64,000 nt of DNA from Reyranella sp. (GTDB lineage: Bacteria > Pseudomonadota > Alphaproteobacteria > Reyranellales > Reyranellaceae). Positions 1 to 64,000 of this stretch are shown in pieces (the first letter of the stretch is position 1; every line of letters begins with the position of its first letter). The DNA lies in the NCBI GenBank assembly GCA_029946105.1, contig JAQSDW010000002.1:1-64000 (forward strand), written 5' to 3'. The notes under the pieces were generated by a model, which was not told where the DNA came from, did not search any database, and saw nothing but the letters and a program-made list of their open reading frames with translations. The position numbers were made by a program, and so were the translations under genes.

Positions 1-87
1 CGTTCCTTTGTCGTAGCAGTCGAATAAATTCACAGTCTCTGGAGTGGCGCGCTCCCATGATTAGAAACCAAACTGCGGTCTCCAATC
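1..87. other. Short non-coding left edge
   Basis: The 87 bases before the end of the GST-like gene are moderately AT-rich. I see no complete ORF, RNA gene or clear hairpin. They could hold the end of a neighbouring gene lying outside the window. Confidence 0.4.
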
Positions 88-708
88 CTAGCCGGATTTG
101 GCCGCGAGGTGCTTGGCTTTCTCGTCCGCTCTGATCGCGGCGGGGCGCTTCATGTGCGGGGCCACATAGGCCTCGAACGCCGGTTTCTTCTCGATCGTGT
201 CGAACATCATGCCCCAGTACAGGAACGAGGCCATATAGAGATCTGCCGCGGTGAAGTGGTCGGCGGCGATGGTGCGCTTGCCGTCGACCACCTTGGCCAC
301 GGTGTCCATGGTGCGTTCGTAGGAGCCGTAGCCGAAACGCCGCTCCAGTTCCGGCGGAGGATTCCAGCCGGTCGCCTTGTTGCTCATCGCGGGATCGCAG
401 CAGCCGGCGACGAAGAACAGCCAGCGATAGTAGCCGCCGCGCTGGCCGACCGGAGGCGCCAGCTTCGCCTCGGGAAAAGCATCGGCGAGATAGCAGAGGA
501 TCGCACCGGTTTCCGTGACGACGGTGTCGCCATGCTTGATCGTCGGCACCTTGCCCATCGGATTGAGGGCGAGATAGTCGGGCGACTTCATGTCGGGCCC
601 GAATTCCTTCACCACGGTTTTATAAGGACAGCCGATTTCCTCGAGCATCCAGTGGGTCGTAGCGCCACGCGACTAGGGATTGGTGAAGAAGACCAGTTCG
701 TCGGCCAT
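88..708 (-). pseudogene. Glutathione S-transferase gene with in-frame amber codon
   Basis: The product would be a small cytosolic glutathione S-transferase: a thioredoxin fold with NPMGKVPTI and an ETGAILCYLAD segment, then an all-helical C-terminal domain. The ORF track starts at an internal Met at 648, but reading upstream in the same frame gives ATG at 708 and MADELVFFTNP, then TAG at 673-675, then SRGATTHW leading straight into the listed ORF. The lost residue lies just before the SRG segment where this class carries its glutathione-activating residue. Starting at 648 would remove the first beta strand and that active-site segment, so a functional product is unlikely unless the stop is read through or is a base error. 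Calling it a GST-family gene is secure; calling it inactive is inference from a single codon. Confidence 0.8.
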
Positions 709-721
709 GGCCAAAACTCCT

Positions 722-1879
722 CTAGAGCAATCTCATCTGCCGTGCGTCGCGCTTGGCATCGACCAAAGCGGTGCGGGCGGACTCCGGGACATGAAACGCC
801 GACGTGTCGAGCCGGTTGCGCAGGGCGTTGAGCCCCAGCCGCTTGGTCGCGGCCTTGAAGCGGGCGCTCAGCAACTGCGCGATCGGACCCTCGCCCTTCA
901 TGCGCGTGCCGAATTCGGCCTGGTAGAGCTCGCCGCCGCGGATCTGGCGGATCAGCGACAGCACGCGCTCGGCGCGATCGGGCCGGTTCGCGCGCAGCCA
1001 TTCCTCGAACAGTTCCTTGATCTCGAGCGGCAGGCGCAGAACGATGTAGCCGGCGCGCGTGGCGCCCGCATCCATCGCCGCCTCCAGGATCGATTCCATC
1101 TCGTGGTCGTTCAGGCCCGGGATCATCGGCGAGCTGAGGACGCCGACCGGAATGCCGGCCGTCGCCAGCGCGCGGATCGCATCGAGCCGGCGCTGCGGTG
1201 TCGAGGCGCGCGGCTCCATCACGCGGGCAAGATCGCGGTCGAGCGTGGTCACCGACAGGAAGACCTCGACCAGGTTGCGCCGCGCCATGTCGCCCAGGAT
1301 GTCGATATCGCGCGTCACCAGATGACCCTTGGTGACGATGCCCACCGGATGGTTGAAGTCGCTCAGCACGCGGAGGATCTGGCGCGTCACCTTCAGCTCG
1401 CGCTCGACCGGCTGGTAGGGATCTGTGTTGGTGCCCATGGCGATCATCTCGCAGCGGTACTTGGGCGCCGCCAGTTCGGCCGCGAGCAGCTTGGCCGCCT
1501 CGGGCTTGAAAAGAATCTTGGTTTCGAAATCGAGGCCGGGCGAGAGGCCGAGATAGGCGTGCGTCGGCCTGGCGAAGCAGTAGATGCAGCCATGCTCACA
1601 GCCGCGATAGGGATTGATCGAGCGGTCGAAGCCGATGTCCGGCGAGTTGTTGCGCGCGATGATGGTGCGCGTGGCATCGCGCGTCAGCGTCGTGCGCAAG
1701 GGCGGCAGCGCGTCGTCGTCCTCGGCCGCGGCCGCCACCTCGGTTTCCCAGCCGTCGGTGGTGCGGATGCGCTTCTCGGTGTCGTAGCGGCTGGTCTCGT
1801 TCGACAGCGCGCCGCGTCCCTTGTGCACGGGCTCGGCGATCGGATCGTCGGGATAGTCGGGCGGAGCGGTCGGCCTCAT
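722..1879 (-). CDS. PA0069 family radical SAM protein
   Basis: Product of 385 aa from ATG 1879 (MRPTAPPDYPDD). The track ORF runs 5' to 2083, but that extension reads into the divergent acetyltransferase region. A radical SAM cluster motif CEHGCIYC puts Cys at about residues 94, 98 and 101 and is followed by a typical TIM-barrel core. The family (COG1533, SplB-related, PA0069-like) is a cytosolic 4Fe-4S/S-adenosylmethionine enzyme with no agreed substrate. The MGTNTDPYQPVE segment matches the conserved second strand of this family. It lies 13 bp before the broken GST and is transcribed in the same direction. The family is certain; the reaction is unknown. Confidence 0.93.
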   Translation of the reverse strand: MRPTAPPDYPDDPIAEPVHKGRGALSNETSRYDTEKRIRTTDGWETEVAAAAEDDDALPPLRTTLTRDATRTIIARNNSPDIGFDRSINPYRGCEHGCIYCFARPTHAYLGLSPGLDFETKILFKPEAAKLLAAELAAPKYRCEMIAMGTNTDPYQPVERELKVTRQILRVLSDFNHPVGIVTKGHLVTRDIDILGDMARRNLVEVFLSVTTLDRDLARVMEPRASTPQRRLDAIRALATAGIPVGVLSSPMIPGLNDHEMESILEAAMDAGATRAGYIVLRLPLEIKELFEEWLRANRPDRAERVLSLIRQIRGGELYQAEFGTRMKGEGPIAQLLSARFKAATKRLGLNALRNRLDTSAFHVPESARTALVDAKRDARQMRLL

Positions 1880-1970
1880 GGCCCGACTCTTAGAACAAAA
1901 AGGGAACGAGTCAAGCCACCGCCGCTTGTGGGCGTTGTTTGTGTCAGCCGCCATCCCTAGAGAGAGGACC

Positions 1971-2438
1971 ATGAACACTATCGAGTTACGCACCGCCCGC
2001 CCCGAGGATGGGGATTTTCTGAGGGCGCTGTCGCCCCGCCTGTCCGGCGTTCCGGGACCGGCGTGGCACGACCTCGCGGCCATGGAAGTCTTCCAGACGC
2101 GCTACATGGCGGCGACGTTTGCCGCCGCCGACGACAGTTCGCAGACGCTGATCGCCTGGTCGGGCGACGGACGCCGGCTCGGCTATGTCCATATGCGGCC
2201 GGGCAAGGACGGCGTCACCGACGAGCCGTGCGGCTACGTCTCGCTGCTCGCCGTGACCACTGATGCGGAGGGATCGGGCGTGGCGACACGGCTCATGGCC
2301 GCGGCCGAAGAGTGGGCGCGGACGCGCGGCTACCGGTTCCTCAGCCTCGACGTGTTCGCGAACAACCGCCGCGCCATCGACTTCTACAAGCGCGGCGGCT
2401 TCGAAGCGGAGACGCTCCGGATGGTGAAGCCGCTATAG
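1971..2438 (+). CDS. GNAT family N-acetyltransferase
   Basis: Product of 155 aa from ATG 1971, preceded by AGAGAGGA as ribosome-binding site; the track start at 1878 is too early. The fold is that of Gcn5-related acetyltransferases: an N-terminal RTARPEDGDFL strand, a central YVSLLAVTTDAEGSGVATRLM acetyl-CoA loop (an unusual G-S-G-V-A version of Q/RxxGxG/A), and a C-terminal NNRRAIDFYKRGGFE motif B that is characteristic of the superfamily. The substrate cannot be read from sequence. It is divergent from the radical SAM gene and convergent with the phosphotransferase gene. Confidence 0.9.
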   Translation: MNTIELRTARPEDGDFLRALSPRLSGVPGPAWHDLAAMEVFQTRYMAATFAAADDSSQTLIAWSGDGRRLGYVHMRPGKDGVTDEPCGYVSLLAVTTDAEGSGVATRLMAAAEEWARTRGYRFLSLDVFANNRRAIDFYKRGGFEAETLRMVKPL

Positions 2439-2465
2439 CCACTCGGCGCGAATGGCCCGGATCGC

Positions 2466-3461
2466 CTAGCGCTCGAAGCACTGGTCGATGCGCGCCTGCA
2501 GATGAACCTTCATCGCGGGTTCGAGGCCGGCGTCGCTCCATTGACCTGGATCATCCGGGTCACGCGGCTGGCGCGTCTGCACCCGCCAGCGCGCCATGAA
2601 CATCGTCGTGCGCAACCAGGTGAGCCGGCGCATCGGCATCAGCCAGGGCTCCAGCTCCGCTGCCCGCACCTCGCCGATGCGCGCGAGATAATGGGCGTAG
2701 AAGCCCGCCACTTGTCCCGGCTTCAGGATCTGGCCGACGTCGGGATGCCACAGCGTCGACGTCGGCAGCGTTGCGTGGGCGAGATCTGTCGCGGGCGAGC
2801 CCACGTGCACCTTCTCCAGGTCGACGAACCAGGCGATGCCCTCTTTATCTACGATGAAGTTGCCGGGATGGGTGTCGGCGAGCGCGATCGTGAGCGGCTG
2901 CGGGCGATTGCCGAGCGCTGGTGCCATGTCGCGCATCAGGCCGAGTTCGTCGGCGATCTCGGCGCGCGCGCCAGAGTCCGGCACGGCCTTGTCGAGAAAA
3001 CGCATCGCGTTCTGCTCGACAACTTCGAGCGTCTCGAGGAATGGGTTCTGCTGACGCGCGATCGGTGACGATACAGGCGGCTGCTTCACCGAATGCATCG
3101 TCGCCAGAGAGGTCGCGATCGCGCCGAGATCGCGCGGCAACACGGGCGCATGGCCCACGATGCGGTCCACGATCAGCGCACCGCCGGGCAGGCCGGCGCG
3201 CGGCGGCAGGACGTCGTGCAGAACGGGTGTGCAGTTGCTCGACGCCATCAGCCGGAACGCCGCCGCCTGCGTGTCGAGCCGGGCCGCCGCGCCCGCATCG
3301 CCTTCATAGGCGTAGGCGACGCGCGCGATCAGCCCGTCGGGCAGGCGAACATGGCCATGCGCCGTGCCGGTCGCCGGCAATGGTTCGAGATCTTCCGACG
3401 TAAAAGTGGCGAAGCGCGGACGTTCTTTCAGTGCCGCCAACAGAGCATCGGCCAAGAGCAT
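2466..3461 (-). CDS. Aminoglycoside phosphotransferase-like kinase family protein
   Basis: Product of 331 aa from ATG 3461. The protein-kinase-like fold of the APH/choline kinase family is indicated by the catalytic-loop version ADTHPGNFIVD and the metal-binding FVDLEKV segment about ten residues later. The N-terminal half (about 1-110) would be the ATP-binding lobe. Members phosphorylate small hydroxylated metabolites or antibiotics, and the actual substrate here is unknown. It is encoded 13 bp downstream of moaB on the same strand and may be co-transcribed with it. Confidence 0.8.
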   Translation of the reverse strand: MLLADALLAALKERPRFATFTSEDLEPLPATGTAHGHVRLPDGLIARVAYAYEGDAGAAARLDTQAAAFRLMASSNCTPVLHDVLPPRAGLPGGALIVDRIVGHAPVLPRDLGAIATSLATMHSVKQPPVSSPIARQQNPFLETLEVVEQNAMRFLDKAVPDSGARAEIADELGLMRDMAPALGNRPQPLTIALADTHPGNFIVDKEGIAWFVDLEKVHVGSPATDLAHATLPTSTLWHPDVGQILKPGQVAGFYAHYLARIGEVRAAELEPWLMPMRRLTWLRTTMFMARWRVQTRQPRDPDDPGQWSDAGLEPAMKVHLQARIDQCFER

Positions 3462-3474
3462 CAGCTACTGACCC

Positions 3475-4023
3475 TCACCCGCTTCGGGGCATCTTGCCTT
3501 CGTTCAGGCGCGGCATCAGTTCGGCGAAGTTGCAGGGCCTGAAACGGATGTCGAGCTGCTGGCGCAGGATGTCGTCCCAACCGTCCCTGCAGGCGCCGGT
3601 CGAGCCCGGCAGGGCGAAGATGTAGGTGGCGTTGGCCACGCCCGCTGTCGCGCGGCTCTGCATCGTCGAGGTGCCTATCTTCTGGAAGCTGATCCAGCGG
3701 AAGGTCTCGCCGAAGCCCTCGATCTTCTTCTCGAAAAGCGCCTCCAGCGCCTCGGGCGTGACGTCGCGGCCGGTGACGCCGGTACCGCCGGTCGTAATCA
3801 CGACCTCGATGGCGGGATCGTCGATCCATTTCTTCACGTGGCCGCGGATCAGGGCGATGTCGTCGATGACGATGGCGCGGTCGGCCAGCGTGTGGCCGTC
3901 GCGCTGCAGGCGCTCGACCAGCGTGTCGCCCGACTTGTCGGTCTCGGGCGTGCGGGTGTCGGAAACCGTGAGAACGGCGATGTTCACCGGCTTGAACGGC
4001 TTGCTCTCATCAATTCTATTCAT
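3475..4023 (-). CDS. moaB: Molybdenum cofactor biosynthesis protein B
   Basis: Product of 182 aa, the usual MoaB/MogA size. It carries the molybdopterin-binding fold motif TTGGTGVTGRDVTPEAL in the middle and SDTRTPETDKSGD near the N-terminus. MoaB/Mog proteins adenylylate or bind molybdopterin during molybdenum cofactor assembly in the cytosol. ATG 4023 sits in a 50-bp divergent gap shared with the cupin gene. No other moa or moe gene is in the window. Confidence 0.95.
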   Translation of the reverse strand: MNRIDESKPFKPVNIAVLTVSDTRTPETDKSGDTLVERLQRDGHTLADRAIVIDDIALIRGHVKKWIDDPAIEVVITTGGTGVTGRDVTPEALEALFEKKIEGFGETFRWISFQKIGTSTMQSRATAGVANATYIFALPGSTGACRDGWDDILRQQLDIRFRPCNFAELMPRLNEGKMPRSG

Positions 4024-4072
4024 GCGGGCATTCTACCTTTCCTCGCTTGTCGAAGCGAGCCGCCGGGCCTAG

Positions 4073-4546
4073 ATGGAAATCATGACCGACTGGAAACATG
4101 ACGGCGTGCGGGTGATCCCCGCAGGCTCTCTGGACACCAATACCGCCCAGACCCCGGGCATGAACCGCGCCGCGGCGATCAATTTCGCCCGGGTCGGCGC
4201 GCAGAAGCTGTGGGCGGGGACAGTCACCATCCATGCCCACGCCAAGACGGGCGCCCATCACCACGGCCACCTCGAAAGCGTGATCTATGTCGTGAAGGGC
4301 CGCGCCCGCATGCGCTGGGGCGACCAGCTCCAGTTCATCGCCGAAGCGGGCCCGGGCGACTTCATTTATGTACCGCCCTACGTGCCGCACCAGGAAATCA
4401 ACGCCTCGGAGACCGAGCCGCTGGAATGCGTGCTGGTCCGCTCCGACAACGAGGCGGTCGCCGTCAACATCGACATCACGCCGGCCGAGAAAGTCGAAGA
4501 AGTCTATTGGGTCGACCCGACACATCCACATCCTCACAAACACTAG
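4073..4546 (+). CDS. Cupin domain-containing protein
   Basis: Product of 157 aa, a single cupin beta-barrel. Metal-binding motif 1 is HAKTGAHHHGHLESVIYVVKG and motif 2 is GDFIYVPPYVPHQEIN, so the His/Glu ligand set is present. Function cannot be assigned from the fold alone. Two ATGs nine bases apart (4073, 4082) could serve as start. The reading frame ends in HPHPHKH, and its last codons and stop form the left arm of a perfect 22-bp inverted repeat, described separately. Confidence 0.85.
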   Translation: MEIMTDWKHDGVRVIPAGSLDTNTAQTPGMNRAAAINFARVGAQKLWAGTVTIHAHAKTGAHHHGHLESVIYVVKGRARMRWGDQLQFIAEAGPGDFIYVPPYVPHQEINASETEPLECVLVRSDNEAVAVNIDITPAEKVEEVYWVDPTHPHPHKH

Positions 4547-4573
4547 CGCGACGCGCTAGTGTTTGTGAGGATG
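4529..4573. terminator. Perfect 22-bp inverted repeat between convergent genes
   Basis: Positions 4529-4550 and 4552-4573 are exact reverse complements around a single central A. The left arm contains the last codons and TAG stop of the cupin gene. The element lies between that gene and the convergent cysteine dioxygenase gene, so a bidirectional terminator is the simplest role. No T-tract follows on either side, so intrinsic termination is not proven. A hairpin would need to open several central pairs to form a loop. Confidence 0.6.
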
Positions 4574-4637
4574 GGCGGGCGGCAGCGCCTTCAGAGGCGC
4601 GAGAGCCCGCACCGCGCAGAATAGACAAGAACGCGTC

Positions 4638-5261
4638 CTACGACGTAGCGCGAACCTCAGCCGACCGATCCCAGATATTCGGCTGCTCGCGGTTGGTGTA
4701 GCCCGACACGAAGAGGTTGGGCGCCCCCGTCTTGGCATCAAACGTATGCCGGCGCACGGCGCCAATGTTGCCGCCATAGACGTGGATGCTGATCGAGGGC
4801 TTGTCGGCCAGCGCATTGGTGACCTGATGGATGTCGCCCACGGGATTGCGCGGCGCCGGCACCAGTACCTCGACATCACCCGGCGCGAGGGTGGTGAGCT
4901 TGCCCGGCACCAGTGCGCCGGTTTCCGGATGGCGCGTGAAGGAAAGCGAGGTCTCCGAGCCGCGCAGCATGCCGACCAGTCCCCACATCTGATGGTCGTG
5001 CACCGGCGTGTTGGCGCTGGGCGCCCACACGAAGCTGACGACGCAGAAGCGCTCGAACGGATCACACCACAGCAGGTTCTGGGCGTAGCCGTGCGGCGGC
5101 GCCTTGGCCGCCTGCTCCGGCAGCCAGTCGTCGTGCTTCACCAGTTCGCCCAGAAGCTTGGCGCCGACCTCGACGATCGCCGTCTCGTCCTTGTCCTGCC
5201 ACGCGCCGCCCGTGAGCGACGTCATGTCTCCGATGAAGCGACGCAGGCGGTCGATGCTCAT
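4638..5261 (-). CDS. Cysteine dioxygenase family protein
   Basis: Product of 207 aa from ATG 5261; the 768-aa track ORF in this frame is a through-reading shadow. The cupin fold carries a three-His iron site: HDH at residues 88-90, with later His at 145 (GDIHQVTNA) and 160. The family oxidises L-cysteine (or a related thiol) to the sulfinic acid in the cytosol. The start overlaps the stop of the upstream CoA-transferase as ATGA, so the two are translationally coupled. A second CDO-like cupin is fused to rhodanese domains in the gene at 8380, which hints at a local sulfur theme. Confidence 0.88.
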   Translation of the reverse strand: MSIDRLRRFIGDMTSLTGGAWQDKDETAIVEVGAKLLGELVKHDDWLPEQAAKAPPHGYAQNLLWCDPFERFCVVSFVWAPSANTPVHDHQMWGLVGMLRGSETSLSFTRHPETGALVPGKLTTLAPGDVEVLVPAPRNPVGDIHQVTNALADKPSISIHVYGGNIGAVRRHTFDAKTGAPNLFVSGYTNREQPNIWDRSAEVRATS

Positions 5262-6421
5262 TCCGCGGCCTTTCGTGACAATGCCAACCCGAACACCGCC
5301 TCGCCGTCGGCCCCGAGCGCCGGTGGATCGCGCCGCTTGGCGAGGTTGGTTCCCGAAATCTTCACCGGATTGCCGAAGGTCCTGGTTTTCACCCCGGACG
5401 GCAGTTCCATCTCCTCGATCCAGCCCATGTGGGCGACCTGAGGATCGGCCAGGATCTGGCTGTAGCTGTTGATGCGGCCGTGCGGCACGCCCGCTTTCTC
5501 GAAGACGGCGAGCCAGTGATCGACGCCCGCCTTGGCGAACTCGACCTCGAGCAGGTCCTTCAGCGCCACCTGGTTGGCGGCGCGCAGCTGCGTGGTCTTG
5601 AAGCGCGCGTCGGCCAGCAGGTCGGGCCTGCCGACCACCTCGGTGACGCTCTGCCACAGTCTGTCGTTGCCGGCGGCGATGACGAAATGGCCGTCGTTCG
5701 CCTTGAAAGCCTGATAGGGCGCGTTGCGCGGATGGGCCGAGCCAAGTTTCTTGGGGTCGCGACCAGTGCCGAAATATTCGCTGGTCTGGAGCGCTGCCAT
5801 GCCGAGGCTGCAGCCCAGCATCGAGGCGTCGATGTGCGCGCCCGGGCCGCCGCCCGCGACGCGGCGCAGCAGCGAGACGATGGTGAAAGCGGCGTAGAGG
5901 CCGGTGCCGGTATCGGAAACCGGCACGCCGCATTTCACCGGTGCGCCGTCGGGTTCGCCGGTCACGCTCATGATGCCGCTCATCGCCTGCACCGTGACGT
6001 CGAAGCCGCCCTCGGTCGAACGCGGCCCGCTCTGGCCGAAAGCCGAAATCGAGCAATAGACCAGGCCGGGCTTTTCGGTGCGAAACGATTCGTAGCCGAG
6101 GCCAAGGCGATCCATCACGCCCGGCCGGTTGTTCTCCAGCACGACGTCGGCCGACAGGACCAGCTGGCGCGCCGCCGCCTTGTGCGCGGGGTTCTTTAGA
6201 TCGAGCACGACCGAACGCTTGTTGCGATTGATCGAGGCGAAGTTCTCGCTGAAGCCCCCATCGGAGCCCATCGTGATCGGCGGCCACTGGCGCATCATGT
6301 CGCCTTCGGGCGGCTCGACCTTGATCACCTCCGCGCCCATGTCGGCCAGAAGCATGCCGCAGTATGGCCCCGCCAGGACCTGGCAGAACTCGACGACCCT
6401 TACGCCCGACAACGGCAACAT
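5258..6421 (-). CDS. CaiB/BaiF family CoA-transferase
   Basis: Product of 387 aa, the full length for class III CoA-transferases. It opens with LPLSGVRVVEFCQVLAGPYCGMLLADMGAEVIKVE, the family's CoA-binding start (partly quoted here as a landmark). The catalytic Asp is in HIDASMLGCSLGM. These enzymes move CoA between acyl groups; the acyl partner is not predictable here. The last base of its stop is shared in an ATGA overlap with the cysteine dioxygenase gene, which makes a sulfinate-derived acyl-CoA step an attractive but unproven idea. Confidence 0.92.
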   Translation of the reverse strand: MLPLSGVRVVEFCQVLAGPYCGMLLADMGAEVIKVEPPEGDMMRQWPPITMGSDGGFSENFASINRNKRSVVLDLKNPAHKAAARQLVLSADVVLENNRPGVMDRLGLGYESFRTEKPGLVYCSISAFGQSGPRSTEGGFDVTVQAMSGIMSVTGEPDGAPVKCGVPVSDTGTGLYAAFTIVSLLRRVAGGGPGAHIDASMLGCSLGMAALQTSEYFGTGRDPKKLGSAHPRNAPYQAFKANDGHFVIAAGNDRLWQSVTEVVGRPDLLADARFKTTQLRAANQVALKDLLEVEFAKAGVDHWLAVFEKAGVPHGRINSYSQILADPQVAHMGWIEEMELPSGVKTRTFGNPVKISGTNLAKRRDPPALGADGEAVFGLALSRKAAE

Positions 6422-6424
6422 GTT

Positions 6425-8305
6425 CTAGCGCCTCGTGCCTTGGGCCGTATCCAGAGCCGTGTAGCGCGGCCATTCGTGGGCGGCGATCTGGTCGAGCGAC
6501 GGTGTCGGCTGGCCGAGACGGACCTGGTAGAGCCAGTAGTTCGCCAGCACGCGCTGCACGAAGTCGCGCGTCTCGTGGAGCGGGATCGAGGCGATGTAGA
6601 GCAGCGGATCCTGGCCGGCGTTCAGCGAGCCGTCCCACTTCATCACGTTGCCGGGTCCGCCGTTGTAGCCCGCCGCGGTGCGCACGAGGTTGTCGTCGAC
6701 GCCGTTCAGCAGCCACGAGATATAGGCCTGGCCCAGCGCCATGCTGGTGGAGGGATCGTAGGGATTGGCGCCTGCCTGCTCGGGGACGTAGCGCGTCGAC
6801 ACGACCCGTGCGGTGCCGGGCATCAACTGCATCAGGCCCATGGCGCCCACCACCGAGCGCGCCTTGGGATTGAATGCCGATTCCTGGCGCATGAAGCCGT
6901 AGACCAGCGCGCGATCGACGGTAAAACCACCCGAGGGCTGCCACGGCGGGATCGGATACATGGCGCCGTCATAGCCCGCGATCTTGTGGCGCTGGTCCCA
7001 GTTGGCGTTGCCGACACGGACCGACAGAGCCGGCAGGGAAGCCTTGCTGGCGAGACCCAGCACCGCCTCGACCAACTGCGGATCGGCGTCGATGGAGGCG
7101 CCATAGAGCTCGCGCTCGGCTGCCGTGGTGGCGCCGAGCTGAAGCAACGCGAGTGCCCGCTTGCCGGCGCTGTTGCTGCGCAACAGATCCGTCCGGCGGC
7201 GGTCGAGTTCCGGCACCTTCCAGTCCGGCGCGATCGTCATGCCGAGCGCCTTCTGGGCCACCAGGCCGTAGAAAGTCGTGCCGTGCAGCGCTGCGCGCTT
7301 GAGGTAGGGTGCGAATTTCTGCGGGTTGCCGGCGAGCAGATTGGCGCGCGCCGCCCAGAACGAGCCGGCGGAAAGCGTCCACGACGAGGCTCGATCGGGC
7401 GGCGCGTCGGCCACCAGTTCGAAGCGACGCGCGGCCTCGGCCATGTTGCCGCGGGTGAAGGCGCCCATTGCCGCGTTCCAGTTGGCGTCGGGCGGCAGGC
7501 CGACCTCGACCGAAACCTCCACGCCGCGCTGCGCATCGGCTTCGAGCGACCGCGTCCGGATGCGCCCACGCCAGAGTTCGACTTCCTGCGGGCCCAGCGT
7601 ATCGACGGTCGACTTGCGGTCGAGCAGCACGAAGGCCGCATTATATCCGCCGTCGTCGGCCATCTGCTGCAGGCGCAAGCGCAGTTCAGCCGCCTGCGAG
7701 GCGTCGGCGCCGGTGACGGTGCGGGCGGCGGCGAAGCTCGGCGAGCCCGGGGTGAAGCCGACAAAACTCGCGGGTGTCAGCTCGGGTCCGCCCGGCGTGC
7801 GCCGCGCCAGCGCCAGCCGGTAGATCGCCGGGGCGTCGGGATGGTCGTTGTACTCCTGCAGCCAGGTGGCGAGTTCCTCGTAGCGCGCGGGATGGCCCTG
7901 GCTCAGCAGGCGCTGGGCGCCGACATAGCCCATCAGGCTCTTGTCCTGCAGCTTGGCGATCTCGGCGCTGGCCTCGGCCCATTGGCCGGCGCCCTGGGCT
8001 TGGAAGATACGCCGGTAGCGGTCGCGGTTTTCGGCGTCGAGCACGGTCGGCAGGTCGACCACGACAGCGGCTTCGTCGAGTTCGATGACCGGTGCCGCAG
8101 GCACAAAGACCGGGCGGCGGGCCTGGGCCGTGGGATACGGCAGCTGGCGGCCGGCGGGCCGGGCCGTCGTCCCCGAGGCGGGTTTTGCTGCCGCCGACGG
8201 CTTAGCGGGCGGCTTGGTCACCGCCTGGGCCATAGTCTGGGCCAGGGCGGAGGCTGCCACCAGAGTCGTCGCGCCCAGCAGGGCAGCGTACAGGATGTTC
8301 TTCAT
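6425..8305 (-). CDS. Soluble lytic murein transglycosylase
   Basis: Product of 626 aa from ATG 8305, which opens with a signal peptide (MKNILYAALLGATTLVAASALA) and then a Pro/Ala-rich linker. The track start at 8368 is upstream of the natural start. The long alpha-helical middle resembles the Slt70 superhelix. The C-terminal SLT domain shows catalytic Glu in RQESAFNPKARSVVGAMGLMQ and the NGGPGNVMKW segment. It cleaves peptidoglycan in the periplasm, forming 1,6-anhydromuramyl ends. It lies 3 bp upstream of the CoA-transferase on the same strand and is divergent from the rhodanese fusion. Confidence 0.93.
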   Translation of the reverse strand: MKNILYAALLGATTLVAASALAQTMAQAVTKPPAKPSAAAKPASGTTARPAGRQLPYPTAQARRPVFVPAAPVIELDEAAVVVDLPTVLDAENRDRYRRIFQAQGAGQWAEASAEIAKLQDKSLMGYVGAQRLLSQGHPARYEELATWLQEYNDHPDAPAIYRLALARRTPGGPELTPASFVGFTPGSPSFAAARTVTGADASQAAELRLRLQQMADDGGYNAAFVLLDRKSTVDTLGPQEVELWRGRIRTRSLEADAQRGVEVSVEVGLPPDANWNAAMGAFTRGNMAEAARRFELVADAPPDRASSWTLSAGSFWAARANLLAGNPQKFAPYLKRAALHGTTFYGLVAQKALGMTIAPDWKVPELDRRRTDLLRSNSAGKRALALLQLGATTAAERELYGASIDADPQLVEAVLGLASKASLPALSVRVGNANWDQRHKIAGYDGAMYPIPPWQPSGGFTVDRALVYGFMRQESAFNPKARSVVGAMGLMQLMPGTARVVSTRYVPEQAGANPYDPSTSMALGQAYISWLLNGVDDNLVRTAAGYNGGPGNVMKWDGSLNAGQDPLLYIASIPLHETRDFVQRVLANYWLYQVRLGQPTPSLDQIAAHEWPRYTALDTAQGTRR

Positions 8306-8379
8306 GGCGACACCGTAGTGGGACTTGCCGTGTGGCGACAAGCGCCCGATGGCTATACTGGGGGCCAACGGAGGATCAA

Positions 8380-10596
8380 ATGAACCTGCATCAAGAGCGA
8401 GCCGCCGCCGTGCGGCATCTGATCGACGAGGCCCGCAGCATCGAAAAGAGCGGCGTCACCAGGGGCAGCCTGGAGAAGATCGGCGGCCTCCTGTCGGCGC
8501 TCGCGGCGCGCGCCGAGCTCTTTCCCCAGGACGAGTTTCCGCTCGGACCCGACGGCGGCATCTATCGCCTGAGCGAGGATCCCGACCATCGCTTCGCGCT
8601 CTATGCCTCGGCGGGCGGGCGCGGCAAGAAGGTGCCGCCGCACAATCACACGACCTGGGCGATCATCGCCGGCGTCCATGGCGCCGAGCGCAACGTGGTC
8701 TACGATCGGCTCGACAATGGCGCGCGCGAGGACCTCGTCCAGCTGCGCGAAGCACCGGCCAAGGAGAAGACGCTGAAGCGCGGCGACGTCATCGCCTACC
8801 TGCCCGAGGACTTCCACCATATCGAGACGCCGGTCGGATCGGGCAATGCGATGCACCTTCATTTCTATGGCCTCAGCCTCGAGCACCTGCCGGACCGCGT
8901 CAGCGTCGACATGGCGACCGGCGCCGCCAAGCGCTTCATGGCCAAGGCCAAGATCCTGACGCCGCTGCTCACCGTGCAGCAGCTCAAGGCGATGCTGAAG
9001 TCGGGCGAGGTGTTCGCGTTCTTCGACGTGCGCGAGGAAGGTGAGTTCTCGACCCAGGGCCATCCGCTGTTCGCCACGCCCCTGCCCCTCTCTCGCCTCG
9101 AGCCGCGCGCGCTGGCACTCCTGCCCGACCCGCAGACGCGCATCGTGCTGATGGACAGCGGTGAGGAAGGCCAATCGGCCGGCCGCGCCAACCGCGCCGC
9201 CGCACGGCTTTCCGTGCTGGGCTACAACAATGTCGCCGTCGTGAAGGACGGGCTGAAAGCCTGGCGCGACGCGGGCTACGAGGTCTTCACCGGCGTCAAC
9301 GTCCCCAGCAAGGCGTTCGGCGAGGTGGTGGAGCACGGCAACGACACGCCGCGCATCGATGCCGCCGACGTGCAGAAATTGCTCGATTCCAAGGCCGACA
9401 TGGTGATCCTGGATTCCCGGCCGCTGCCGGAATTCACCAACATGTCGATCCCCGGCGGCATCGACTGCCCCGGCGCCGAACTGGTCTATCGCGTAAAAGA
9501 CTTCGTGCCGAGCCCCGACACGCTGGTCGTCGTCAATTGCGCCGGCCGCACACGCTCGATCATCGGCGCGCAGTCGCTGATCAACGCCGGCCTGCCCAAC
9601 AAGGTGATGGCGCTGAAAAACGGCACCATGGGCTGGCACCTCGCCGGCCTGAAGGTGGCGCGCGGCGAAACCAGGAGTTTCGGCCCACAGGGACCGGAGG
9701 CCGCGAAGTTCGCCCAAGCGGCCGCGGCGAACATCGCCCGGAAGATGAGTATCAATAAGATCGACAAGGCAGGGCTCGCCAAACTCGAGGCCAAGGGTGG
9801 CCCGCTCTATCGCCTCGACGTGCGCGATCCCGCCGAATATGCCCAGGGCCACCTGAAAGGCTTCCGGCACGCGGCCGGCGGCCAGCTCGTGCAGGCGACC
9901 GACCAATATGTCGGCGCGCGCAACGCCACCATCGTGCTGCACGATAATGACGGCGTGCGCGCCACCATGACGGCGCACTGGCTGATGCAGATGGGCTGGG
10001 CCGAGACCTACCTGCTCGACCACAAGCCGGCGCAGGCCGAACTCACGACGGCCGCGGAGCTGCGCTTCCCGGCGGATTTCCACCTGCCCGCGCCCCCGTC
10101 GGTGACGGCGGGCGAACTGCACACGTCGCTGGCGGCCACCCTGGTGATCGACCTCGACACCAGCCTCCGCTATCGCGACGGCCATGTCCCGGGCGCCTGG
10201 TTCGCCGTGCGCGCGAATCTCGCCAAGACCATTCCCGAGATGCTGGCCAAGCAGAAGGGGGTCACGCGCATCGTGCTGGCCTCGCCCGACGGCGAGATCG
10301 CAGCCCTTGCCGAGTCGGAGGCGGAAGCCGCCGGCGGCGGTCTGCCAGTGGCGATCCTGACGGGCGGCACGGCGGCATGGCGCAAGGCCGGGCTGGCGCT
10401 GGAGGCCGGCCATGTGCGGATGGCCGACCCGCCGACCGACGTCTGGTACCGTCCCTATGACTTCAAGGAAGACGTCGAAGCCGCCATGCGGCAGTACCTC
10501 GACTGGGAGGTAGATCTGGTGCCACAGGTAGAGCGCGACGGCGACGCGACCTTCACGGTTCTGAAGGCTTCCGGCAGTGCTGGAGGGGGTCACTAA
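8380..10596 (+). CDS. Cupin (CDO-like)/multi-rhodanese fusion protein
   Basis: Product of 738 aa from ATG 8380 with GGAGG nine bases upstream; the track start at 8332 lacks a site. Residues 1-185 are a cysteine-dioxygenase-like cupin with HNH at 88-90 and HLHFYG near 159. Four rhodanese-like domains follow at roughly 195-305, 325-430, 455-560 and 585-700. Only the second has a candidate active-site Cys (NCAGRTRS, Cys387). The equivalent loops of the others read DSGEEGQS, HDNDGVRA and ASPDGEIA, so those are probably non-catalytic. The whole protein would couple thiol oxidation or binding to sulfur transfer in the cytosol. Architecture is clear; the substrate is inference. Confidence 0.85.
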   Translation: MNLHQERAAAVRHLIDEARSIEKSGVTRGSLEKIGGLLSALAARAELFPQDEFPLGPDGGIYRLSEDPDHRFALYASAGGRGKKVPPHNHTTWAIIAGVHGAERNVVYDRLDNGAREDLVQLREAPAKEKTLKRGDVIAYLPEDFHHIETPVGSGNAMHLHFYGLSLEHLPDRVSVDMATGAAKRFMAKAKILTPLLTVQQLKAMLKSGEVFAFFDVREEGEFSTQGHPLFATPLPLSRLEPRALALLPDPQTRIVLMDSGEEGQSAGRANRAAARLSVLGYNNVAVVKDGLKAWRDAGYEVFTGVNVPSKAFGEVVEHGNDTPRIDAADVQKLLDSKADMVILDSRPLPEFTNMSIPGGIDCPGAELVYRVKDFVPSPDTLVVVNCAGRTRSIIGAQSLINAGLPNKVMALKNGTMGWHLAGLKVARGETRSFGPQGPEAAKFAQAAAANIARKMSINKIDKAGLAKLEAKGGPLYRLDVRDPAEYAQGHLKGFRHAAGGQLVQATDQYVGARNATIVLHDNDGVRATMTAHWLMQMGWAETYLLDHKPAQAELTTAAELRFPADFHLPAPPSVTAGELHTSLAATLVIDLDTSLRYRDGHVPGAWFAVRANLAKTIPEMLAKQKGVTRIVLASPDGEIAALAESEAEAAGGGLPVAILTGGTAAWRKAGLALEAGHVRMADPPTDVWYRPYDFKEDVEAAMRQYLDWEVDLVPQVERDGDATFTVLKASGSAGGGH

Positions 10597-10623
10597 CCGA
10601 TTGGCAAACAACGGGAATCGGTT
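10595..10623 (+). terminator. Hairpin after the rhodanese fusion gene
   Basis: AACCGATT (10595-10602) and AATCGGTT (10616-10623) form an 8-bp stem with a 13-nt loop, starting at the stop codon of the fusion gene. Only short T runs follow, so termination would be weak. Confidence 0.4.
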
Positions 10624-10625
10624 CC

Positions 10626-10654
10626 TTGACAGGGCCCGACCCACCCCCTAGACA
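10626..10654 (+). promoter_or_regulatory. Sigma-70-type promoter for the atp operon
   Basis: TTGACA at 10626-10631 is followed after 17 bases by TAGACA at 10649-10654, a good housekeeping promoter match 60 bp before atpI. It sits in the only gap upstream of the operon. Confidence 0.55.
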
Positions 10655-10713
10655 TCCGCCCGCAAGCGGATGGCGAGGGTAGTCTCTATCGACGTCGTCC
10701 GAGGGCAGAAGCG

Positions 10714-11064
10714 ATGGAAACACCCGATCCTGCAGGCGACCGCCGGCGTGTCGACGACCTGGATGCAAGGCTCAAGGCAGCCCGCGGAAAGATCGAAAAA
10801 CCGCAGCAGAACAGCGACCCGAGCGGAATGTCGCAGCGGCAAACGGGCGTTGCCTATCGCGTCTTGGCGGATATGATCGCGGGCCTTTTGGTCGGAGGAT
10901 TTCTCGGCTATTGGCTCGACCGCTGGCTGGGCTGGGCGCCGTACTCTTTGGTGACCGGCTTGATTTTGGGGTTCGGCGCAGGCGCCAACAATGCGTGGCG
11001 CGCCATCCGGGTCTATTCGGATGAGGCGGCGAAAGGCGAAGACGAGAGTCGGCGCCTGCCTTGA
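10714..11064 (+). CDS. atpI: F0F1 ATP synthase assembly protein I (AtpI/AtpZ)
   Basis: Product of 116 aa: a charged N-terminus and two membrane segments (about 48-72 and 77-95) with GGFLGYWLDRWLG between. AtpI-type proteins help assemble the c-ring and possibly deliver Mg2+. It is the first gene of the F0 cluster and lies 53 bp before atpB. Identification rests as much on position as on sequence. Confidence 0.9.
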   Translation: METPDPAGDRRRVDDLDARLKAARGKIEKPQQNSDPSGMSQRQTGVAYRVLADMIAGLLVGGFLGYWLDRWLGWAPYSLVTGLILGFGAGANNAWRAIRVYSDEAAKGEDESRRLP

Positions 11065-11117
11065 GGTGGGCTGCCTCGAGTTGGTTGTGGGCGTTGGAAC
11101 GAGTGGGGAAGTCCTAA

Positions 11118-11846
11118 ATGCATAGCCCGATGGAGCAGTTCGAGATCAAGCGACTGCTGCACTTCCAGCTTGGCGGCCTCGACGTCTCCTTCACCAATTC
11201 GTCGCTCTGGATGATCATCGCCGTGATCCTGGCGACCGGCGTGTTCGTTGTCGGCATGCGCCAGAGGGCGCTGGTGCCGGGCCGCCTGCAGTCGGTCGCC
11301 GAGCTGGGCTACGAGTTCATCGCCGGCATGGTGCGCGAGAACGTCGGCAGCCAGGGCAAGAAGTACTTCCCGTTCATCCTGACCCTCTTCATCTTCATCC
11401 TGTTCTGCAACGTGCTGGGCATGGTGCCCTACTCGTTCACACCCACCAGCCACATCGTCGTCACCTTCGCGATGGCGCTGTTCGTGTTCGTGGGCGTCAC
11501 CCTGATCGGACTCGCCCGGCACGGCCTGCACTTCTTCTCGCTCTTCGTGCCGAAGGGCGTTCCCTGGGTGCTGCTGCTGCTGCTGGTGCCGATCGAAATC
11601 ATCTCCTACTTCATCCGCCCGTTCAGCCTGTCGATCCGACTGTTCGCCAACATGCTGGCCGGTCACACCATGCTGAAGGTGTTCGGCGGCTTCGTCGTGA
11701 TGATGGGCATCCTCGGCGGCTGGGCGCCGCTCGCCTTCATCGTCGTGTTCACCGGCCTCGAGCTGTTGATCGCTTTCCTGCAGGCCTATGTCTTCGCCAT
11801 CCTGACCTGCCTCTATCTGAACGACGCCATCCACCTCCATCACTAA
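11118..11846 (+). CDS. atpB: F0F1 ATP synthase subunit a
   Basis: Product of 242 aa, a multi-spanning inner membrane protein that forms the two proton half-channels against the c-ring. The essential Arg is in [17 protein letters not shown] (Arg174). Length and hydrophobic profile are normal. It is followed by atpE after 31 bp. Confidence 0.98.
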
Positions 11847-11877
11847 CACCTGCATTATCAACGAAGGGACAATCATC

Positions 11878-12105
11878 ATGGACGCTTCAGCAGCCAAGCT
11901 CATCGGTGCCGGCCTCGCCACCATCGCTCTCGCCGGCGTCGGCGTCGGCATCGGCAACATCTTCGGCAGCTTCGTCTCGGGCGCCCTGCGCAACCCGGAA
12001 GCTGCTCCCCGCGTGTTCGGCAACGTGCTCCTGGGCTTCGCGCTCACCGAGGCCGTCGCGCTGTTCGCGCTGGTCATCGCCTTCATGATCCTGTTCGTGT
12101 TCTAA
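11878..12105 (+). CDS. atpE: F0F1 ATP synthase subunit c
   Basis: Product of 75 aa, a two-helix hairpin. It has the Gly-rich first helix [12 protein letters not shown], the polar loop RNPEA, and the proton-carrying Glu58 in the second helix ([10 protein letters not shown]). Glu at this site and the absence of the Na+-binding Gln/Ser set suggest a proton-driven ring. It is preceded by AAGGGA as ribosome-binding site. Confidence 0.98.
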
Positions 12106-12130
12106 GCCAGCCGGCTTGGAACTGACGATC

Positions 12131-12709
12131 ATGCGTACATCAGGTTACAGCGCCCTGGCGGCGGGCCTTTTCGGCTCGCTGCTCGTGAGTGGCACCGCCT
12201 TCGCCGCCGGAGGCATGCCGCAGCTCGACTTCCACAGCTTCGCGCCGCAGCTCTTCTGGCTCGTGATCGCGTTCGTGGTGCTGTACCTGGTGATGTCGAA
12301 GCTCGCCGTACCCGCGATCTCCGACACGCTGGACAAGCGGCAGGCCAAGATCCAGGGCGACCTGGACGCGGCCGAAAAGGCCAACGAGGACACGCGGGCA
12401 CTGGTCGCCGCCTACGAGAAGCGCCTGGCCGACGCGCGCGAGGAATCGCGCGGTCTGCAGCGCACTCAGGCCGAGGCCGACAGCGCGCTCGCCTCGGCGC
12501 GCTTCACCGAACTCGGCGAGAAGCTGAATGGTCGCATCGCCGAGGCCGAGAAGCGCATCGCCGGCCAGCGTGACACAGTCATGGCCGGCCTCGAACAGAT
12601 GGCGGGCGAGATTGCCCAGAGCGCCTATGCCAAGCTCGCCGGTCAGCCGGCGGACGCCGCGGCACTCGGGGCCAAGGTCGCCACCGCCGTGAAGGGGACT
12701 GGTCGATGA
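12131..12709 (+). CDS. atpF': F0F1 ATP synthase subunit b'
   Basis: Product of 192 aa from ATG 12131; the track also allows a TTG at 12116. There is one N-terminal membrane segment (QLFWLVIAFVVLYLVMSKLA) followed by a long charged helix rich in Ala, Glu, Lys and Arg, the peripheral stalk. Paired b' and b genes are usual for alphaproteobacteria and cyanobacteria. The stop overlaps the next gene's start as ATGA. A short hydrophobic leader ending in AFAAG precedes the anchor, a common feature of b' proteins. Confidence 0.93.
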   Translation: MRTSGYSALAAGLFGSLLVSGTAFAAGGMPQLDFHSFAPQLFWLVIAFVVLYLVMSKLAVPAISDTLDKRQAKIQGDLDAAEKANEDTRALVAAYEKRLADAREESRGLQRTQAEADSALASARFTELGEKLNGRIAEAEKRIAGQRDTVMAGLEQMAGEIAQSAYAKLAGQPADAAALGAKVATAVKGTGR

Positions 12710-13236
12710 TCGGCACTGCCTGGGCAGCCGGCGCCGATGCCGGACACGGCGGCATGTTTTCCGACCCGGCATTCTGGGTCGCCGTCGCTTTCGTCATCTT
12801 CTTCGCCCTCGCCGGCAAGATCCTGTGGAAGAAGATCACTGAGATGCTCGACAAGCGCTCGGCGGCCATTGCCAAGGCGCTGAGCGATGCCGAGCAGCTG
12901 CGGGCCGATGCGCTCAAGGCCAAGACCGAAGCCGACCGCACGCTCGCCCAGGCGGCGGGCGAAGCCGGCGCCATCGTCCAGCAGGCCCGCGAGGAAGCGG
13001 CGCGCATGCAGGCACGGGCCGCTTCGAACCTGGAGACGGCCGTGGCGTTGCGCGAGCAGCAGGCCCTCGACCGCATTGCCCAGTCCGAGGCCCTGGCCAC
13101 CAAGCAGGTGCGCGACACCGCCGTCGACGTAGCGCTCTCCGCCACCCGCGCGCTGCTGCGCGAGCAGGTCAGCTCGGGCCGCACGCAGGCCTTGGTCGAC
13201 GAGGCCATCGCCGAGCTGCCGAAGCGCCTGCACTGA
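12706..13236 (+). CDS. atpF: F0F1 ATP synthase subunit b
   Basis: Product of 176 aa with one membrane anchor (about 18-38, FWVAVAFVIFFALAGKILW) and an extended helical stalk domain. It forms a heterodimeric peripheral stalk with b'. Its start overlaps the b' stop by 4 bp, which would couple their translation at 1:1. It is the last gene of the F0 operon; the F1 genes are not in the window, as is usual in this class. Confidence 0.96.
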   Translation: MIGTAWAAGADAGHGGMFSDPAFWVAVAFVIFFALAGKILWKKITEMLDKRSAAIAKALSDAEQLRADALKAKTEADRTLAQAAGEAGAIVQQAREEAARMQARAASNLETAVALREQQALDRIAQSEALATKQVRDTAVDVALSATRALLREQVSSGRTQALVDEAIAELPKRLH

Positions 13237-13287
13237 TCGTTCTGAATTTCGGATCGCCCGCATAAAATCAATCGCGGGCCACCTGGT

Positions 13288-13316
13288 GCCCCCGCCGCAA
13301 GGCGGGGGCTTTTCTT
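13288..13316. terminator. Intrinsic terminator after the atp operon
   Basis: GCCCCCGCC / GGCGGGGGC with a GCAA tetraloop (13288-13309) is followed by TTTTCTT. This is a strong rho-independent terminator for the plus-strand F0 operon. It directly abuts the 3' end of the convergent LLM oxidoreductase gene. Confidence 0.9.
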
Positions 13317-14346
13317 ATGGCTTGTAGATCGTCGGGATCCTGGCCAGATCCTGCAGCAGGTCGGGCGGCAGGTCGGCCGGCTTGGACGAGTTGGCGCTGG
13401 CGCTGATCGAATCGACCAGCCCGCCGAAGCGCGCCTCGATCGCCCTGGCGATCTGGTCGTGGCGGCCGACCGCGGCGAACAGGTGCACGACGTCGTCCGG
13501 CACTTCGGCCGCGATCTCGTTCCACTGGCCGGCCTTGGTCATGACGTTGAGCTTGCGGCCGAGATCGCCCAGCCCGTGTTCCTCGAACACCGGCCAGTAG
13601 GCCGGCGTCGAGCCATAGAAGGCCACGCGATAGCGCACCCAGTCGAACAGCTTCTGGACCGCCGCGTCGTCCTTGCCGGTGACGACGAAGCCGCCGCCCG
13701 AGATCTCGAATTTTTCCCGCGCGCGACCCGACTTGGCGAAGCCTTCGGTCAGGATCGGCAACACCTTGTTCTCGAGGTACTTGCGCGTGCAGAAGACGTG
13801 CAGCTTGGCGCCGTCGCTTTCCTCGCCCGCCACCTTCAGCATGAAGGGTCCGACGGCGGCGAGGCCAATACGCGGCGTGGGGCCATCGTAGGCTTCGGGC
13901 ACGAAGTTGGGCGTCATCAGGGTGAAGCGGTAGTGCTTGCCCTCGTAGTGAAGCTTGCCGTCGCTCTTCCACGCCGCCCAGATCGCTCGCACAGCCTGGA
14001 TGTATTCGCGCATGCGTGGCGCGGGCGCGGTCCACGGCACGGAGAAGCGCTTCTCGTTGTGCGCGCGGATCTGCGAGCCGAGACCAAGCGTGAAGCGCCC
14101 GCCCGTGCTGGCCGCGAGATCCCAGCCGATATTGGCCGCCACCATCGGCGAACGCGGAAAGGAAATGGCGACGCCCGTGTGCAGCTCGATCTTCTTGGTC
14201 GCCACGCCCGCCACGGCCAGCGCCAGGAACGGGTCGTGCCGGTTCTCCTGGGTGCTGACGCCGGTGTAGCCCGTGGCCTCGATCGCCTGGGCGGCAGGGC
14301 CGACCTTGCGCAGGTCTTCCTGCGGCAGCGTGGTGAAGACCCGCAT
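13315..14346 (-). CDS. TIGR03617-type F420/flavin-dependent LLM class oxidoreductase
   Basis: Product of 343 aa with a luciferase-like TIM barrel: GVSTQENRHDPFLALAVA near the N-terminus, RFTLGLGSQ in the middle and RMREYIQAVRAIW after it. The sequence resembles the TIGR03617 subgroup, whose substrates are unknown and which may use F420 or FMN. It starts 4 bp after the gcvPB stop, so it is probably transcribed with the glycine cleavage genes, although no metabolic link is known. Confidence 0.88.
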   Translation of the reverse strand: MRVFTTLPQEDLRKVGPAAQAIEATGYTGVSTQENRHDPFLALAVAGVATKKIELHTGVAISFPRSPMVAANIGWDLAASTGGRFTLGLGSQIRAHNEKRFSVPWTAPAPRMREYIQAVRAIWAAWKSDGKLHYEGKHYRFTLMTPNFVPEAYDGPTPRIGLAAVGPFMLKVAGEESDGAKLHVFCTRKYLENKVLPILTEGFAKSGRAREKFEISGGGFVVTGKDDAAVQKLFDWVRYRVAFYGSTPAYWPVFEEHGLGDLGRKLNVMTKAGQWNEIAAEVPDDVVHLFAAVGRHDQIARAIEARFGGLVDSISASANSSKPADLPPDLLQDLARIPTIYKP

Positions 14347-14350
14347 GCCG

Positions 14351-15964
14351 CTACTCCGCCGCCTGCTTCACCGGATCGGTCTCTGGCGGATTGTTCGACG
14401 GCCTCCAGCGCAGGATCGGCTTGCGTGCCGCCAGCGTCTCGTCGAGGCGGCGGCGCGGCGCGTAGAGAGGCGCCGCCTTGAAGGCTTCGGCGGCGGTGCC
14501 CGTCTTCGCCTTGGCGGTGAGAGAACGTAGCGCGCCCAGGAAGAGGTCGAGATCCTCCTTGGCCTGGCTCTCAGTCGGCTCGATCAGCATGGCGCCATGC
14601 ACCACCAGCGGGAAGTACATGGTCATCGGGTGATAGCCCTCGTCGATCATCGCCTTGGCGAAATCGAGCGTGCTGACGCCGGTGTCCTTCAGGAAGCTGT
14701 CGTCGAACAGCGCCTCGTGCATGCACGGCCCTTCGAAGGCTTGGCTCATGACGTCCTGCAGTGCCGCCATCACGTAGTTGGCGCTCAGCACCGCATCCTC
14801 CGACGCCTGCTTCAGCCCATCGGCGCCGTGGCTCATGATATAGGCGAGCGCGCGGGTGAACATGCCCATCTGGCCGTGGAATGCTTTTAGCCGCCCGAGC
14901 GGCTTGCCCTCGACCTTGGCCTCGTCCTCCGCGACATGCCACTTGTCGCCGTCCTTCACGATCCACGGATAGGGCGCGTAAGGCGCAAGGGCTGCCGACA
15001 GCACCACTGGCCCCGCCCCCGGACCGCCGCCGCCGTGCGGCGTCGAGAAGGTCTTGTGCAGGTTGATGTGCATGCAATCGACGCCGAGATCGCCCGGCCG
15101 CACGCGGCCGACGATGGCGTTGAAGTTGGCGCCGTCGCAGTAGAAGTAGGCGCCCGCCGCATGGACGGCCGCGGAGATCTCGACGACCTCCGACTCGAAC
15201 AGGCCGCAGGTGTTGGGATTGGTCAGCATGATCGCCGCCACATCGGGGCCGAGTGCCGCCTTGAGAGCGGTGAGATCGACGCGGCCGCGCTCGTTGGCCG
15301 GGATCGGCTTCACGATGAAGCCGAGTGCTGCCGCCGTTGCGGGATTGGTGCCGTGCGCCGATTCGGGCGCCAGCACGGTCTTGCGCTGCGCGCGTTCGCC
15401 GCGCGCCTCCAGCGCTGCGGAGATCGCCATCATGCCGCACATCTCGCCATGCGCGCCGGCGGCCGGCGACATCGCCACGGCCGGCATGCCGGTCAGCGTC
15501 TTCAGCCAATGGGCGAGCCGATCGATCAGTTCGAGCGCGCCCTGCACGGTGGAGACCGGCTGCAGCGGATGGAGGTCGCCGATGCCGGGCAGGCGCGCCA
15601 CCTTCTCGTTGATGCGCGGGTTGTGCTTCATGGTGCACGAGCCCAGCGGGTAGACGCCCATGTCGATGGCGTAGTTCTTCTGGCTGAGCCGCGTGTAGTG
15701 CTGCACCACCTGCGGCTCGCTCAAACCCGGAAGGCCGATGTCACCGGCACGGCGGAGACCATTGAGACGGTCTTTCACTCCAGGGGACCTCGGCGCAGGC
15801 TCCGGCAGGTCGACGCCGCAGCGTCCCGGCTGGCCCATCTCGAAGATCAGCGGTTCCTCGATCTGCAAGGCGCGATTGCCGGTGAAGGTAGCCGGCGCGG
15901 CGGAGGCATTGCCGATTTCACCGCCCGTGGCGCGGCCTTGTGAACGGTCGATCGACTGCACCAT
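14351..15964 (-). CDS. gcvPB: Glycine dehydrogenase (decarboxylating) subunit 2, P-protein
   Basis: Product of 537 aa from ATG 15964; the 810-aa track ORF reads upstream through gcvPA in another frame. It is the PLP-carrying half of a split P-protein, with the Schiff-base Lys in HINLHKTFSTPHGGGGPG. Together with GcvPA it decarboxylates glycine and passes the aminomethyl group to lipoyl-GcvH. The start overlaps the gcvPA stop (TGATG), indicating coupling of the two subunits. Confidence 0.97.
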   Translation of the reverse strand: MVQSIDRSQGRATGGEIGNASAAPATFTGNRALQIEEPLIFEMGQPGRCGVDLPEPAPRSPGVKDRLNGLRRAGDIGLPGLSEPQVVQHYTRLSQKNYAIDMGVYPLGSCTMKHNPRINEKVARLPGIGDLHPLQPVSTVQGALELIDRLAHWLKTLTGMPAVAMSPAAGAHGEMCGMMAISAALEARGERAQRKTVLAPESAHGTNPATAAALGFIVKPIPANERGRVDLTALKAALGPDVAAIMLTNPNTCGLFESEVVEISAAVHAAGAYFYCDGANFNAIVGRVRPGDLGVDCMHINLHKTFSTPHGGGGPGAGPVVLSAALAPYAPYPWIVKDGDKWHVAEDEAKVEGKPLGRLKAFHGQMGMFTRALAYIMSHGADGLKQASEDAVLSANYVMAALQDVMSQAFEGPCMHEALFDDSFLKDTGVSTLDFAKAMIDEGYHPMTMYFPLVVHGAMLIEPTESQAKEDLDLFLGALRSLTAKAKTGTAAEAFKAAPLYAPRRRLDETLAARKPILRWRPSNNPPETDPVKQAAE

Positions 15965-17310
15965 CACAACACCTCTTTCAGCGCAGCGACCAACGGGCCC
16001 ATGCCCTCCTCCGTCGCCGTCTCGGTCGCGGCCAGCAGCAGCAGGTTCTCGACCGAGGGATCGTTCGGGATCAGGCGCGACACCGGCAGGCCGCCCAGGA
16101 TGCGCTTGGCCGCCAGCGCCTCGACGACCGGCGCGGCGGGCTTGGGCAGCCGCACCGTGAACTCGTTGAAGAAGCTGTCGTTCAACACTTTTACGCCGGG
16201 CACCGCGCCGATCCGGTCGGCCAGTTCCGATGCCTTGGCGTGGTTGATCTCGGCCAGCCGTTTGAACCCTGCCTCGCCGAGCAAGGTGAGATGCACGGTG
16301 AAGGCGAGCGCGCAGAGGCCCGCGTTGGTGCAGATGTTCGATGTCGCCTTCTCGCGCCTGATGTGCTGCTCGCGCGTCGAAAGCGTGAGCACAAAGCCGC
16401 GCTTGCCGTCGGCATCGACGGTCTCGCCCACGAGGCGGCCCGGCATCTGGCGCATGTACTTGTCGCGCGTGGCGAACAGGCCCACGTAAGGTCCGCCGAA
16501 GCCCAGGCCGTTGCCGATCGACTGGCCCTCGCAGACCACGATGTCGGCGCCCATCTCGCCCGGCGGCGTGATCAGGCCCAGCGAGACGACCTCGGTAACT
16601 ACGACGATCAGCAGCGCGCCTGCGGCATGGCAGGCCGCCGCCAGCTTGGCGAAGTCGCGGACATGGCCGAAGAAGCTCGGGTTTTGCACGACGACGCAGG
16701 AGGTCTCCTTGTCGACGGCGGCGATCAGGTCTTCCAGCCCCTCGACATCGGGCTTGCCTATCACGGCGCTGAAGCCTTCCCACTTGGCGGCCGTCTCGAT
16801 GATCCGGCGGTACTGCGGATGCAGCCCGCCCGAGACCAGCGCCTTGTGCCGGCGCGTGACGCGGTTGGCCATCAGCACTGCTTCGGAGGTGCCGGTCGAG
16901 CCGTCGTACATCGAGGCGTTGGCCACTTCCATGCCCGTCAGCATCGTGATCTGGGTCTGGAACTCGAAGAGGTATTGCAGCGTGCCCTGCGTGATCTCGG
17001 GCTGGTACGGCGTGTAGGACGTCAGGAACTCGCCGCGCTGGATCATGTAGTCGACGGTCGAGGGCACGTGATGTCGGTAGGCGCCGGCGCCGATGAAGAA
17101 CGGCACAGAGGACGGCGACAGGTTCTTCGCCGCATAGGCCTGGAAGGCACGCTCGACCTCGAGCTCGCCCTGGTGATCCGGCAGGCCCGCGATCTTGGCG
17201 CCGAGCCGCGCCGATTCCGGCACGTCCTTGAACAATTCGTCGACCGAACGGGCGCCGATCACGCTCAGCATCTCGCGGCGGTCGGCGTCGGTGAGAGGCA
17301 GATAACGCAT
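15964..17310 (-). CDS. gcvPA: Glycine dehydrogenase (decarboxylating) subunit 1, P-protein
   Basis: Product of 448 aa from ATG 17310; the track uses TTG three bases earlier. It is the N-terminal half of the split P-protein, with [20 protein letters not shown] (the P-protein signature region) and [11 protein letters not shown]. It acts with GcvPB as an alpha2beta2 enzyme. A 110-bp structured gap separates it from gcvH. Confidence 0.97.
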
Positions 17311-17341
17311 CAAACGCTCCTGGTAGGTACTTTGTTCACGA

Positions 17342-17415
17342 TCTTCCGGACCGCGCGCTTAAGGCGCATGTGAATGCGCCGGATGAGGCGCGCGGGACGC
17401 GCGAGGTCCGGAAGA
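17342..17415. repeat. Nested inverted repeat in the gcvH-gcvPA gap
   Basis: An 11-bp outer stem (TCTTCCGGACC at 17342, GGTCCGGAAGA at 17405) encloses GC-rich arms and an inner hairpin GGCGCAT-GTGA-ATGCGCC at 17363-17380. It fills most of the space between gcvH and gcvPA. It may be an RNA processing or stability element, or a member of a REP-like family. No second copy was found by eye. Confidence 0.6.
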
Positions 17416-17420
17416 CATTT

Positions 17421-17798
17421 TCACGACAGGCTCTTCACGAAGGCTTCGTAGGCCGCCTCGTCCATCAAGCCGGTGAGTTCGCCCTTGTCGGACATCTTGA
17501 TCTTGAAGAACCAGCCCTTGCCCATCGGCTCGGTATTGACGTCGCCCGGCGAGTCGGCGAGGGCCGCGTTGCTCTCGATCACCTCGCCGGAAACCGGGGC
17601 GTAGATGTCGGACGCCGCCTTCACCGATTCGACCACCGCGACAGACTCGCCCTTGGCGACCTTGCGGCCTGATGCGGGCACGTCGACGAAGACCACGTCA
17701 CCCAGCTGCTCCTGGGCATACTGGGTGATGCCGATCGTGCCGGTGTCGCCCTCGACGCGGATCCACTCGTGCTCTTCGCTGTATCTGACGTCGGCCAT
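17421..17798 (-). CDS. gcvH: Glycine cleavage system H protein
   Basis: Product of 125 aa, the normal length. It is the lipoyl carrier of the glycine cleavage system. The lipoylated Lys is Lys60 in [20 protein letters not shown]. It lies 9 bp after gcvT and is under the same riboswitch. Confidence 0.98.
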
Positions 17799-17807
17799 CT
17801 GAGACTC

Positions 17808-18929
17808 CTATCCGCGGTAGTAGGCATGTTTGACGAAGGGCATCGGCACGATCTCGGCCGGCACCGGCTTGCCGCGCACGACGAGTTCGACCTTGGTGCC
17901 GTTTGAAGACTGGCTGCGTTCGACGTAGCCCATGGCGATGGCGCGGCCGAGGGTAGGCGCAAAGCCGCCCGACGTGACGATGCCCACGACCTTGCCGCCA
18001 ATCGCGATCTCCGCGCCTTCGCGCGCGATCGCCTTTCCCTCAGGCAGCAGGCCGACGCGCTTGCGCGGTGAACCCTCGGCGATCTGCTTCTGGACGACCG
18101 CGGCGCCGGGGAAGCCACCCTGGAGGCGGCGTTCCTTGCCGATGCTCCACAGCAGGACTGCCTCGACCGGCGTCGTGGTGGTGTCGATGTCGTGGCCGTA
18201 GAGGCAGAGGCCCGCTTCCAGCCGAAGCGAATCGCGGGCGCCGAGCCCGATCGGCTTCACCTCGGGGTGCGCCAGCAGCTTGCGCGCGATCGGGTCGGCG
18301 GCATCGGCCGGCGTCGAAATCTCGTAGCCGTCGCAGCCGGTGTAGCCCGAGCGCGTGACGTAGCAGCGGGCGCCCTCGATCATGACGAAGGCGCCGGTCA
18401 TGAACTTCATCTCCGCGACCTGCGGCGCGAAGCGCGACAACACGGTCACCGCCTGCGGGCCCTGCAACGCCAAGAGCCCGCGGGAAAACATCGGCTCGAT
18501 CTCGCAGGAAGACGAAAGCCCAGCCTGGATATGCGCCAGGTCGGCATCCTTGCAGGCCGCGTTCACGACCAGCTGCAGGTGATCGCCAGTGCTGGTCACC
18601 ATCAGATCGTCTGTTATACCGCCAGCGTCGTTGGTGAACTGCGTATAACGCTGCTGGCCCGGCGCCAGGCCCGCGATATCGCCCGGCACCAGCGTCTCGA
18701 GCGCCTTGGCCGCGTTGTGACCAGCCTTGGCGGTGAGGCGCACCTGGCCCATGTGCGAGACATCGAACAGGCCACAGGCGTTCCGCGTCTGCGCATGCTC
18801 GACCAGAATGCCGGTCGGGTACTGCACCGGCATTTCATAACCGGCGAACGGCACGAGGCGCGCGCCAAGCTCTTTATGCAGCGCATGCAACGGCGTGCGC
18901 TTCAGGGGGCCGGCTGGGACTTCGGTCAA
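17808..18929 (-). CDS. gcvT: Glycine cleavage system aminomethyltransferase
   Basis: Product of about 373 aa, the T-protein that transfers the methylene unit from lipoyl-GcvH to tetrahydrofolate. It has YPTGILVEHAQTRNACGLFDVSHM at the N-terminal folate region and the usual domain order. No ATG exists before the conserved region. The best start is TTG at 18929 with CGGAG six bases upstream; the track TTG at 18965 lies nearer the riboswitch with no ribosome-binding site. A weak start codon placed just after the riboswitch fits control at translation or at read-through. Confidence 0.95.
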   Translation of the reverse strand: MTEVPAGPLKRTPLHALHKELGARLVPFAGYEMPVQYPTGILVEHAQTRNACGLFDVSHMGQVRLTAKAGHNAAKALETLVPGDIAGLAPGQQRYTQFTNDAGGITDDLMVTSTGDHLQLVVNAACKDADLAHIQAGLSSSCEIEPMFSRGLLALQGPQAVTVLSRFAPQVAEMKFMTGAFVMIEGARCYVTRSGYTGCDGYEISTPADAADPIARKLLAHPEVKPIGLGARDSLRLEAGLCLYGHDIDTTTTPVEAVLLWSIGKERRLQGGFPGAAVVQKQIAEGSPRKRVGLLPEGKAIAREGAEIAIGGKVVGIVTSGGFAPTLGRAIAMGYVERSQSSNGTKVELVVRGKPVPAEIVPMPFVKHAYYRG

Positions 18930-18978
18930 AAAGATCTCCGTCAGAGTCGCGTTAACACGACGCAAGGACTGCGCCGTT

Positions 18979-19184
18979 CGCGACCCCCTCTGTCCGGAGA
19001 CCTGAAAGATTCGCCGGGGAACTCTCTATGTAGAAGAGTGCCGGCTTACTTCGTCGGTGGGCGTGCGCCAGATGAGGCGCCCGCCACTTTCCAGAGACCC
19101 ATCCTCCTGCGGTCCGTTTGCCTGAGAGTTTCCGGGGCCGGTTGCTCCTTCGGCGCCGCCAAAAGAAAGGCGGTCTCTCCCACA
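18979..19184 (-). promoter_or_regulatory. Tandem glycine riboswitch upstream of gcvT
   Basis: Read on the minus strand, two glycine aptamers lie head to tail. The first runs from GGGAGAGACCGCC through GCCGAAGGAGCAAC to AAACTCTCAGGCAAA and ends near 19110. The second has ACCGACGAAGTAAGCC and AATCTTTCAGGTCTCCGGACAGAGG and ends near 18985. These are the hallmark motifs of the family. A GTCGCG/CGCGAC pairing (18979-18984 with 18946-18951) just before the gcvT ribosome-binding site could be the expression platform. In this family glycine binding normally turns on the cleavage operon. Confidence 0.93.
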
Positions 19185-19490
19185 GGGATCGTCTGGGTGA
19201 TCAGACCATAGGCGGTGACCTTCTGGCCGTCACGCGCAAAGGCCGCGACATGGGACATTTTTCCGGACGCTAAGGCGCGAGCCCAATGTCGCGGTGCATC
19301 CACTCCAAACCGTTGATCCGCCGCGCGATTGGCGGCTCTCCCCGCGGCGGCCGATGTCCCGCCGAACGGGACATTTTCAAATTGCCATTCTCTGCCGCGA
19401 CAGGCCTCAAAGAGATCGCGACGGAAGGCACAGGCTTGTTCATAAGTGTTATCCTACCTAATAAGACGATTGGCGTCAATGAGATTCTTC
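19185..19490. other. Intergenic region with ATGTCCCG palindrome
   Basis: No convincing gene. A hairpin ATGTCCCG-CCGAA-CGGGACAT at 19354-19374 followed by TTT on the plus strand could be a weak terminator or an operator. The promoter for the glycine riboswitch transcript must lie here on the minus strand but I cannot place it. The ORFs of 85 and 80 aa across this stretch overlap the riboswitch or have no family resemblance. Confidence 0.4.
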
Positions 19491-19536
19491 TTGAAATTGA
19501 GTGATTGTTCACTTAATAAATGAGCGCTCGCTCATT
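19491..19536 (+). promoter_or_regulatory. Promoter with two operator palindromes upstream of the TetR region
   Basis: TTGAAA (19491-19496), a 17-bp spacer and TAATAA (19514-19519) make a strong promoter. The spacer holds the palindrome AGTGA-TTGT-TCACT (19500-19513). The sequence right after the -10 box is the perfect palindrome AATGAGCG-CT-CGCTCATT (19519-19536). Both look like TetR-type operators. Occupancy of either would block RNA polymerase. Confidence 0.65.
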
Positions 19537-19550
19537 CCATGGAGGTTCAC

Positions 19551-19742
19551 ATGCTGATCCATCGTGCCTTTACCGAGTTCCTGACCCTGCAAAGCGAGGC
19601 CGCGCCCTCCGCCGTCGCGTTCGACTGGGTGATCGATTGGCGCTGGTTCTGCGAGGGATCGGACGAAGGCGCTTTAACAAGTGAGCGCTCCCTCATAGAG
19701 TGCCCGACATGGGCAAAGCCGAGGATACCAAGGCACGGATAG
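19551..19742 (+). CDS. Small hypothetical protein upstream of tetR
   Basis: An ORF of 63 aa begins at ATG 19551 with a near-perfect GGAGG five bases upstream, directly behind the operator-controlled promoter. The first 45 or so codons have the high GC3 of real genes here, with Trp/Phe-rich AFDWVIDWRWFCEG. After about 19670 the codon use changes and the frame runs over the second operator into tetR. It could be a small protein, a leader ORF, or the 5' end of a gene truncated by a rearrangement. No family is recognised. Confidence 0.4.
   Translation: MLIHRAFTEFLTLQSEAAPSAVAFDWVIDWRWFCEGSDEGALTSERSLIECPTWAKPRIPRHG
19682..19695 (+). promoter_or_regulatory. Second TetR-type operator directly before tetR
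   Basis: TGAGCGCTCCCTCA (19682-19695) is a near-copy of the TGAGCGCTCGCTCA core at 19521-19534, with one change. It ends 13 bp before the tetR ATG, suggesting autoregulation. Confidence 0.6.
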
Positions 19743-20284
19743 AGCGCGCGGCGCTGGTGCTGTTCGTCGCGCGCAGCGTGGCGGAGACGACGACACGGGA
19801 GATCGCGCTCGCGGCCTCGATCGCCGAGGGCACGATCTACCGCCACTTCCCTAGCAAGGAGCAGTTGGCGCTCGACCTTTTCCTGCGCCATCACCGGGCC
19901 CTGGCCGAGGCGCTGGATGCGGCACAGCACCCGCACAAGGACCTGGCGGGAAAGATCGAGGCCATCGTGCGCTGCTACTGCGACTGGGCCGACCGCGACT
20001 GGACCCTGTTCGCCTACCACCTGCTCAACCAGCATTCGTTCCTGATCCAGGTTCCCGACGGCACGCCCAATCCGGTGGACGTGGTGCGCGAGGTGATCGA
20101 TCAGGCAATGAAGGCGGGCGAGATCCCCCGGCGCGACATCGACCTCGCGGCGGCCTCGACGATCGGCGTCGTCTTGCAGGCCGCGACTTACAAGGTCTAT
20201 GGCCGCTTCGAGGGGCCGCTCTCGGACCATGTCCGCTTCTTCGCCGATGCCGCCTCGGCAGTGCTGGCGGTCAGGGAAAAATAA
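19709..20284 (+). CDS. TetR/AcrR family transcriptional regulator
   Basis: Product of 191 aa from ATG 19709; the track starts at GTG 19700. The N-terminal helix-turn-helix reads TTTREIALAASIAEGTIYRHFPSKEQL, a textbook TetR DNA-binding domain. The rest is an all-helical ligand domain of unknown specificity. The only nearby candidates for control are its own gene, the small ORF at 19551 and perhaps the YciI/sigma pair downstream. Confidence 0.93.
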   Translation: MGKAEDTKARIERAALVLFVARSVAETTTREIALAASIAEGTIYRHFPSKEQLALDLFLRHHRALAEALDAAQHPHKDLAGKIEAIVRCYCDWADRDWTLFAYHLLNQHSFLIQVPDGTPNPVDVVREVIDQAMKAGEIPRRDIDLAAASTIGVVLQAATYKVYGRFEGPLSDHVRFFADAASAVLAVREK

Positions 20285-20388
20285 ATCGCCAGCGCCAGTC
20301 GATCCGCCCAGGGCCGGTTCGACGACTTAAATGAGCGGGACAGTCCGCGGCGACGGCGCCGGCGGCTCGCCTCACGAGGAGTTTGGAA

Positions 20389-20745
20389 ATGCGCTTCATG
20401 TATATCGTCACGTCACCCCATCGGACCCCCCCGACGCCCGCCTTCATGGAGGCGGTCGGCAAGCTCGCCGACCGCGAAATCAAGGCCGGCCGGATGATCG
20501 ACAACGGCGGCCTGATGCCGCTCTCCACCGGCGCCCGGGTCCAGATCAAGGACGGCCAGCTCAGCGTCGTCGACGGCCCCTTCATCGAGGCCAAGGAGGT
20601 CATCGGCGGCTACGCCATCTTCGAGCTGTCGGACAAGGATGAGGCCATGGCGATGGCGAAGGAGTTCATGCAGCTCCACAAGGACTACATGCCAGGCTGG
20701 GAAGGCACATGCGAACTTCGCGCCTTCGCCTCTCCCGCCCACTGA
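20389..20745 (+). CDS. YciI family (DGPF domain) protein
   Basis: Product of 118 aa from ATG 20389 with GAGGA upstream. The DGPF signature is present in VVDGPFIEAKEVIGGYAIFEL. Proteins of this type are typically encoded beside ECF42 sigma factors, as here (the sigma gene begins 17 bp downstream). Their biochemical role is not settled; they may signal to the sigma factor. Confidence 0.93.
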   Translation: MRFMYIVTSPHRTPPTPAFMEAVGKLADREIKAGRMIDNGGLMPLSTGARVQIKDGQLSVVDGPFIEAKEVIGGYAIFELSDKDEAMAMAKEFMQLHKDYMPGWEGTCELRAFASPAH

Positions 20746-20761
20746 GGCTGGGCCTCGGCGG

Positions 20762-22039
20762 GTGCCGTCGGCGGCCCGGACGGCCGCCGACGCCCATCGC
20801 GCGATCCTGGCCATCTGGCGGATCGAGCAGCCCAGGCTGATCACCAGCCTGGCGAGAATGCTGCGCGATGTGCCGCTGGCCGAGGAATTGACCCAGGAAG
20901 CCCTGTTGGCCGCCCTCGAACAGTGGCCTCAGGGCGTTCCGGAAAAACCCGGCGCCTGGCTGATGACGACCGCGCGGCGCAGGGCCGTCGATCATCTGCG
21001 CCGGGGCAGGATGCTCGAGCGCAAGCACGAGCTCGTGGCCCTCGACCTGGAACAGCAGCAGCAGGCCATGCCGGATTTCGACTCCGCCCTGGACGACGAC
21101 ATCGGCGACGAGATGCTCCGGCTGATCTTCACCGCTTGCCATCCGCGCCTGCCGCGCGAAGCCCGCACGGCGCTGGCGCTCAGGATGATCTGCGGCCTCA
21201 CGACCGATGAGATCGCCCGGGCCTTCCTGCTGCCCGACGCCACGATCGCCCAGCGCATCGTGCGCGCCAAGCGGACCCTGTCGGACTCGGGGCTGGCCTA
21301 CGAAACGCCGCGCGGCGAGGAACTTTCGCAGCGGCTGTCCTCGGTGCTGGAGGTCGTCTACCTCATCTTCAACGAAGGCTACACGGCGGCGCGCGGCGAG
21401 GACTGGCTGCGCCCGCAACTCTGCAACGAGGCGCTGCGCATGGGCCGCGTGCTCACCGCCATCGCGCCGCACGAGCCCGAAGCGCATGGCCTGCTGGCCC
21501 TAATGGAGCTGAACGCCTCGCGTACGGTGGCACGCACCGACGCCACGGGCGAGCCGATCCTCCTGCTCGACCAGAACCGCGCGCTGTGGGACCGGTTCCA
21601 GATCCGGCGCGGCCTGCAGGCGCTCGACCTCGCGCGCAAGCTCGGCGGCGCCGGCGGCTTCTACGTGCTTCAGGCGGCCATCATCGCCTGCCACGCGCTC
21701 GCGCCAGCGGCGGTCGACACCGATTGGGCACGCATCGCCGCACTCTACGCAGAGCTTGCTGCGGTCATGCCCTCGCCCATCGTCGAACTCAATCGCGCGG
21801 TGGCAGTCGGCATGGCCGAGGGCCCGGAAGCGGGGCTATCGATCGTCGACCGGCTCGTGGGCGAGCCCGCGCTGAAAACCTATCACCTGCTGCCGGGTGT
21901 TCGTGGCGACCTGCTCCAAAAGCTCGGCCGCCACGAAGAAGCGCGTGCCGCCTTCGAAGCGGCCGCCGCGCTGGCCGGCAACAAGCGCGACCAGGAGCTG
22001 ATGAAGCGGCGCGCCGCAGCGGCAGTGAAAGAGCAGTAG
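20762..22039 (+). CDS. ECF42-type RNA polymerase sigma factor with C-terminal TPR-like domain
   Basis: Product of about 425 aa from GTG 20762; the track start at 20639 overlaps the YciI gene in another frame. Sigma region 2 is in the first 100 residues (LAEELTQEALLAALEQWP, TTARRRAVDHLRR). Region 4 follows at about 145-200 (LRMICGLTTDEIARAFLLPDATIAQRI). A long helical extension to the end resembles the TPR domain of ECF42 factors. No anti-sigma gene is adjacent; this group is thought to be controlled through its own extension and the DGPF partner. Confidence 0.9.
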   Translation: MPSAARTAADAHRAILAIWRIEQPRLITSLARMLRDVPLAEELTQEALLAALEQWPQGVPEKPGAWLMTTARRRAVDHLRRGRMLERKHELVALDLEQQQQAMPDFDSALDDDIGDEMLRLIFTACHPRLPREARTALALRMICGLTTDEIARAFLLPDATIAQRIVRAKRTLSDSGLAYETPRGEELSQRLSSVLEVVYLIFNEGYTAARGEDWLRPQLCNEALRMGRVLTAIAPHEPEAHGLLALMELNASRTVARTDATGEPILLLDQNRALWDRFQIRRGLQALDLARKLGGAGGFYVLQAAIIACHALAPAAVDTDWARIAALYAELAAVMPSPIVELNRAVAVGMAEGPEAGLSIVDRLVGEPALKTYHLLPGVRGDLLQKLGRHEEARAAFEAAAALAGNKRDQELMKRRAAAAVKEQ

Positions 22040-22124
22040 CGCTGGGTGCACACCGCCAGCGAATGCTGCGCTGGAAAGAAACGCGCAGACATAACGATGA
22101 GACGGCGATCTCGGGCCTGATCCT

Positions 22125-22496
22125 TCACGCGCCGACGTAGACGAAGGCTTCCTGCCCCGACTTCAGCGTGACGGCGATGCGCTTGTAGTCCGAGACCTCG
22201 TAGGTGTCGGCGGCGGCGAGTTCGGCCGGCGTGATCCGGAAGACGACGCCCGATACTTCGTCGGCCGCGTTACCGGAAGGCCGCGCCATGAAATGGTGGG
22301 TCTTGCCGCTGGTCTTCACGACCTCGGCGTCCTTGATCTCGAACAGCGACGTGGCGTAGCCCGGCAGCGCATCGGCGCGGCCTTCGAGCAGACGGCCGAA
22401 TGTCGCGAGCTGGACTTCGTCCTGCTGCAGCGTGCCGTAGGAGAAGAGCCAGACGCTGGCGTACTCGACCGAGTTGGTGGCCATGTTGGTGGCCAC
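22125..22496 (-). CDS. Gamma-glutamylcyclotransferase-like (AIG2) family protein
   Basis: Product of 123 aa from GTG 22496, or 119 from ATG 22484. GAGGG upstream fits the GTG better. The family substrate loop FSYGTLQ is near the N-terminus and the small barrel continues to the end. Some members cyclise gamma-glutamyl peptides; many have unknown substrates. It follows the Fe-S oxidoreductase gene by 5 bp and is the last gene of that operon. Confidence 0.85.
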   Translation of the reverse strand: MATNMATNSVEYASVWLFSYGTLQQDEVQLATFGRLLEGRADALPGYATSLFEIKDAEVVKTSGKTHHFMARPSGNAADEVSGVVFRITPAELAAADTYEVSDYKRIAVTLKSGQEAFVYVGA

Positions 22497-22501
22497 GCCC
22501 G

Positions 22502-23842
22502 TCAGCCCTCTCTCGCCAGCGCCGTGAAGGCCTGGGCGAAGGCTTCGCGCGAGCCGGCGAGGCCGGTCTCGTCGAAAATGTCGGCGGTGAGCGACTGCAC
22601 CGAGGCTTCGTCGACACGCACGCCGTTGCCGGTGAGGAACGTGCGCGCCGCCGTCACGGCCTCGTCCATCGCGCCGCCCGCCTTGTAGAGACGGTAGTAG
22701 TCGGGATGGCCGCCGCGGCCCAGTGCCTCGGCAATCACGTCGGTGAAGTTCACCACCTTAAGCGGGTAGACGGCTTCGGCACCGGCCAGCGCGCGATGGC
22801 AGGAATGGTACATGGTGACGATGGTGTCGGCGCCCGCCGCGATGGCGCCTTCGGCCAGTGCGCGATGGATCGCCTGCTCGCGGCCCTTGAACTTGGCCGC
22901 CTGGCCACCGCAGGCATAGGAGAAGCCCGAATCCTGCACCAGCTCGACCAGTTCGAGGTTGGGCACGGCGCTCAGGAGCTTGCGGATGCTGTCGACCGTG
23001 GCGCCGATGCCGAGATGCTCGTGGATCACCACGCGCCGCTTCGGCTGATCGACGAAGCGCGTCTTCAGCGTCTCGAGGTTGGCGGCGAGGAATTCGCTGA
23101 TGTGACCGAGATCGAAGAACGGCTCCTCGACGTCCTTCTCCAGCTCGTCGAAATTCTTGGTGCAGGTCGGGCACCAGGTCAGCACTTTCGAGGCGCCGGA
23201 CTGGCCGAAGCGCTGGAAGGTGCGATGGCCCATGCGCTCGTAGGTCGGCAGGTCGGCTTCCTGGAATTGGTAGACGCCGCAGCAGTGGGCGGTGCCGCCG
23301 ACGACGTCGAAATCGAGTTCGAGCGCGTCGAGGATGTCCATGACGTTGAGCACGATGTGCGGCGTGCGCAGCACGTTGCAGCCGGTATAGAACAGGATCT
23401 CGGCGGTCCGTCGCTCGGCCGGCTCGAGGATCTTCTTCAGCGTCTCCGACGGAAGCTGCATGGAGGCCAGCAGCCGCACCGCCTGCGCCATGTGGCGGAA
23501 CCGGCCGGCGGCATTGGCCGCCCCCACCTCGCGCGGCCGCGCCGCGTTCAGCGCCTTCATCTTGGCGATGGTCACCCACTGGCGGACGTTGATCTTCTCG
23601 GGACAGGCGTCGGTACAGCGGGCGCTGCCGTCGCAGGCGTTCAGCCATTTCTGCAGGCCGTCCGCCGCGGGGCCGCCGTCGAGCGTGAGAGCCAGCAGTT
23701 CGCCCACGCGGGCTTTCGCCTCGCCGGGGTCGAGCCCGATCTCGCGCGCCGTCGGGCAGACCTCGAAGCATTTGCCGCAGCCCGTGCAGCGATCGGCGGC
23801 CTCGGCCGCCAACGCTTCCAGCCTGTCGGCATAGGCGCTCAT
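22502..23842 (-). CDS. (Fe-S)-binding oxidoreductase, GlpC/HdrD-like
   Basis: Product of 446 aa. The N-terminal ferredoxin part has CTGCGKCFEVCP and a second Cys group CDGSARCTDACP, which lacks the regular CxxCxxC spacing. Two cysteine-rich CCG-type domains follow, with HCCGVYQFQEADLP, WCPTCTKN, YACGGQ and YHSCH. The family passes electrons between a quinone or thiol partner and a dehydrogenase; the partner is unknown. Its start overlaps the lipoprotein stop (ATGA). Confidence 0.87.
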   Translation of the reverse strand: MSAYADRLEALAAEAADRCTGCGKCFEVCPTAREIGLDPGEAKARVGELLALTLDGGPAADGLQKWLNACDGSARCTDACPEKINVRQWVTIAKMKALNAARPREVGAANAAGRFRHMAQAVRLLASMQLPSETLKKILEPAERRTAEILFYTGCNVLRTPHIVLNVMDILDALELDFDVVGGTAHCCGVYQFQEADLPTYERMGHRTFQRFGQSGASKVLTWCPTCTKNFDELEKDVEEPFFDLGHISEFLAANLETLKTRFVDQPKRRVVIHEHLGIGATVDSIRKLLSAVPNLELVELVQDSGFSYACGGQAAKFKGREQAIHRALAEGAIAAGADTIVTMYHSCHRALAGAEAVYPLKVVNFTDVIAEALGRGGHPDYYRLYKAGGAMDEAVTAARTFLTGNGVRVDEASVQSLTADIFDETGLAGSREAFAQAFTALAREG

Positions 23843-24375
23843 CGACCGCCTGCCCGCCGGTTGTAGTTGAGCTCCTCCAGGCTGGGCTTCAGGCCCACGG
23901 CAATGCGGTAGCCGGTCAGATCGCTGATCTGGCCGAACGGCAGGCTCAACGACAGCTCCTCCTGCGACTCACCGCGGGGGTTGGCGGCCGACAGCTTGAA
24001 ACCGGCGGTGAAGTCCTGGCCCTGCACTACCCTGCCGGTGCCGTCGATCACGCGCACGAAGTACGGCACCTGCGTCGTGCCGGCCGTCACCGCGGGGCCG
24101 GCCGAGGCGGAGACGATCATCGCCAGGGTGACGTCGATCGCCTTGGAGCCGAGCTTGCACGATGAGCCCGCCTTGACGAGCACCGCCTCGTAGGCGATGT
24201 CGCGCGGATCGCGGCCTGGGCCATCCTTGAAGTGGGTGATGCGGCCGGCATCCTGCACCGTGAGCGGCGGCGGGCAGACGAACGACGGGGGCGCCGGGCC
24301 GCCACCGCAGCTTCCGAGAGCAAGGGCAAGGGCCAGCGCCGCCGACCCGCGAACAGCGAATTTTCCGAGGGTCAT
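23839..24375 (-). CDS. Putative lipoprotein of unknown function
   Basis: Product of 178 aa from ATG 24375; the track ORF reads further upstream through the CDGSH gene. The signal peptide ends in a lipobox, ALGSCGGG, so it should be lipid-anchored and face the periplasm. The mature part is a beta-rich domain with VPYFVRVIDGTGRVVQGQDF. No family is recognised. It overlaps both neighbours by 4 bp, so its production is tied to two Fe-S proteins. Confidence 0.8.
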   Translation of the reverse strand: MTLGKFAVRGSAALALALALGSCGGGPAPPSFVCPPPLTVQDAGRITHFKDGPGRDPRDIAYEAVLVKAGSSCKLGSKAIDVTLAMIVSASAGPAVTAGTTQVPYFVRVIDGTGRVVQGQDFTAGFKLSAANPRGESQEELSLSLPFGQISDLTGYRIAVGLKPSLEELNYNRRAGGR

Positions 24376-24614
24376 GGCAGGTTCTTGTGGGTTCCGTCGC
24401 ACAGGGGCTTCTTGGTCGAATGCTTGCAGGCACACATCCAATAATCGCCCGACTTTTCGGCCGTGTATTTCATCGGCGAGAAGCTGCCGCCCTTGTGGCT
24501 GCCGTCGCAGAATGGCTGGCTCTTGCTCATTCCGCAGGCGCACCACCAATAGTCCTTGCCTGCTTCGAGCGCCACCTTGGCCGGCACTCTGGCCGCGACA
24601 ACCGGCTCGGTCAT
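24372..24614 (-). CDS. CDGSH iron-sulfur domain protein (two CDGSH motifs)
   Basis: Product of 80 aa with two complete 2Fe-2S CDGSH-type sites: CACGMSKSQPFCDGSH and CACKHSTKKPLCDGTH. Each gives three Cys and one His ligand. Small bacterial double-CDGSH proteins are redox or Fe-S carriers in the cytosol. It is the first gene of a four-gene operon with ATGA overlaps and is divergent from ispH. Confidence 0.95.
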   Translation of the reverse strand: MTEPVVAARVPAKVALEAGKDYWWCACGMSKSQPFCDGSHKGGSFSPMKYTAEKSGDYWMCACKHSTKKPLCDGTHKNLP

Positions 24615-24748
24615 GTTGCTTTCCCCGCTGCGGCGGCTTTGTTACGGTGCCGCGCCAATCCGTTGTCATCGATTCTTGAGGGCGGACTCTAGGCAATGGT
24701 CCGCAGACCTGCAAGCGAGCGGGTCGGCATCCCGAAGAACGAATTCTC

Positions 24749-25714
24749 ATGGCCGCGTTGAAAAAGCCGCTCACGATCCTGCTCGCCAGCCCGCGCGGCT
24801 TCTGCGCCGGCGTCGACCGCGCCATCCAGATCGTGGAACGCGCGATCGAGCGCTATGGCCGGCCGGTCTATGTCCGCCACGAAATCGTCCACAATCGCTA
24901 CGTGGTCGAAAATCTCGAGGCCAAGGGTGCAATTTTCGTCGACGAACTCGCCGAAGTGCCCGACGACCGCCCGGTGGTGTTCTCGGCGCACGGCGTGCCA
25001 AAGGCCGTGCCGGCCGAGGCCGGCCGACGCAACCTGCTCTATGTCGACGCCACCTGCCCGCTGGTCTCCAAGGTCCACCGCGAGGCCGAGCGCCACCACG
25101 AGTCGAGGCGCCGCGTCGTGCTGATCGGTCATGCCGGCCATCCGGAAGTGATCGGCACCATGGGCCAGCTTCCGCCCGGCGCGGTCCTGCTGGTCGAGAA
25201 CGTGGCCCAGGTCGAGGCGCTCGAAGTGGCCGATCCGCTCAACCTCGCCTATGCCACGCAGACCACGCTGTCGGTCGACGACACGACCGAGATCGTGGCA
25301 GCACTCCGCCGCCGGTTTCCCGCCATCCAGGGGCCGAAGATGGAGGACATCTGCTACGCCACCACCAATCGCCAGGCCGCCGTGAAGGCGATCGCCGGAC
25401 GCTGCGACGCGCTGGTGGTGATCGGGGCGCCCAACTCGTCGAACTCGATGCGACTGGTCGAGGTCGCGGCGAATTACGGCTGCGCGAAATCCCGCCTGGT
25501 GCAGCGCGCCGTCGATATGGACTGGGCGTGGCTGGATGCAGGGTGGTCGGACGGGCCGCGGCGGCTCGGCATCACCGCCGGCGCCTCGGCGCCCGAACTG
25601 CTGGTCGACGAACTGATCGAGGCCTGCCGCGCGCGCTACGACGTCACCGTCGAGGAAGTGCGCACGACCGAGGAAAACGTCGTCTTCAAGCTGCCGCGGC
25701 TGCTTGTGGCATGA
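24749..25714 (+). CDS. ispH: 4-Hydroxy-3-methylbut-2-enyl diphosphate reductase
   Basis: Product of 321 aa. This 4Fe-4S enzyme makes IPP and DMAPP, the last step of the MEP pathway. Cluster Cys residues are seen in [22 protein letters not shown] and CYATTNRQ, and the diphosphate-binding SSNS motif is present. It lies 17 bp before thrB and probably shares its transcript. Confidence 0.98.
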
Positions 25715-25731
25715 TGTGCCGGTGAGCTGAG

Positions 25732-26691
25732 ATGGCAGTCTATACCGAAGTCGGCGAAGCCGAGCTCGACGCGTTCCTGGCCGACTACGACATCGGCGAG
25801 GCCGAGGCGCTGAAGGGCGTGGCCGAGGGCGTCGAGAATTCCAACTACCTGCTGACCACGACCAAGGGTCAATACTTCCTCACGCTCTACGAAAAGCGCG
25901 TCGACCCGAGGGACCTGCCGTTCTTCCTCGGCCTGCTCGACCATCTGGCGGCGCGCGGCATCAATTGTCCCAAGCCGATCCACGGCCGCGACGGCCAGGC
26001 GATCCGCGGACTGGCAGGCAAGCCGGCAGCGGTCACGACCTTCCTGCATGGCCTGTGGCCACGCCGGATCGGTGTCCAGCACTGCGGTCCGATCGGCCGC
26101 GCCCTGGCCGAGCTGCATCTCGCCGGCCGCGACTTCGCGATCACGCGGCCGAATGCGCTCTCGGTCGCGGGCTGGCGGCCGCTGTTCGACGGCAGCCGTG
26201 CCCATGCCGATGACGTGGCGCCGGGCCTCGCCCGCGAGCTCGGCTCCGAAATCGATTTCCTCGAAGCCAACTGGCCGCGCGACCTGCCGGCGGGCGTCAT
26301 CCATGCCGATCTCTTCCCCGACAACGTGTTCTTCCTGCACGAGAAGCTGTCGGGCCTGATCGACTTCTATTTCGCCTGCAACGATGCGCTGGTCTACGAC
26401 GTCGCCATCTGCCTCAACGCCTGGTGCTTCGAGCCCGACCGGTCATTCAACACCACCAAGGCACGGGCGATGATCCAGGCCTACGACAGCGTCCGGCCGC
26501 TGAACGACGCCGAGCGCGCGGCCCTGCCGCTGCTGGCACGGGGGGCGGCGCTGCGCTTCCTGCTGACGCGGCTCTACGACTGGCTGCATACGCCAGCCAC
26601 CGCGCTGGTGAAGCGCAAGGACCCGCTCGAATATATCGCCTATCTGCGCTTTCACCGGCGTGCGGCGTCGCTGGCGGACTATGGACTATGA
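25732..26691 (+). CDS. thrB: Homoserine kinase (ThrB type II)
   Basis: Product of 319 aa of the APH-like kinase fold found for homoserine kinase in alphaproteobacteria and pseudomonads. Catalytic loop [11 protein letters not shown] and metal site LIDFYF are both present. It phosphorylates homoserine in threonine synthesis. The order ispH-thrB-rnhA is common in this class and supports the call. Confidence 0.95.
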
Positions 26692-26715
26692 GGGGCGGCC
26701 TATGAGGGGCGAGCG

Positions 26716-27177
26716 GTGACCCCCTCGCCTGCAAAACATAGTCCCGAGGTCGAAATCTTCACCGACGGCGCGTGCAGCGGAAACCCCGGACCGGGTGGCT
26801 GGGGCACCATCCTGCGGATGGGAGAGAAGGAACGCGAGCTCTCGGGCGGCGAGGCTGCCACCACCAACAACCGCATGGAACTGATGGCGGCGATCGCCGG
26901 CCTCGAAGCGCTGCAGCGGCCTTGCAAGGTGCGGCTGACGACCGACAGCAAATACGTCCTCGATGGCGCCACCAAGTGGATCAAGGGCTGGAAGAAGAAC
27001 GGCTGGAAGACCGCCGACAAGAAGCCGGTGAAGAACGTCGACCTGTGGCAACGCCTCGATGCCGCGCATGCTCTGCACAAGGTCGACTGGCGCTGGGTCA
27101 AGGGCCACAGCGGTCACGCCGAGAACGAGCGCGTCGACGAACTCGCGCGCCAGGCCATCGAGAGGCTGAAGGCCTAG
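26716..27177 (+). CDS. rnhA: Ribonuclease HI
   Basis: Product of 153 aa from a GTG start. It degrades the RNA strand of RNA-DNA hybrids. The four catalytic acids are visible: [31 protein letters not shown] and [11 protein letters not shown] short direct repeat CTATGAGGGGCG lies just upstream across the thrB stop. Its stop codon overlaps that of the convergent regulator in a CTAG palindrome. Confidence 0.97.
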
Positions 27178-27851
27178 GCGACTTTGCGACGCCGGCCGAT
27201 CCGATAGGCGCAGCGGCGGGCACCGGCCAGGATATGATCGACGCGTTCGACGGTGACGTCGCGGCCCAGCACCGCGCGGAAGATCGCCAACTCCGAACGG
27301 CACAGGCCCTGGCAAGCCGCCGCGGCGGCACAGATCGGACAGTGGTTCTCGACGAGCAGGAAGGCGCCGGGCTTTTCTTGCGTGACGCTCGCCATGTAGC
27401 CCTCGCGGGTTCGCAGGTCGGCGAGGGCCGCGAGCTTTCCCCGCAGGGAACGTCGTCGAGCGACGCCTTCGCCGTAGTCGGCGAGGCTCGTGCGCTCGCG
27501 GTGGCGCACCAGCCTCTCCACGCCGCGCGATCCAAAGACGGCCCGGGTGGCTTTCAGCAGATCGACCGTGAGGTCGGCATGGCGGTCGGGGAAGCGAGCG
27601 TGACCCTGATGGCTCAATCGCCAGTACTTCTTCGGCCGCCCCCGTCCTTCGCGCCGATCCTCGCTCTCGACCAGGCCGGCGCTCTCGAGACCGGCAAGGT
27701 GCTGGCGCGCACCCGCCGACGTCATGCCGAGGCGCGCACCGACATCGTTCGCGGTCTGCAAGCCGCGCATCTTGAGGTGGAACAGGACGCGATCCCGGTT
27801 GCGATCCTGATGACGATCCTGGTTGCTAGCCGGGGCCTTGGCTTGACGCAT
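27174..27851 (-). CDS. Winged-helix transcriptional regulator with C-terminal Cys cluster (COG2345-like)
   Basis: Product of 225 aa from ATG 27851; the track GTG at 27887 lies inside the operator. An N-terminal winged helix (LHMKMRGLQ-type helix and [20 protein letters not shown]) is followed by a sensor domain with [20 protein letters not shown] near the end. These four closely spaced Cys are likely to bind an Fe-S cluster or metal, as in SufR-like proteins. It is divergent from an MFS exporter with a palindrome between them, so it probably represses itself and the exporter. Confidence 0.85.
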
Positions 27852-27874
27852 GTCGGGGGAAATGCTCTTTTTTA

Positions 27875-27892
27875 AGAAAGTAAACACTTTCT
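27875..27892. promoter_or_regulatory. Operator palindrome between regulator and MFS gene
   Basis: AGAAAGT-AAAC-ACTTTCT (27875-27892) is a perfect 7-bp inverted repeat in an AT-rich stretch, 24 bp before the regulator ATG and 66 bp before the MFS start. It is the obvious candidate site for the neighbouring regulator. Confidence 0.65.
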
Positions 27893-27957
27893 AAAATAAA
27901 CCCGAAGCCGGCGACGCGCAACCGCGGGCGGTCGGTCTCCCGGAGGAAGCGACAGGC

Positions 27958-29373
27958 ATGCCGCAGAGTTCGGCCCAGGATGGATGGCGGTCGCTTCTCC
28001 GGCCGGAATGGATTCCGGCGCTGGCCGTTCTTCTGGGCGGCGTGCTGCTGCATTCGATGAACGTGCTGATGCTGGCGACGATTCTGCCGACCGTCGTCGG
28101 CGAGCTTGGCGGTGCGGCGATGATGAGCTGGCCGACGACCGCGTTCCTCGCCTCCTCGATCGTGGCGGCTACCTGCACCGGACTGCTGACGGCCGTGGCC
28201 GGCGCCCGGGCGACCTTTTGCGCCGGCGCGATCATATTCGGGATCGGCGCGTTGCTCTGCGCGCTGGCGCCGGCGATGGGCTTAGTCATCGCCGGCCGGT
28301 TCGTCCAGGGCTTCGGCGGCGGATTGTTGTCGGCCGTGGCCTATGTGCTTGTGCGCGGCACCTTTCCCGAAGCGACCTGGGCGCGGGCGATTGCGCTGCT
28401 GTCGGGCATTTGGAGCGTGTCGATCCTCGTGGGGCCGCTCGTCGGTGGCTTGTTCGTGCGTTATGGCGACTGGCGCAGCGGCTTCCTGGCAATCGCGGCC
28501 ATCTCCGGCGTGCTGGCGATTAGCGCCTTCCGCACCCTGCCGGCGGTGGCGCATCAACGCTCGGCGATACGGCGCGTGCCGGCAGGCCGCGTCGCCCTCA
28601 TCTGTGCCGCGATTGCCGGCACCTCCTCGGCAGCGATCGTCGCCTCGCCGGTCGCGAAGGTGGCGTTGCTTGTCGTGGCGGTCGCCTCGCTGGCGGCGAT
28701 GCTGCGGCTCGATCGTCGTGCGACGTCGCCGCTACTGCCGAGCGACGCCTTCTCGCTTCGAACGCCGACCGGCGTCGGACTGTGGCTCGTCCTGCTGGTC
28801 TGCGTGACCTATAGCCCACTGCAGATCTACGTGCCGGTCTTCCTGCAGAGCCTGCACGGGCTGGATCCTCTTTCCGCGGGCTATGCCGTGGCCGGCGCTT
28901 CCCTCGGATGGACCGCCGCGGCCCTCCTCGTCGCCGGCGCGGCGGGCGCCTGGCCCGACCGGTTGATGCTGATCGGCCCGGCGACCATGGGGATCGGCCT
29001 GCTGGCCGTCGCCGTACTGACGCCGTGGCATCCCCTGCCGCTGTTTCCCGCGATCGTGCTGGTGGGCGTGGGCATCGGCCTGTGTTGGGCTTTCATCGCG
29101 CAACGCGTCATGAGCAGCGCCCGACCGGGCGACGAAGCGGTTGCCGCGTCGTCGGTGGCGACCGTGCAGCAGATGGGATTCGCGTTGGGGGCGGCGCTCG
29201 CCGGACTGGCGGCCAACGTCAGCGGCTTTTCGGCCGACGTCGGAAGTGCCGGCCTTACGGCCGCTGCTTTCTGGGTGCCGACCAGCTTTGTGGCCTTCGC
29301 CGCCGTTGCCTGCCTGGCAAGCCTGCGCTTGCGCCACTTGGGGCCGACGAAGGGGCAGCCGGCGAAGAGCTAA
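27958..29373 (+). CDS. MFS transporter
   Basis: Product of 471 aa with 12-14 membrane segments and conserved inner loop VAGARATFCAGA after segment 2, GRFVQGFGGGLLSAVAYVLV in segment 4, and SVATVQQMGFALGAALAG late in the protein. It resembles DHA-type drug exporters. The cargo is unknown. Divergent placement from a Cys-cluster regulator suggests induction by a redox-active or electrophilic compound. Its stop overlaps that of the convergent gene. Confidence 0.9.
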   Translation: MPQSSAQDGWRSLLRPEWIPALAVLLGGVLLHSMNVLMLATILPTVVGELGGAAMMSWPTTAFLASSIVAATCTGLLTAVAGARATFCAGAIIFGIGALLCALAPAMGLVIAGRFVQGFGGGLLSAVAYVLVRGTFPEATWARAIALLSGIWSVSILVGPLVGGLFVRYGDWRSGFLAIAAISGVLAISAFRTLPAVAHQRSAIRRVPAGRVALICAAIAGTSSAAIVASPVAKVALLVVAVASLAAMLRLDRRATSPLLPSDAFSLRTPTGVGLWLVLLVCVTYSPLQIYVPVFLQSLHGLDPLSAGYAVAGASLGWTAAALLVAGAAGAWPDRLMLIGPATMGIGLLAVAVLTPWHPLPLFPAIVLVGVGIGLCWAFIAQRVMSSARPGDEAVAASSVATVQQMGFALGAALAGLAANVSGFSADVGSAGLTAAAFWVPTSFVAFAAVACLASLRLRHLGPTKGQPAKS

Positions 29374-30011
29374 CCCCGCTTAGGCTGCGTCGGAACGGGC
29401 TTCTTTTCGACCGGCTTTTCGTAGACGAGATCGAAGGCCTCGCGCGTGCCGTCGCAGGGATTGTCGCCCTCGGCGAGACGCCATACCTGCGACTTGCCGG
29501 AACGGCGGAAGGTGAGCGTGCCCGCGACCTTGCAGGGCGTGCCCTTCTCGACCTTGGCGACCCGGAAGGCCACTTCGCCCCGGATCTGGACGACTCCGGC
29601 CGAGATGCGCTCGACCACGCCGTCGATCGACGTCCAGTCGCCCTCGGTGCCGGGCGCCACGCTGTCGAGCCGACCCTTGATCGTCCAGAGACCGCCCTGC
29701 TTGGTCACCGCGACGTCGCCCGACTTGGCGCCCTTGATCTTGGCGTAGCGGCCCCAGACGATCTTGCGTGCATCGATGAAGAGCTGCGCCTCGACGTCGG
29801 ACTGGATATCGGTCCGGTCGATCTTGGCCTGGCCGGTCGCCGCCAGCGGCGAAGCAAGCCCGGAGGTCGGCGCGCCCTGCTGCACGGTCGGCGCCTGCTG
29901 CGGCGGCGGGGCGGGATACATCGGCGTGGCCGGCGGTTGTTGCTGTTGCTGGGCAGCGGCGACGCCGGGGATCAGGAAGAGGAGCGCGATCGTCGAGATG
30001 AGTCGGTTCAT
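29370..30011 (-). CDS. Secreted protein of unknown function with Gln/Pro-rich linker
   Basis: Product of 213 aa from ATG 30011. A signal peptide (MNRLISTIALLFLIPGVAAA) is followed by a QQQQQPP low-complexity stretch to about residue 60 and then a globular, probably beta-rich domain with two Cys (about 165 and 190). No family recognised. The C-terminus is Lys/Pro-rich. It lies 34 bp after the TPR gene and may be co-transcribed. Confidence 0.75.
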   Translation of the reverse strand: MNRLISTIALLFLIPGVAAAQQQQQPPATPMYPAPPPQQAPTVQQGAPTSGLASPLAATGQAKIDRTDIQSDVEAQLFIDARKIVWGRYAKIKGAKSGDVAVTKQGGLWTIKGRLDSVAPGTEGDWTSIDGVVERISAGVVQIRGEVAFRVAKVEKGTPCKVAGTLTFRRSGKSQVWRLAEGDNPCDGTREAFDLVYEKPVEKKPVPTQPKRG

Positions 30012-30045
30012 TGCCTTGGCTCTTACCTCAGTCATTGCCGCCATA

Positions 30046-30891
30046 CTACCGCTTCCCACCGCTTTTGGGCGGGGCGTTTGGCGCAGGCGGCGTGCCGGTC
30101 GCGGCAGGAGGCGTCACGGCCGCCGGCTGTTGGCCATCCAGCCCCGCCTGGGCCCGCCGCGCCGCGTCGGAGCCGGGCGGGACGATGCGCAGCACCCGGT
30201 TGAAGTCGTCGTTGGCCTGGCCCCGGTTGCCCTGCGCCAGATTGATGAAGCCGCGTTCCAGCAGGGCCTCGGTATGGTCGGGCGCGATCCGCAGCGCGCG
30301 GACGACATCGGCCATGGCCTGGGACGGCTTGCGGGCGTTGCGCCAGGCGGCGGCCCGCAGCACGAGGAGCTCGACGTCGTCGGGCCGCAGGCGCAGCGCC
30401 TGGTCGAGATCGGAAATCGCGCGCGGCCATTGCGACATGGCGGCATAGCTGAGCGCGCGATCGATCCACAGGTCGGCATCGTTGGACTTGAGGTCGAGCG
30501 CGCGGCTCTGCGCTTCCGCCGCCTTCTCGGCCTGGCCCCCCTCGAGCCACGCCTGGCCGGCCTGGGCCCACAGTTCGGCCCGCAGGCCGGGGCGATCCTG
30601 GCCCATGTCGCGGGCGATCGCCTCGAACTGCGCACCCGCCTGGGAATATTTGCCGGCCTGGAACATGGCGACGGCCACGCAATGGCGCGCACCCAGGCCG
30701 CCACCCTCGGCATTCCACTTCTCCGCCATCGGCAGCGCCCGGAGCGGCTCGCGACGCGCCAGCTTCATGCACTCGGTGTAGCGCAACAGATGATCGGGCG
30801 TGCTTTCGAACGGGCTGAGGCCCTGGCCCGCTCCCGGCGAGGCCAAGCCAAGAGCCAGAAGGGCGACGAGAACGAGGCGTCGAAACATCAT
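30046..30891 (-). CDS. Tetratricopeptide repeat protein, exported
   Basis: Product of 281 aa from ATG 30891; the track start at 31248 reads antisense to the epimerase gene. A signal peptide (FRRLVLVALLALGLASPGAG) is followed by four or so TPR units, for example AELWAQAGQAWLEGGQAEKA and ADLWIDRALSYAAMSQW, and a Pro/Ala-rich tail. TPRs mediate protein contacts; the partner is unknown. Confidence 0.85.
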   Translation of the reverse strand: MMFRRLVLVALLALGLASPGAGQGLSPFESTPDHLLRYTECMKLARREPLRALPMAEKWNAEGGGLGARHCVAVAMFQAGKYSQAGAQFEAIARDMGQDRPGLRAELWAQAGQAWLEGGQAEKAAEAQSRALDLKSNDADLWIDRALSYAAMSQWPRAISDLDQALRLRPDDVELLVLRAAAWRNARKPSQAMADVVRALRIAPDHTEALLERGFINLAQGNRGQANDDFNRVLRIVPPGSDAARRAQAGLDGQQPAAVTPPAATGTPPAPNAPPKSGGKR

Positions 30892-30927
30892 CCTTGAAAA
30901 GAACCCCGCCAGAGCGATTCTGACAAG

Positions 30928-31794
30928 ATGACCAAACGCCTTTTCATTTTCGGCCTGGGCTACAGCGGCCTTGAAATCGCCCAGCTCGCCAAGGCCGAAG
31001 GCTGGACCGTGGCCGGCACCTGCCGAAGTGCTGAAAAAGCCGCCAGCCTGCGGGCGGGCGGCATCGAGACGCATGTGTTCGACGGCACCGCTCCGCTGTC
31101 CGCCGCGGCGTTTGGCGACAGCTCGCACGTTGTCTGCACAATCGCGCCGGGCCACGCGGGCGATCCCGCGCTCCGCCTCGCGACGCCGCTGCTGAGGCAG
31201 GCGCCATGGCTGGGCTACCTCTCGACCGTCGGTGTCTACGGCGATCACGGCGGCGGCTGGGTCGACGAGGAAACGCCGCCCAGTCCCGGCAAGCCGCGCA
31301 GTCTCGAACGCCTGGCGGCCGAGCGCGGCTGGCAGGCGATGGCGCTCGAGGCCGGCGCCAAGCTCGACATCTTCCGGCTGCCCGGCATCTACGGCCCGGG
31401 GCGCAGCGCGCTCGACCAGGTGAAGGCGGGCACGGCGCGGCGCATCGACAAGCCCGGCCAGATCTTTTCACGCGCCCATGTCGCCGACATCGCCGCCACC
31501 GTCGTGAAGGCGATGACCTCGCCGCATCCCGGCAGCCTCTACAACGTGGCCGACGACCTGCCGGTCTCGACCGGCGAGGTGGTGGCCTTCGCCTGCGAGC
31601 TGTTGGGCGTGCCGGTGCCGTCGTCGATTCCGTGGGAGGAGGCGGCGCCGGCGATGAGCGACATGGCCCGCTCCTTCTATTCCGAGAGCCGGCGTATCCG
31701 GAACGACAAGATAAAACGCAAGCTCGGCGTCGTGCTCAAGTACCCGACCTATCGCGAAGGCCTGACCGCTATCCTGAAAGCTCCTCAACCGTAG
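30928..31794 (+). CDS. NAD(P)-dependent epimerase/dehydratase-like SDR protein
   Basis: Product of 288 aa of the extended SDR fold. The nucleotide loop is LFIFGLGYSGLEIA (GxGxxG). A YGDHGGGW segment and RLPGIYGPGR match YeeZ-like epimerase relatives. The regular YxxxK pair is not obvious, as in other YeeZ-type proteins, so catalysis as an epimerase is doubtful. The 3' end overlaps the convergent hydrolase gene by 26 bp. Confidence 0.85.
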   Translation: MTKRLFIFGLGYSGLEIAQLAKAEGWTVAGTCRSAEKAASLRAGGIETHVFDGTAPLSAAAFGDSSHVVCTIAPGHAGDPALRLATPLLRQAPWLGYLSTVGVYGDHGGGWVDEETPPSPGKPRSLERLAAERGWQAMALEAGAKLDIFRLPGIYGPGRSALDQVKAGTARRIDKPGQIFSRAHVADIAATVVKAMTSPHPGSLYNVADDLPVSTGEVVAFACELLGVPVPSSIPWEEAAPAMSDMARSFYSESRRIRNDKIKRKLGVVLKYPTYREGLTAILKAPQP

Positions 31795-32515
31795 CGATCA
31801 GGCGGGCTATGTCGGCCGACGTGCTGAGGCGATGGTCGCCGCCCTTGATCAGGGTGGTGATCACCTCGGGCGCCTCGAGATGCTGCGCGATCTGCAGCGA
31901 GTACTCCCACGGCACGTCGGGATCGCTCTGGCCGTGCAGCAGGCGCACCGGACAGGGCAGCGTCAGTTTCTTGTCGAGCAGCAGATGATTGCGCCCCTCC
32001 TCGATCAGCTTCCAGGTGAAGACCGAGGGCTCGGGCGAATATTGCGAGGGCCGTTCCAGCCGTCCGTCGCGCTCCAGCGCGATGCGATCCTGGGCCGAGA
32101 GCCCCTTCAGCAGCATGCGTTCGGTGAAGTCGGGTGCGGCCGCGATCAGCACCATTCCGGCCAGGCGTTGCGGCCGGGCGCGTGCCACGAGAAGCGACAG
32201 CCAGCCACCCATGCTCGATCCCACCAGCACCAGCGGACCGGTGGTGAGCTGGTCGATGGCCGCGAGCGAGTCATCGAGCCAGCGGCCGATCGTGCCATCC
32301 TCGAAACGGCCCGACGACTGGCCGTGGCCGAGATAGTCGAAGCGCAGAAAGGCGCGGCCCGTGCGTTGCGCCCAGTCCTCGAGTGCCACAGCCTTGGTGC
32401 CGGTCATGTCGGAGCGGAAGCCGCCGAGGAAGATCACGGTGGGCGCACGGCCCCTGGTTTTCGCATAGGCGACGCGATTGCCGTCGGGGCGCTGAAGCCG
32501 CTCGACTCTACCCAC
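31769..32515 (-). CDS. Alpha/beta hydrolase
   Basis: Product of 248 aa. The nucleophile elbow GSSMGG, the oxyanion region FLGGFRSDM, an acid in HGQSDPDVPW and the final His in GGDHRLST form a complete triad. It resembles ABHD10-type thioesterases. Substrate unknown. It is divergent from the glycosyltransferase gene with 61 bp between. Confidence 0.9.
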   Translation of the reverse strand: MGRVERLQRPDGNRVAYAKTRGRAPTVIFLGGFRSDMTGTKAVALEDWAQRTGRAFLRFDYLGHGQSSGRFEDGTIGRWLDDSLAAIDQLTTGPLVLVGSSMGGWLSLLVARARPQRLAGMVLIAAAPDFTERMLLKGLSAQDRIALERDGRLERPSQYSPEPSVFTWKLIEEGRNHLLLDKKLTLPCPVRLLHGQSDPDVPWEYSLQIAQHLEAPEVITTLIKGGDHRLSTSADIARLIATVEELSG

Positions 32516-32576
32516 GTTGCCCCTCCCGTGTTACCTGCTCGGTCTCCATCTCCACTCTTACGAAAAATAGAACGCC

Positions 32577-33704
32577 GTGTCCGCGCCCAAGCTTCTTCAG
32601 ATCGTGCCCACCCTCGCCGGCGGCGGCCTCGCCCGCGCCACGCTCGATACGGCGCAGGCCGTGATCGCGGCGGGCGGTTCGGCGCTGGTTGCCTCGCCGG
32701 GCGGCGCCATGGTGCCCGACCTCCTGCGGCTGCGCGCCACGCACATCGAGCTGCCGGTCGACGGCAACCGGCTGTGGGGCCGACTCGCGCTGCCGCGCAA
32801 GCTGGCAAGTTCGCTGCGCGACGCCCGCGTCGATGTCGTGCAGGCCCGCTCGCCCGCCACCGCCTGGATCGCCCGCGCGCTTGCCCGGCGGCTCGGCAAG
32901 AAGTGGATCGCCACGCTGCATCGCCCGTTCGTCGCCGACGACCTGATGGGCCGCTTCCTCGAGCGCCGCCAGATGCGCGCCGATGCCGTGATCGCGGTGT
33001 CCGAGCATGTCGCGCGCGATGCCGGGCAACGCTTTCCGGCCCTCGCCGACCGCCTCGAAACCATTTCGCCCGGCATCAACTTCGATCGCTTCGATCCGGC
33101 GATCGTGCGCGCCGACCGGGTGATCCGCCTCGCGGCCGACCTGCGCGTGCCCGACGGCAAGCATCTCGTGCTCTGCCCGGCGCGCCTGGGCGAGGACAAC
33201 GGCCAGAAGATCCTGATCGAGGCGCTGCGGCTGCTCGGCCGCGACGACGTGTTCTGCCTGCTGCTGGGCTCGGCCGGCGCGCCGACGCCGTTCGAACGCG
33301 AACTCGAGCGCGCCATCGAGGCGGCCGAGCTGCACGGCCGGATGCAGATCGGCCCCTACGTCGACGACATGCCGGCGGCCTACATGCTGGCCGACGTGGT
33401 GGTGGCGACCGGCGGCAGCCGGCAGGGCTTCAGCCGCACGCTGGTCGAGGCCCAGGCGATGGGCCGGCCGGTGGTGGCCGAGGATGGCGGAGGTGCTGCC
33501 GAAACGCTGCGGCCCGAGGTGACGGGCTGGCTGGCGCCGCCGGGCGACGCCGCGGCGCTGGCGGAGGCGCTGCGGAGCGCGCTGTCGCTCTCGACCGAGC
33601 GCCGCGCCGAGGTCGCGCGTGCCGCCCAAGAGCATGTCCGTGGCCGCTACGCGCTGGCCGAGGCCAACCAGCGCTTGCTGGCGCTCTACGAACGCCTGGC
33701 CTGA
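32577..33704 (+). CDS. Glycosyltransferase family 4 protein
   Basis: Product of 375 aa from a GTG start. It has the GT-B fold of family 4: N-terminal VPTLAGGGLARATLD for acceptor binding and C-terminal RQGFSRTLVEAQAMGRPVVA with the E-x7-E-type donor motif. It probably transfers a sugar to lipopolysaccharide or a related glycan at the inner membrane. No sugar pathway genes are adjacent to refine this. Confidence 0.92.
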   Translation: MSAPKLLQIVPTLAGGGLARATLDTAQAVIAAGGSALVASPGGAMVPDLLRLRATHIELPVDGNRLWGRLALPRKLASSLRDARVDVVQARSPATAWIARALARRLGKKWIATLHRPFVADDLMGRFLERRQMRADAVIAVSEHVARDAGQRFPALADRLETISPGINFDRFDPAIVRADRVIRLAADLRVPDGKHLVLCPARLGEDNGQKILIEALRLLGRDDVFCLLLGSAGAPTPFERELERAIEAAELHGRMQIGPYVDDMPAAYMLADVVVATGGSRQGFSRTLVEAQAMGRPVVAEDGGGAAETLRPEVTGWLAPPGDAAALAEALRSALSLSTERRAEVARAAQEHVRGRYALAEANQRLLALYERLA

Positions 33705-33706
33705 CC

Positions 33707-34168
33707 ATGCCCAGCCTGACCACTCTCGCCCTGCTTCTTGCCGTCGCTGCCGCTCCAGCCGTCGCGCAGATCCCGATGCCGCCGTCGGGTGGGCCGACCG
33801 GCCAGTTCCTCGGCCCGCCGACCGGCACGGTCGAGGATTTCATCGGCAGCTGGGATCTCACCTGGGAGGGCCCGACCGGCTCGGGTTGTCCGTGCAGTGG
33901 TGTGCTAACGATCGAATTGAAGCGCACGGCCAGCGGCGAGGGCCTGGTCGGCATTTGGTCGATGAAGGGTGCCGCCGCCACCCTGCGCGGGCCGGTGTCG
34001 TATCACCAGACTGTCTGGGCCGGCGACTTCGCCCAGCCCTTCGACAGCTCGGATTATCCGATGAAGGGCTCGTTCCGCCTGCTCGCCCGCGACAGCCGCA
34101 CGCTCACCGGCTCCTACCGCCGCGACGGTACCGCCGTTCCCTTCAGTTGGACGGCCACCCGCGACTGA
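33707..34168 (+). CDS. Small secreted protein of unknown function
   Basis: Product of 153 aa from ATG 33707, two bases after the glycosyltransferase stop. Signal peptide MPSLTTLALLLAVAAAPAVA, then a single beta-rich domain with GTVEDFIGSWDLTWEGPTG and two near-adjacent Cys (CPCSG). It looks like a lipocalin-type fold but no family is certain. Probably translated together with the upstream gene. Confidence 0.75.
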   Translation: MPSLTTLALLLAVAAAPAVAQIPMPPSGGPTGQFLGPPTGTVEDFIGSWDLTWEGPTGSGCPCSGVLTIELKRTASGEGLVGIWSMKGAAATLRGPVSYHQTVWAGDFAQPFDSSDYPMKGSFRLLARDSRTLTGSYRRDGTAVPFSWTATRD

Positions 34169-34188
34169 CCGCACGGCGGCCGCCCAAC

Positions 34189-34217
34189 TTGACTCTGGCG
34201 GGCCACGCAACTATCTC
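34189..34217 (+). promoter_or_regulatory. Promoter of the thrS leader
   Basis: TTGACT (34189-34194), 17 bp spacer, TATCTC (34212-34217). Transcription would start about 34224-34226, which coincides with the ATG of the Thr-rich leader ORF. Confidence 0.6.
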
Positions 34218-34224
34218 CGGCCCC

Positions 34225-34278
34225 ATGGACCGACTGTTCTTCAGCGCTCCGACGACACCCACCACCGACCGAACTTGA
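34225..34278 (+). CDS. Thr-rich leader peptide of thrS (putative, leaderless)
   Basis: A 17-codon ORF encodes [17 protein letters not shown], with five Thr in the last eight residues (acg aca acc acc act codons). It ends 103 bp before thrS and is followed by competing hairpins. Its ATG lies 8 bases after the -10 box, so the mRNA would begin with AUG, as known for the leaderless trpL of Sinorhizobium. No ribosome-binding site is needed or seen. The arrangement fits a ribosome-stalling attenuator sensing charged tRNA-Thr. Too short for the ORF track; translation is inferred. Confidence 0.6.
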
Positions 34279-34280
34279 TT

Positions 34281-34373
34281 CGGCCGGGCGCGCGCACTTG
34301 TGCCGCTTCCCGGCCGGCATCCGCCGACGCCCCGCGTCGGCCGATGGGCTGTGTTCGGATTCTTTCCAATCGG
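34281..34373 (+). promoter_or_regulatory. Candidate thrS attenuator hairpins
   Basis: CGGCCGGG (34281) pairs with CCCGGCCG (34309-34316). GCCGACGC (34323) pairs with GCGTCGGC (34334-34341). CCGAT (34341) pairs with ATCGG (34369-34373), next to the probable thrS ribosome-binding bases. CGGCCG occurs at three places (34281, 34311, 34339), so alternative pairings exclude each other. There is no long U tract, so control may act on translation or on rho rather than by an intrinsic terminator. Confidence 0.5.
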
Positions 34374-34381
34374 TGGTTGTC

Positions 34382-36325
34382 ATGATCAATATTTCCCTGC
34401 CGGACGGTTCGGTCCGGTCGTTCGATAAACCGGTGAACGGCGCCGAAATCGCCGCCTCGATCGGACCCGGCCTTGCCAAGGCAGCGCTCGCGCTGCGAGT
34501 CGACGGCAAGATGGTCGACCTCGGCCATGTCGTCGACCACGACGCCAAGATCGGCATCGTGACGTCGAAGGACCCGGCGGCGCTGGAACTGCTGCGTCAC
34601 GACGCGGCGCACGTGCTGGCCCAGGCCGTCCAGGAACTCTTCCCCGGCACGCAGATCACGTTCGGCCCATCAACCGAGGACGGCTTCTATTACGACTTCG
34701 TGCGCGCCGAGCCTTTCTCGCCGGACGACTTCGCCAAGATCGAGCAGCGGATGGGCGAGATCGTCGACCGCGACCTGCCGATCGTGCGCGAGGTCTGGGA
34801 TCGCGCCCGGATCAAGGACTACTTCGTACAGCACGGCGAGAAGTTCAAAGCCGAATGGGCCGACGAACTGCCGAAGGACGAGATCATTACCGTCTACAAG
34901 CAGGGCGACTGGCTCGACATGTGCCTGGGGCCGCACCTGCCCTCGACGGGCAAGCTCGGCAAGGCGTTCAAGCTCACGAAGGTGTCAGGCGCCTACTGGC
35001 GCGGCGACAAGAACAACGCCCAGCTCCAGCGCGTCTACGGCACTGTCTTCTTCTCCGACAAGGACCTGAAGGCCTACCTCATGCGCATCGAGGAGGCCGA
35101 GAAACGCGACCATCGCCGCCTCGGCCGCGAGATGGGCCTCTTCCATCAGCAGGAAGAAGCGGCCGGCATGGTGTTCTGGCACCCCAAGGGCTGGACGTTC
35201 TGGCGCACGCTCGAGAGCTATCTCAGACGCAAGCTCGAGGCCGGCGGCTATGTCGAGGTGAAGACGCCGCAGCTCGTCGACCGCAAGCTGTGGGAAGAAT
35301 CGGGCCACTGGGAGAAGTTCCGCGAGAACATGTATCTCAGCGAGAACGAGGATGGGCTGCGCGACTACATGGCCGATCCGGCGCATCGCATCTTCGCGTT
35401 GAAGCCGATGAACTGCCCGTGCCACGTGGAGATATTCAACGTCGGCCTCAGGAGCTATCGCGAGCTGCCGCTGCGCATGGCCGAGATGGGCTCATGCCAT
35501 CGCTTCGAGCCGTCGGGCGCCCTGCACGGCATCCTGCGCGTGCGCAACTTCACGCAGGACGACGCCCACATCTTCTGCACCGAAGACCAGATCGAAAGCG
35601 AGACGATCCGCTTCTGCAAGCTGCTCGACGAGGTCTATCGCGATCTGGGCTTCACGGACTATTTCGTGAAGTTCTCAGACCGGCCGCCGGTGCGCGCCGG
35701 CACGGACGCCGTGTGGGACCAGGCCGAGGGCGCGCTTCTGTCGGCCTCCAAGGCCGCCGGTCTCGACGTCATCCTCAATCCCGGCGAGGGCGCGTTCTAC
35801 GGCCCGAAGCTGGAGTTCGTGCTGCGCGACGCCATCGGCCGCGACTGGCAGTGCGGCACGCTGCAGGTCGACTTCGTGCTGCCCGAGCGGCTCGATGCGA
35901 CCTACGTGGCCGAGGACGGATCGCGCAAGCGGCCCGTCATGCTGCACCGCGCCATCTTCGGCAGCTTCGAGCGCATGATCGGTATTCTCATCGAGAATTA
36001 CGCCGGCCGCTTCCCGCTGTGGCTGGCGCCGACGCAAGCGGTGGTGGTCACGGTCGTGAACGACGCCGACGCCTATGCCAACGAAGTCGCCGACGCGCTC
36101 CGCGCCGTCGGCATGCGGGTCGACACCGATCTCAGCAACGAGAAGATCAACTACAAGGTCCGCGAGCACTCGCTGGCCCACGTGCCGCTGATCATCGCCG
36201 TCGGTCGGCGCGACATGGAGGCCCGTACGGTGGCCATCCGGCGCCTCGGTTCGGACAAGCAGGAGGTCCTTGAACTCGGGGCCGCCGTCACTACACTTTC
36301 AATTGGAGCCCGGCCGCCCTTCTAG
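34382..36325 (+). CDS. thrS: Threonyl-tRNA synthetase
   Basis: Product of 647 aa from ATG 34382; the track start at 34298 runs through the attenuator. Domains in order: TGS (about 1-65), second additional editing domain (65-240), class II catalytic core with the zinc ligand Cys in MNCPCH and motif 2 near [11 protein letters not shown]-type sequence, and the anticodon-binding domain (545-647). It charges tRNA-Thr. Preceded by the Thr-rich leader and followed by infC. Confidence 0.98.
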
Positions 36326-36333
36326 GGCGGCCG
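36311..36333 (+). promoter_or_regulatory. Hairpin at the thrS stop codon
   Basis: CGGCCGCCC / GGGCGGCCG (36311-36319, 36325-36333) forms a perfect 9-bp stem with a TTCTA loop spanning the thrS stop. No T tract follows, so it may protect or process the mRNA between thrS and infC rather than terminate it. Confidence 0.5.
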
Positions 36334-36396
36334 CGGTTTCGTATCCCGCCCCGTCCGTATCGAAAGAAGGGGGGCTTCAACGAAGGAGAGAAAGCC

Positions 36397-36933
36397 ATAG
36401 CCAGACCTGCTCAACAGAGCGCGCCCACCCGCGAGGGTCCGCGCGTCAACGCCGAAATCAAATCGCCACAAGTCCGACTGATCGACGAGAACGGCGAGAT
36501 GGTCGGCGTCGTCAGCACCCGCGAGGCCATCGAGATGGCCGAGGAAGCCAGTCTCGATCTGATCGAGATCTCGCCCAACGCGGTTCCGCCGGTCGCCAAG
36601 ATTTCCGACTACGGCAAGTACAAGTACGAAGCGCAGAAGAAGGCTCACGAGGCGCGCAAGCACCAGAAGGTCATCGAGGTCAAAGAGATCAAGATGCGCC
36701 CCAACATCGATGAGCATGACTACGAAGTGAAGATGCGCGCCATGAAGCGGTTCATCGAGGAAGGCGACAAGGTGAAGGTCACCCTGCGTTTCCGCGGCCG
36801 CGAGATGGTCCACTCCGAACTCGGCCTCCAGGTCCTCAACCGCGTACGTGGCGAGATGGACCCGCTGACCAAGATCGAATCGATGCCGCGCATGGAAGGC
36901 CGGCAGATGATCATGGTGCTGGCGCCGAAGTAG
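36397..36933 (+). CDS. infC: Translation initiation factor IF-3
   Basis: Product of 178 aa, the normal length, if translation starts at ATA 36397 ([17 protein letters not shown] follows). AAGGAG lies nine bases upstream. The track lists only the segment from internal ATG 36499, which would remove the conserved N-terminal [19 protein letters not shown] region. Non-AUG starts are a known feature of infC, where IF-3 discriminates against its own start codon. IF-3 binds the 30S subunit and checks initiator tRNA pairing. The C-terminal domain ([10 protein letters not shown]) is complete. Confidence 0.93.
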
Positions 36934-36958
36934 GCGCCAGGCCGGCCTTCTGTTTTTT
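36919..36958 (+). terminator. Hairpin/terminator at the end of infC
   Basis: CTGGCGCC-GAAGTA-GGCGCCAG (36919-36940) overlaps the infC stop. A T6 run follows at 36953-36958 after a further GGCCGGCC palindrome. The distance to the T run makes the strength uncertain. It would separate infC from the convergent gene. Confidence 0.55.
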
Positions 36959-36964
36959 GGCTCT

Positions 36965-37786
36965 CTACTTTTTCAGGAGCCGCTCGCGCAACGTCACGCT
37001 CCCGACGTCGCGCAATTCGTCGGGGTCGAACTGGCCGGCCGCCACCGTGCCGTCCGGCCAGCGCACGCTGTAGACCATCGGACCCGCGAACGACATCGGG
37101 CCCTCTGCCTTGGCGTTCATCCAGTAGTCGCAGCGCACCGGATCGTCGGGCGCCAGTTGTTGCGCGCTGCAGATCCGGTGCAGCACGTAGGGAATGAAGC
37201 GCGCTCGGCCGCCCTCGGGCGCCGTTTTGTAATTGAGCGCCATCGAGCGGATCTCCCGGCCGCAGCGGTTGACCTTGAAGATCTTGGCCGCCCCGGGTGC
37301 GCCGCGGCGAATTTCCTCCAGCGTGCCGACCAGGATACCGAGGGCACGGTCGCGTGCCGCCCCGGTGAAGCCGGCGGCAATCAGCGCCGCCTCATATTGG
37401 CCGATCGCCTCGGCGACCGCGGGCGCCGGATAGCCGGCGCGGCCGAGGTCGCGCGCCCAGGAATAGGTTTCGAGGGCACGTGCCACCATTTCACCGGTGA
37501 GACCCGCGTGCTCCGACCAGTCGCCAAGAACATTGGCGGAGGTCCAGCAGTACTTCAGCAGATTGTAGCCCTCGGGTTCGACCGGCCGCGCCCGCGCGTC
37601 GACAGTACCGATCACATGCGCCGCCACGGATTTGATCAGCATGTATTGGGACGTGGGGTTGTCGCGCACACGCTCGGAACTGGACAAGGTGACGGCAGGT
37701 TCGGTCGCAGCCGGTACGGGCGTTTGCGCCCGGCAGGGAGCGGCCGCGAACAGCGCGAGAAGAGCAAAGGTTGCGGTTTTCGTCAT
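36965..37786 (-). CDS. Secreted protein of unknown function
   Basis: Product of 273 aa with signal peptide MTKTATFALLALFAAAPCRA. The mature region is mostly helical, with LLKYCWTSANVLGDWSEHAG, then a small C-terminal segment with paired Cys (RICSAQ, RCDYWMN). No family recognised. It lies within the block that separates infC from rpmI. Confidence 0.72.
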   Translation of the reverse strand: MTKTATFALLALFAAAPCRAQTPVPAATEPAVTLSSSERVRDNPTSQYMLIKSVAAHVIGTVDARARPVEPEGYNLLKYCWTSANVLGDWSEHAGLTGEMVARALETYSWARDLGRAGYPAPAVAEAIGQYEAALIAAGFTGAARDRALGILVGTLEEIRRGAPGAAKIFKVNRCGREIRSMALNYKTAPEGGRARFIPYVLHRICSAQQLAPDDPVRCDYWMNAKAEGPMSFAGPMVYSVRWPDGTVAAGQFDPDELRDVGSVTLRERLLKK

Positions 37787-37820
37787 GGTTGAATGTTAGC
37801 CTTCCCGAGGAGGATAACGC

Positions 37821-38804
37821 ATGAATCTCATGGTGGTTGCAATTGTGGCTTCTGTTGCGGGGTTCACCGCCTCGGTGGCCGCCCAACCACTCGGCCCGGA
37901 AGCCGCCCGCACCTATGCCGACTTCCAGAAGCTGGGACCGCACCGTGTCTTTGCGATCGCTGCCGACGGCAAGGGATATCTTTGGACCGGCAGCGGCGGC
38001 GCCGATCCTGCTGGTCCCGTTGCGGGTGCATTGAAGTCCTGCGCCGATCGCAGCAAGTCGGCGTGCACGCTTTACGCCGTCAACAATGTCGTCCTGAACG
38101 GCCGGGACTGGAAGGCCGCCGCGCCGCCGCAACTGGCGCCGATCGGGCGCCTGCGGCCCGAGCCATAATGGGAGAACAAGGGACCGCAAGCAGCAACCGG
38201 CCTGAGCGTGTGGAGCCACGGCTACAAGGGCGGCAAGGACGCGACCTCGTCCGCGCCGCAAGGCTATGTCGGCATCTTCGCCACCCAGGGTTACGACCTC
38301 TATCGCTTCGACCGCGAATGGATCCGCGACTGGCCGGGCGACGCCACGCAGCTCGCCGAGGCGGTGCGGCAGGCCAAGGCGATGGGCTATCGCCGCGTGA
38401 TCCTGGCAGGACAATCGGCCGGCGGCTGGGTATCGCTGGCAGCGACCATGCGCGGTGCCCCGGTCGACGGCGTGATCTCGATCTCTGCCGCCCACCACGG
38501 CGAGGTCAAGGACATGCGCGACGTTTCCATCGCGCGTTCGGAATGGCAACAGATCGTAAAAGGCATCAAGCCCGGACCGCGTATTGCCATGGTGAACTTC
38601 ACCGGCGACAGCTACGATGTGGGCGGACGCATGGACGATGCGAGCGCCGCCTTCGCCGCCTCGGGCGTACAGGCCGTCATCATCTCCGATCCCGCGGGTT
38701 TCAAGGGCCACGGCGCGGGATACGACAACGCTTTTGCCCGCAAGTTCGGCCCCTGCATCGCGCAGTTCATCGAAACCGGCGCCAAGCAGCCGCCCTGCAA
38801 TTGA
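37821..38804 (+). pseudogene. Alpha/beta hydrolase gene with in-frame ochre codon
   Basis: The track lists two ORFs (37821-38168 and 38208-38804) that are in the same frame. The first ends GRLRPEP-TAA at 38166-38168 and the frame continues without a gap as WENKGPQAATGLSVWSHGYKG. Joined, they give one secreted protein of about 326 residues: a signal peptide (AGFTASVAAQ), an N-terminal domain and a hydrolase domain with nucleophile motif GQSAGGW and a late acid/His pair. A TAC or TAT to TAA change would explain the break. The rest of the gene is intact, so the event is recent or a base error. Confidence 0.8.
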
Positions 38805-38823
38805 TGGCGTCGCCGAGGGAGAT

Positions 38824-39393
38824 CTAGCCGCGGAAGCCCGCGGCGGCGATGAACCTGTCGATTTCGACTTGGGGCACAGGCTTTCCCGTCGAAGAGCATC
38901 GCATGGCGTTCAGGATCCACTGATAGCCGGCGCGGACAGAGGGCCCGTACTTGCGGATGCCGACGCACGACTCGCCGTCAGCACCGACGAAGGTGATGTA
39001 TTCGACGCCGCCGCGGTCGCCCAGCTGGGAGAAGTTGCTGGCGCCCCTGGCCTCGCGGGTCATTTCCTGGAGCCCGTCCTGCAGGGACTTGGCTTCCATG
39101 ATGCTCGAACCCAGGCTCGTCACCTCGTTGGCATGGTAGAAGAATTTGTGGCCGTTCAGCGTGCCCTCGGTCGACCAGCGTCGGAACGTGCCGCCGGCAC
39201 CCCCGCTCCAGTATCCCGTACCGCCGGCATATTCCTGCGTTGCACGGCATTTCAAACCGGGCGGCGCGATGATCTTCGACTGGATACATTCGATATCCGA
39301 CCAGACCGGGGCCTGTTGAGCGCTTGCCCCACCGACGAGGGCGATCACACAAAGCGTCGAGAGCGCCGAACCGAAAGCAATCCTGGCCATCAT
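38824..39393 (-). CDS. Secreted protein of unknown function
   Basis: Product of 189 aa from ATG 39393 (a second ATG follows). Signal peptide with ALSTLCVIALVGGASA. The mature domain has four Cys (CIQSK, CRATQ, CVGIR, CSSTG) that could form two disulfides and a GGTGYWSGGAGG loop. No family recognised. It lies in the block between infC and rpmI. Confidence 0.72.
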   Translation of the reverse strand: MMARIAFGSALSTLCVIALVGGASAQQAPVWSDIECIQSKIIAPPGLKCRATQEYAGGTGYWSGGAGGTFRRWSTEGTLNGHKFFYHANEVTSLGSSIMEAKSLQDGLQEMTREARGASNFSQLGDRGGVEYITFVGADGESCVGIRKYGPSVRAGYQWILNAMRCSSTGKPVPQVEIDRFIAAAGFRG

Positions 39394-39457
39394 GTGACTT
39401 CACCATTCATATACCCGGACGGCGACGGTATCGCGATCGAGACGGTCTGCTCAAGCC

Positions 39458-40213
39458 TCAGGGCATGTAAGACCCGCCATTGACATGCAGGACCTGGCCA
39501 GTCGTGGCGTTCGAGTCGTCGGATGCCAAGAAGATCGCGGTGCGGGCGATCTGCTCTGGCGTCAACAGCTTGCCGCCGAGCGGAATGTTGACGCGGGCCA
39601 TCTCGATCAACTCGGCGTCGGTGTTGCCGTAGCGCGGTTGCGCCGTATCGGTGGTGCCGGGGGCGATGGCGTTGACCCGGATATCGTGCGGCGCGAGTTC
39701 GAGTGCCATGGCGCGCGTCATGGAGACGATGCCTCCCTTGCTGGCGCTGTAGTGCACGCCGCGCACGGCGCCGCGAACCGACTGCGAGGAAAGATTGATG
39801 ATCGAGCCTGGCTTGCCGGCGGCGATCAATGCCTTGGCCACTGCAATCGTGGCGAAGCAGCCGGCCTTCAGGTTGATGTCGAGCACATGGTCCCAGTCGC
39901 TTTCGCGCATTTCGAGCAATGGCACTCGGGGATAGACGCCGGCGTTGTTCACCAGGATAGCGGGCGGCCCGAGTTCGCGGACCGCCTCGGCCACCATCGC
40001 CTCGACTTCGGTGAGGCGGGAGACGTCGGCCCTGATGAGAAGGGCGCGGCGGCCGGCGGCCCGGACGCTCGCGGCCACGGCCTCGGCGGCAGCCTGGTCG
40101 TCGAGCCAGGTGAGCGCCACGTCAGCCCCCTCCCCGGCCAATGCGACCGCAATGGCGGCCCCGATGCCCTGCTGCGCCCCTGTCACGAGCGCCACCCTGC
40201 CTGCCAGTTTCAT
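39458..40213 (-). CDS. SDR family NAD(P)-dependent oxidoreductase
   Basis: Product of 251 aa from ATG 40213; the track start at 40264 is too early. Classical short-chain dehydrogenase: cofactor loop TGAQQGIGAA, NNAG, catalytic Ser in NLSSQS and YSASK. It resembles 3-oxoacyl-ACP reductase or glucose dehydrogenase relatives; the substrate is unknown. It is divergent from rpmI with a shared promoter region. Confidence 0.92.
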   Translation of the reverse strand: MKLAGRVALVTGAQQGIGAAIAVALAGEGADVALTWLDDQAAAEAVAASVRAAGRRALLIRADVSRLTEVEAMVAEAVRELGPPAILVNNAGVYPRVPLLEMRESDWDHVLDINLKAGCFATIAVAKALIAAGKPGSIINLSSQSVRGAVRGVHYSASKGGIVSMTRAMALELAPHDIRVNAIAPGTTDTAQPRYGNTDAELIEMARVNIPLGGKLLTPEQIARTAIFLASDDSNATTGQVLHVNGGSYMP

Positions 40214-40258
40214 GCGAAAATTCCCTCTCCCGCGCCGCTCTGCCGGATCCTGGCACGC

Positions 40259-40287
40259 TTGCACGGACTGGGCCGCATCGCTATAAG
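40259..40287 (+). promoter_or_regulatory. Promoter of rpmI-rplT
   Basis: TTGCAC (40259-40264), 17 bp, TATAAG (40282-40287) is a good sigma-70 match 131 bp before rpmI. It explains how rpmI-rplT is expressed apart from infC. The long 5' leader could carry the L20-type autoregulatory site. Confidence 0.6.
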
Positions 40288-40417
40288 CCCCGTTCCTTCG
40301 AGTGGCCTGGCCAATAAGGGCATTGCCTCGGCTGCTTTGTAAGGACTTTTCGGCTCCCTGTTTCGATAGGGGGTCGGGACCTGTGCTCCGGCGCTAACCC
40401 TTTGAAAAGGAACAAAA

Positions 40418-40621
40418 ATGCCCAAGATGAAGACCAAGAGCGGGGCCAAGAAGCGTTTTCGCTTCACGGCCTCCGGTAAAGTGAAGCATGGCGTCGTCGG
40501 CAAGCGCCACGGCATGACGAAGCGGGGCAACCGCTTCCTGCGCCAGCAGACCGGCATGACCCTGGTGTCCGATCCGGACACGCGGATCATCAAGCGCAAC
40601 TTCTTTCCGTACGAGAGGTAG
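40418..40621 (+). CDS. rpmI: 50S ribosomal protein L35
   Basis: Product of 67 aa, very basic, opening [14 protein letters not shown] and ending RNFFPYER, typical of L35. Strong AAAAGGA ribosome-binding site. Followed after 3 bp by rplT. Confidence 0.98.
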
Positions 40622-40624
40622 ACC

Positions 40625-40981
40625 ATGTCACGCGTCAAGCGGGGCGTGGCTGCACACGCTCGTCACAAGAAGGTCCTCAAGCTCGCCAAGGGCTATCGCG
40701 GCCGTTCCAATGCGGCGTTCCGCGTCGCCATCGAGAAGGTCGAGAAGGGCCTGCAGTATGCCTATCGCGATCGCCGCAACAAGAAGCGTGCGTTCCGCGG
40801 TCTGTGGATCCAGCGCATCAATGCCGCGACCCGCGAGCATGGTCTCACCTACTCGCAGTTCATGAACGGCATCCTCAAGGCGGGGATCGAGGTCGACCGC
40901 AAGGTCATGGCCGATCTCGCCGTGCGGGAGCCGGCGGCGTTCAAGGCTTTGGTCGAACAGGCGCAAGCGGCTCTGAAGTAG
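40625..40981 (+). CDS. rplT: 50S ribosomal protein L20
   Basis: Product of 118 aa. [21 protein letters not shown] is the L20 N-terminal extension that enters the 23S rRNA, and the globular C-terminal half is normal. L20 also represses its own operon in other bacteria. A terminator follows 55 bp later. Confidence 0.98.
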
Positions 40982-41036
40982 GGCCCGCCCTCAAGTAGTA
41001 CGTCGCGCCAGGGGGCGCTTCGGAAACGAGATCAAG

Positions 41037-41067
41037 GAGGGAGCCTGGACCACAGGCTCCCTCTTTT
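41037..41067 (+). terminator. Terminator/attenuator between rplT and pheS
   Basis: GAGGGAGCCTG-GACCA-CAGGCTCCCTC followed by TTTT: a perfect 11-bp stem ending 29 bp before the pheS start. It will end most rplT transcripts. Since no pheS promoter is evident after it, partial read-through (attenuation) may set pheST level. No Phe-rich leader peptide was found. Confidence 0.85.
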
Positions 41068-41095
41068 CGTGTCGGGTTCAGAGAGAACGGCAGAG

Positions 41096-42208
41096 ATGGA
41101 CGATCTTTCGACGATCAAGAGTGCGGCGCTCGACGCCGTCATCGCCGCCACCGATCTCGGGGCGCTCGAGGCAGTGCGCGTGGCCGTGCTCGGCAAGAAG
41201 GGCAGCGTCACCGGGCTGATGAAGACCCTGGGCGCGATGGCGCCCGAGCAGCGCCGCGAATTCGGCGCCAAGGTCAACGAGCTGAAGGGCGAGGTCGAAG
41301 CGGCGCTCGAGGCCCGCAAGGGAACGCTCAGTACATCGGCACTGGCGACCCGGCTCGCGTCGGAGAAAGTCGACATCAGCCTGCCGATCCGGCCCGAGGG
41401 CCAGGGTGTCGAGAGGGGCAGCCTGCATCCGATCGGCCAGGTGATGGACGAGGTCGGCGCGATCTTCGGCGAGATGGGATTCACCTGGGCCGACGGTCCC
41501 GACATCGAGGACGACTGGCACAACTTCACCGCGCTCAACATTCCGCCGAACCATCCGGCACGTCAGATGCAGGACACCTTCTATCTGCCGCCGCGCGCCG
41601 ACGGCACGCCGATGGTGCTGCGCACCCATACCTCGCCGGTGCAGGCGCGCACCATGCTGAGCAAGGACGTGCAGATGCGGTTGGCCGACGGCGGATCGCT
41701 GCGCATCATCGTGCCCGGCCGCACCTACCGCATCGACAGCGACGCCACCCATGCGCCGATGTTCCACCAGGTCGAGGGCCTGGTGATCGATCGCACGACG
41801 CACATGGGCCACCTGAAGGGCTGCCTGGTCGATTTCTGCCGCGCCTTCTTCGAGATCGACGACCTGCCGCTGCGCTTCCGCCCGTCCTACTTCCCCTTCA
41901 CCGAGCCGTCGGCCGAGGTCGACATCGGCTGTTCGTGGAAGGACGGCGAGCTCAAGATCGGCGCGGGCGACTCGTGGCTCGAGATCCTGGGCTCCGGCAT
42001 GGTCCATCCCAACGTCATCCGGAATTGCGGACTCGATCCCGCGATCTACCAGGGCTTCGCCTTCGGCATGGGCATCGACCGCATCGCCATGCTGAAATAC
42101 GGCATTCCCGACCTGCGCAGCTTCTTCGATTCGGATCTGCGCTGGCTGCGCCACTACGGCTTCTCCGCGCTGGAATCGCCCTCCCTCACTGGAGGGCTCG
42201 GGCGATGA
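41096..42208 (+). CDS. pheS: Phenylalanyl-tRNA synthetase alpha subunit
   Basis: Product of 370 aa from ATG 41096; the track GTG at 41069 lies next to the terminator. N-terminal coiled-coil (1-100) and class II catalytic core with [19 protein letters not shown] and [12 protein letters not shown]. Charges tRNA-Phe as an (alpha beta)2 enzyme. Stop overlaps pheT start (ATGA). Confidence 0.98.
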
Positions 42209-44604
42209 AGTTCACGCTCAGCTGGCTCAAGGAGCATCTCGATACCGAAGCGACGCTGGCCGAGGTGCGCGATCACCTGACCATGCTCGGCCTCGAGGTC
42301 GAGGGCATCACCAATCCGGCCGAGGCCCTGAAAGGCTTCGTGGTCGGCTACGTCATCGAGGCGATCCAGCATCCTAACGCAGACCGGCTGCGCGTCTGCA
42401 AGGTCGACACCGGCACGGGCACGATCCAGGTCGTGTGCGGCGCGCCCAATGCGCGGACCGGCATGAAGGGGATCTTCGCGCCGTCGGGCAGCTACATTCC
42501 CGGCACCGGCATCACGCTGAAGGCCAGCAAGATCCGCGGCGAGGAGAGCAATGGCATGCTCTGCTCCTCGCGCGAGCTGCGGCTCGGCGACGATCACAGC
42601 GGCATCATCGATCTGCCGGAAAGCGCCACGACTGGCTCGCCGGCGGCCGAAGCACTCGGCCTCGACGATGCGGTGATCGAGATCAAGGCCACACCCAATC
42701 GTGGCGATTGTCTGGGCGTGCACGGCATCGCGCGCGATCTCGCGGCGGCGGGCCTCGGCACGCTGAAGCCACCGAAGGTCGACAAGATCAAGGGCGGCTA
42801 TGCGAGCCCGATCAAGTGGACGCACGGCTACGAGGCCACGCCCGACAGCCCCTGCCCGCTCGTGGTCGGCCGGCATTTTCGCGGCATCAAGAACGGCCCC
42901 TCGCCCGACTGGCTGCAACGCCGCCTGAAGGCGGTCGGTCTGAGGCCAATCTCGACCCTGGTCGACATCACCAACCTGGTGACCTTCGATCTCAACCGGC
43001 CGCTGCACGTGTTCGACGCCGGAAAGCTGTCGGGCGATCTCGTCATGCGCCAGGCGCTCGACGGCGAGCAGATCCTGGCGCTCGACGGCAAGACCTATGC
43101 GCTCGATCCCTCGATTTCGGTCATCGCCGATTCGAAGGGCGTGCACGGCATCGGCGGCATCATGGGCGGCGAGGATACCGGCGTGCAGGAAGACACCACC
43201 GAGGTGTTCCTCGAAGCTGCCTACTTCCAGCCGATCGGCATCGCGGCGTCTGGCCGCAAGCTCGGCATCCTATCCGACGCGCGCTATCGCAACGAGCGCG
43301 GCATCGACCCTGAATCGTGCTGGTGGGGCGCCGAGGCGGCGACCCGGCTGATCCTCGAGCTTTGCGGCGGCGAGGCGAGCGAGATCGTCTCTAGCGGCGT
43401 CATGACGGCCTGGCAGCGCAGCTTCGAGCTGCGCGCCGATCGCGTAAAGACACTGACCGGCATCGACGTGCCAGCCGCGGACACCGCCGCGATCCTGGGC
43501 AAGCTGGGCTTCGCGGTGACCGGCAACGGCCCATGGACGGCCGCCGTGCCGTCCTGGCGTCCCGATATCGTGGGCGAGGCCGACCTGGTCGAGGAAGTGA
43601 CCCGGGTGTTCGGCTTCGACAAGATCCCGACCACGTCGCTGCCACAGCTGTCGCCGACCTCGAAGCCGGTGCGCGACTGGCTGCAGCGCCGCGTGCCGCA
43701 GGCGCGGCGGGCGCTGGGTGCGCGCGGCCTGAACGAGGCGGTCACCTGGTCGTTCATGCCGCTCAAACAGGCCGAGCGTTTCGGCGGCGGCGGCGCCGAC
43801 CTGCGCCTGCTGAACTCGATCGCCTCCGAACTCGACACGATGCGGCCTTCGATTCTGCCCAACCTGATTGACGCAGCCACGCGCAACGAGTCGCGCGGCC
43901 TGTCCGATCCGGCGCTGTTCGAGGTCGGCCCGCAGTACAAGGACGCAACGCCCACAGGCCAGCGCACCGTGGCCGCGGGGCTGCGCCACAACATGGCCGT
44001 GCCGCGCAACTGGGCCGGCCCCGCCCGCACGGTCGACGCCTTCGACGCCAAGGCCGACGCCATGGCCGTGCTGGCCGGCATCGGTGCGCCGGTCGAAAAC
44101 ATGAGTGCGCAACCCGGTGCGCCGGACTGGTATCACCCGGGCCGATCGGGCGCGATCAAGCTCGGTGACCGCGTGATGGCGCATTTCGGCGAGCTCCATC
44201 CCGAGATTGCCGCCGCCGCCGACCTAAAAGGTCCGGTCGCCGCCTTCGAGGTGTTCCTCGATGCGCCGCCGCCACCCAAGGCCAAAGCCTCCAAGGCGCG
44301 GCCCAAGCTCGTGCTGTCGGCCTTCCAGCCGGTCGAGCGCGACTTCGCCTTCCTGGTCGACACGAGCGTCGAGGCGGAGAAGATCGTCCGCGCCGCGCGC
44401 AATGCCGACAAGGCGCTGATCGTGAGCGCACGGGCCTTCGACCTCTACGCCGGCAAGGGCGTGCCCGAGGGCAGGAAATCCATCGCCATCGCCGTCACCC
44501 TGCAGCCGGTCGAGCGCACGCTCACCGATGCGGAGATCGAGGCGGCCTCGGCCAAGATCGTGGCGGCTGTCGCCAAGGCGACCGGCGCCGTGTTGCGTGG
44601 CTAG
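42205..44604 (+). CDS. pheT: Phenylalanyl-tRNA synthetase beta subunit
   Basis: Product of 799 aa from ATG 42205. An N-terminal tRNA-binding (EMAP-like) domain with [15 protein letters not shown] is followed by the B3/B4 editing domain, a B5 domain, the catalytic-like domain ([19 protein letters not shown]) and a C-terminal ferredoxin-fold anticodon domain. Length is normal. Coupled to pheS by a 4-bp overlap. Confidence 0.98.
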
Positions 44605-44616
44605 AGTTAGAGTGAA

Positions 44617-46419
44617 ATGACCGACCTGTCGTTGATCCGCAATTTCTCGATCATCGCCCACATCGACCACGGCAAGAGCACGCTGGCCGACCGGCTGCTG
44701 ATGCGCTGCGGCGCGGTGACCGAACGCGAGTTCCACGACCAGATGCTCGATTCGATGGATATCGAACGCGAGCGCGGCATCACCATCAAGGCGCAGACGG
44801 TGCGGCTCAATTACCCCGCCCTGGACGGCAAGACCTACGTGCTCAATCTCATGGACACGCCGGGCCACGTCGACTTCGCCTATGAAGTCAGCCGCTCGCT
44901 GGCGGCCTGCGAGGGCTCGCTGCTGGTGGTCGATGCGAGCCAGGGCGTCGAGGCGCAGACGCTGGCCAACGCCTATCACGCGATCGATGCCAACCACGAG
45001 ATCATCCCGGTCCTGAACAAGGTCGACCTGCCATCCGCCGATCCCGAGCGGGTGTGCAAGGAGATCGAGGACGTGATCGGCATCGACACATCCGAGGCCG
45101 CGCACGTGTCGGCTAAAACCGGCGTCGGCATCGACGAGCTGCTGGAACTGATGGTGCGGCGACTGCCGGCGCCGACCGGCGAACGCAACGCGCCCTTGAA
45201 GGCGCTGCTGGTCGACAGCTGGTACGACCCGTACCTCGGCGTCGTCACCCTGGTGCGCGTCAAGGACGGCGTGCTGAAGAAGGGCATGCGCATCCGCATG
45301 ATGGCGGCGGCCGCCTCCTACGATCTCGACAAGGTCGGCATCTTCGCACCCAAGGCTACGGATGCGGCCGAGCTGGGACCGGGCGAGATCGGCTTCATCA
45401 TCGCCGGCATCAAGACCATCGCCGACTGCAAGGTCGGCGACACGATCACCGACGACCGCAAGCCCGCGGCCGAGATGCTGGCGGGCTTCAAGCCATCGGT
45501 GCCGGTGGTGTTCTGCGGCCTTTTCCCGGCCGATGCCGCCGAGTTCGAGACGCTGCGCGAATCGCTCTCCAAGCTCAGGCTGAACGACAGCTCGTTCCAT
45601 TTCGAGCCCGAATCGAGCGCAGCGCTGGGCTTCGGCTTCCGCTGCGGATTCCTCGGTCTCCTGCATCTCGAGATCGTGCAGGAGCGGCTGGAGCGCGAGT
45701 TCAACCTCGACCTCGTCACGACAGCACCTTCGGTCGTCTACAAGGTCAAGATGACGGACGGCACGGAGATGGAGCTGCACAATCCGGCCGACTATCCCGA
45801 CCCGGTCTATATCGAGAGCATGCAGGAGCCGTGGATCAAGGCCACGATCATCACGCCCGACGAACATCTGGGCTCCGTGCTGACGCTCTGCCAGGACCGG
45901 CGCGGCCAGCAGATCGAGCTCACCTACGCCGGCACCCGCGCCATGGCGGTCTATCGCCTGCCGCTGAACGAGGTGGTGTTCGACTTCTACGATCGCCTGA
46001 AGTCGGTGACGCGCGGCTATGCCAGCTTCGACTACGAGATCGACGGCTACGAGGAAAGCGAGCTGGTGAAGCTCTCGATCCTGGTCAATGCCGAGCCGGT
46101 CGATGCGCTCTCCATGATCGTGCACAAGAACGCCGCCGAAAGCCGCGGCCGGGCGCTCTGCGAGCGGCTGAAGGACCTGATCCCGCGCCAGCTCTTCAAG
46201 ATCGCCATCCAGGCGGCGATCGGCGGCCGGGTGATCGCGCGCGAGACCATCAGCGCGATGCGCAAGGACGTGCTGGCCAAGTGCTATGGCGGCGACATCA
46301 GCCGCAAGAAGAAGCTTCTGGAGAAGCAGAAGAAGGGCAAGAAGCGCATGCGCCAGATCGGCGACGTGGAAATCCCGCAGTCGGCCTTCATCGCCGCGCT
46401 GAAGATGGACAATCGCTGA
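44617..46419 (+). CDS. lepA: Elongation factor 4 (LepA)
   Basis: Product of 600 aa. G-domain motifs [22 protein letters not shown] and [10 protein letters not shown]. LepA-type C-terminal domain with the Lys-rich [16 protein letters not shown] ribosomal GTPase that affects initiation and back-translocation. Twelve bp after pheT, so may be on the same transcript. Confidence 0.98.
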
Positions 46420-46436
46420 TCAGCTGAGGGCGCTGA

Positions 46437-46796
46437 TCAGCTGAGGCCGCGGCTGCGCCGCCGCCGCGGCGGGCGCGAGCCGATGAAGAAGACGGACTCG
46501 CGTTGCTGGCCGCTGCGCCCGCCCAGCCACAGGCAGACCAGGCCCAGACCCAGGAAGGCCGGCAGGACCGGAACCATCAGGACGGGCCGCACCATCCAGC
46601 TCCACAGCACGGTCGAGAGATGCCTCTGGACGGCGCTCTGGCTGTAGGCCAGCGAGCGGGCATCGAGGTGCGACCACAGGTCGCCGAACCCCAGCAGGTG
46701 GAAGGACCCTTCCGCCCACCAGGCAAGCCCGTCATGCACCACCGCCGCAACCGCCAGCGCCAGCAACAACCACCCCAAAACGCGAAACACCACCAT
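46437..46796 (-). CDS. Small membrane protein of unknown function
   Basis: Product of 119 aa from ATG 46796; the track start is further upstream. Two membrane segments (VVFRVLGWLLLALAVAAVV and PVLMVPVLPAFLGLGLVCLWL) with a soluble segment between and an Arg-rich cytosolic tail. No family recognised. Lies between lepA and tRNA-Ser. Confidence 0.65.
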   Translation of the reverse strand: MVVFRVLGWLLLALAVAAVVHDGLAWWAEGSFHLLGFGDLWSHLDARSLAYSQSAVQRHLSTVLWSWMVRPVLMVPVLPAFLGLGLVCLWLGGRSGQQRESVFFIGSRPPRRRRSRGLS

Positions 46797-46903
46797 CGAT
46801 CCCCCAAATGGCGGCCGGCACCCTAGCCAAGTCGGCAGGTCGGGGGAAGATGCCGTTGCCCATGGCGGCGGTCGCGCTATAAGAGCGGCCAACCGCACTC
46901 CCC

Positions 46904-46993
46904 GGACAGGTGGCCGAGCGGTTTAAGGCACACGCTTGGAAAGCGTGCGTGGTGTAACAGCCACCGCGGGTTCGAATCCCGCCCTGTCCGCCA
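46904..46993 (+). tRNA. tRNA-Ser(GGA)
   Basis: A 90-nt class II tRNA: acceptor GGACAGG/CCTGTCC, D-arm GGCCGAGCGGTTTAAGGC, anticodon loop TTGGAAA, a long variable arm GTGGTGTAACAGCCAC, T-arm GCGGGTTCGAATCCCGC, discriminator G and encoded CCA. Anticodon GGA reads UCC/UCU Ser codons. The accessory zone starts at its 3' end, a frequent integration site. Confidence 0.97.
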
Positions 46994-47096
46994 GCGAGGC
47001 TACGAACTCGCTCTCCAAGCGGCTACGCGTCGCAAATAAAGCCCGATTTCCGGGCGCATTCGCGGATAAAACCACCACCATGCGCCGCACAAATCG
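46992..47096 (+). repeat. 105-bp direct repeat, copy A (at tRNA-Ser 3' end)
   Basis: Matches 55322-55426 without gaps, about 72 of 105 positions by hand count. Both copies encode LRVA-(K)NA-F-G-x3-A-KT-x2-M-x-RT in one plus frame, so the match is partly at codon level. Copy A begins in the CCA of tRNA-Ser. Confidence 0.65.
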
Positions 47097-47415
47097 ACTC
47101 GAATTTCGATCGATTCGGGCACTTTCAGCGGGTTTTCTCCGGGCCATGATTGTCGAGTGGTTGTTCCCGATGCACGTCGACGAAACGCCGGCCGGCTTGT
47201 GACCGACGGTTTCGAGCTGGTGGAAAACAGAAAGTCTCACGCCGCGTGAACTGGAGAATCTTGTTGCTGCGCAACATTGCGGTGCAACGTCGATCGCCAT
47301 CGGCAATTAGAAATCCCGAGAATATGCGGCGGCCAGATGCCGTCATGTCTGCCGATCAGACATCGAAGGATGCACTCGCGGGCAGGAAGAGCGGCAGCAA
47401 CGTATAGGGTGGCGC
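46994..47415. other. Gene-free stretch after tRNA-Ser
   Basis: Apart from repeat copy A, this 420-bp stretch has no convincing gene. Short ORFs on both strands overlap the tRNA or have no family resemblance. Base composition is less GC-rich than the flanks, fitting a transferred or degraded origin. Confidence 0.5.
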
Positions 47416-47886
47416 TTATGTCTTGGCGTAGGCGATGCTCATGGTCTCGGCAACACATGCCGGACGTTCCTTGCCCTCGATCTCGACGGTCCATTGGTAT
47501 GTCATGCGAATGCCGCCGTTTGACATGTCGTCGGCGGCTAGCAGCTTCTGGCGGCCGCGGATGCGCGCACCAACCTGCACGGGGCTCGTGTAGCGCACTT
47601 TGTTCGAGCCATAATTTATACCGTTCCGCACATTGTCGATCTTGAGTACATCGCGGGCGAAGGTGGAGATCACGGCCAGGGTAAGATTACCGTGCGCGAT
47701 GGTCTTCCCATCCGGCATGTCCGTCTTGCAGCGCTCGACATCGACATGGATCCACTGATGGTCGCCACTTGCTTCGGCGAATACGTTGATGCGTTCCTGT
47801 GTCATGACCAGCCAGTCGCTGACCCCCAGTTCCTGACCGACCAGCGCTTTCATCGCCTGCGGACTCTCAACGATTCGCTTTGCCAC
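47416..47886 (-). CDS. MaoC family (R)-specific enoyl-CoA hydratase-like dehydratase
   Basis: Product of 156 aa from GTG 47886 with GGGAGGA upstream; the track GTG at 47931 is less likely. A single hot-dog fold with the hydratase dyad in FAEASGDHQWIHVD and RYTSPVQVGARIRG. It hydrates trans-2-enoyl-CoA or a related acyl-CoA. Same strand as the racemase-like and binding-protein-like genes upstream. Confidence 0.9.
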   Translation of the reverse strand: MAKRIVESPQAMKALVGQELGVSDWLVMTQERINVFAEASGDHQWIHVDVERCKTDMPDGKTIAHGNLTLAVISTFARDVLKIDNVRNGINYGSNKVRYTSPVQVGARIRGRQKLLAADDMSNGGIRMTYQWTVEIEGKERPACVAETMSIAYAKT

Positions 47887-48011
47887 GATGTCCTCCCTCA
47901 AACCAAACCAACACGGATCCTGTACTGTCACAGGGAGAGTTCACAAGCGCCTGCCGCGAACGCGTAGACATCGAGCCCGTATTGCGAGCGCCTTCCGAGC
48001 GATGCCCGGCG

Positions 48012-48674
48012 TCAACCCGTGATGGCAGCCCTGATGCGGTCGACCGCGGCATCGGGCGCGGTGAGCACGGTTGTCCCGACCGCGGCAGTGACTGCCGCCA
48101 GCGCACGCGACGTCGAGAAGTGCGCGAGCATGATGGCGTCGCAGTGCGCGAGCTCGGGCGCCCGCGCGGCGATCAGCGCGTTGTGCCGGACGGCGTCGCC
48201 CTTGCGCAACGCATCCATGGCCCCTTCGACGACGATCGTCTCGAGCGTCGCCGTGGCGCCCGCCTCACCGACGAACTGCTCGAACTCCTCCGTCATGGTC
48301 AGCACCGACGGCGCGAAGGTCGCGAGCATCCCGATCCGCCGTCCCCGGCCGATCGCCTTCCGGAACATCGCTTCGTTGGGCTTTAGCACGGGCACCGGCA
48401 GTTCCTGCGCCATGCGCTCGATCGCCGGCCCGAACGCCGAGCAGGTGACGAGGATCGCCTCGGCGCCGATGCGATGCGCGTAGCCGCCGAGCTCGACGAA
48501 GCGCTCGAACATGCGCGGCGTCAGGTCATGATCCTTGGCGCGATCGACCGACAGCGAGTCGTCGAGCAGGTTGACGATCTCGGCCTCGGGCCAGCGCATG
48601 GCGAACGCGTGCTGGATGGGTTCCACGGCGACGGGCGTCCCATGCAGGAGGACGACGCGGGGCTTCTTTGACAT
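48012..48674 (-). CDS. Aspartate/glutamate racemase superfamily protein
   Basis: Product of 220 aa. The first catalytic Cys is in ILVTCSAFGPAIERM. At the place of the second Cys the sequence reads DAIMLAHFSTSRA, with no Cys, so ordinary two-base racemisation is unlikely; arylmalonate decarboxylase and related members also have a single Cys. It lies 29 bp downstream of the substrate-binding-protein-like gene. Confidence 0.8.
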   Translation of the reverse strand: MSKKPRVVLLHGTPVAVEPIQHAFAMRWPEAEIVNLLDDSLSVDRAKDHDLTPRMFERFVELGGYAHRIGAEAILVTCSAFGPAIERMAQELPVPVLKPNEAMFRKAIGRGRRIGMLATFAPSVLTMTEEFEQFVGEAGATATLETIVVEGAMDALRKGDAVRHNALIAARAPELAHCDAIMLAHFSTSRALAAVTAAVGTTVLTAPDAAVDRIRAAITG

Positions 48675-48703
48675 GCGACCGGTCCTTCGAAAGGAGAGCG
48701 TTT

Positions 48704-49411
48704 TCAGGAATGAAGCAGGCGGGATACCAAACCACCATCGCCATAGGCCTTCGCCGCGGCGGGCGAGGCGAGCAGCGCCATCAGCGCGGCGGCACCGTCG
48801 GCGTTCGTGGCATCGGCAAAGATGGCGGCATCGAAGGTAGAGACGGTCTGGACCTCCGAGGGAAACGGACCGGCGACGGCGACGCCGGGGACCGACATCA
48901 GTTCGCTCACCTGCTGGATCGCAATGTCGGCCTCTCCGCTCGCGACCTTCTCGCCGGTGAAGCCCATCGGGATAGCGACGGCGCGCGCGTTGACCTCCGC
49001 GGCAATACCCAGCCGCTCGACCAGCCCGGTGAAGTAGATGCCGCTCGCACCCGCCCGGGAGTAGGCCACCCTCGCGCCGACCAGCGCCCGCTTAAACGCC
49101 TCGACCGTCGAGACGTCGGGCTTCGGCGTGCCCTCGCGGACGCCGACGCCCAGGATCGAGTCGGCGAGACAGACGCGAGTCTCGGGACGCACGATGCGGT
49201 CGGCGCAGAGCTTGTCCATGGAGCCGTCGATGGCGATGACGACGTCGGCGCGCTGCCCTTCGGCGATCGACTTCATGATGGCCGTGGTCGGACGCCAATC
49301 GACCTCCAGGCGATAGGGCGATGCGGCCTCGAAGGCCGGTTTCAGCCAGCGATTGACGGCCACCTCGAGGGCGAGCCCGCTCATGACGGCGACAGACGAC
49401 GGCGATGCCAC
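48704..49411 (-). CDS. ModA-like substrate-binding protein without signal peptide
   Basis: Product of 235 aa from GTG 49411 (GAGG upstream). The fold is that of molybdate/extracellular solute-binding proteins: VMSGLALEVAVNRWLKPAFE, GQRADVVIAI, RVAYSRAGASGIYF and SGEADIAIQQ. There is no signal sequence and no permease or ATPase nearby, so it probably acts in the cytosol, perhaps as a sensor. Ligand unknown. Confidence 0.78.
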   Translation of the reverse strand: MASPSSVAVMSGLALEVAVNRWLKPAFEAASPYRLEVDWRPTTAIMKSIAEGQRADVVIAIDGSMDKLCADRIVRPETRVCLADSILGVGVREGTPKPDVSTVEAFKRALVGARVAYSRAGASGIYFTGLVERLGIAAEVNARAVAIPMGFTGEKVASGEADIAIQQVSELMSVPGVAVAGPFPSEVQTVSTFDAAIFADATNADGAAALMALLASPAAAKAYGDGGLVSRLLHS

Positions 49412-49799
49412 TGGACCTCACTCCTCGCACAACAGACAATGGACAACGCCAATATAGCGCGATGCAGCCGTGGACGGCGGTAAAAGTTGATCTAGAGCTG
49501 ATCTCCGTGGACGGGCACGAGAACGCGCGGGCCCAGTATTTTGCCCGCGTCCCGCCATGACAGCCGAGAGACCACGAGAGGTCTATCTCGAGCATCTCCA
49601 ACGTCTCGGGTAGCCCGCGCTCCTGTTCACCGCCAAACATCAGGGGAGTGAGAGGGCGTGCGCGGAGCACTGCGACTTTCCTGGTGTCATATGACTGAAG
49701 ACCTTGATTGGAGCTTGGTAACGAAGCGACTGAAGTCACTCATTTAACGCAGCAGTCGACGCAGTGATGGAGCGCGGCAGAAGGCTGCCAGCGCTGAAA
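49412..49799. other. Gene-free stretch before the RES toxin gene
   Basis: No intact gene. The minus strand between about 49611 and 49665 carries a possible cysteine desulfurase fragment, given separately. Composition shifts toward lower GC towards 49700-49800. Confidence 0.45.
49611..49665 (-). pseudogene. Possible cysteine desulfurase (NifS/IscS) fragment
   Basis: One minus frame reads RARPLTPLMFGGEQERGL, close to the RRxPRVxLTPLMFGGGQERGL segment of NifS-type desulfurases. No further similarity is seen on either side. If real it is a short relic. Confidence 0.35.
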
Positions 49800-50399
49800 T
49801 CAAATGAGAGCGATATTGAAGTCCGTGAGTATAGCACCCAGTTCGGGGCGGGCTGCGAGCCTTGGTGCGGCTCGCGCTACGAGCTTGCCAACCGCCCGAT
49901 CATAGAGAGCGATATTGCGCTCTTCGTTTAGCCTTGAACTATAAAGTACACCGTCTGGCTTGGTGGAGTGTTCGTAGAACGCCTTTGACCATATCTGCGC
50001 CAACGTTTGGTCCGAAGCTCCTGTCACATCGGTGGGAACGCGTAGAAGCAGATGCCCGTCACCTGTTAAGTCGACCAGGTTCAGGATCTGTCCGAGCTCG
50101 ATGTCAGCACAAAGGTATGAGTCTAATTCTGACTGCGAGAGGGGAAACGGATTGATTGTAGCTACGGCGCGATCACGCAAGACAACCTCCGCGAAGGCTA
50201 CTTTGGCGGACGAGCCCAGATAGACGAGGCCAAATTGCGTTCCCGTAGGATCGCTAAATCGACTTTTCGACCGTCCAAAACCTAACGGATCCGGATGTAC
50301 TGACTTGTAGATTCGTTGCCATAGAGAGCTGGCGGGCTCGGCTGCTAAGGGAAGAGGTTGTCGCGCGAAATCTGCTGGAGGAAGCGCACCGCCACTCAT
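49800..50399 (-). CDS. RES domain toxin
   Basis: Product of 199 aa. The RES fold is indicated by RIYKSVHPDPLGFG (Arg29), GLVYLGSSAKVAFAEVVLRD (Tyr60, Glu71) and GVLYSSRLN (Ser154/155), the residues for which the family is named. RES toxins degrade NAD+ and stop growth. The start is 2 bp after the antitoxin stop, the usual antitoxin-first order. Codon use is visibly less GC-rich than the core genes. Confidence 0.9.
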   Translation of the reverse strand: MSGGALPPADFARQPLPLAAEPASSLWQRIYKSVHPDPLGFGRSKSRFSDPTGTQFGLVYLGSSAKVAFAEVVLRDRAVATINPFPLSQSELDSYLCADIELGQILNLVDLTGDGHLLLRVPTDVTGASDQTLAQIWSKAFYEHSTKPDGVLYSSRLNEERNIALYDRAVGKLVARAAPRLAARPELGAILTDFNIALI

Positions 50400-50401
50400 G
50401 G

Positions 50402-51139
50402 TTAGGCGAACACGCCGTTCTTCAGATTGCGGGCAGCGTTCTCTACCTCCTCTATGTGTCCTGCCTTCATCTCTTCTAAAGCTGTCTTTCCTGCCAACTC
50501 GTTATGGGGCTGACGAAGGAAGCGAAAAACTGTCCACGGGTCGTTATCAAGGATTGAAAAGATGGCCTTTAACCCAGGCAGCGGCTGACCATTGTCGGTG
50601 ATCTGCCACTTGGGAAAGCGAACGCCGCGAGTAGCGCCTTCAAGTCCTAGAAGGTCGCCAGTCTTTCGTCGCTGGTTTACAGTCTCTGGGGACATACCAA
50701 TCAGGGACGCAAATTCTCTGCCGGGGAGCATCTCTGGGTCCCGCATGAGGCTAGCAACGTATTGCTCACCCCGTTCCTTCGCAGCAGCTAGGGCATCGTT
50801 GGGCACAACGCGGCTTGACGGTAGTGAAGTGATTTTCGGCTCAGCCTTGTTGGGCGCAATCTCAATCTTAAGGTCGATCGACTCACCCAGACGTTCCGCG
50901 CGCAGAGCCGCTTCGGCGATGCGGTCAAGAACTTTGCGCACCAATTTAGGGCGCCCCTCTAACGTCTTCATCGAAGACTTCTTCACTATCAGGCCGGAAA
51001 TCACCACCCGATTCTTTATCTTACCGGAAGTGAAATTCGCCTTGGCCTTGGTGGGCGCGAAGTCTTTCACGACAAGATACCCAAGCGCAGTGGGCTTCTT
51101 CGACGGGGTACTTCCTTTGCCGTGTTTTGCAGTGGACAT
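50402..51139 (-). CDS. RES-type antitoxin (Xre/MbcA/ParS-like) with long N-terminal extension
   Basis: Product of 245 aa. A helix-turn-helix-like segment at about 141-165 (REFASLIGMSPETVNQRRKTG) and a C-terminal DUF2384-like region (DNDPWTVFRFLRQPHNEL) match RES antitoxins. The first 130 residues, which are Lys-rich and include IDLKIEIAPN, are not part of the usual antitoxin and are unexplained. It should bind the RES toxin and repress the operon, probably at the 9-bp iterons upstream. Confidence 0.82.
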   Translation of the reverse strand: MSTAKHGKGSTPSKKPTALGYLVVKDFAPTKAKANFTSGKIKNRVVISGLIVKKSSMKTLEGRPKLVRKVLDRIAEAALRAERLGESIDLKIEIAPNKAEPKITSLPSSRVVPNDALAAAKERGEQYVASLMRDPEMLPGREFASLIGMSPETVNQRRKTGDLLGLEGATRGVRFPKWQITDNGQPLPGLKAIFSILDNDPWTVFRFLRQPHNELAGKTALEEMKAGHIEEVENAARNLKNGVFA

Positions 51140-51432
51140 CTGTCAATTCCCTCTTTCCTCCACAAAGTGGGGTCTGGATGACATCTTGTCAAGTTCGTCC
51201 GATTTGTCCATTTCGTCCAAATTAGGGCATGTATGCGTTTTCAAAGCATCTGCACTCCTATTCACCAACGAACCCTTCTCTCAAATTCCTGCTCGTGCCA
51301 ACCAGTCGTAACGCGCTCGGCTGAGGTACGCACGCTTCACGCGCTCGTTTTCCGGATTGAAGTTCACAGCCATTTGGTCGGTCCTCTAGAGTCACAATCT
51401 ACGGAGAGGCAGCCCCCCTCTCCTATGCGCCG
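51140..51432. other. Regulatory gap upstream of the toxin-antitoxin operon
   Basis: Holds the iterons at 51185-51220 and GGGAA/AGGAAAGAGGG before the antitoxin start. No gene is convincing. The sequence is AT-richer than the genome average. Confidence 0.5.
51185..51220 (-). promoter_or_regulatory. 9-bp iterons upstream of the RES/Xre operon
   Basis: On the minus strand four 9-bp units in exact register: TTGGACGAA, ATGGACAAA, TCGGACGAA, CTTGACAAG (last one degenerate). They lie 46-81 bp before the antitoxin start and include a TTGACA that could be the -35 box. They are the likely operator for autoregulation. Confidence 0.65.
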
Positions 51433-51666
51433 CTAGCTCTGCGCCACCGTCACCGCGATTCCCGGAAAAACGACAGGGAGAGCAGCGATACGGACGCGCC
51501 GATACATGAGCTTTTCGCAGGTCGGACATATCGCCCGCAGATTGCCGGTCACGGTCGTAAGGTCGACCAGTTCGGCCATGTCACCCGCCGGCCGCTTGGG
51601 CTCACGACACTTCAGACAATAGATGGTTGCGGGCGGGCATTGACGCTTAGCCGACGACGCTCGCAA
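51433..51666 (-). CDS. Small zinc-ribbon-like protein
   Basis: Product of up to 77 aa with two CxxC pairs, IYCLKCREPKRPAGDMAELV and AICPTCEKLMYRRV, likely binding one zinc. Such proteins are common in mobile or prophage regions of alphaproteobacteria. Only a TTG is available as start (51666), so the true N-terminus may differ or be truncated. Function unknown. Confidence 0.6.
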   Translation of the reverse strand: MRASSAKRQCPPATIYCLKCREPKRPAGDMAELVDLTTVTGNLRAICPTCEKLMYRRVRIAALPVVFPGIAVTVAQS

Positions 51667-52154
51667 CTTTATCGGTTCGCGGCGTCGAAGCAGACCTTCT
51701 GGGTGGCTACTTCGATGGAGGCCCAGTCAAACCGAAGCCACTCTCAACTTCAGGGTTAGGCCGAAAACACTCGGTTTCGACATGATTGACTGGATGGGCC
51801 GGTAGCGAGCGCGGTGACGCGGTAGTGAGGACTCATCAATGTCTCAGGCGTATCCGGCCTTCAGTGCATACCCCTGCTGGGGACTCAGGCGAGATTGCGT
51901 TCAATCCTTCATACCAAGCTTGGAGGTCGATACTCTGACCATCGCCGAGAAGCTTTCGGGGCGGCGTTTCGATCAGGTCTGCCCGACCCATGCGCGTCAG
52001 GGCCAGAGCCGCGGCCCGCCCATCCCAGGAGTCATGCTGGCGCTCAGCGCGCTGCAGGACCGCGAGACCGGCCGAAAGAGGGCCGGCTTCCGTCGAGAAG
52101 GCGACGCCGATCTCCCCCATGCGTTCGGCGCCGCGAACGGCTACAAGGTCGCCG
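51667..52154. other. Gene-poor stretch before the COG2509 flavoprotein
   Basis: No intact gene is recognised. A minus ORF (51836-52294, 152 aa) has coding-like codon use in its second half but no family resemblance, and overlaps the 5' end of the flavoprotein gene. It may be the remnant of a displaced gene. Confidence 0.4.
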
Positions 52155-53762
52155 ATGTTGCGCCTGTCCGAAATCAAACTGCCCCTCGACCATCCGCCCG
52201 AGGGCCTGCCCGCCGCGATCGCCGCGCGCCTCGGCGTGCCGCCGAGCGATCTCATCACCTGGTCGGTGTGGAAGCGGGCGCATGACGCGCGCAAGAAGTC
52301 GGCGATCCTGAAGGTCTATATCCTCGACGTCGAGGTGACGGGTGAGGCCGCCGTGCTGACCAGGTTCGCGAACGACCCGCATGTGAAGCCTACGCCAGAC
52401 GTCGCCTATCGTCCCGTCGCCGTCGCGCCCAAGACCCAGCGCCTGAGGCCGGTGGTGATCGGGGCCGGGCCGTGCGGCCTGTTTGCCGGGCTGATCCTGG
52501 CCGAGATGGGCTTCAAGCCGATCATCCTCGACCGCGGCAAGGTGGTGCGGGAGCGGACCAAGGACACCTGGGAGCTCTGGCGCAAGGGCCAGCTGAACCC
52601 GGAATCCAACGTGCAATTCGGCGAGGGTGGCGCGGGGACCTTCTCGGACGGCAAGCTCTACAGCCAGATCAAGGATCCGCGCTTCCTGGCGCGCAAGGTG
52701 CTGACCGAGTTCGTCACAGCCGGGGCGCCGCAGGAAATCCTGACCGAGGCCCACCCGCACATTGGCACCTTCCGTCTGGTGACGATGGTCGAGGCCATGC
52801 GCGAAAAGATCGAGGCGCTGGGCGGTGAGTACCGCTTCGAGCACCGGGTCACCGACATTGAGCTCGACAAGGGCGCCATCCGGGGCGTGCGCCTGCACAC
52901 CGGCGAGACGCTGGAGGCCGACCATGTGGTCTTCGCCATCGGCCATTCGTCGCGCGACACCTTCCAGACCCTCTACGACCGGGGCGTCCATATCGAGGCC
53001 AAGCCGTTCTCGATCGGCTTCCGTATCGAGCACCCACAGACGTGGATAGACCGGGCGCTGTTTGGCCCCTGTGCCGGGCACCCCGACCTGGGGGCTGCGG
53101 CCTATTCACTCTCGCACCACTGCAGCAACGGCCGCACGGTCTACAGTTTCTGTATGTGCCCCGGCGGCACGGTGGTGGCGGCGACCAGCGAGCCCGGCCT
53201 CGTGGTGACCAACGGCATGAGCCAGTATTCGCGCAACGAGCGTAACGCCAACTCCGGCTTTGTGGTCGGCATCTCGCCCCAGGACTATGGCAGCGACCAC
53301 CCGCTGGCGGGCCTCGCGCTGCAACGCGAGTTGGAGAGCCGAGCCTATGTGGCCGGCGGCGGTGACTATTTCGCGCCCGGCCAACTGGTCGGTGACTTCC
53401 TGGCGGGCCGCCCCTCGACCGAACTGGGAGAGGTCGTTCCCAGCTACAAGCCAGGTGTGCGCCCGACCGATCTGGCGTCGCTGATGCCGGACTATGTGAT
53501 CGCCGCCATGCGTGAGGCCTTGCCCGTCTTCGGCCGCAAGATCGCCCGCTACGACGACGCCCAGGCTGTCCTGACAGGTGTCGAGACCCGCAGTTCGTCC
53601 CCGATCCGCATGACCCGCGGCCCCGACTTCCAGAGCCTGAACGTGCGCGGCCTGTTCCCGGCCGGCGAAGGCGCCGGCTATGCGGGCGGCATCCTCTCGG
53701 CCGCCGTCGACGGCATCAAGGTGGCCGAGGCGGTGGCGAGGTCGATGGTGGGCGAGGCGTAA
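52155..53762 (+). CDS. FAD-dependent dehydrogenase, COG2509 type
   Basis: Product of 535 aa from ATG 52155; the track start at 51990 is too early. An N-terminal RNA-binding-like segment (1-90) is followed by a Rossmann FAD site RPVVIGAGPCGLFAGLILAE, then FGEGGAGTFSDGKL and a final LFPAGEGAGYAGGILSAAVDGI. The family is a large cytosolic flavoprotein of unsettled function, sometimes implicated in tRNA or anaerobic metabolism. GC content is again typical of the core genome. Confidence 0.92.
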   Translation: MLRLSEIKLPLDHPPEGLPAAIAARLGVPPSDLITWSVWKRAHDARKKSAILKVYILDVEVTGEAAVLTRFANDPHVKPTPDVAYRPVAVAPKTQRLRPVVIGAGPCGLFAGLILAEMGFKPIILDRGKVVRERTKDTWELWRKGQLNPESNVQFGEGGAGTFSDGKLYSQIKDPRFLARKVLTEFVTAGAPQEILTEAHPHIGTFRLVTMVEAMREKIEALGGEYRFEHRVTDIELDKGAIRGVRLHTGETLEADHVVFAIGHSSRDTFQTLYDRGVHIEAKPFSIGFRIEHPQTWIDRALFGPCAGHPDLGAAAYSLSHHCSNGRTVYSFCMCPGGTVVAATSEPGLVVTNGMSQYSRNERNANSGFVVGISPQDYGSDHPLAGLALQRELESRAYVAGGGDYFAPGQLVGDFLAGRPSTELGEVVPSYKPGVRPTDLASLMPDYVIAAMREALPVFGRKIARYDDAQAVLTGVETRSSSPIRMTRGPDFQSLNVRGLFPAGEGAGYAGGILSAAVDGIKVAEAVARSMVGEA

Positions 53763-53839
53763 GAGAATTTAACCCCGCGCTAAAGCCGACATTCGGCGTG
53801 GAATGGCGTTGCATGGCTGCTGCGTCGCGGTCTGTCGAA

Positions 53840-53890
53840 GGCGCGCCCGGAAGGAGTCGAACCTCCAGCCTTCTGATTCGTAGTCAGAAG
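53840..53890 (-). pseudogene. Truncated tRNA-Arg(ACG) 3' end, likely attachment-site scar
   Basis: On the minus strand: anticodon arm TTCTGA-CTACGAA-TCAGAA (anticodon ACG), variable loop, T-arm with GGTTCGA and acceptor half GGGCGCG. The 5' acceptor strand, D-arm and CCA are missing; the upstream sequence is unrelated. Integrases that target tRNA genes leave exactly such 3' copies at the far end of the element. Confidence 0.8.
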
Positions 53891-53955
53891 ACTGTCGGGG
53901 ACTTTGTCAGGGACTCTGCCGCAAACATGGGGCCAACCCAGGCTGCGGCGCGGAC

Positions 53956-54231
53956 CTAGAGGCGAACGAGCACGGACAGCTGCTCGCGAGTCCCGACGCT
54001 CAAGGCTTCAAAGGGCTCCTCTCGACCGTCTCGGGCAACGCCGGTGATTTCCAGTGTCTCTTCATCAAGCGTTATGCGCGCTTCCGGCATCAAAAGGCGA
54101 AGGAACGGATTCACGCGTTCGATGACCGGTCCAAGGAACGCCTCCTTGGCATCGCGTTCGGCACTGGCGAGCGATTGACGTATCCATAGCGCTCTGCGAG
54201 CGCACCGGAGAAGTCGTCCGCCCGACATCAA
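53956..54231 (-). pseudogene. Fragment of a large AAA/SMC-like ATPase
   Basis: 91 aa that read ITLDEETLEITGVARDGREEPFEALSVGTREQLSVLVRL (partial quotes), matching the region before the Walker B/signature part of large bacterial ATP-binding proteins (LSVGTREQL..LVRLA). The frame stops right after VRL, 65 bp from the tRNA-Arg scar, so the gene was cut there. N-terminal parts are also missing. Confidence 0.6.
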
Positions 54232-54453
54232 GATTGGCTAGGGGGAACGTTAGAGTGTGGGGCGTCATCACCCGTTCGATCCGCATGCTGTGAGCGCCCC
54301 ATACCAAGGTATAGGCGGGCTACACGTAGTGCCGGACCGCACCATATCCCTGCAGCATGGCCACGAAATGGGGAAGGGGCGAAACTCCATCGCATCGAAG
54401 CCGCGCCAGTGCGATCTGCATCCCCTGGGGCTCCAGCAGTTAGAGGCATCATC
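54232..54453. other. Non-coding gap upstream of the DUF1330 gene
   Basis: Contains a small palindrome ATACC-AA-GGTAT at 54301-54312 and no recognisable gene. It may include the promoter of the DUF1330 gene. Confidence 0.4.
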
Positions 54454-54804
54454 ATGACGACCTATCTCATTAACCACCTGCGCATTCCCGCCGACATGCC
54501 CAACGCAGCGGGCCTGGACTACCTGGAGCAGGTCGAGGCGACTGTGGAATCCTATGGCGGCAAGTGGCTCGCCCAAGGGCCGGGCGATGTCATCGAGGGC
54601 GCGTGGCCCGGTTCGGTGGTGCACATGGAGTTCCCTGATCGTGCCGCGGCGACGGCGTGGTACGACTCTGCCGCCTATCGGGCTATCCGGCCGCTCCGGA
54701 CCCGCAACGCCATCTCCGACATCATCCTGATCGACCACCTCCCCGATGGCTTCACCATCAAGGCGTTCGCCGCCAGCATCCGCGACGCGATCGGCAAGGG
54801 CTGA
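54454..54804 (+). CDS. DUF1330 domain-containing protein
   Basis: Product of 116 aa from ATG 54454; the track start at 54409 lacks support. A dimeric alpha/beta ferredoxin-like fold with YLEQVEATVESYGGKWLAQG and FPDRAAATAWYDSAAYRAI, both DUF1330 landmarks. Enzymatic role unknown. It seems intact although it lies among remnants. Confidence 0.88.
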   Translation: MTTYLINHLRIPADMPNAAGLDYLEQVEATVESYGGKWLAQGPGDVIEGAWPGSVVHMEFPDRAAATAWYDSAAYRAIRPLRTRNAISDIILIDHLPDGFTIKAFAASIRDAIGKG

Positions 54805-54820
54805 GGTGGGGGTGGCGGGG

Positions 54821-55047
54821 CTCTACGCGCTGGTCGATGCAACAACTTCTATGCCTCGTGCGAGCGCGTGTTCCAGCCGGCGCTGCGCGGGCGGCCCGTC
54901 GTCGTGCTCTCCAACAGCGACGCTGCGTTATCGCCCGGTCCAATGAGCCCAAGGCAGTAGGCATTGAGATGGGCGCGCCCTGGCACCTCCACAGGAAGCG
55001 CTTTGACGAACAGGGCGTCGTCGTTCGCTCAAGCAATTACACGCTCT
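54821..55047 (+). pseudogene. umuC (DNA polymerase V catalytic subunit) relic
   Basis: Three frames in turn read LYALVD, NNFYASCERVFQPALRGRPVVVLSN and VIARSNEPKAVGIEMGAPWH...VVVRSSNYTL, the start of UmuC. Two single-base deletions, near 54839 (TGC to GC) and 54921 (GGC to GC), explain the shifts. The catalytic Asp is in the first segment. Only the first 75 or so residues of about 420 remain; the rest is replaced by unrelated sequence after 55047. Confidence 0.85.
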
Positions 55048-55107
55048 CGCGTCGAATGGGGCGATGCGCCGCCGACGATGTCTGGGGCGGACGATCTACC
55101 TCTCTCG

Positions 55108-55283
55108 GAAAATTCCCTGCTCCGACAAGTAATTTCCCTGTTCAGGCACGAAATGTTCCCTGTTCTGATCGCCGCTGTTGCAGAGCAACAATGCAGGGAT
55201 GCCGGTAGCACCGATCTTTTCACGCAGTCGCCGCCAAAAAGCTCGTCAGAATTCCCAGTAAATTTCCCTGTTAGCAGGGAATT
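55108..55283. repeat. TTCCCTG repeat cluster
   Basis: AATTCCCTG-like units occur at 55113, 55134, 55156 (21-22 bp spacing) and 55264. The last is followed by an inverted copy, giving AATTTCCCTG-TTAG-CAGGGAATT at 55261-55282. The stretch is AT-rich. Not a CRISPR array: units are too short and spacers unequal. Confidence 0.6.
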
Positions 55284-55321
55284 ACCGTGGAGAAAGGTTC
55301 GTGGTGGACTGCGCCCACCGC

Positions 55322-55426
55322 CAGGGAGGCTGGCAACTTTTTCTCCGAGGGCCTCCGCGTCGCGAAGAACGCCCACTTCGCGGGGTTTCTCGCGCGCAAA
55401 ACAGCCATCATGCAGCGCACAGTTCG
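55322..55426 (+). repeat. 105-bp direct repeat, copy B
   Basis: Ungapped partner of 46992-47096 (copy A), same orientation, 8330 bp away. Encodes GLRVAKNAHFAGFLARKTA in one frame. See copy A. Confidence 0.65.
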
Positions 55427-55430
55427 GCGC

Positions 55431-56054
55431 TCAACACACCGCCGCAACGCCCAGGACAGGAATGCCGGAAGCGCCCGCCCTCCTCTCGCTGAGCAACCGC
55501 CGCGCTTCGCTCAGCCGATTGGCACCGAGATAGGCCCTCAACAGGGTGAACTCGATCAGGTCGTGTTGCGCGCGGCTGCCGCCAACGCGTTCGTTTTCCC
55601 CCGCGAGCGGTGCGAGCGTCTTGATCGTACCGGAATAGTCCCCTTGTTCGAACGGCGCGAATCCGTCCTTCAGTGCGGGAAGGTAAGAGCCGAGCGTCGT
55701 CAGGGTGTCGATCATGCCTTTCTGGACCCACCGATTGACCACAATGGTTTGGGCCGAGGTGCAGGACAGCCTATAGCCGTCCGGTTTGGCGTTGGCGACG
55801 GCGCGCAGGCCGAGGCTGCCGTTGGCGCCGCCCTTATTGTCCACGATGATTTGTGGGCCAAGGATCGGCGACATCAGGTGCGCCAGTTCGCGAGCGCTGA
55901 TGTCGTTACTGTCGCCCGGAGCATAGCCGACGACAAAGGTGACGGGGCTGGTCGGCCAAGCGGCTTGTGCGCGCAGCGATGACGGCAGTGCAACGGCTGC
56001 CGTGCCAAGTGCGACCACGCGTCGGCGTGTGAAGGCGGTCCCAATTGGCTCCAT
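55431..56054 (-). CDS. Chimeric ORF: truncated Bug-type binding protein fused to TPR protein tail
   Basis: 207 aa. Residues 1-115 are the N-terminal part of a Bug (tripartite tricarboxylate) binding protein: a Tat-like leader TRRRVVALGTAAVALP, then WPTSPVTFVVGYAPGDSNDISAR and GPQIIVDNKGGANGSLG. Residues 120-207 change to LPALKDGFAPFEQGDYSGTI and IGGSRAQHDL-like sequence, the C-terminal part of a bacterial TPR protein. The second half of the binding domain is missing, so transport function is lost. It looks like a deletion fusion that stayed in frame. Confidence 0.65.
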   Translation of the reverse strand: MEPIGTAFTRRRVVALGTAAVALPSSLRAQAAWPTSPVTFVVGYAPGDSNDISARELAHLMSPILGPQIIVDNKGGANGSLGLRAVANAKPDGYRLSCTSAQTIVVNRWVQKGMIDTLTTLGSYLPALKDGFAPFEQGDYSGTIKTLAPLAGENERVGGSRAQHDLIEFTLLRAYLGANRLSEARRLLSERRAGASGIPVLGVAAVC

Positions 56055-56092
56055 GCTCTAAACGCTAGCACTTCGATCCGCAGCGGTCCGTT

Positions 56093-56125
56093 CTTATGTC
56101 CGCTCCCTGGCTTATGTCCGCTCCC
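56093..56125. repeat. Tandem CTTATGTCCGCTCCC repeat
   Basis: Two exact 15-bp copies (56093-56107 and 56111-56125) in the gap between nrsF and the chimeric ORF. Origin unknown; may be a dispersed repeat unit. Confidence 0.6.
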
Positions 56126-56134
56126 GGCCCGGCC

Positions 56135-56770
56135 TCACCAGCGCAGCAGCCGACGTCCCGCAAGGGCACCGAGAGCGATCATGGGCAACGTCGCCAGCAC
56201 GTACCAAGTCATGACGAACAGTGGCGAGTCGTCGAAGCAGTGAAAGGCGTACAGCGCCGCGCCCAACGCCGCCGCCAGAAACCCCGCCGCGGCGCCGGCC
56301 AGGAGGGGCGAGGCGGGAGCGGTCGACCGCAATGCTGCCAACACGGCCACAAGCGGCGCCAATGCCAGCATGGGGATGGCCGACAGGCAGATCAGTGAAT
56401 TGCTGCCGACGAGCCGGCTGCGCCAGGCTTCCACCGGAACCGCCGCCAGTTCGATCGCGACGGCCGCAGTAGCGAGCCCCAGCAGCGGCAACAGCCACCA
56501 GCCGGCATGCCGCGGCGGCACCGGCCGGCTGAGCGCCCGGCAGAGGCCGAAGGCCGAGACGAGGGCCAGCAGTACCAGGACGAGCTTGAGGTCGAAGCGC
56601 CAGGTCGCGAGCGCCGCGGCGAAATCCTTGCGAATACTCAGTTCGACGAAAAATACGACGAGCGACACGGCGCCGCCCGCCGCCAAGGCGAGCGGCAGTC
56701 CCCGCGCAAAGCCCCTGCCCGGGACGGCACGATCGGCGACCAGCGCCGCCACCAGTTCGTCGGTCTTCAT
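56135..56770 (-). CDS. nrsF: NrsF family (DUF1109) anti-sigma factor
   Basis: Product of 211 aa with six membrane segments and short loops. The cytosolic N-terminus MKTDELVAALVADRAVP is typical of DUF1109/NrsF, which holds SigF-type ECF factors at the membrane. Two Cys in or near membrane segments (GLCRAL and SLICLS) and one in HCFDD may take part in metal or redox sensing. The start overlaps the sigma stop by 4 bp. Confidence 0.88.
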   Translation of the reverse strand: MKTDELVAALVADRAVPGRGFARGLPLALAAGGAVSLVVFFVELSIRKDFAAALATWRFDLKLVLVLLALVSAFGLCRALSRPVPPRHAGWWLLPLLGLATAAVAIELAAVPVEAWRSRLVGSNSLICLSAIPMLALAPLVAVLAALRSTAPASPLLAGAAAGFLAAALGAALYAFHCFDDSPLFVMTWYVLATLPMIALGALAGRRLLRW

Positions 56771-57315
56771 GGGCGCTCCTTGCGGTAGGCGACGGCCAAC
56801 GCCCTGAGCGCGCGATGCAGCGTGACACGCACGGCGCCCTCGGTCATGCTCAGCGTCGAGCCGACATCGCGTGCGCTATGGCCCTCGATCGAGATCGCCT
56901 CGACGATGCGGCGTTGACGCTCGGACAGGCCCGACAGTATCTGCCTTGTGTCCGCCGCCGTACCCGCTTCGCCGGCCTCCGGCGCCGCCAAGGTGCCGGC
57001 ATGGTCGTCGATATCGAGGTGGTCGTGGAACCCACGCCGGCGCAAATGGTCGACCAGCTTGTGACGCGCGATGGCGTGCAGCCACGGCTCGAGGGGCTGC
57101 GCCTCGTCCCAGGTGTCACGCTTCAGATGCATGGCCAGCAACGTTTCCTGCACGATGTCCTCACTGTCCCCGATGCCGCGTCCCGCCCGCGCCAGGCCCC
57201 GCCGCGCGACGCCTCGCAACCAGATCGCGACACGCCCGAGCAACTGGCGATACGCCTCGTCGTCGCCGTTCCTGGCCGCGCGCATCAGCACGGAGAGATC
57301 GTCGGAATTGGACAA
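56767..57315 (-). CDS. ECF sigma factor, ECF16/SigF-like
   Basis: Product of about 182 aa from TTG 57315 (ATG 57285 is a possible later start). Region 2: DSEDIVQETLLAMHLKRDTW and HAIARHKLVDHLRRRGFH. Region 4: LSERQRRIVEAISIEGHSARDVGSTLSMTEGAVRVTLHRA. Followed by nrsF in the standard SigF arrangement. A promoter of its own type, GTAATG-N16-CGAA, ends 22 bp before the start, so it should amplify itself. In Caulobacter the orthologous factor responds to metal/oxidative stress. Confidence 0.9.
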   Translation of the reverse strand: MSNSDDLSVLMRAARNGDDEAYRQLLGRVAIWLRGVARRGLARAGRGIGDSEDIVQETLLAMHLKRDTWDEAQPLEPWLHAIARHKLVDHLRRRGFHDHLDIDDHAGTLAAPEAGEAGTAADTRQILSGLSERQRRIVEAISIEGHSARDVGSTLSMTEGAVRVTLHRALRALAVAYRKERP

Positions 57316-57336
57316 GGCGTATGGTCTCTTTGTTCA

Positions 57337-57362
57337 TTCGCTGTGACGAGGCGAAACATTAC
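57337..57362 (-). promoter_or_regulatory. SigF-type promoter of the sigma/nrsF operon
   Basis: Minus strand GTAATG (57362-57357), 16 bp, CGAA (57340-57337). Differs at one or two positions from the Caulobacter SigF consensus GTAACC-N16-CGAA. Predicts a 5' leader of about 15 nt. Confidence 0.7.
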
Positions 57363-57427
57363 AGGCCGATTGCCGATGCACCTAGGGAGTGTCGGCGGGA
57401 GCCCTGCGAAAAATAATTCTTTTCCGC

Positions 57428-57453
57428 GTAACGTCCCGGGCGGGCCTCGCGAA
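57428..57453 (+). promoter_or_regulatory. SigF-type promoter of the bufferin gene
   Basis: GTAACG (57428-57433), 16 bp, CGAA (57450-57453), 46 bp before the bufA2-like start. Same spacing and almost same boxes as the divergent sigma promoter. Confidence 0.72.
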
Positions 57454-57498
57454 AGACCTGATACGGGCCTGATGCCCGCACCGTCCAGGAGGATCACC

Positions 57499-57735
57499 AT
57501 GAACAAGCAAGCCATCATCGCTACCGCCGCCTCGCTCTTCGCCGCGGCCACGTTCGCCACTGCCGCGCATGCACAGTCGGTGCATTGCGGCGGTACCAAC
57601 GCCTGCAAGGGCCAGAGCGCTTGCAAGGGCGCCAACAACGCGTGCAAGGGCCAGAATGCCTGCAAGGGCCAAGGCTTCACGCCGGCCAAGGACGCGGCCG
57701 ATTGCACCACCAAGGGCGGCAAGATCGTACCCTGA
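57499..57735 (+). CDS. bufA2: BufA2-like periplasmic bufferin-type peptide
   Basis: Product of 78 aa from ATG 57499 (CCAGGAGG upstream). A signal peptide (TAASLFAAATFATAAHA) is followed by a Cys-rich region with four ACKG motifs and six Cys (30, 36, 42, 49, 55, 69), ending CTTKGGKIV. This is the pattern of BufA2-type bufferins, exported peptides that bind copper and other thiophilic metals after modification of Cys by BufB/BufC. Neither bufB nor bufC is in the window. Regulated by the SigF-type promoter. Confidence 0.78.
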   Translation: MNKQAIIATAASLFAAATFATAAHAQSVHCGGTNACKGQSACKGANNACKGQNACKGQGFTPAKDAADCTTKGGKIVP

Positions 57736-57756
57736 TCGAGGTCTGAAGGCGGCCGA

Positions 57757-57777
57757 GGCCAGCGATAGGCCTCGTCC
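57757..57777 (+). terminator. Weak hairpin between bufA2-like and DoxX genes
   Basis: CGAGGCC-AGCGATA-GGCCTCG forms a 7-bp stem 22 bp after the stop, with no T tract. It may reduce but not abolish read-through into the DoxX gene. Confidence 0.4.
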
Positions 57778-57855
57778 TCGCGCCGTCGAGCCCCTCAAAC
57801 CGCCCCCAATGCGGCCGGGTCTTCGACGGCGCTCTTTCAGTTGCCGGGAGCCGTC

Positions 57856-58332
57856 ATGAACGCCGTCATCACAATCTTCTACGACTGGTCACGCATCGTT
57901 GCGGGCTACTTCGCCTGGGCGGCGCCGCTCGCCGGACGGATCACCGTCGGTTGGGTGTTCCTGTGGAGCGGTTGGCAGAAACTACACATCCTGCCGCGCA
58001 TGATCGAGAATTTCAGGGACTGGGGCATTCCCGCGCCTGAGATCATGGCGCCCTTCGCTTCCGGCGTGGAACTGGTGACCGGCGTCTTGCTGCTGGTGGG
58101 CCTGCTCACGCGCTTCGCGGCGGTACCGATGATGATCGTGATGGCGGTGGCCATCGCATCGGCAAAGGCCAGCCAGATCGATTCACTCGAGACCTTCCTC
58201 GGCTTCGAAGAGGTCGCCTACTTCGTCATGTTCGCCTGGCTCGCCATCGCAGGCCCCGGACCGGTCTCGCTCGATCATGTCGTGTTGAAGACATTCCGAC
58301 CCGGACGCCTGCCGGAAGACTACGGGGCGTAG
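57856..58332 (+). CDS. DoxX family membrane protein
   Basis: Product of 158 aa from ATG 57856. Four membrane segments with GWVFLWSGWQKL and FASGVELVTGVLLLVGLLTRFAA, typical of DoxX. In bufferin operons a DoxX protein (BufD) is a regular member, which supports a common role with the gene before it. Alone, DoxX proteins are linked to thiol/sulfur redox. No separate SigF promoter was found, so it probably shares the upstream one. Confidence 0.9.
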   Translation: MNAVITIFYDWSRIVAGYFAWAAPLAGRITVGWVFLWSGWQKLHILPRMIENFRDWGIPAPEIMAPFASGVELVTGVLLLVGLLTRFAAVPMMIVMAVAIASAKASQIDSLETFLGFEEVAYFVMFAWLAIAGPGPVSLDHVVLKTFRPGRLPEDYGA

Positions 58333-58355
58333 ACGCTCTACTCTCGCCGCGGCCG

Positions 58356-59762
58356 CTAGATGTGCAAGGCTTCGCCGAGCGCCCGCAGGCTGGCCTCGTG
58401 GAAGGCCTCTCCCAGTGTCGGATGGGCATGAATGGTGCCGGCGATATCTTCCAGGCGAGCCCCCATTTCGAGCGCCAGGCCAAAGGCGCTGGACAGTTCC
58501 GACACACCGGCACCGACCGCCGAGATGCCGAGCACCAGGTGATTGTCGGTTCGCGCCACCACGCGCACGAAACCGTCCTCCGCCCCCAGCGTCATCGCGC
58601 GGCCGTTGGCGGTCAGAGGAAACATGCCGACATGCACATCATGACCGGCCGAGCGAGCGGCGTCGGGCGAGAGGCCGACGGTGACGATCTCGGGATCGGT
58701 GAAGCAGACGGCCGGGATTACCGCACCGTCGAATATGCGGCGATGGCCGGCGATTATTTCGGCAACCACCACACCCTGCGCCATCGCGCGGTGCGCCAGC
58801 ATCGGCTCCCCGGTCAGGTCGCCCACCGCCCAGACATTGTGCATGGAGGTCGCACAGCGTTCGTCGATGCGCACGAAGGCGCCGTTCATCGTGAGGTCGA
58901 GCCGGTTGAGGCCAAGACCCGTCGTCCTAGCCCGCCTGCCCGTCGCGACAAGGATTAGGTCGGCCGGGATGTCGCGCGCCGCGGCGCCGTCCTGCACCAC
59001 CTGCAGCGCGTCGCCGGCATCGGAGAGGCCGGAGGCCCTGACGCGCGTCAGGACCTCGACCCCCAAGGCACGAAGACGCCGGACCACCGGCCGGGTGAGT
59101 TCGGAGTCGTAGGCGGGCAGGATCCGGTCCTCTGCCTCGACAACCGTGACCTTGGCGCCGAGCTTGGCGAAGGCGATCCCGAGTTCCAGTCCGATGTAAC
59201 CTGCGCCCACGACCGCCAGGCGCTCGGGCACCGCCGACAGCGACAGCGCTTCGGTCGAAGAGATGATGCGTCCGCCGAAGGGCAGCACCGCCACGCTCGC
59301 GGCCTCCGAGCCCGTGGCCAGCACAACATGCTCGGCCCGTACGACCTGGGGCCCGGTATCCGTTTCGACCCGGCAGGTCTTGCCGTCCACCATCTCGGCG
59401 TGGCCATGGACGATCTTTACCTTGTAGCGCTTCAGCAGTGCGCCAACGCCACCGGTGAGACGGCCGACAATGCCGTCCTTCCATTCCATCGTGCGGGCGA
59501 ATTCCAGCGTCGGCCGCTCGACACGCAAGCCGAACGGCGCGGACGTCGCCTGCTCATGCGCGTGCCGGTAGGCGTCGGCCACGTGGATGAGCGCCTTCGA
59601 CGGAATGCAGCCGACATTGAGGCAGGTTCCGCCCAACCCGCCCTCGCGACCGCCCTGTTCGACGAGCACCACGTCGAGCCCGAGCTGCCCGGCGCGAATC
59701 GCTGTGACATAGCCGCCGGGGCCACCGCCGACGACCAGGACCTTGGCAGAAATCTCAGCCAT
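58356..59762 (-). CDS. lpdA: Dihydrolipoyl dehydrogenase (E3) of the branched-chain complex
   Basis: Product of 468 aa from ATG 59762 (track TTG at 59774). FAD site [21 protein letters not shown], redox disulfide [20 protein letters not shown] site [12 protein letters not shown] and the C-terminal His-Glu pair [13 protein letters not shown]. Reoxidises the dihydrolipoyl groups of E2. Last gene of the bkd operon, 1 bp after E2. Confidence 0.96.
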
Positions 59763-59763
59763 C

Positions 59764-61029
59764 TCACGCCTCAATGAAAAGTGTCGCCGGCGCTTCGAGC
59801 AGGCCCTTGATGCGCTGGACGAAGCGCGCGGCGATATAACCGTCGATAACGCGATGATCGAAGGACGACGACAGGTTCATCATGGTACGCGGCACGAACT
59901 GCGAACCTTGCCACACCGGCCGCACGACCTGCCGGTTGATCCCGACGATCGCCACTTCCGGCCGGTTGATCACCGGCGTGGTGACGATCCCGCCGAGCGC
60001 GCCCAGGCTGGTGATCGTGATCGTCGACCCGGACAGCTCGGCGCGCGTCGCCGTTCCCTGGCGGGCGGCCTCGGCAAGACGCCGGACTTCCGCCGCAAAA
60101 TCCCACAGGCCCCGCGCCTCGCAGTGACGCACGACGGGAACCATGAGGCCGGACGGTGTATGCGTCGCGATGCCGATATGGACGCCGCCGTGCCGTTCGA
60201 TGATCTCGGCTTCGTCGTCATAGAGCGCGTTGATCTCGGGAAAATCGGCAATGGCCTTGACCAGCGCCTGCATCAGGAACGGCATGAGCGTAAGCCGGGG
60301 GCGATCCGGACGATCCTGTGCATTGAGCGTGGCCCGCAGCTCCTCGACCGCGGTCACGTCGACTTCCTCGACATAGGAGAAGTGCGCGACCCGTCGCTTC
60401 GACTCCGCCATCTTCTGGGCAATGCGCCGGCGCAAGCCGACCATCTTGATCGACTCAACACTGGTGTTGGCGACCCGGGCAGCGCTCCCTGGGGCGTTGC
60501 CGCCGCCGCGCAGGAAGGCGTCGAGATCGTCATGACCGATCCGACCGGCGGGTCCACTGCCCCGGACCTGGCGCAGATCGACACCGGCATCCCGCGCGCG
60601 ACGGCGCACAGCGGGCGAAGCCATCGGCCGGGCAATCGCGGGACGCGACGCCAGAGGTCCGTTGCTCGTTGCGGTGCGCTCGGGCCTCGGCACGGGTGCC
60701 ATCGCTTGCGCTTCCGACTTTACCGCAGCAGGGGGTTCGGGGGCCGCCACTTGCCTCGGAGCGGCAGCCACTTCTTCATTGCCATCGGCCGCGACCTCGA
60801 GACGGACAAGCTCGGCGCCCACCGCCAGGACACCACCGACCTCCGCGCCCAGCGCGATGACGGTTCCTGCGACCGGCGAGGGGATCTCAACCGTCGCCTT
60901 ATCGGTCATCACCGCGGCAAGGATCTGGTCCTCGAGCACCGACTGGCCGACGGTGACGTGCCACTCCACCACCTCTGCCTCGGCCACGCCCTCGCCGACA
61001 TCCGGCAGCTTGACGATGCGCGTGCCCAT
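59764..61029 (-). CDS. bkdB: Branched-chain 2-oxoacid dehydrogenase E2 (dihydrolipoamide acyltransferase)
   Basis: Product of 421 aa. Lipoyl domain 1-80 with Lys44 in [13 protein letters not shown], a Pro/Ala linker, peripheral-subunit-binding domain about 135-170 ([19 protein letters not shown]) and the catalytic domain ending [18 protein letters not shown]. One lipoyl domain is usual for the branched-chain form. Tightly spaced in the operon. Confidence 0.95.
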
Positions 61030-61030
61030 C

Positions 61031-62044
61031 TCAGGCCTCCATCACGGCCTTGAGGGCACGGCCGACCCGCGCCGGCCCCGGGAAATAGTCCCACTCCTGC
61101 GCATGCGGATAGGGCGTGTCCCAGCCGGTCACGCGCACGACAGGCGCCTCGAGACTGTAGAAGCAATGCTCCTGGACGAGGGCGCTGAGCTCGGCGCCGA
61201 ACCCCGACGTCAACGTCGCTTCGTGGACGACCACGCACCGACCGGTCTTCTCCACCGATGCCGCGATGGTTTCGAGGTCGTATGGCAACAGGGTACGGAG
61301 ATCGATGATCTCGGCGTCGATGCCGATGTCGGCAACGGCGGCCTCGGCCACGAAGACCATGGTGCCATAGGCCAGCACCGTGACGGCGGTCCCCGCGCGG
61401 CGAACCGCGGCCTTGCCCAGCGGCACGGTGTAGTGGCCGTCCGGGACTTCGCCCTGGGCATGCTTCGCCCACGGCGTCACGGGCCGGTCGTGATGGCCGT
61501 CGAAGGGGCCGTTGTAGAGCCGCTTGGGCTCGAGGAAAATCACCGGGTCGTTGTCCTCGATCGCCGCGATCAGCAGGCCCTTGGCGTCATAAGGGTTGGA
61601 CGGCACGACGGTCTTGAGGCCCGCGACATGGGTGAACAGGGCCTCCGGGCTCTGGCTATGGGTCTGGCCACCGAAGATGCCGCCGCCCGTCGGCATGCGC
61701 ACCACGAGTGGCGCCGTGAACTGGCCGTTGGATCGATAGCGCAGCCGTGCGGCTTCCGACACGATCTGGTCGTAGGCCGGATACATGTAATCGGCGAACT
61801 GTATCTCGACGCACGGCCGCAGGCCGTAGGCTGCCATGCCGACCGCGACGCCCACGATGCCGAGCTCGTTGATCGGCGTATCGAAGCAGCGGCTGGTGCC
61901 GAACTTCTGCTGCAGGCCCTGGGTGCAGCGGAAGACACCGCCGAAATAGCCGACGTCCTCGCCGAACACGACGACGTTGTCGTCGCGCTGCATGGAAACA
62001 TCCATGGCATCGCGGATCGCCTCGACCATGGTCTTACGCGGCAT
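61031..62044 (-). CDS. bkdA2: Branched-chain 2-oxoacid dehydrogenase E1 beta subunit
   Basis: Product of 337 aa. Transketolase pyrimidine domain followed by the C-terminal domain: VFGEDVGYFGGVFRCTQGL, DTPINELGIVGVAVGMAA and GWDTPYPHAQEWDYFP. Forms the alpha2beta2 E1 with the next upstream gene. Confidence 0.96.
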   Translation of the reverse strand: MPRKTMVEAIRDAMDVSMQRDDNVVVFGEDVGYFGGVFRCTQGLQQKFGTSRCFDTPINELGIVGVAVGMAAYGLRPCVEIQFADYMYPAYDQIVSEAARLRYRSNGQFTAPLVVRMPTGGGIFGGQTHSQSPEALFTHVAGLKTVVPSNPYDAKGLLIAAIEDNDPVIFLEPKRLYNGPFDGHHDRPVTPWAKHAQGEVPDGHYTVPLGKAAVRRAGTAVTVLAYGTMVFVAEAAVADIGIDAEIIDLRTLLPYDLETIAASVEKTGRCVVVHEATLTSGFGAELSALVQEHCFYSLEAPVVRVTGWDTPYPHAQEWDYFPGPARVGRALKAVMEA

Positions 62045-62047
62045 CGT

Positions 62048-63435
<1,388 letters not shown>

Positions 63436-63936
63436 GTGACGAGTGTACTCGACGACTATCTGGTGGACCCCGAGGTATCGCTCCTGGACAAGATCCGGAT
63501 GCAGGCCCAGGTCCTGGTCCCGGTGTTGCGCGCGCTGCGGACGGAACTGGGGAAGGACAAGGCCGACGCCATCGTGAAGCAGGCATTGCGCGACTGGTCG
63601 AAGCAGCTGTTCGCGGCCATCGGCGACGGCATCGACGGCAGCCCGCGGCGCAAGTGGGCAACCATCCAAAGCGTCTGGGGCGACGTCTCCGGGCGGGAGG
63701 TCGAGGTCGAGGTTCTTCGCCAGGACAAGGAGGCCATGGACATCGACGTGACGCGCTGCCGCTTCGCAGAATTCTTCCGCGCGCTCGGCGAACCCGAGCT
63801 CGGCGCGTTGCTGATATGCGAGGCAGACTTCGACATCGCCGCAGCCGGTACGGGGGAAGTGAGTCTCGACCGCGCCCAGACGATCATGCAGGGCGCGCCA
63901 AGCTGCACTTTCCGCTACCGGTTTGCGCCGCGCTAA
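63436..63936 (+). CDS. L-2-amino-thiazoline-4-carboxylic acid hydrolase family protein
   Basis: Product of 166 aa from GTG 63436, with GGGAGG upstream; the track start at 63361 is earlier. VTRCRFAEFFRALGEPELGALLICEADFDIA is the family's conserved region with its Cys. The founding enzymes convert L-ATC to N-carbamoyl-cysteine; most relatives are uncharacterised, so the substrate here is open. Divergent from the bkd operon. Confidence 0.85.
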   Translation: MTSVLDDYLVDPEVSLLDKIRMQAQVLVPVLRALRTELGKDKADAIVKQALRDWSKQLFAAIGDGIDGSPRRKWATIQSVWGDVSGREVEVEVLRQDKEAMDIDVTRCRFAEFFRALGEPELGALLICEADFDIAAAGTGEVSLDRAQTIMQGAPSCTFRYRFAPR

Positions 63937-64000
63937 CTGTCTCTATCTTAGCCTGGGCCTTACCTTGGCGGCTTGCTGGTCCACCGGGGCGGCAGCAGGT
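63937..64000. other. Short right edge
   Basis: Sixty-four bases with no feature I can support. Confidence 0.4.

Follow-up and report, generated by a model that had tools for sequence, protein, structure and literature searches.

A putatively leaderless, threonine-ending leader ORF upstream of thrS in Reyranella and its family: a probable translational attenuator

How do Reyranella and its relatives control the gene for threonyl-tRNA synthetase, thrS? We found that thrS in a Reyranella sp. genome is preceded by a 17-codon, putatively leaderless open reading frame (ORF), here named thrL, whose last threonine codons lie on an RNA strand complementary to the thrS Shine-Dalgarno region. Comparison of 60 loci from five genera lends good support to the view that this leaderless, Thr-ending ORF controls thrS through the position of the ribosome on it. 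We consider a ribosome-mediated translational attenuator the best reading of the element, and a probable one; in it, we infer the transcription start, the translation of a leaderless ORF, the role of Thr-tRNA as signal, and the way in which thrS responds. Were this reading correct, an entire family of bacteria would regulate an essential tRNA synthetase through a leaderless micro-ORF, with the cognate codons locking the ribosome-binding site. Such a compact feedback circuit would link tRNA charging directly to synthetase translation, and it would be a third kind of thrS control beside the Escherichia coli operator and the T-box.

The Leader ORF and Its Promoter

The window—the whole 64,000-nt stretch of Reyranella sp. 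DNA that we analyzed—carries thrS at 34382–36325 (ATG at 34382; TIGR00418 thrS match, E = 3.6e-194), with infC as the next gene; these and all features below are on the forward (+) strand. The leader ORF occupies positions 34225–34278 and reads ATG GAC CGA CTG TTC TTC AGC GCT CCG ACG ACA CCC ACC ACC GAC CGA ACT TGA, and a gap of 103 nt separates its stop from the thrS start. Its promoter consists of a −35 element TTGACT (34189–34194), a 17-nt spacer, and a −10 element TATCTC (34212–34217), with 7 nt between the −10 element and the leader ATG. ORF, hexamers, spacing, and gap are exactly as a preliminary description of this DNA had given them. We predict a transcription start on the A of the leader ATG or on an adjoining base; the leaderless status rests on the −10-to-ATG distance, which is 6–8 nt across 60 loci. 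A search of the entire 5.6-Mb genome for TTGACN-N16..18-TATCTC-N5..9-ATG returned this single occurrence, and the reversed control gave 0 matches.

A longer, mechanically called open frame begins at 33619 and has the 17-codon ORF as its tail. In 25 of 60 relatives, an in-frame stop lies within 90 nt upstream of the leader ATG, and only 4 of these 25 have a further in-frame ATG or GTG after that stop. We thus take the ATG at 34225 to be the conserved start.

Conservation within the Genus

How constant is the element among close relatives? The region was matched by DNA search in 53 of 61 same-genus genomes (41/41 counting only good assemblies), and a protein search found no complete thrS gene in the assemblies of any of the nine genus genomes without an element match. 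Genus counts given here refer to the 50 distinct loci that were read, and family counts to those 50 plus 10 loci from four other genera. The arrangement TTGAC-N17-TATNT[C/G]-6..8 nt-ATG-17 codons-TGA was present in 50/50 genus loci; L068 has two overlapping TTGAC motifs, and its spacer is 17 nt when the second is taken. Across the family, TTGAC followed by a 17-nt spacer recurs in 60/60 loci, as does a −10 element of the form TA[TC]NT[CG] at equal spacing, 6–8 nt 5′ of the ATG. Aligning the region upstream of thrS in relatives, the check proposed in the preliminary description, bore out the short ORF in every genus locus (50/50) and in all 10 loci from other genera. Its length is 54 nt throughout the genus, with invariant ATG and TGA, whereas the gap to thrS ranges from 100 to 117 nt.

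The 3′ end of the ORF, ACC-N3-CGA-ACT-TGA, is kept in all 50 genus loci, and codons 14 (ACC), 16 (CGA), 17 (ACT), and 18 (TGA) are identical in each of them, with zero synonymous change. Codon 13 is ACC in 48 loci and ATC in 2, a change from Thr to Ile that preserves a U-G pair with the thrS Shine-Dalgarno sequence. The expected conservation of the Thr run holds for Thr14 and Thr17 (50/50) but not strictly for Thr13, which is Ile in 2/50. The last eight leader codons include three to five Thr across the genus and two to five across the family. Codons 2–12 vary, and their excess of synonymous change is not significant (16 changes versus 13.9 expected, P = 0.29), so the peptide itself is probably not the signal; nascent-peptide arrest was rejected on the same ground, as the N-terminal residues are without significant constraint. 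By sequence comparison, conservation of the leader element is far beyond chance. The ThrS of L139, an alphaproteobacterial MAG, is 87% identical.

Predicted RNA Structure over the thrS Ribosome-Binding Site

What structure does the leader transcript adopt? When the transcript is folded from 34225, the predicted minimum-energy structure (z = −2.9) contains a long-range closing helix between 34261–34274 and 34353–34377. Its first part, P1, pairs the anti-Shine-Dalgarno strand ACCACCG (34261–34267), which holds the Thr13-Thr14 codons, with CGGTGGT (34371–34377), which holds the thrS Shine-Dalgarno sequence. Its second, P2, pairs CCGAAC (34269–34274; the last base of codon 15, the Arg16 codon, and the start of the Thr17 codon) with GTTCGG (34353–34358). 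Two hairpins are enclosed: A (34282–34315, GGCCGGG...CCCGGCC), which begins 3 nt past the stop codon, and B (34323–34341, GCCGACGC...GCGTCGGC). Most of 15 relatives are predicted to fold like the window's transcript. The three mutually exclusive pairings of the preliminary description were thus a misreading: in this fold, hairpins A and B stand side by side inside the long-range helix.

Comparative evidence for these pairings comes from 50 sequences. Taken together, P1, P2, A, and B are paired in 93.4% of cells, versus 23–46% with the partners slid by one to three columns. P1 cells are paired in register in 88% of cases and P2 cells in 97% (50 species), and the stem pairs of hairpin A are kept at 93–100% in the genus. 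Both-side changes and the covariation score lay above all 500 shuffles. Compensatory changes fall mostly in hairpin B (4 of 8 pairs); the long-range helix contributes two pairs, at columns 13-121 and 15-107, the latter occurring as CG, UG, UA, or AU across species. GGTGA replaces the GGTGG Shine-Dalgarno sequence in 12 loci, and the same 12 have ATC at codon 12, so that a UCACCA:UGGUGA pairing is possible one codon earlier; because the 12 loci look like one clade, the co-change counts as one event.

We also modeled the effect of a ribosome on the leader. With its footprint masked, opening the thrS start region cost about 5 kcal/mol in the model instead of 8.6; for the window genome, the cost dropped from 10.7 to 5.0 kcal/mol. 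The mean unpaired probability of the Shine-Dalgarno sequence rose from 0.04 to about 0.27 in the model, a partial release only. A ribosome on a Thr codon and one on the stop codon opened the site about equally, and the model does not separate them.

A separate peculiarity was seen in one species (G057, locus L070): At the end of its leader region, 5′ of thrS, some 15 bp around the Shine-Dalgarno sequence are duplicated in tandem (CAGTCGGTGAACAAT).

Other Genera of the Family

Does the element extend beyond the genus? Leaderless geometry was found in 60/60 loci of five genera. In each of the ten loci from the four other genera, the ORF is in frame, spans 17, 22, or 23 codons counted from the predicted start, and closes with Arg-Thr-stop (CGA ACT TGA); two bases and then CGGCCGG come next. 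ORF length differs between genera by whole codons, and the Arg-Thr-stop end is unchanged. CGGCCGG stands 2 nt past the stop in 60/60 family loci, and the hairpin behind the ORF is retained in the other genera.

Pairing with the Shine-Dalgarno region outside the genus, as read from the sequences, is clear only in some loci. It is clear in g279, where GAAC..GAGGC pairs with GCCTC..GTTC near thrS, and in L225, with an 11-bp helix CGAACTTGAGA:TCTCGAGTTTG near thrS; in L219 (another genus), AACCGCC was seen by eye opposite GGCGGTT near thrS. Start-region pairing was no better than in shuffled sequence in L224, L226, and L228 and not significantly better in L219 and L227. The element was not found in the sister-family sequence L229. 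A class-wide homologue was also rejected: The covariance model was convincing only inside the genus and weaker upstream of thrS in the other genera of the family, and its other class-wide matches were weak, some consisting of hairpin A alone.

Two further features of these leaders stand out. The segment CGAACTTGANNCGGCCGG (window 34270–34287), which spans Arg-Thr-stop and the hairpin A base, is identical in 60/60 family loci, beyond apparent pairing need; as a search pattern with one mismatch, it proved uninformative, being common to many GC-rich genomes. In the leaders of L220–L224, L226, and L227 (genera g279 and g136), the CGAAC (Arg-Thr) motif occurs twice; the additional copy sits 15 nt 5′ of the one at the leader end and could be an alternative pairing strand.

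Mechanism and Alternatives

How might the leader act? In a translational attenuator, transcription would begin at the AUG of the 17-codon leaderless ORF. With the 3′ end of the ORF free of ribosomes, its ACC-ACC would pair with the thrS Shine-Dalgarno region and its CGA-AC part with GUUCGG; the closed helix would bridge the two-hairpin spacer (A and B), and thrS would be poorly translated. With charged tRNA-Thr in short supply, ribosomes would dwell on Thr codons 13, 14, and 17 and cover the anti-Shine-Dalgarno strand, leaving the Shine-Dalgarno sequence free and allowing more synthetase to be made, and slow Thr decoding would prolong this open state. Departure of the ribosome from the last codons would let the Thr-Thr and Arg-Thr codons lock the Shine-Dalgarno sequence. 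The short upstream ORF that defines such attenuators is present, in frame and with its stop conserved, across 60 loci (its translation is predicted), and P1 and P2 provide a structure that involves the leader ORF and hides the ribosome-binding site in the genus, with a mixed picture in other genera.

Ribosome-mediated transcription attenuation, as for alphaproteobacterial trpL, would instead end transcription before thrS, by intrinsic or Rho termination, when Thr-tRNA is plentiful. The leader has the run of cognate codons typical of such attenuators (three to five Thr in the genus), Rho could still cut short an untranslated thrS mRNA, and a second alphaproteobacterial family, f58, appears to work in this way, with Thr-rich leaderless leaders, complementary GGAGGG and CCCTCC segments, and a terminator (see below). 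However, we found no intrinsic terminator or terminator-like site before thrS, the hallmark of trpL/thrL-type attenuators, at 34100–34450; hairpins A and B are without a directly following U-run in 50 relatives; and the conserved pairing extends to the Shine-Dalgarno sequence. A Trp-like transcription attenuator was thus rejected for the Reyranella family for want of a terminator, and transcription attenuation in any form is unlikely here. Translational attenuation fits better, given that our search detected no intrinsic terminator and that the conserved helix takes in the Shine-Dalgarno region of thrS. Of the ribosome-stalling attenuation proposed in the preliminary description, the leaderless Thr-ending leader stands on the comparative data, whereas the implied trpL-like transcription attenuator does not.

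Is threonine the signal? Leader translation might instead serve as a coupling or basal-level device that constantly keeps the start region of thrS open, without responding to Thr in particular. Pairing partly confounds the inference of a Thr signal, since the Thr codons double as a helix strand with frozen synonymous positions; RNA pairing can account for much of the conservation of the last codons. The two loci that swap Thr13 for Ile yet keep the pairing count against the Thr reading and suit a coupling device, as does the similar opening by modeled ribosomes at Thr and stop codons. Such a device is nevertheless quite unlikely in our judgment: Two to five of the last eight codons specify Thr in every genus despite differing pairing partners, unrelated Thr-rich leaders precede thrS in f58, and Streptomyces has a leaderless thrL. 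Thr as the signal of the translational attenuator is thus independently supported by the other genera, which keep Thr with different partners, and by f58.

A third alternative, autogenous repression, would have ThrRS bind the leader hairpins as an E. coli-like operator, with the short ORF secondary. The nearly frozen sequence at the hairpin A base, which exceeds pairing need, would suit it, and in the genus a UYGUG near the hairpin A apex resembles the tRNA-Thr anticodon. Yet genus g136 does not preserve the anticodon-like triplet, and the operator would leave unexplained why the leaderless ORF is so constant and stays in frame from genus to genus; we regard this explanation as very improbable. 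A T-box riboswitch was rejected as well: An Rfam scan of 34100–34600 up to E = 5 matched neither a T-box nor any other family; the two sub-threshold hits that it gave are unrelated.

Relation to Known Systems

Feedback control of thrS at the mRNA leader is familiar from the E. coli thrS operator and the T-boxes of Firmicutes, neither of which is known to have a leader ORF. The Reyranella-family element shares feedback at that place and differs in having a leader ORF and no Rfam T-box match. In ermC-type translational attenuators, a stalled leader-ORF ribosome frees a sequestered ribosome-binding site; stalling there depends on drug and nascent peptide, whereas the putative sensor here is a set of amino-acid codons that are also part of the anti-Shine-Dalgarno strand. 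Among synthetase genes, E. coli pheST has a leader-peptide attenuator. In bacilli, hisS paralogues are reported to have one (PMC2965389), as are trpS and leuS in Streptomyces (PMC1262725). All four resemble the present case in having cognate codons in a short ORF 5′ of a synthetase gene; they are described as transcription attenuators, and in the passages covered, none is an alphaproteobacterial thrS.

Closer parallels exist in leaderless leaders. The trpL of Sinorhizobium meliloti is a leaderless, 14-codon leader with cognate codons, its transcript starting at the ATG (PMC7298713). It is likewise an alphaproteobacterial leader peptide, leaderless as the Reyranella-family one is predicted to be, but it serves a biosynthetic operon through a transcription terminator, in contrast to the synthetase gene, Shine-Dalgarno pairing, and absence of a terminator here. 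In Streptomyces lividans TK24, an RNA-seq study (PMC8079986) reports a leaderless thrL upstream of thrS, with 18 codons (MKRVRPFLETTPGFVPAR, then stop) and no clear terminator. Like the predicted leaderless ORF here, it is short, contains Thr codons, and sits immediately 5′ of thrS; it differs in its unrelated peptide, in having two Thr, and in its actinobacterial host, and the passages covered do not describe pairing with the thrS ribosome-binding site (PMC8079986). The preliminary suggestion that no such mechanism is described for thrS was therefore too strong, given the S. lividans thrL (PMC8079986) and the terminator-type version in f58. A leaderless thrL before thrS is already known, and the Reyranella-family version is a new variant, not a new mechanism class. 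Among the papers that a search of open literature found, none describes an alphaproteobacterial thrS leader.

Other thrS Leaders in Alphaproteobacteria

Do other Alphaproteobacteria place Thr-rich leaders before thrS? A scan of some 160 additional thrS upstream regions, most of them from other alphaproteobacterial families, brought up family f58, with Thr-rich leaderless leaders 5′ of thrS (e.g., MTARTTTTATTTRTSCGGP, then stop) behind TTGACA promoters with an 18–19-nt spacer and a −10 element beginning TA. At 7/8 loci, a GC-rich hairpin is followed by TTTTTT 55–58 nt past the leader stop, and the CCCTCC arm of the CCCTCCCGG...CCGGAGGGTTTTTT terminator is, by eye, the complement of the leader codons GGA GGG. 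From its sequence, this layout appears to be a classical-looking thrS transcription attenuator in Alphaproteobacteria.

The f58 leaders share no recognizable sequence with the Reyranella-family leader, so that a Thr-coding leaderless thrS leader has probably originated repeatedly or been rebuilt. They support the Thr logic of the Reyranella-family leader. We give roughly even chances to a broader picture, in which the Thr codons here may be at once sensor and anti-Shine-Dalgarno strand (ACC-ACC versus GGUGGU), so that thrS translation would report tRNA-Thr charging without a terminator, and Alphaproteobacteria may have two outputs, occlusion here and termination in f58. The terminator-using f58 lets one ask how such attenuators arise and switch output.

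Two minor observations may be added. In G104 (L316, 136–217), a Thr-rich ORF, MRTHPVLRSTATTTTTATGGRWRMRA, lies 5′ of thrS and is followed by a GC-rich hairpin; this ORF was not found again in relatives of G104. Unrelated leaderless Thr-rich leaders before thrS, mostly followed by a terminator, occur at L271–L277 and L279 (f58) and at L143.
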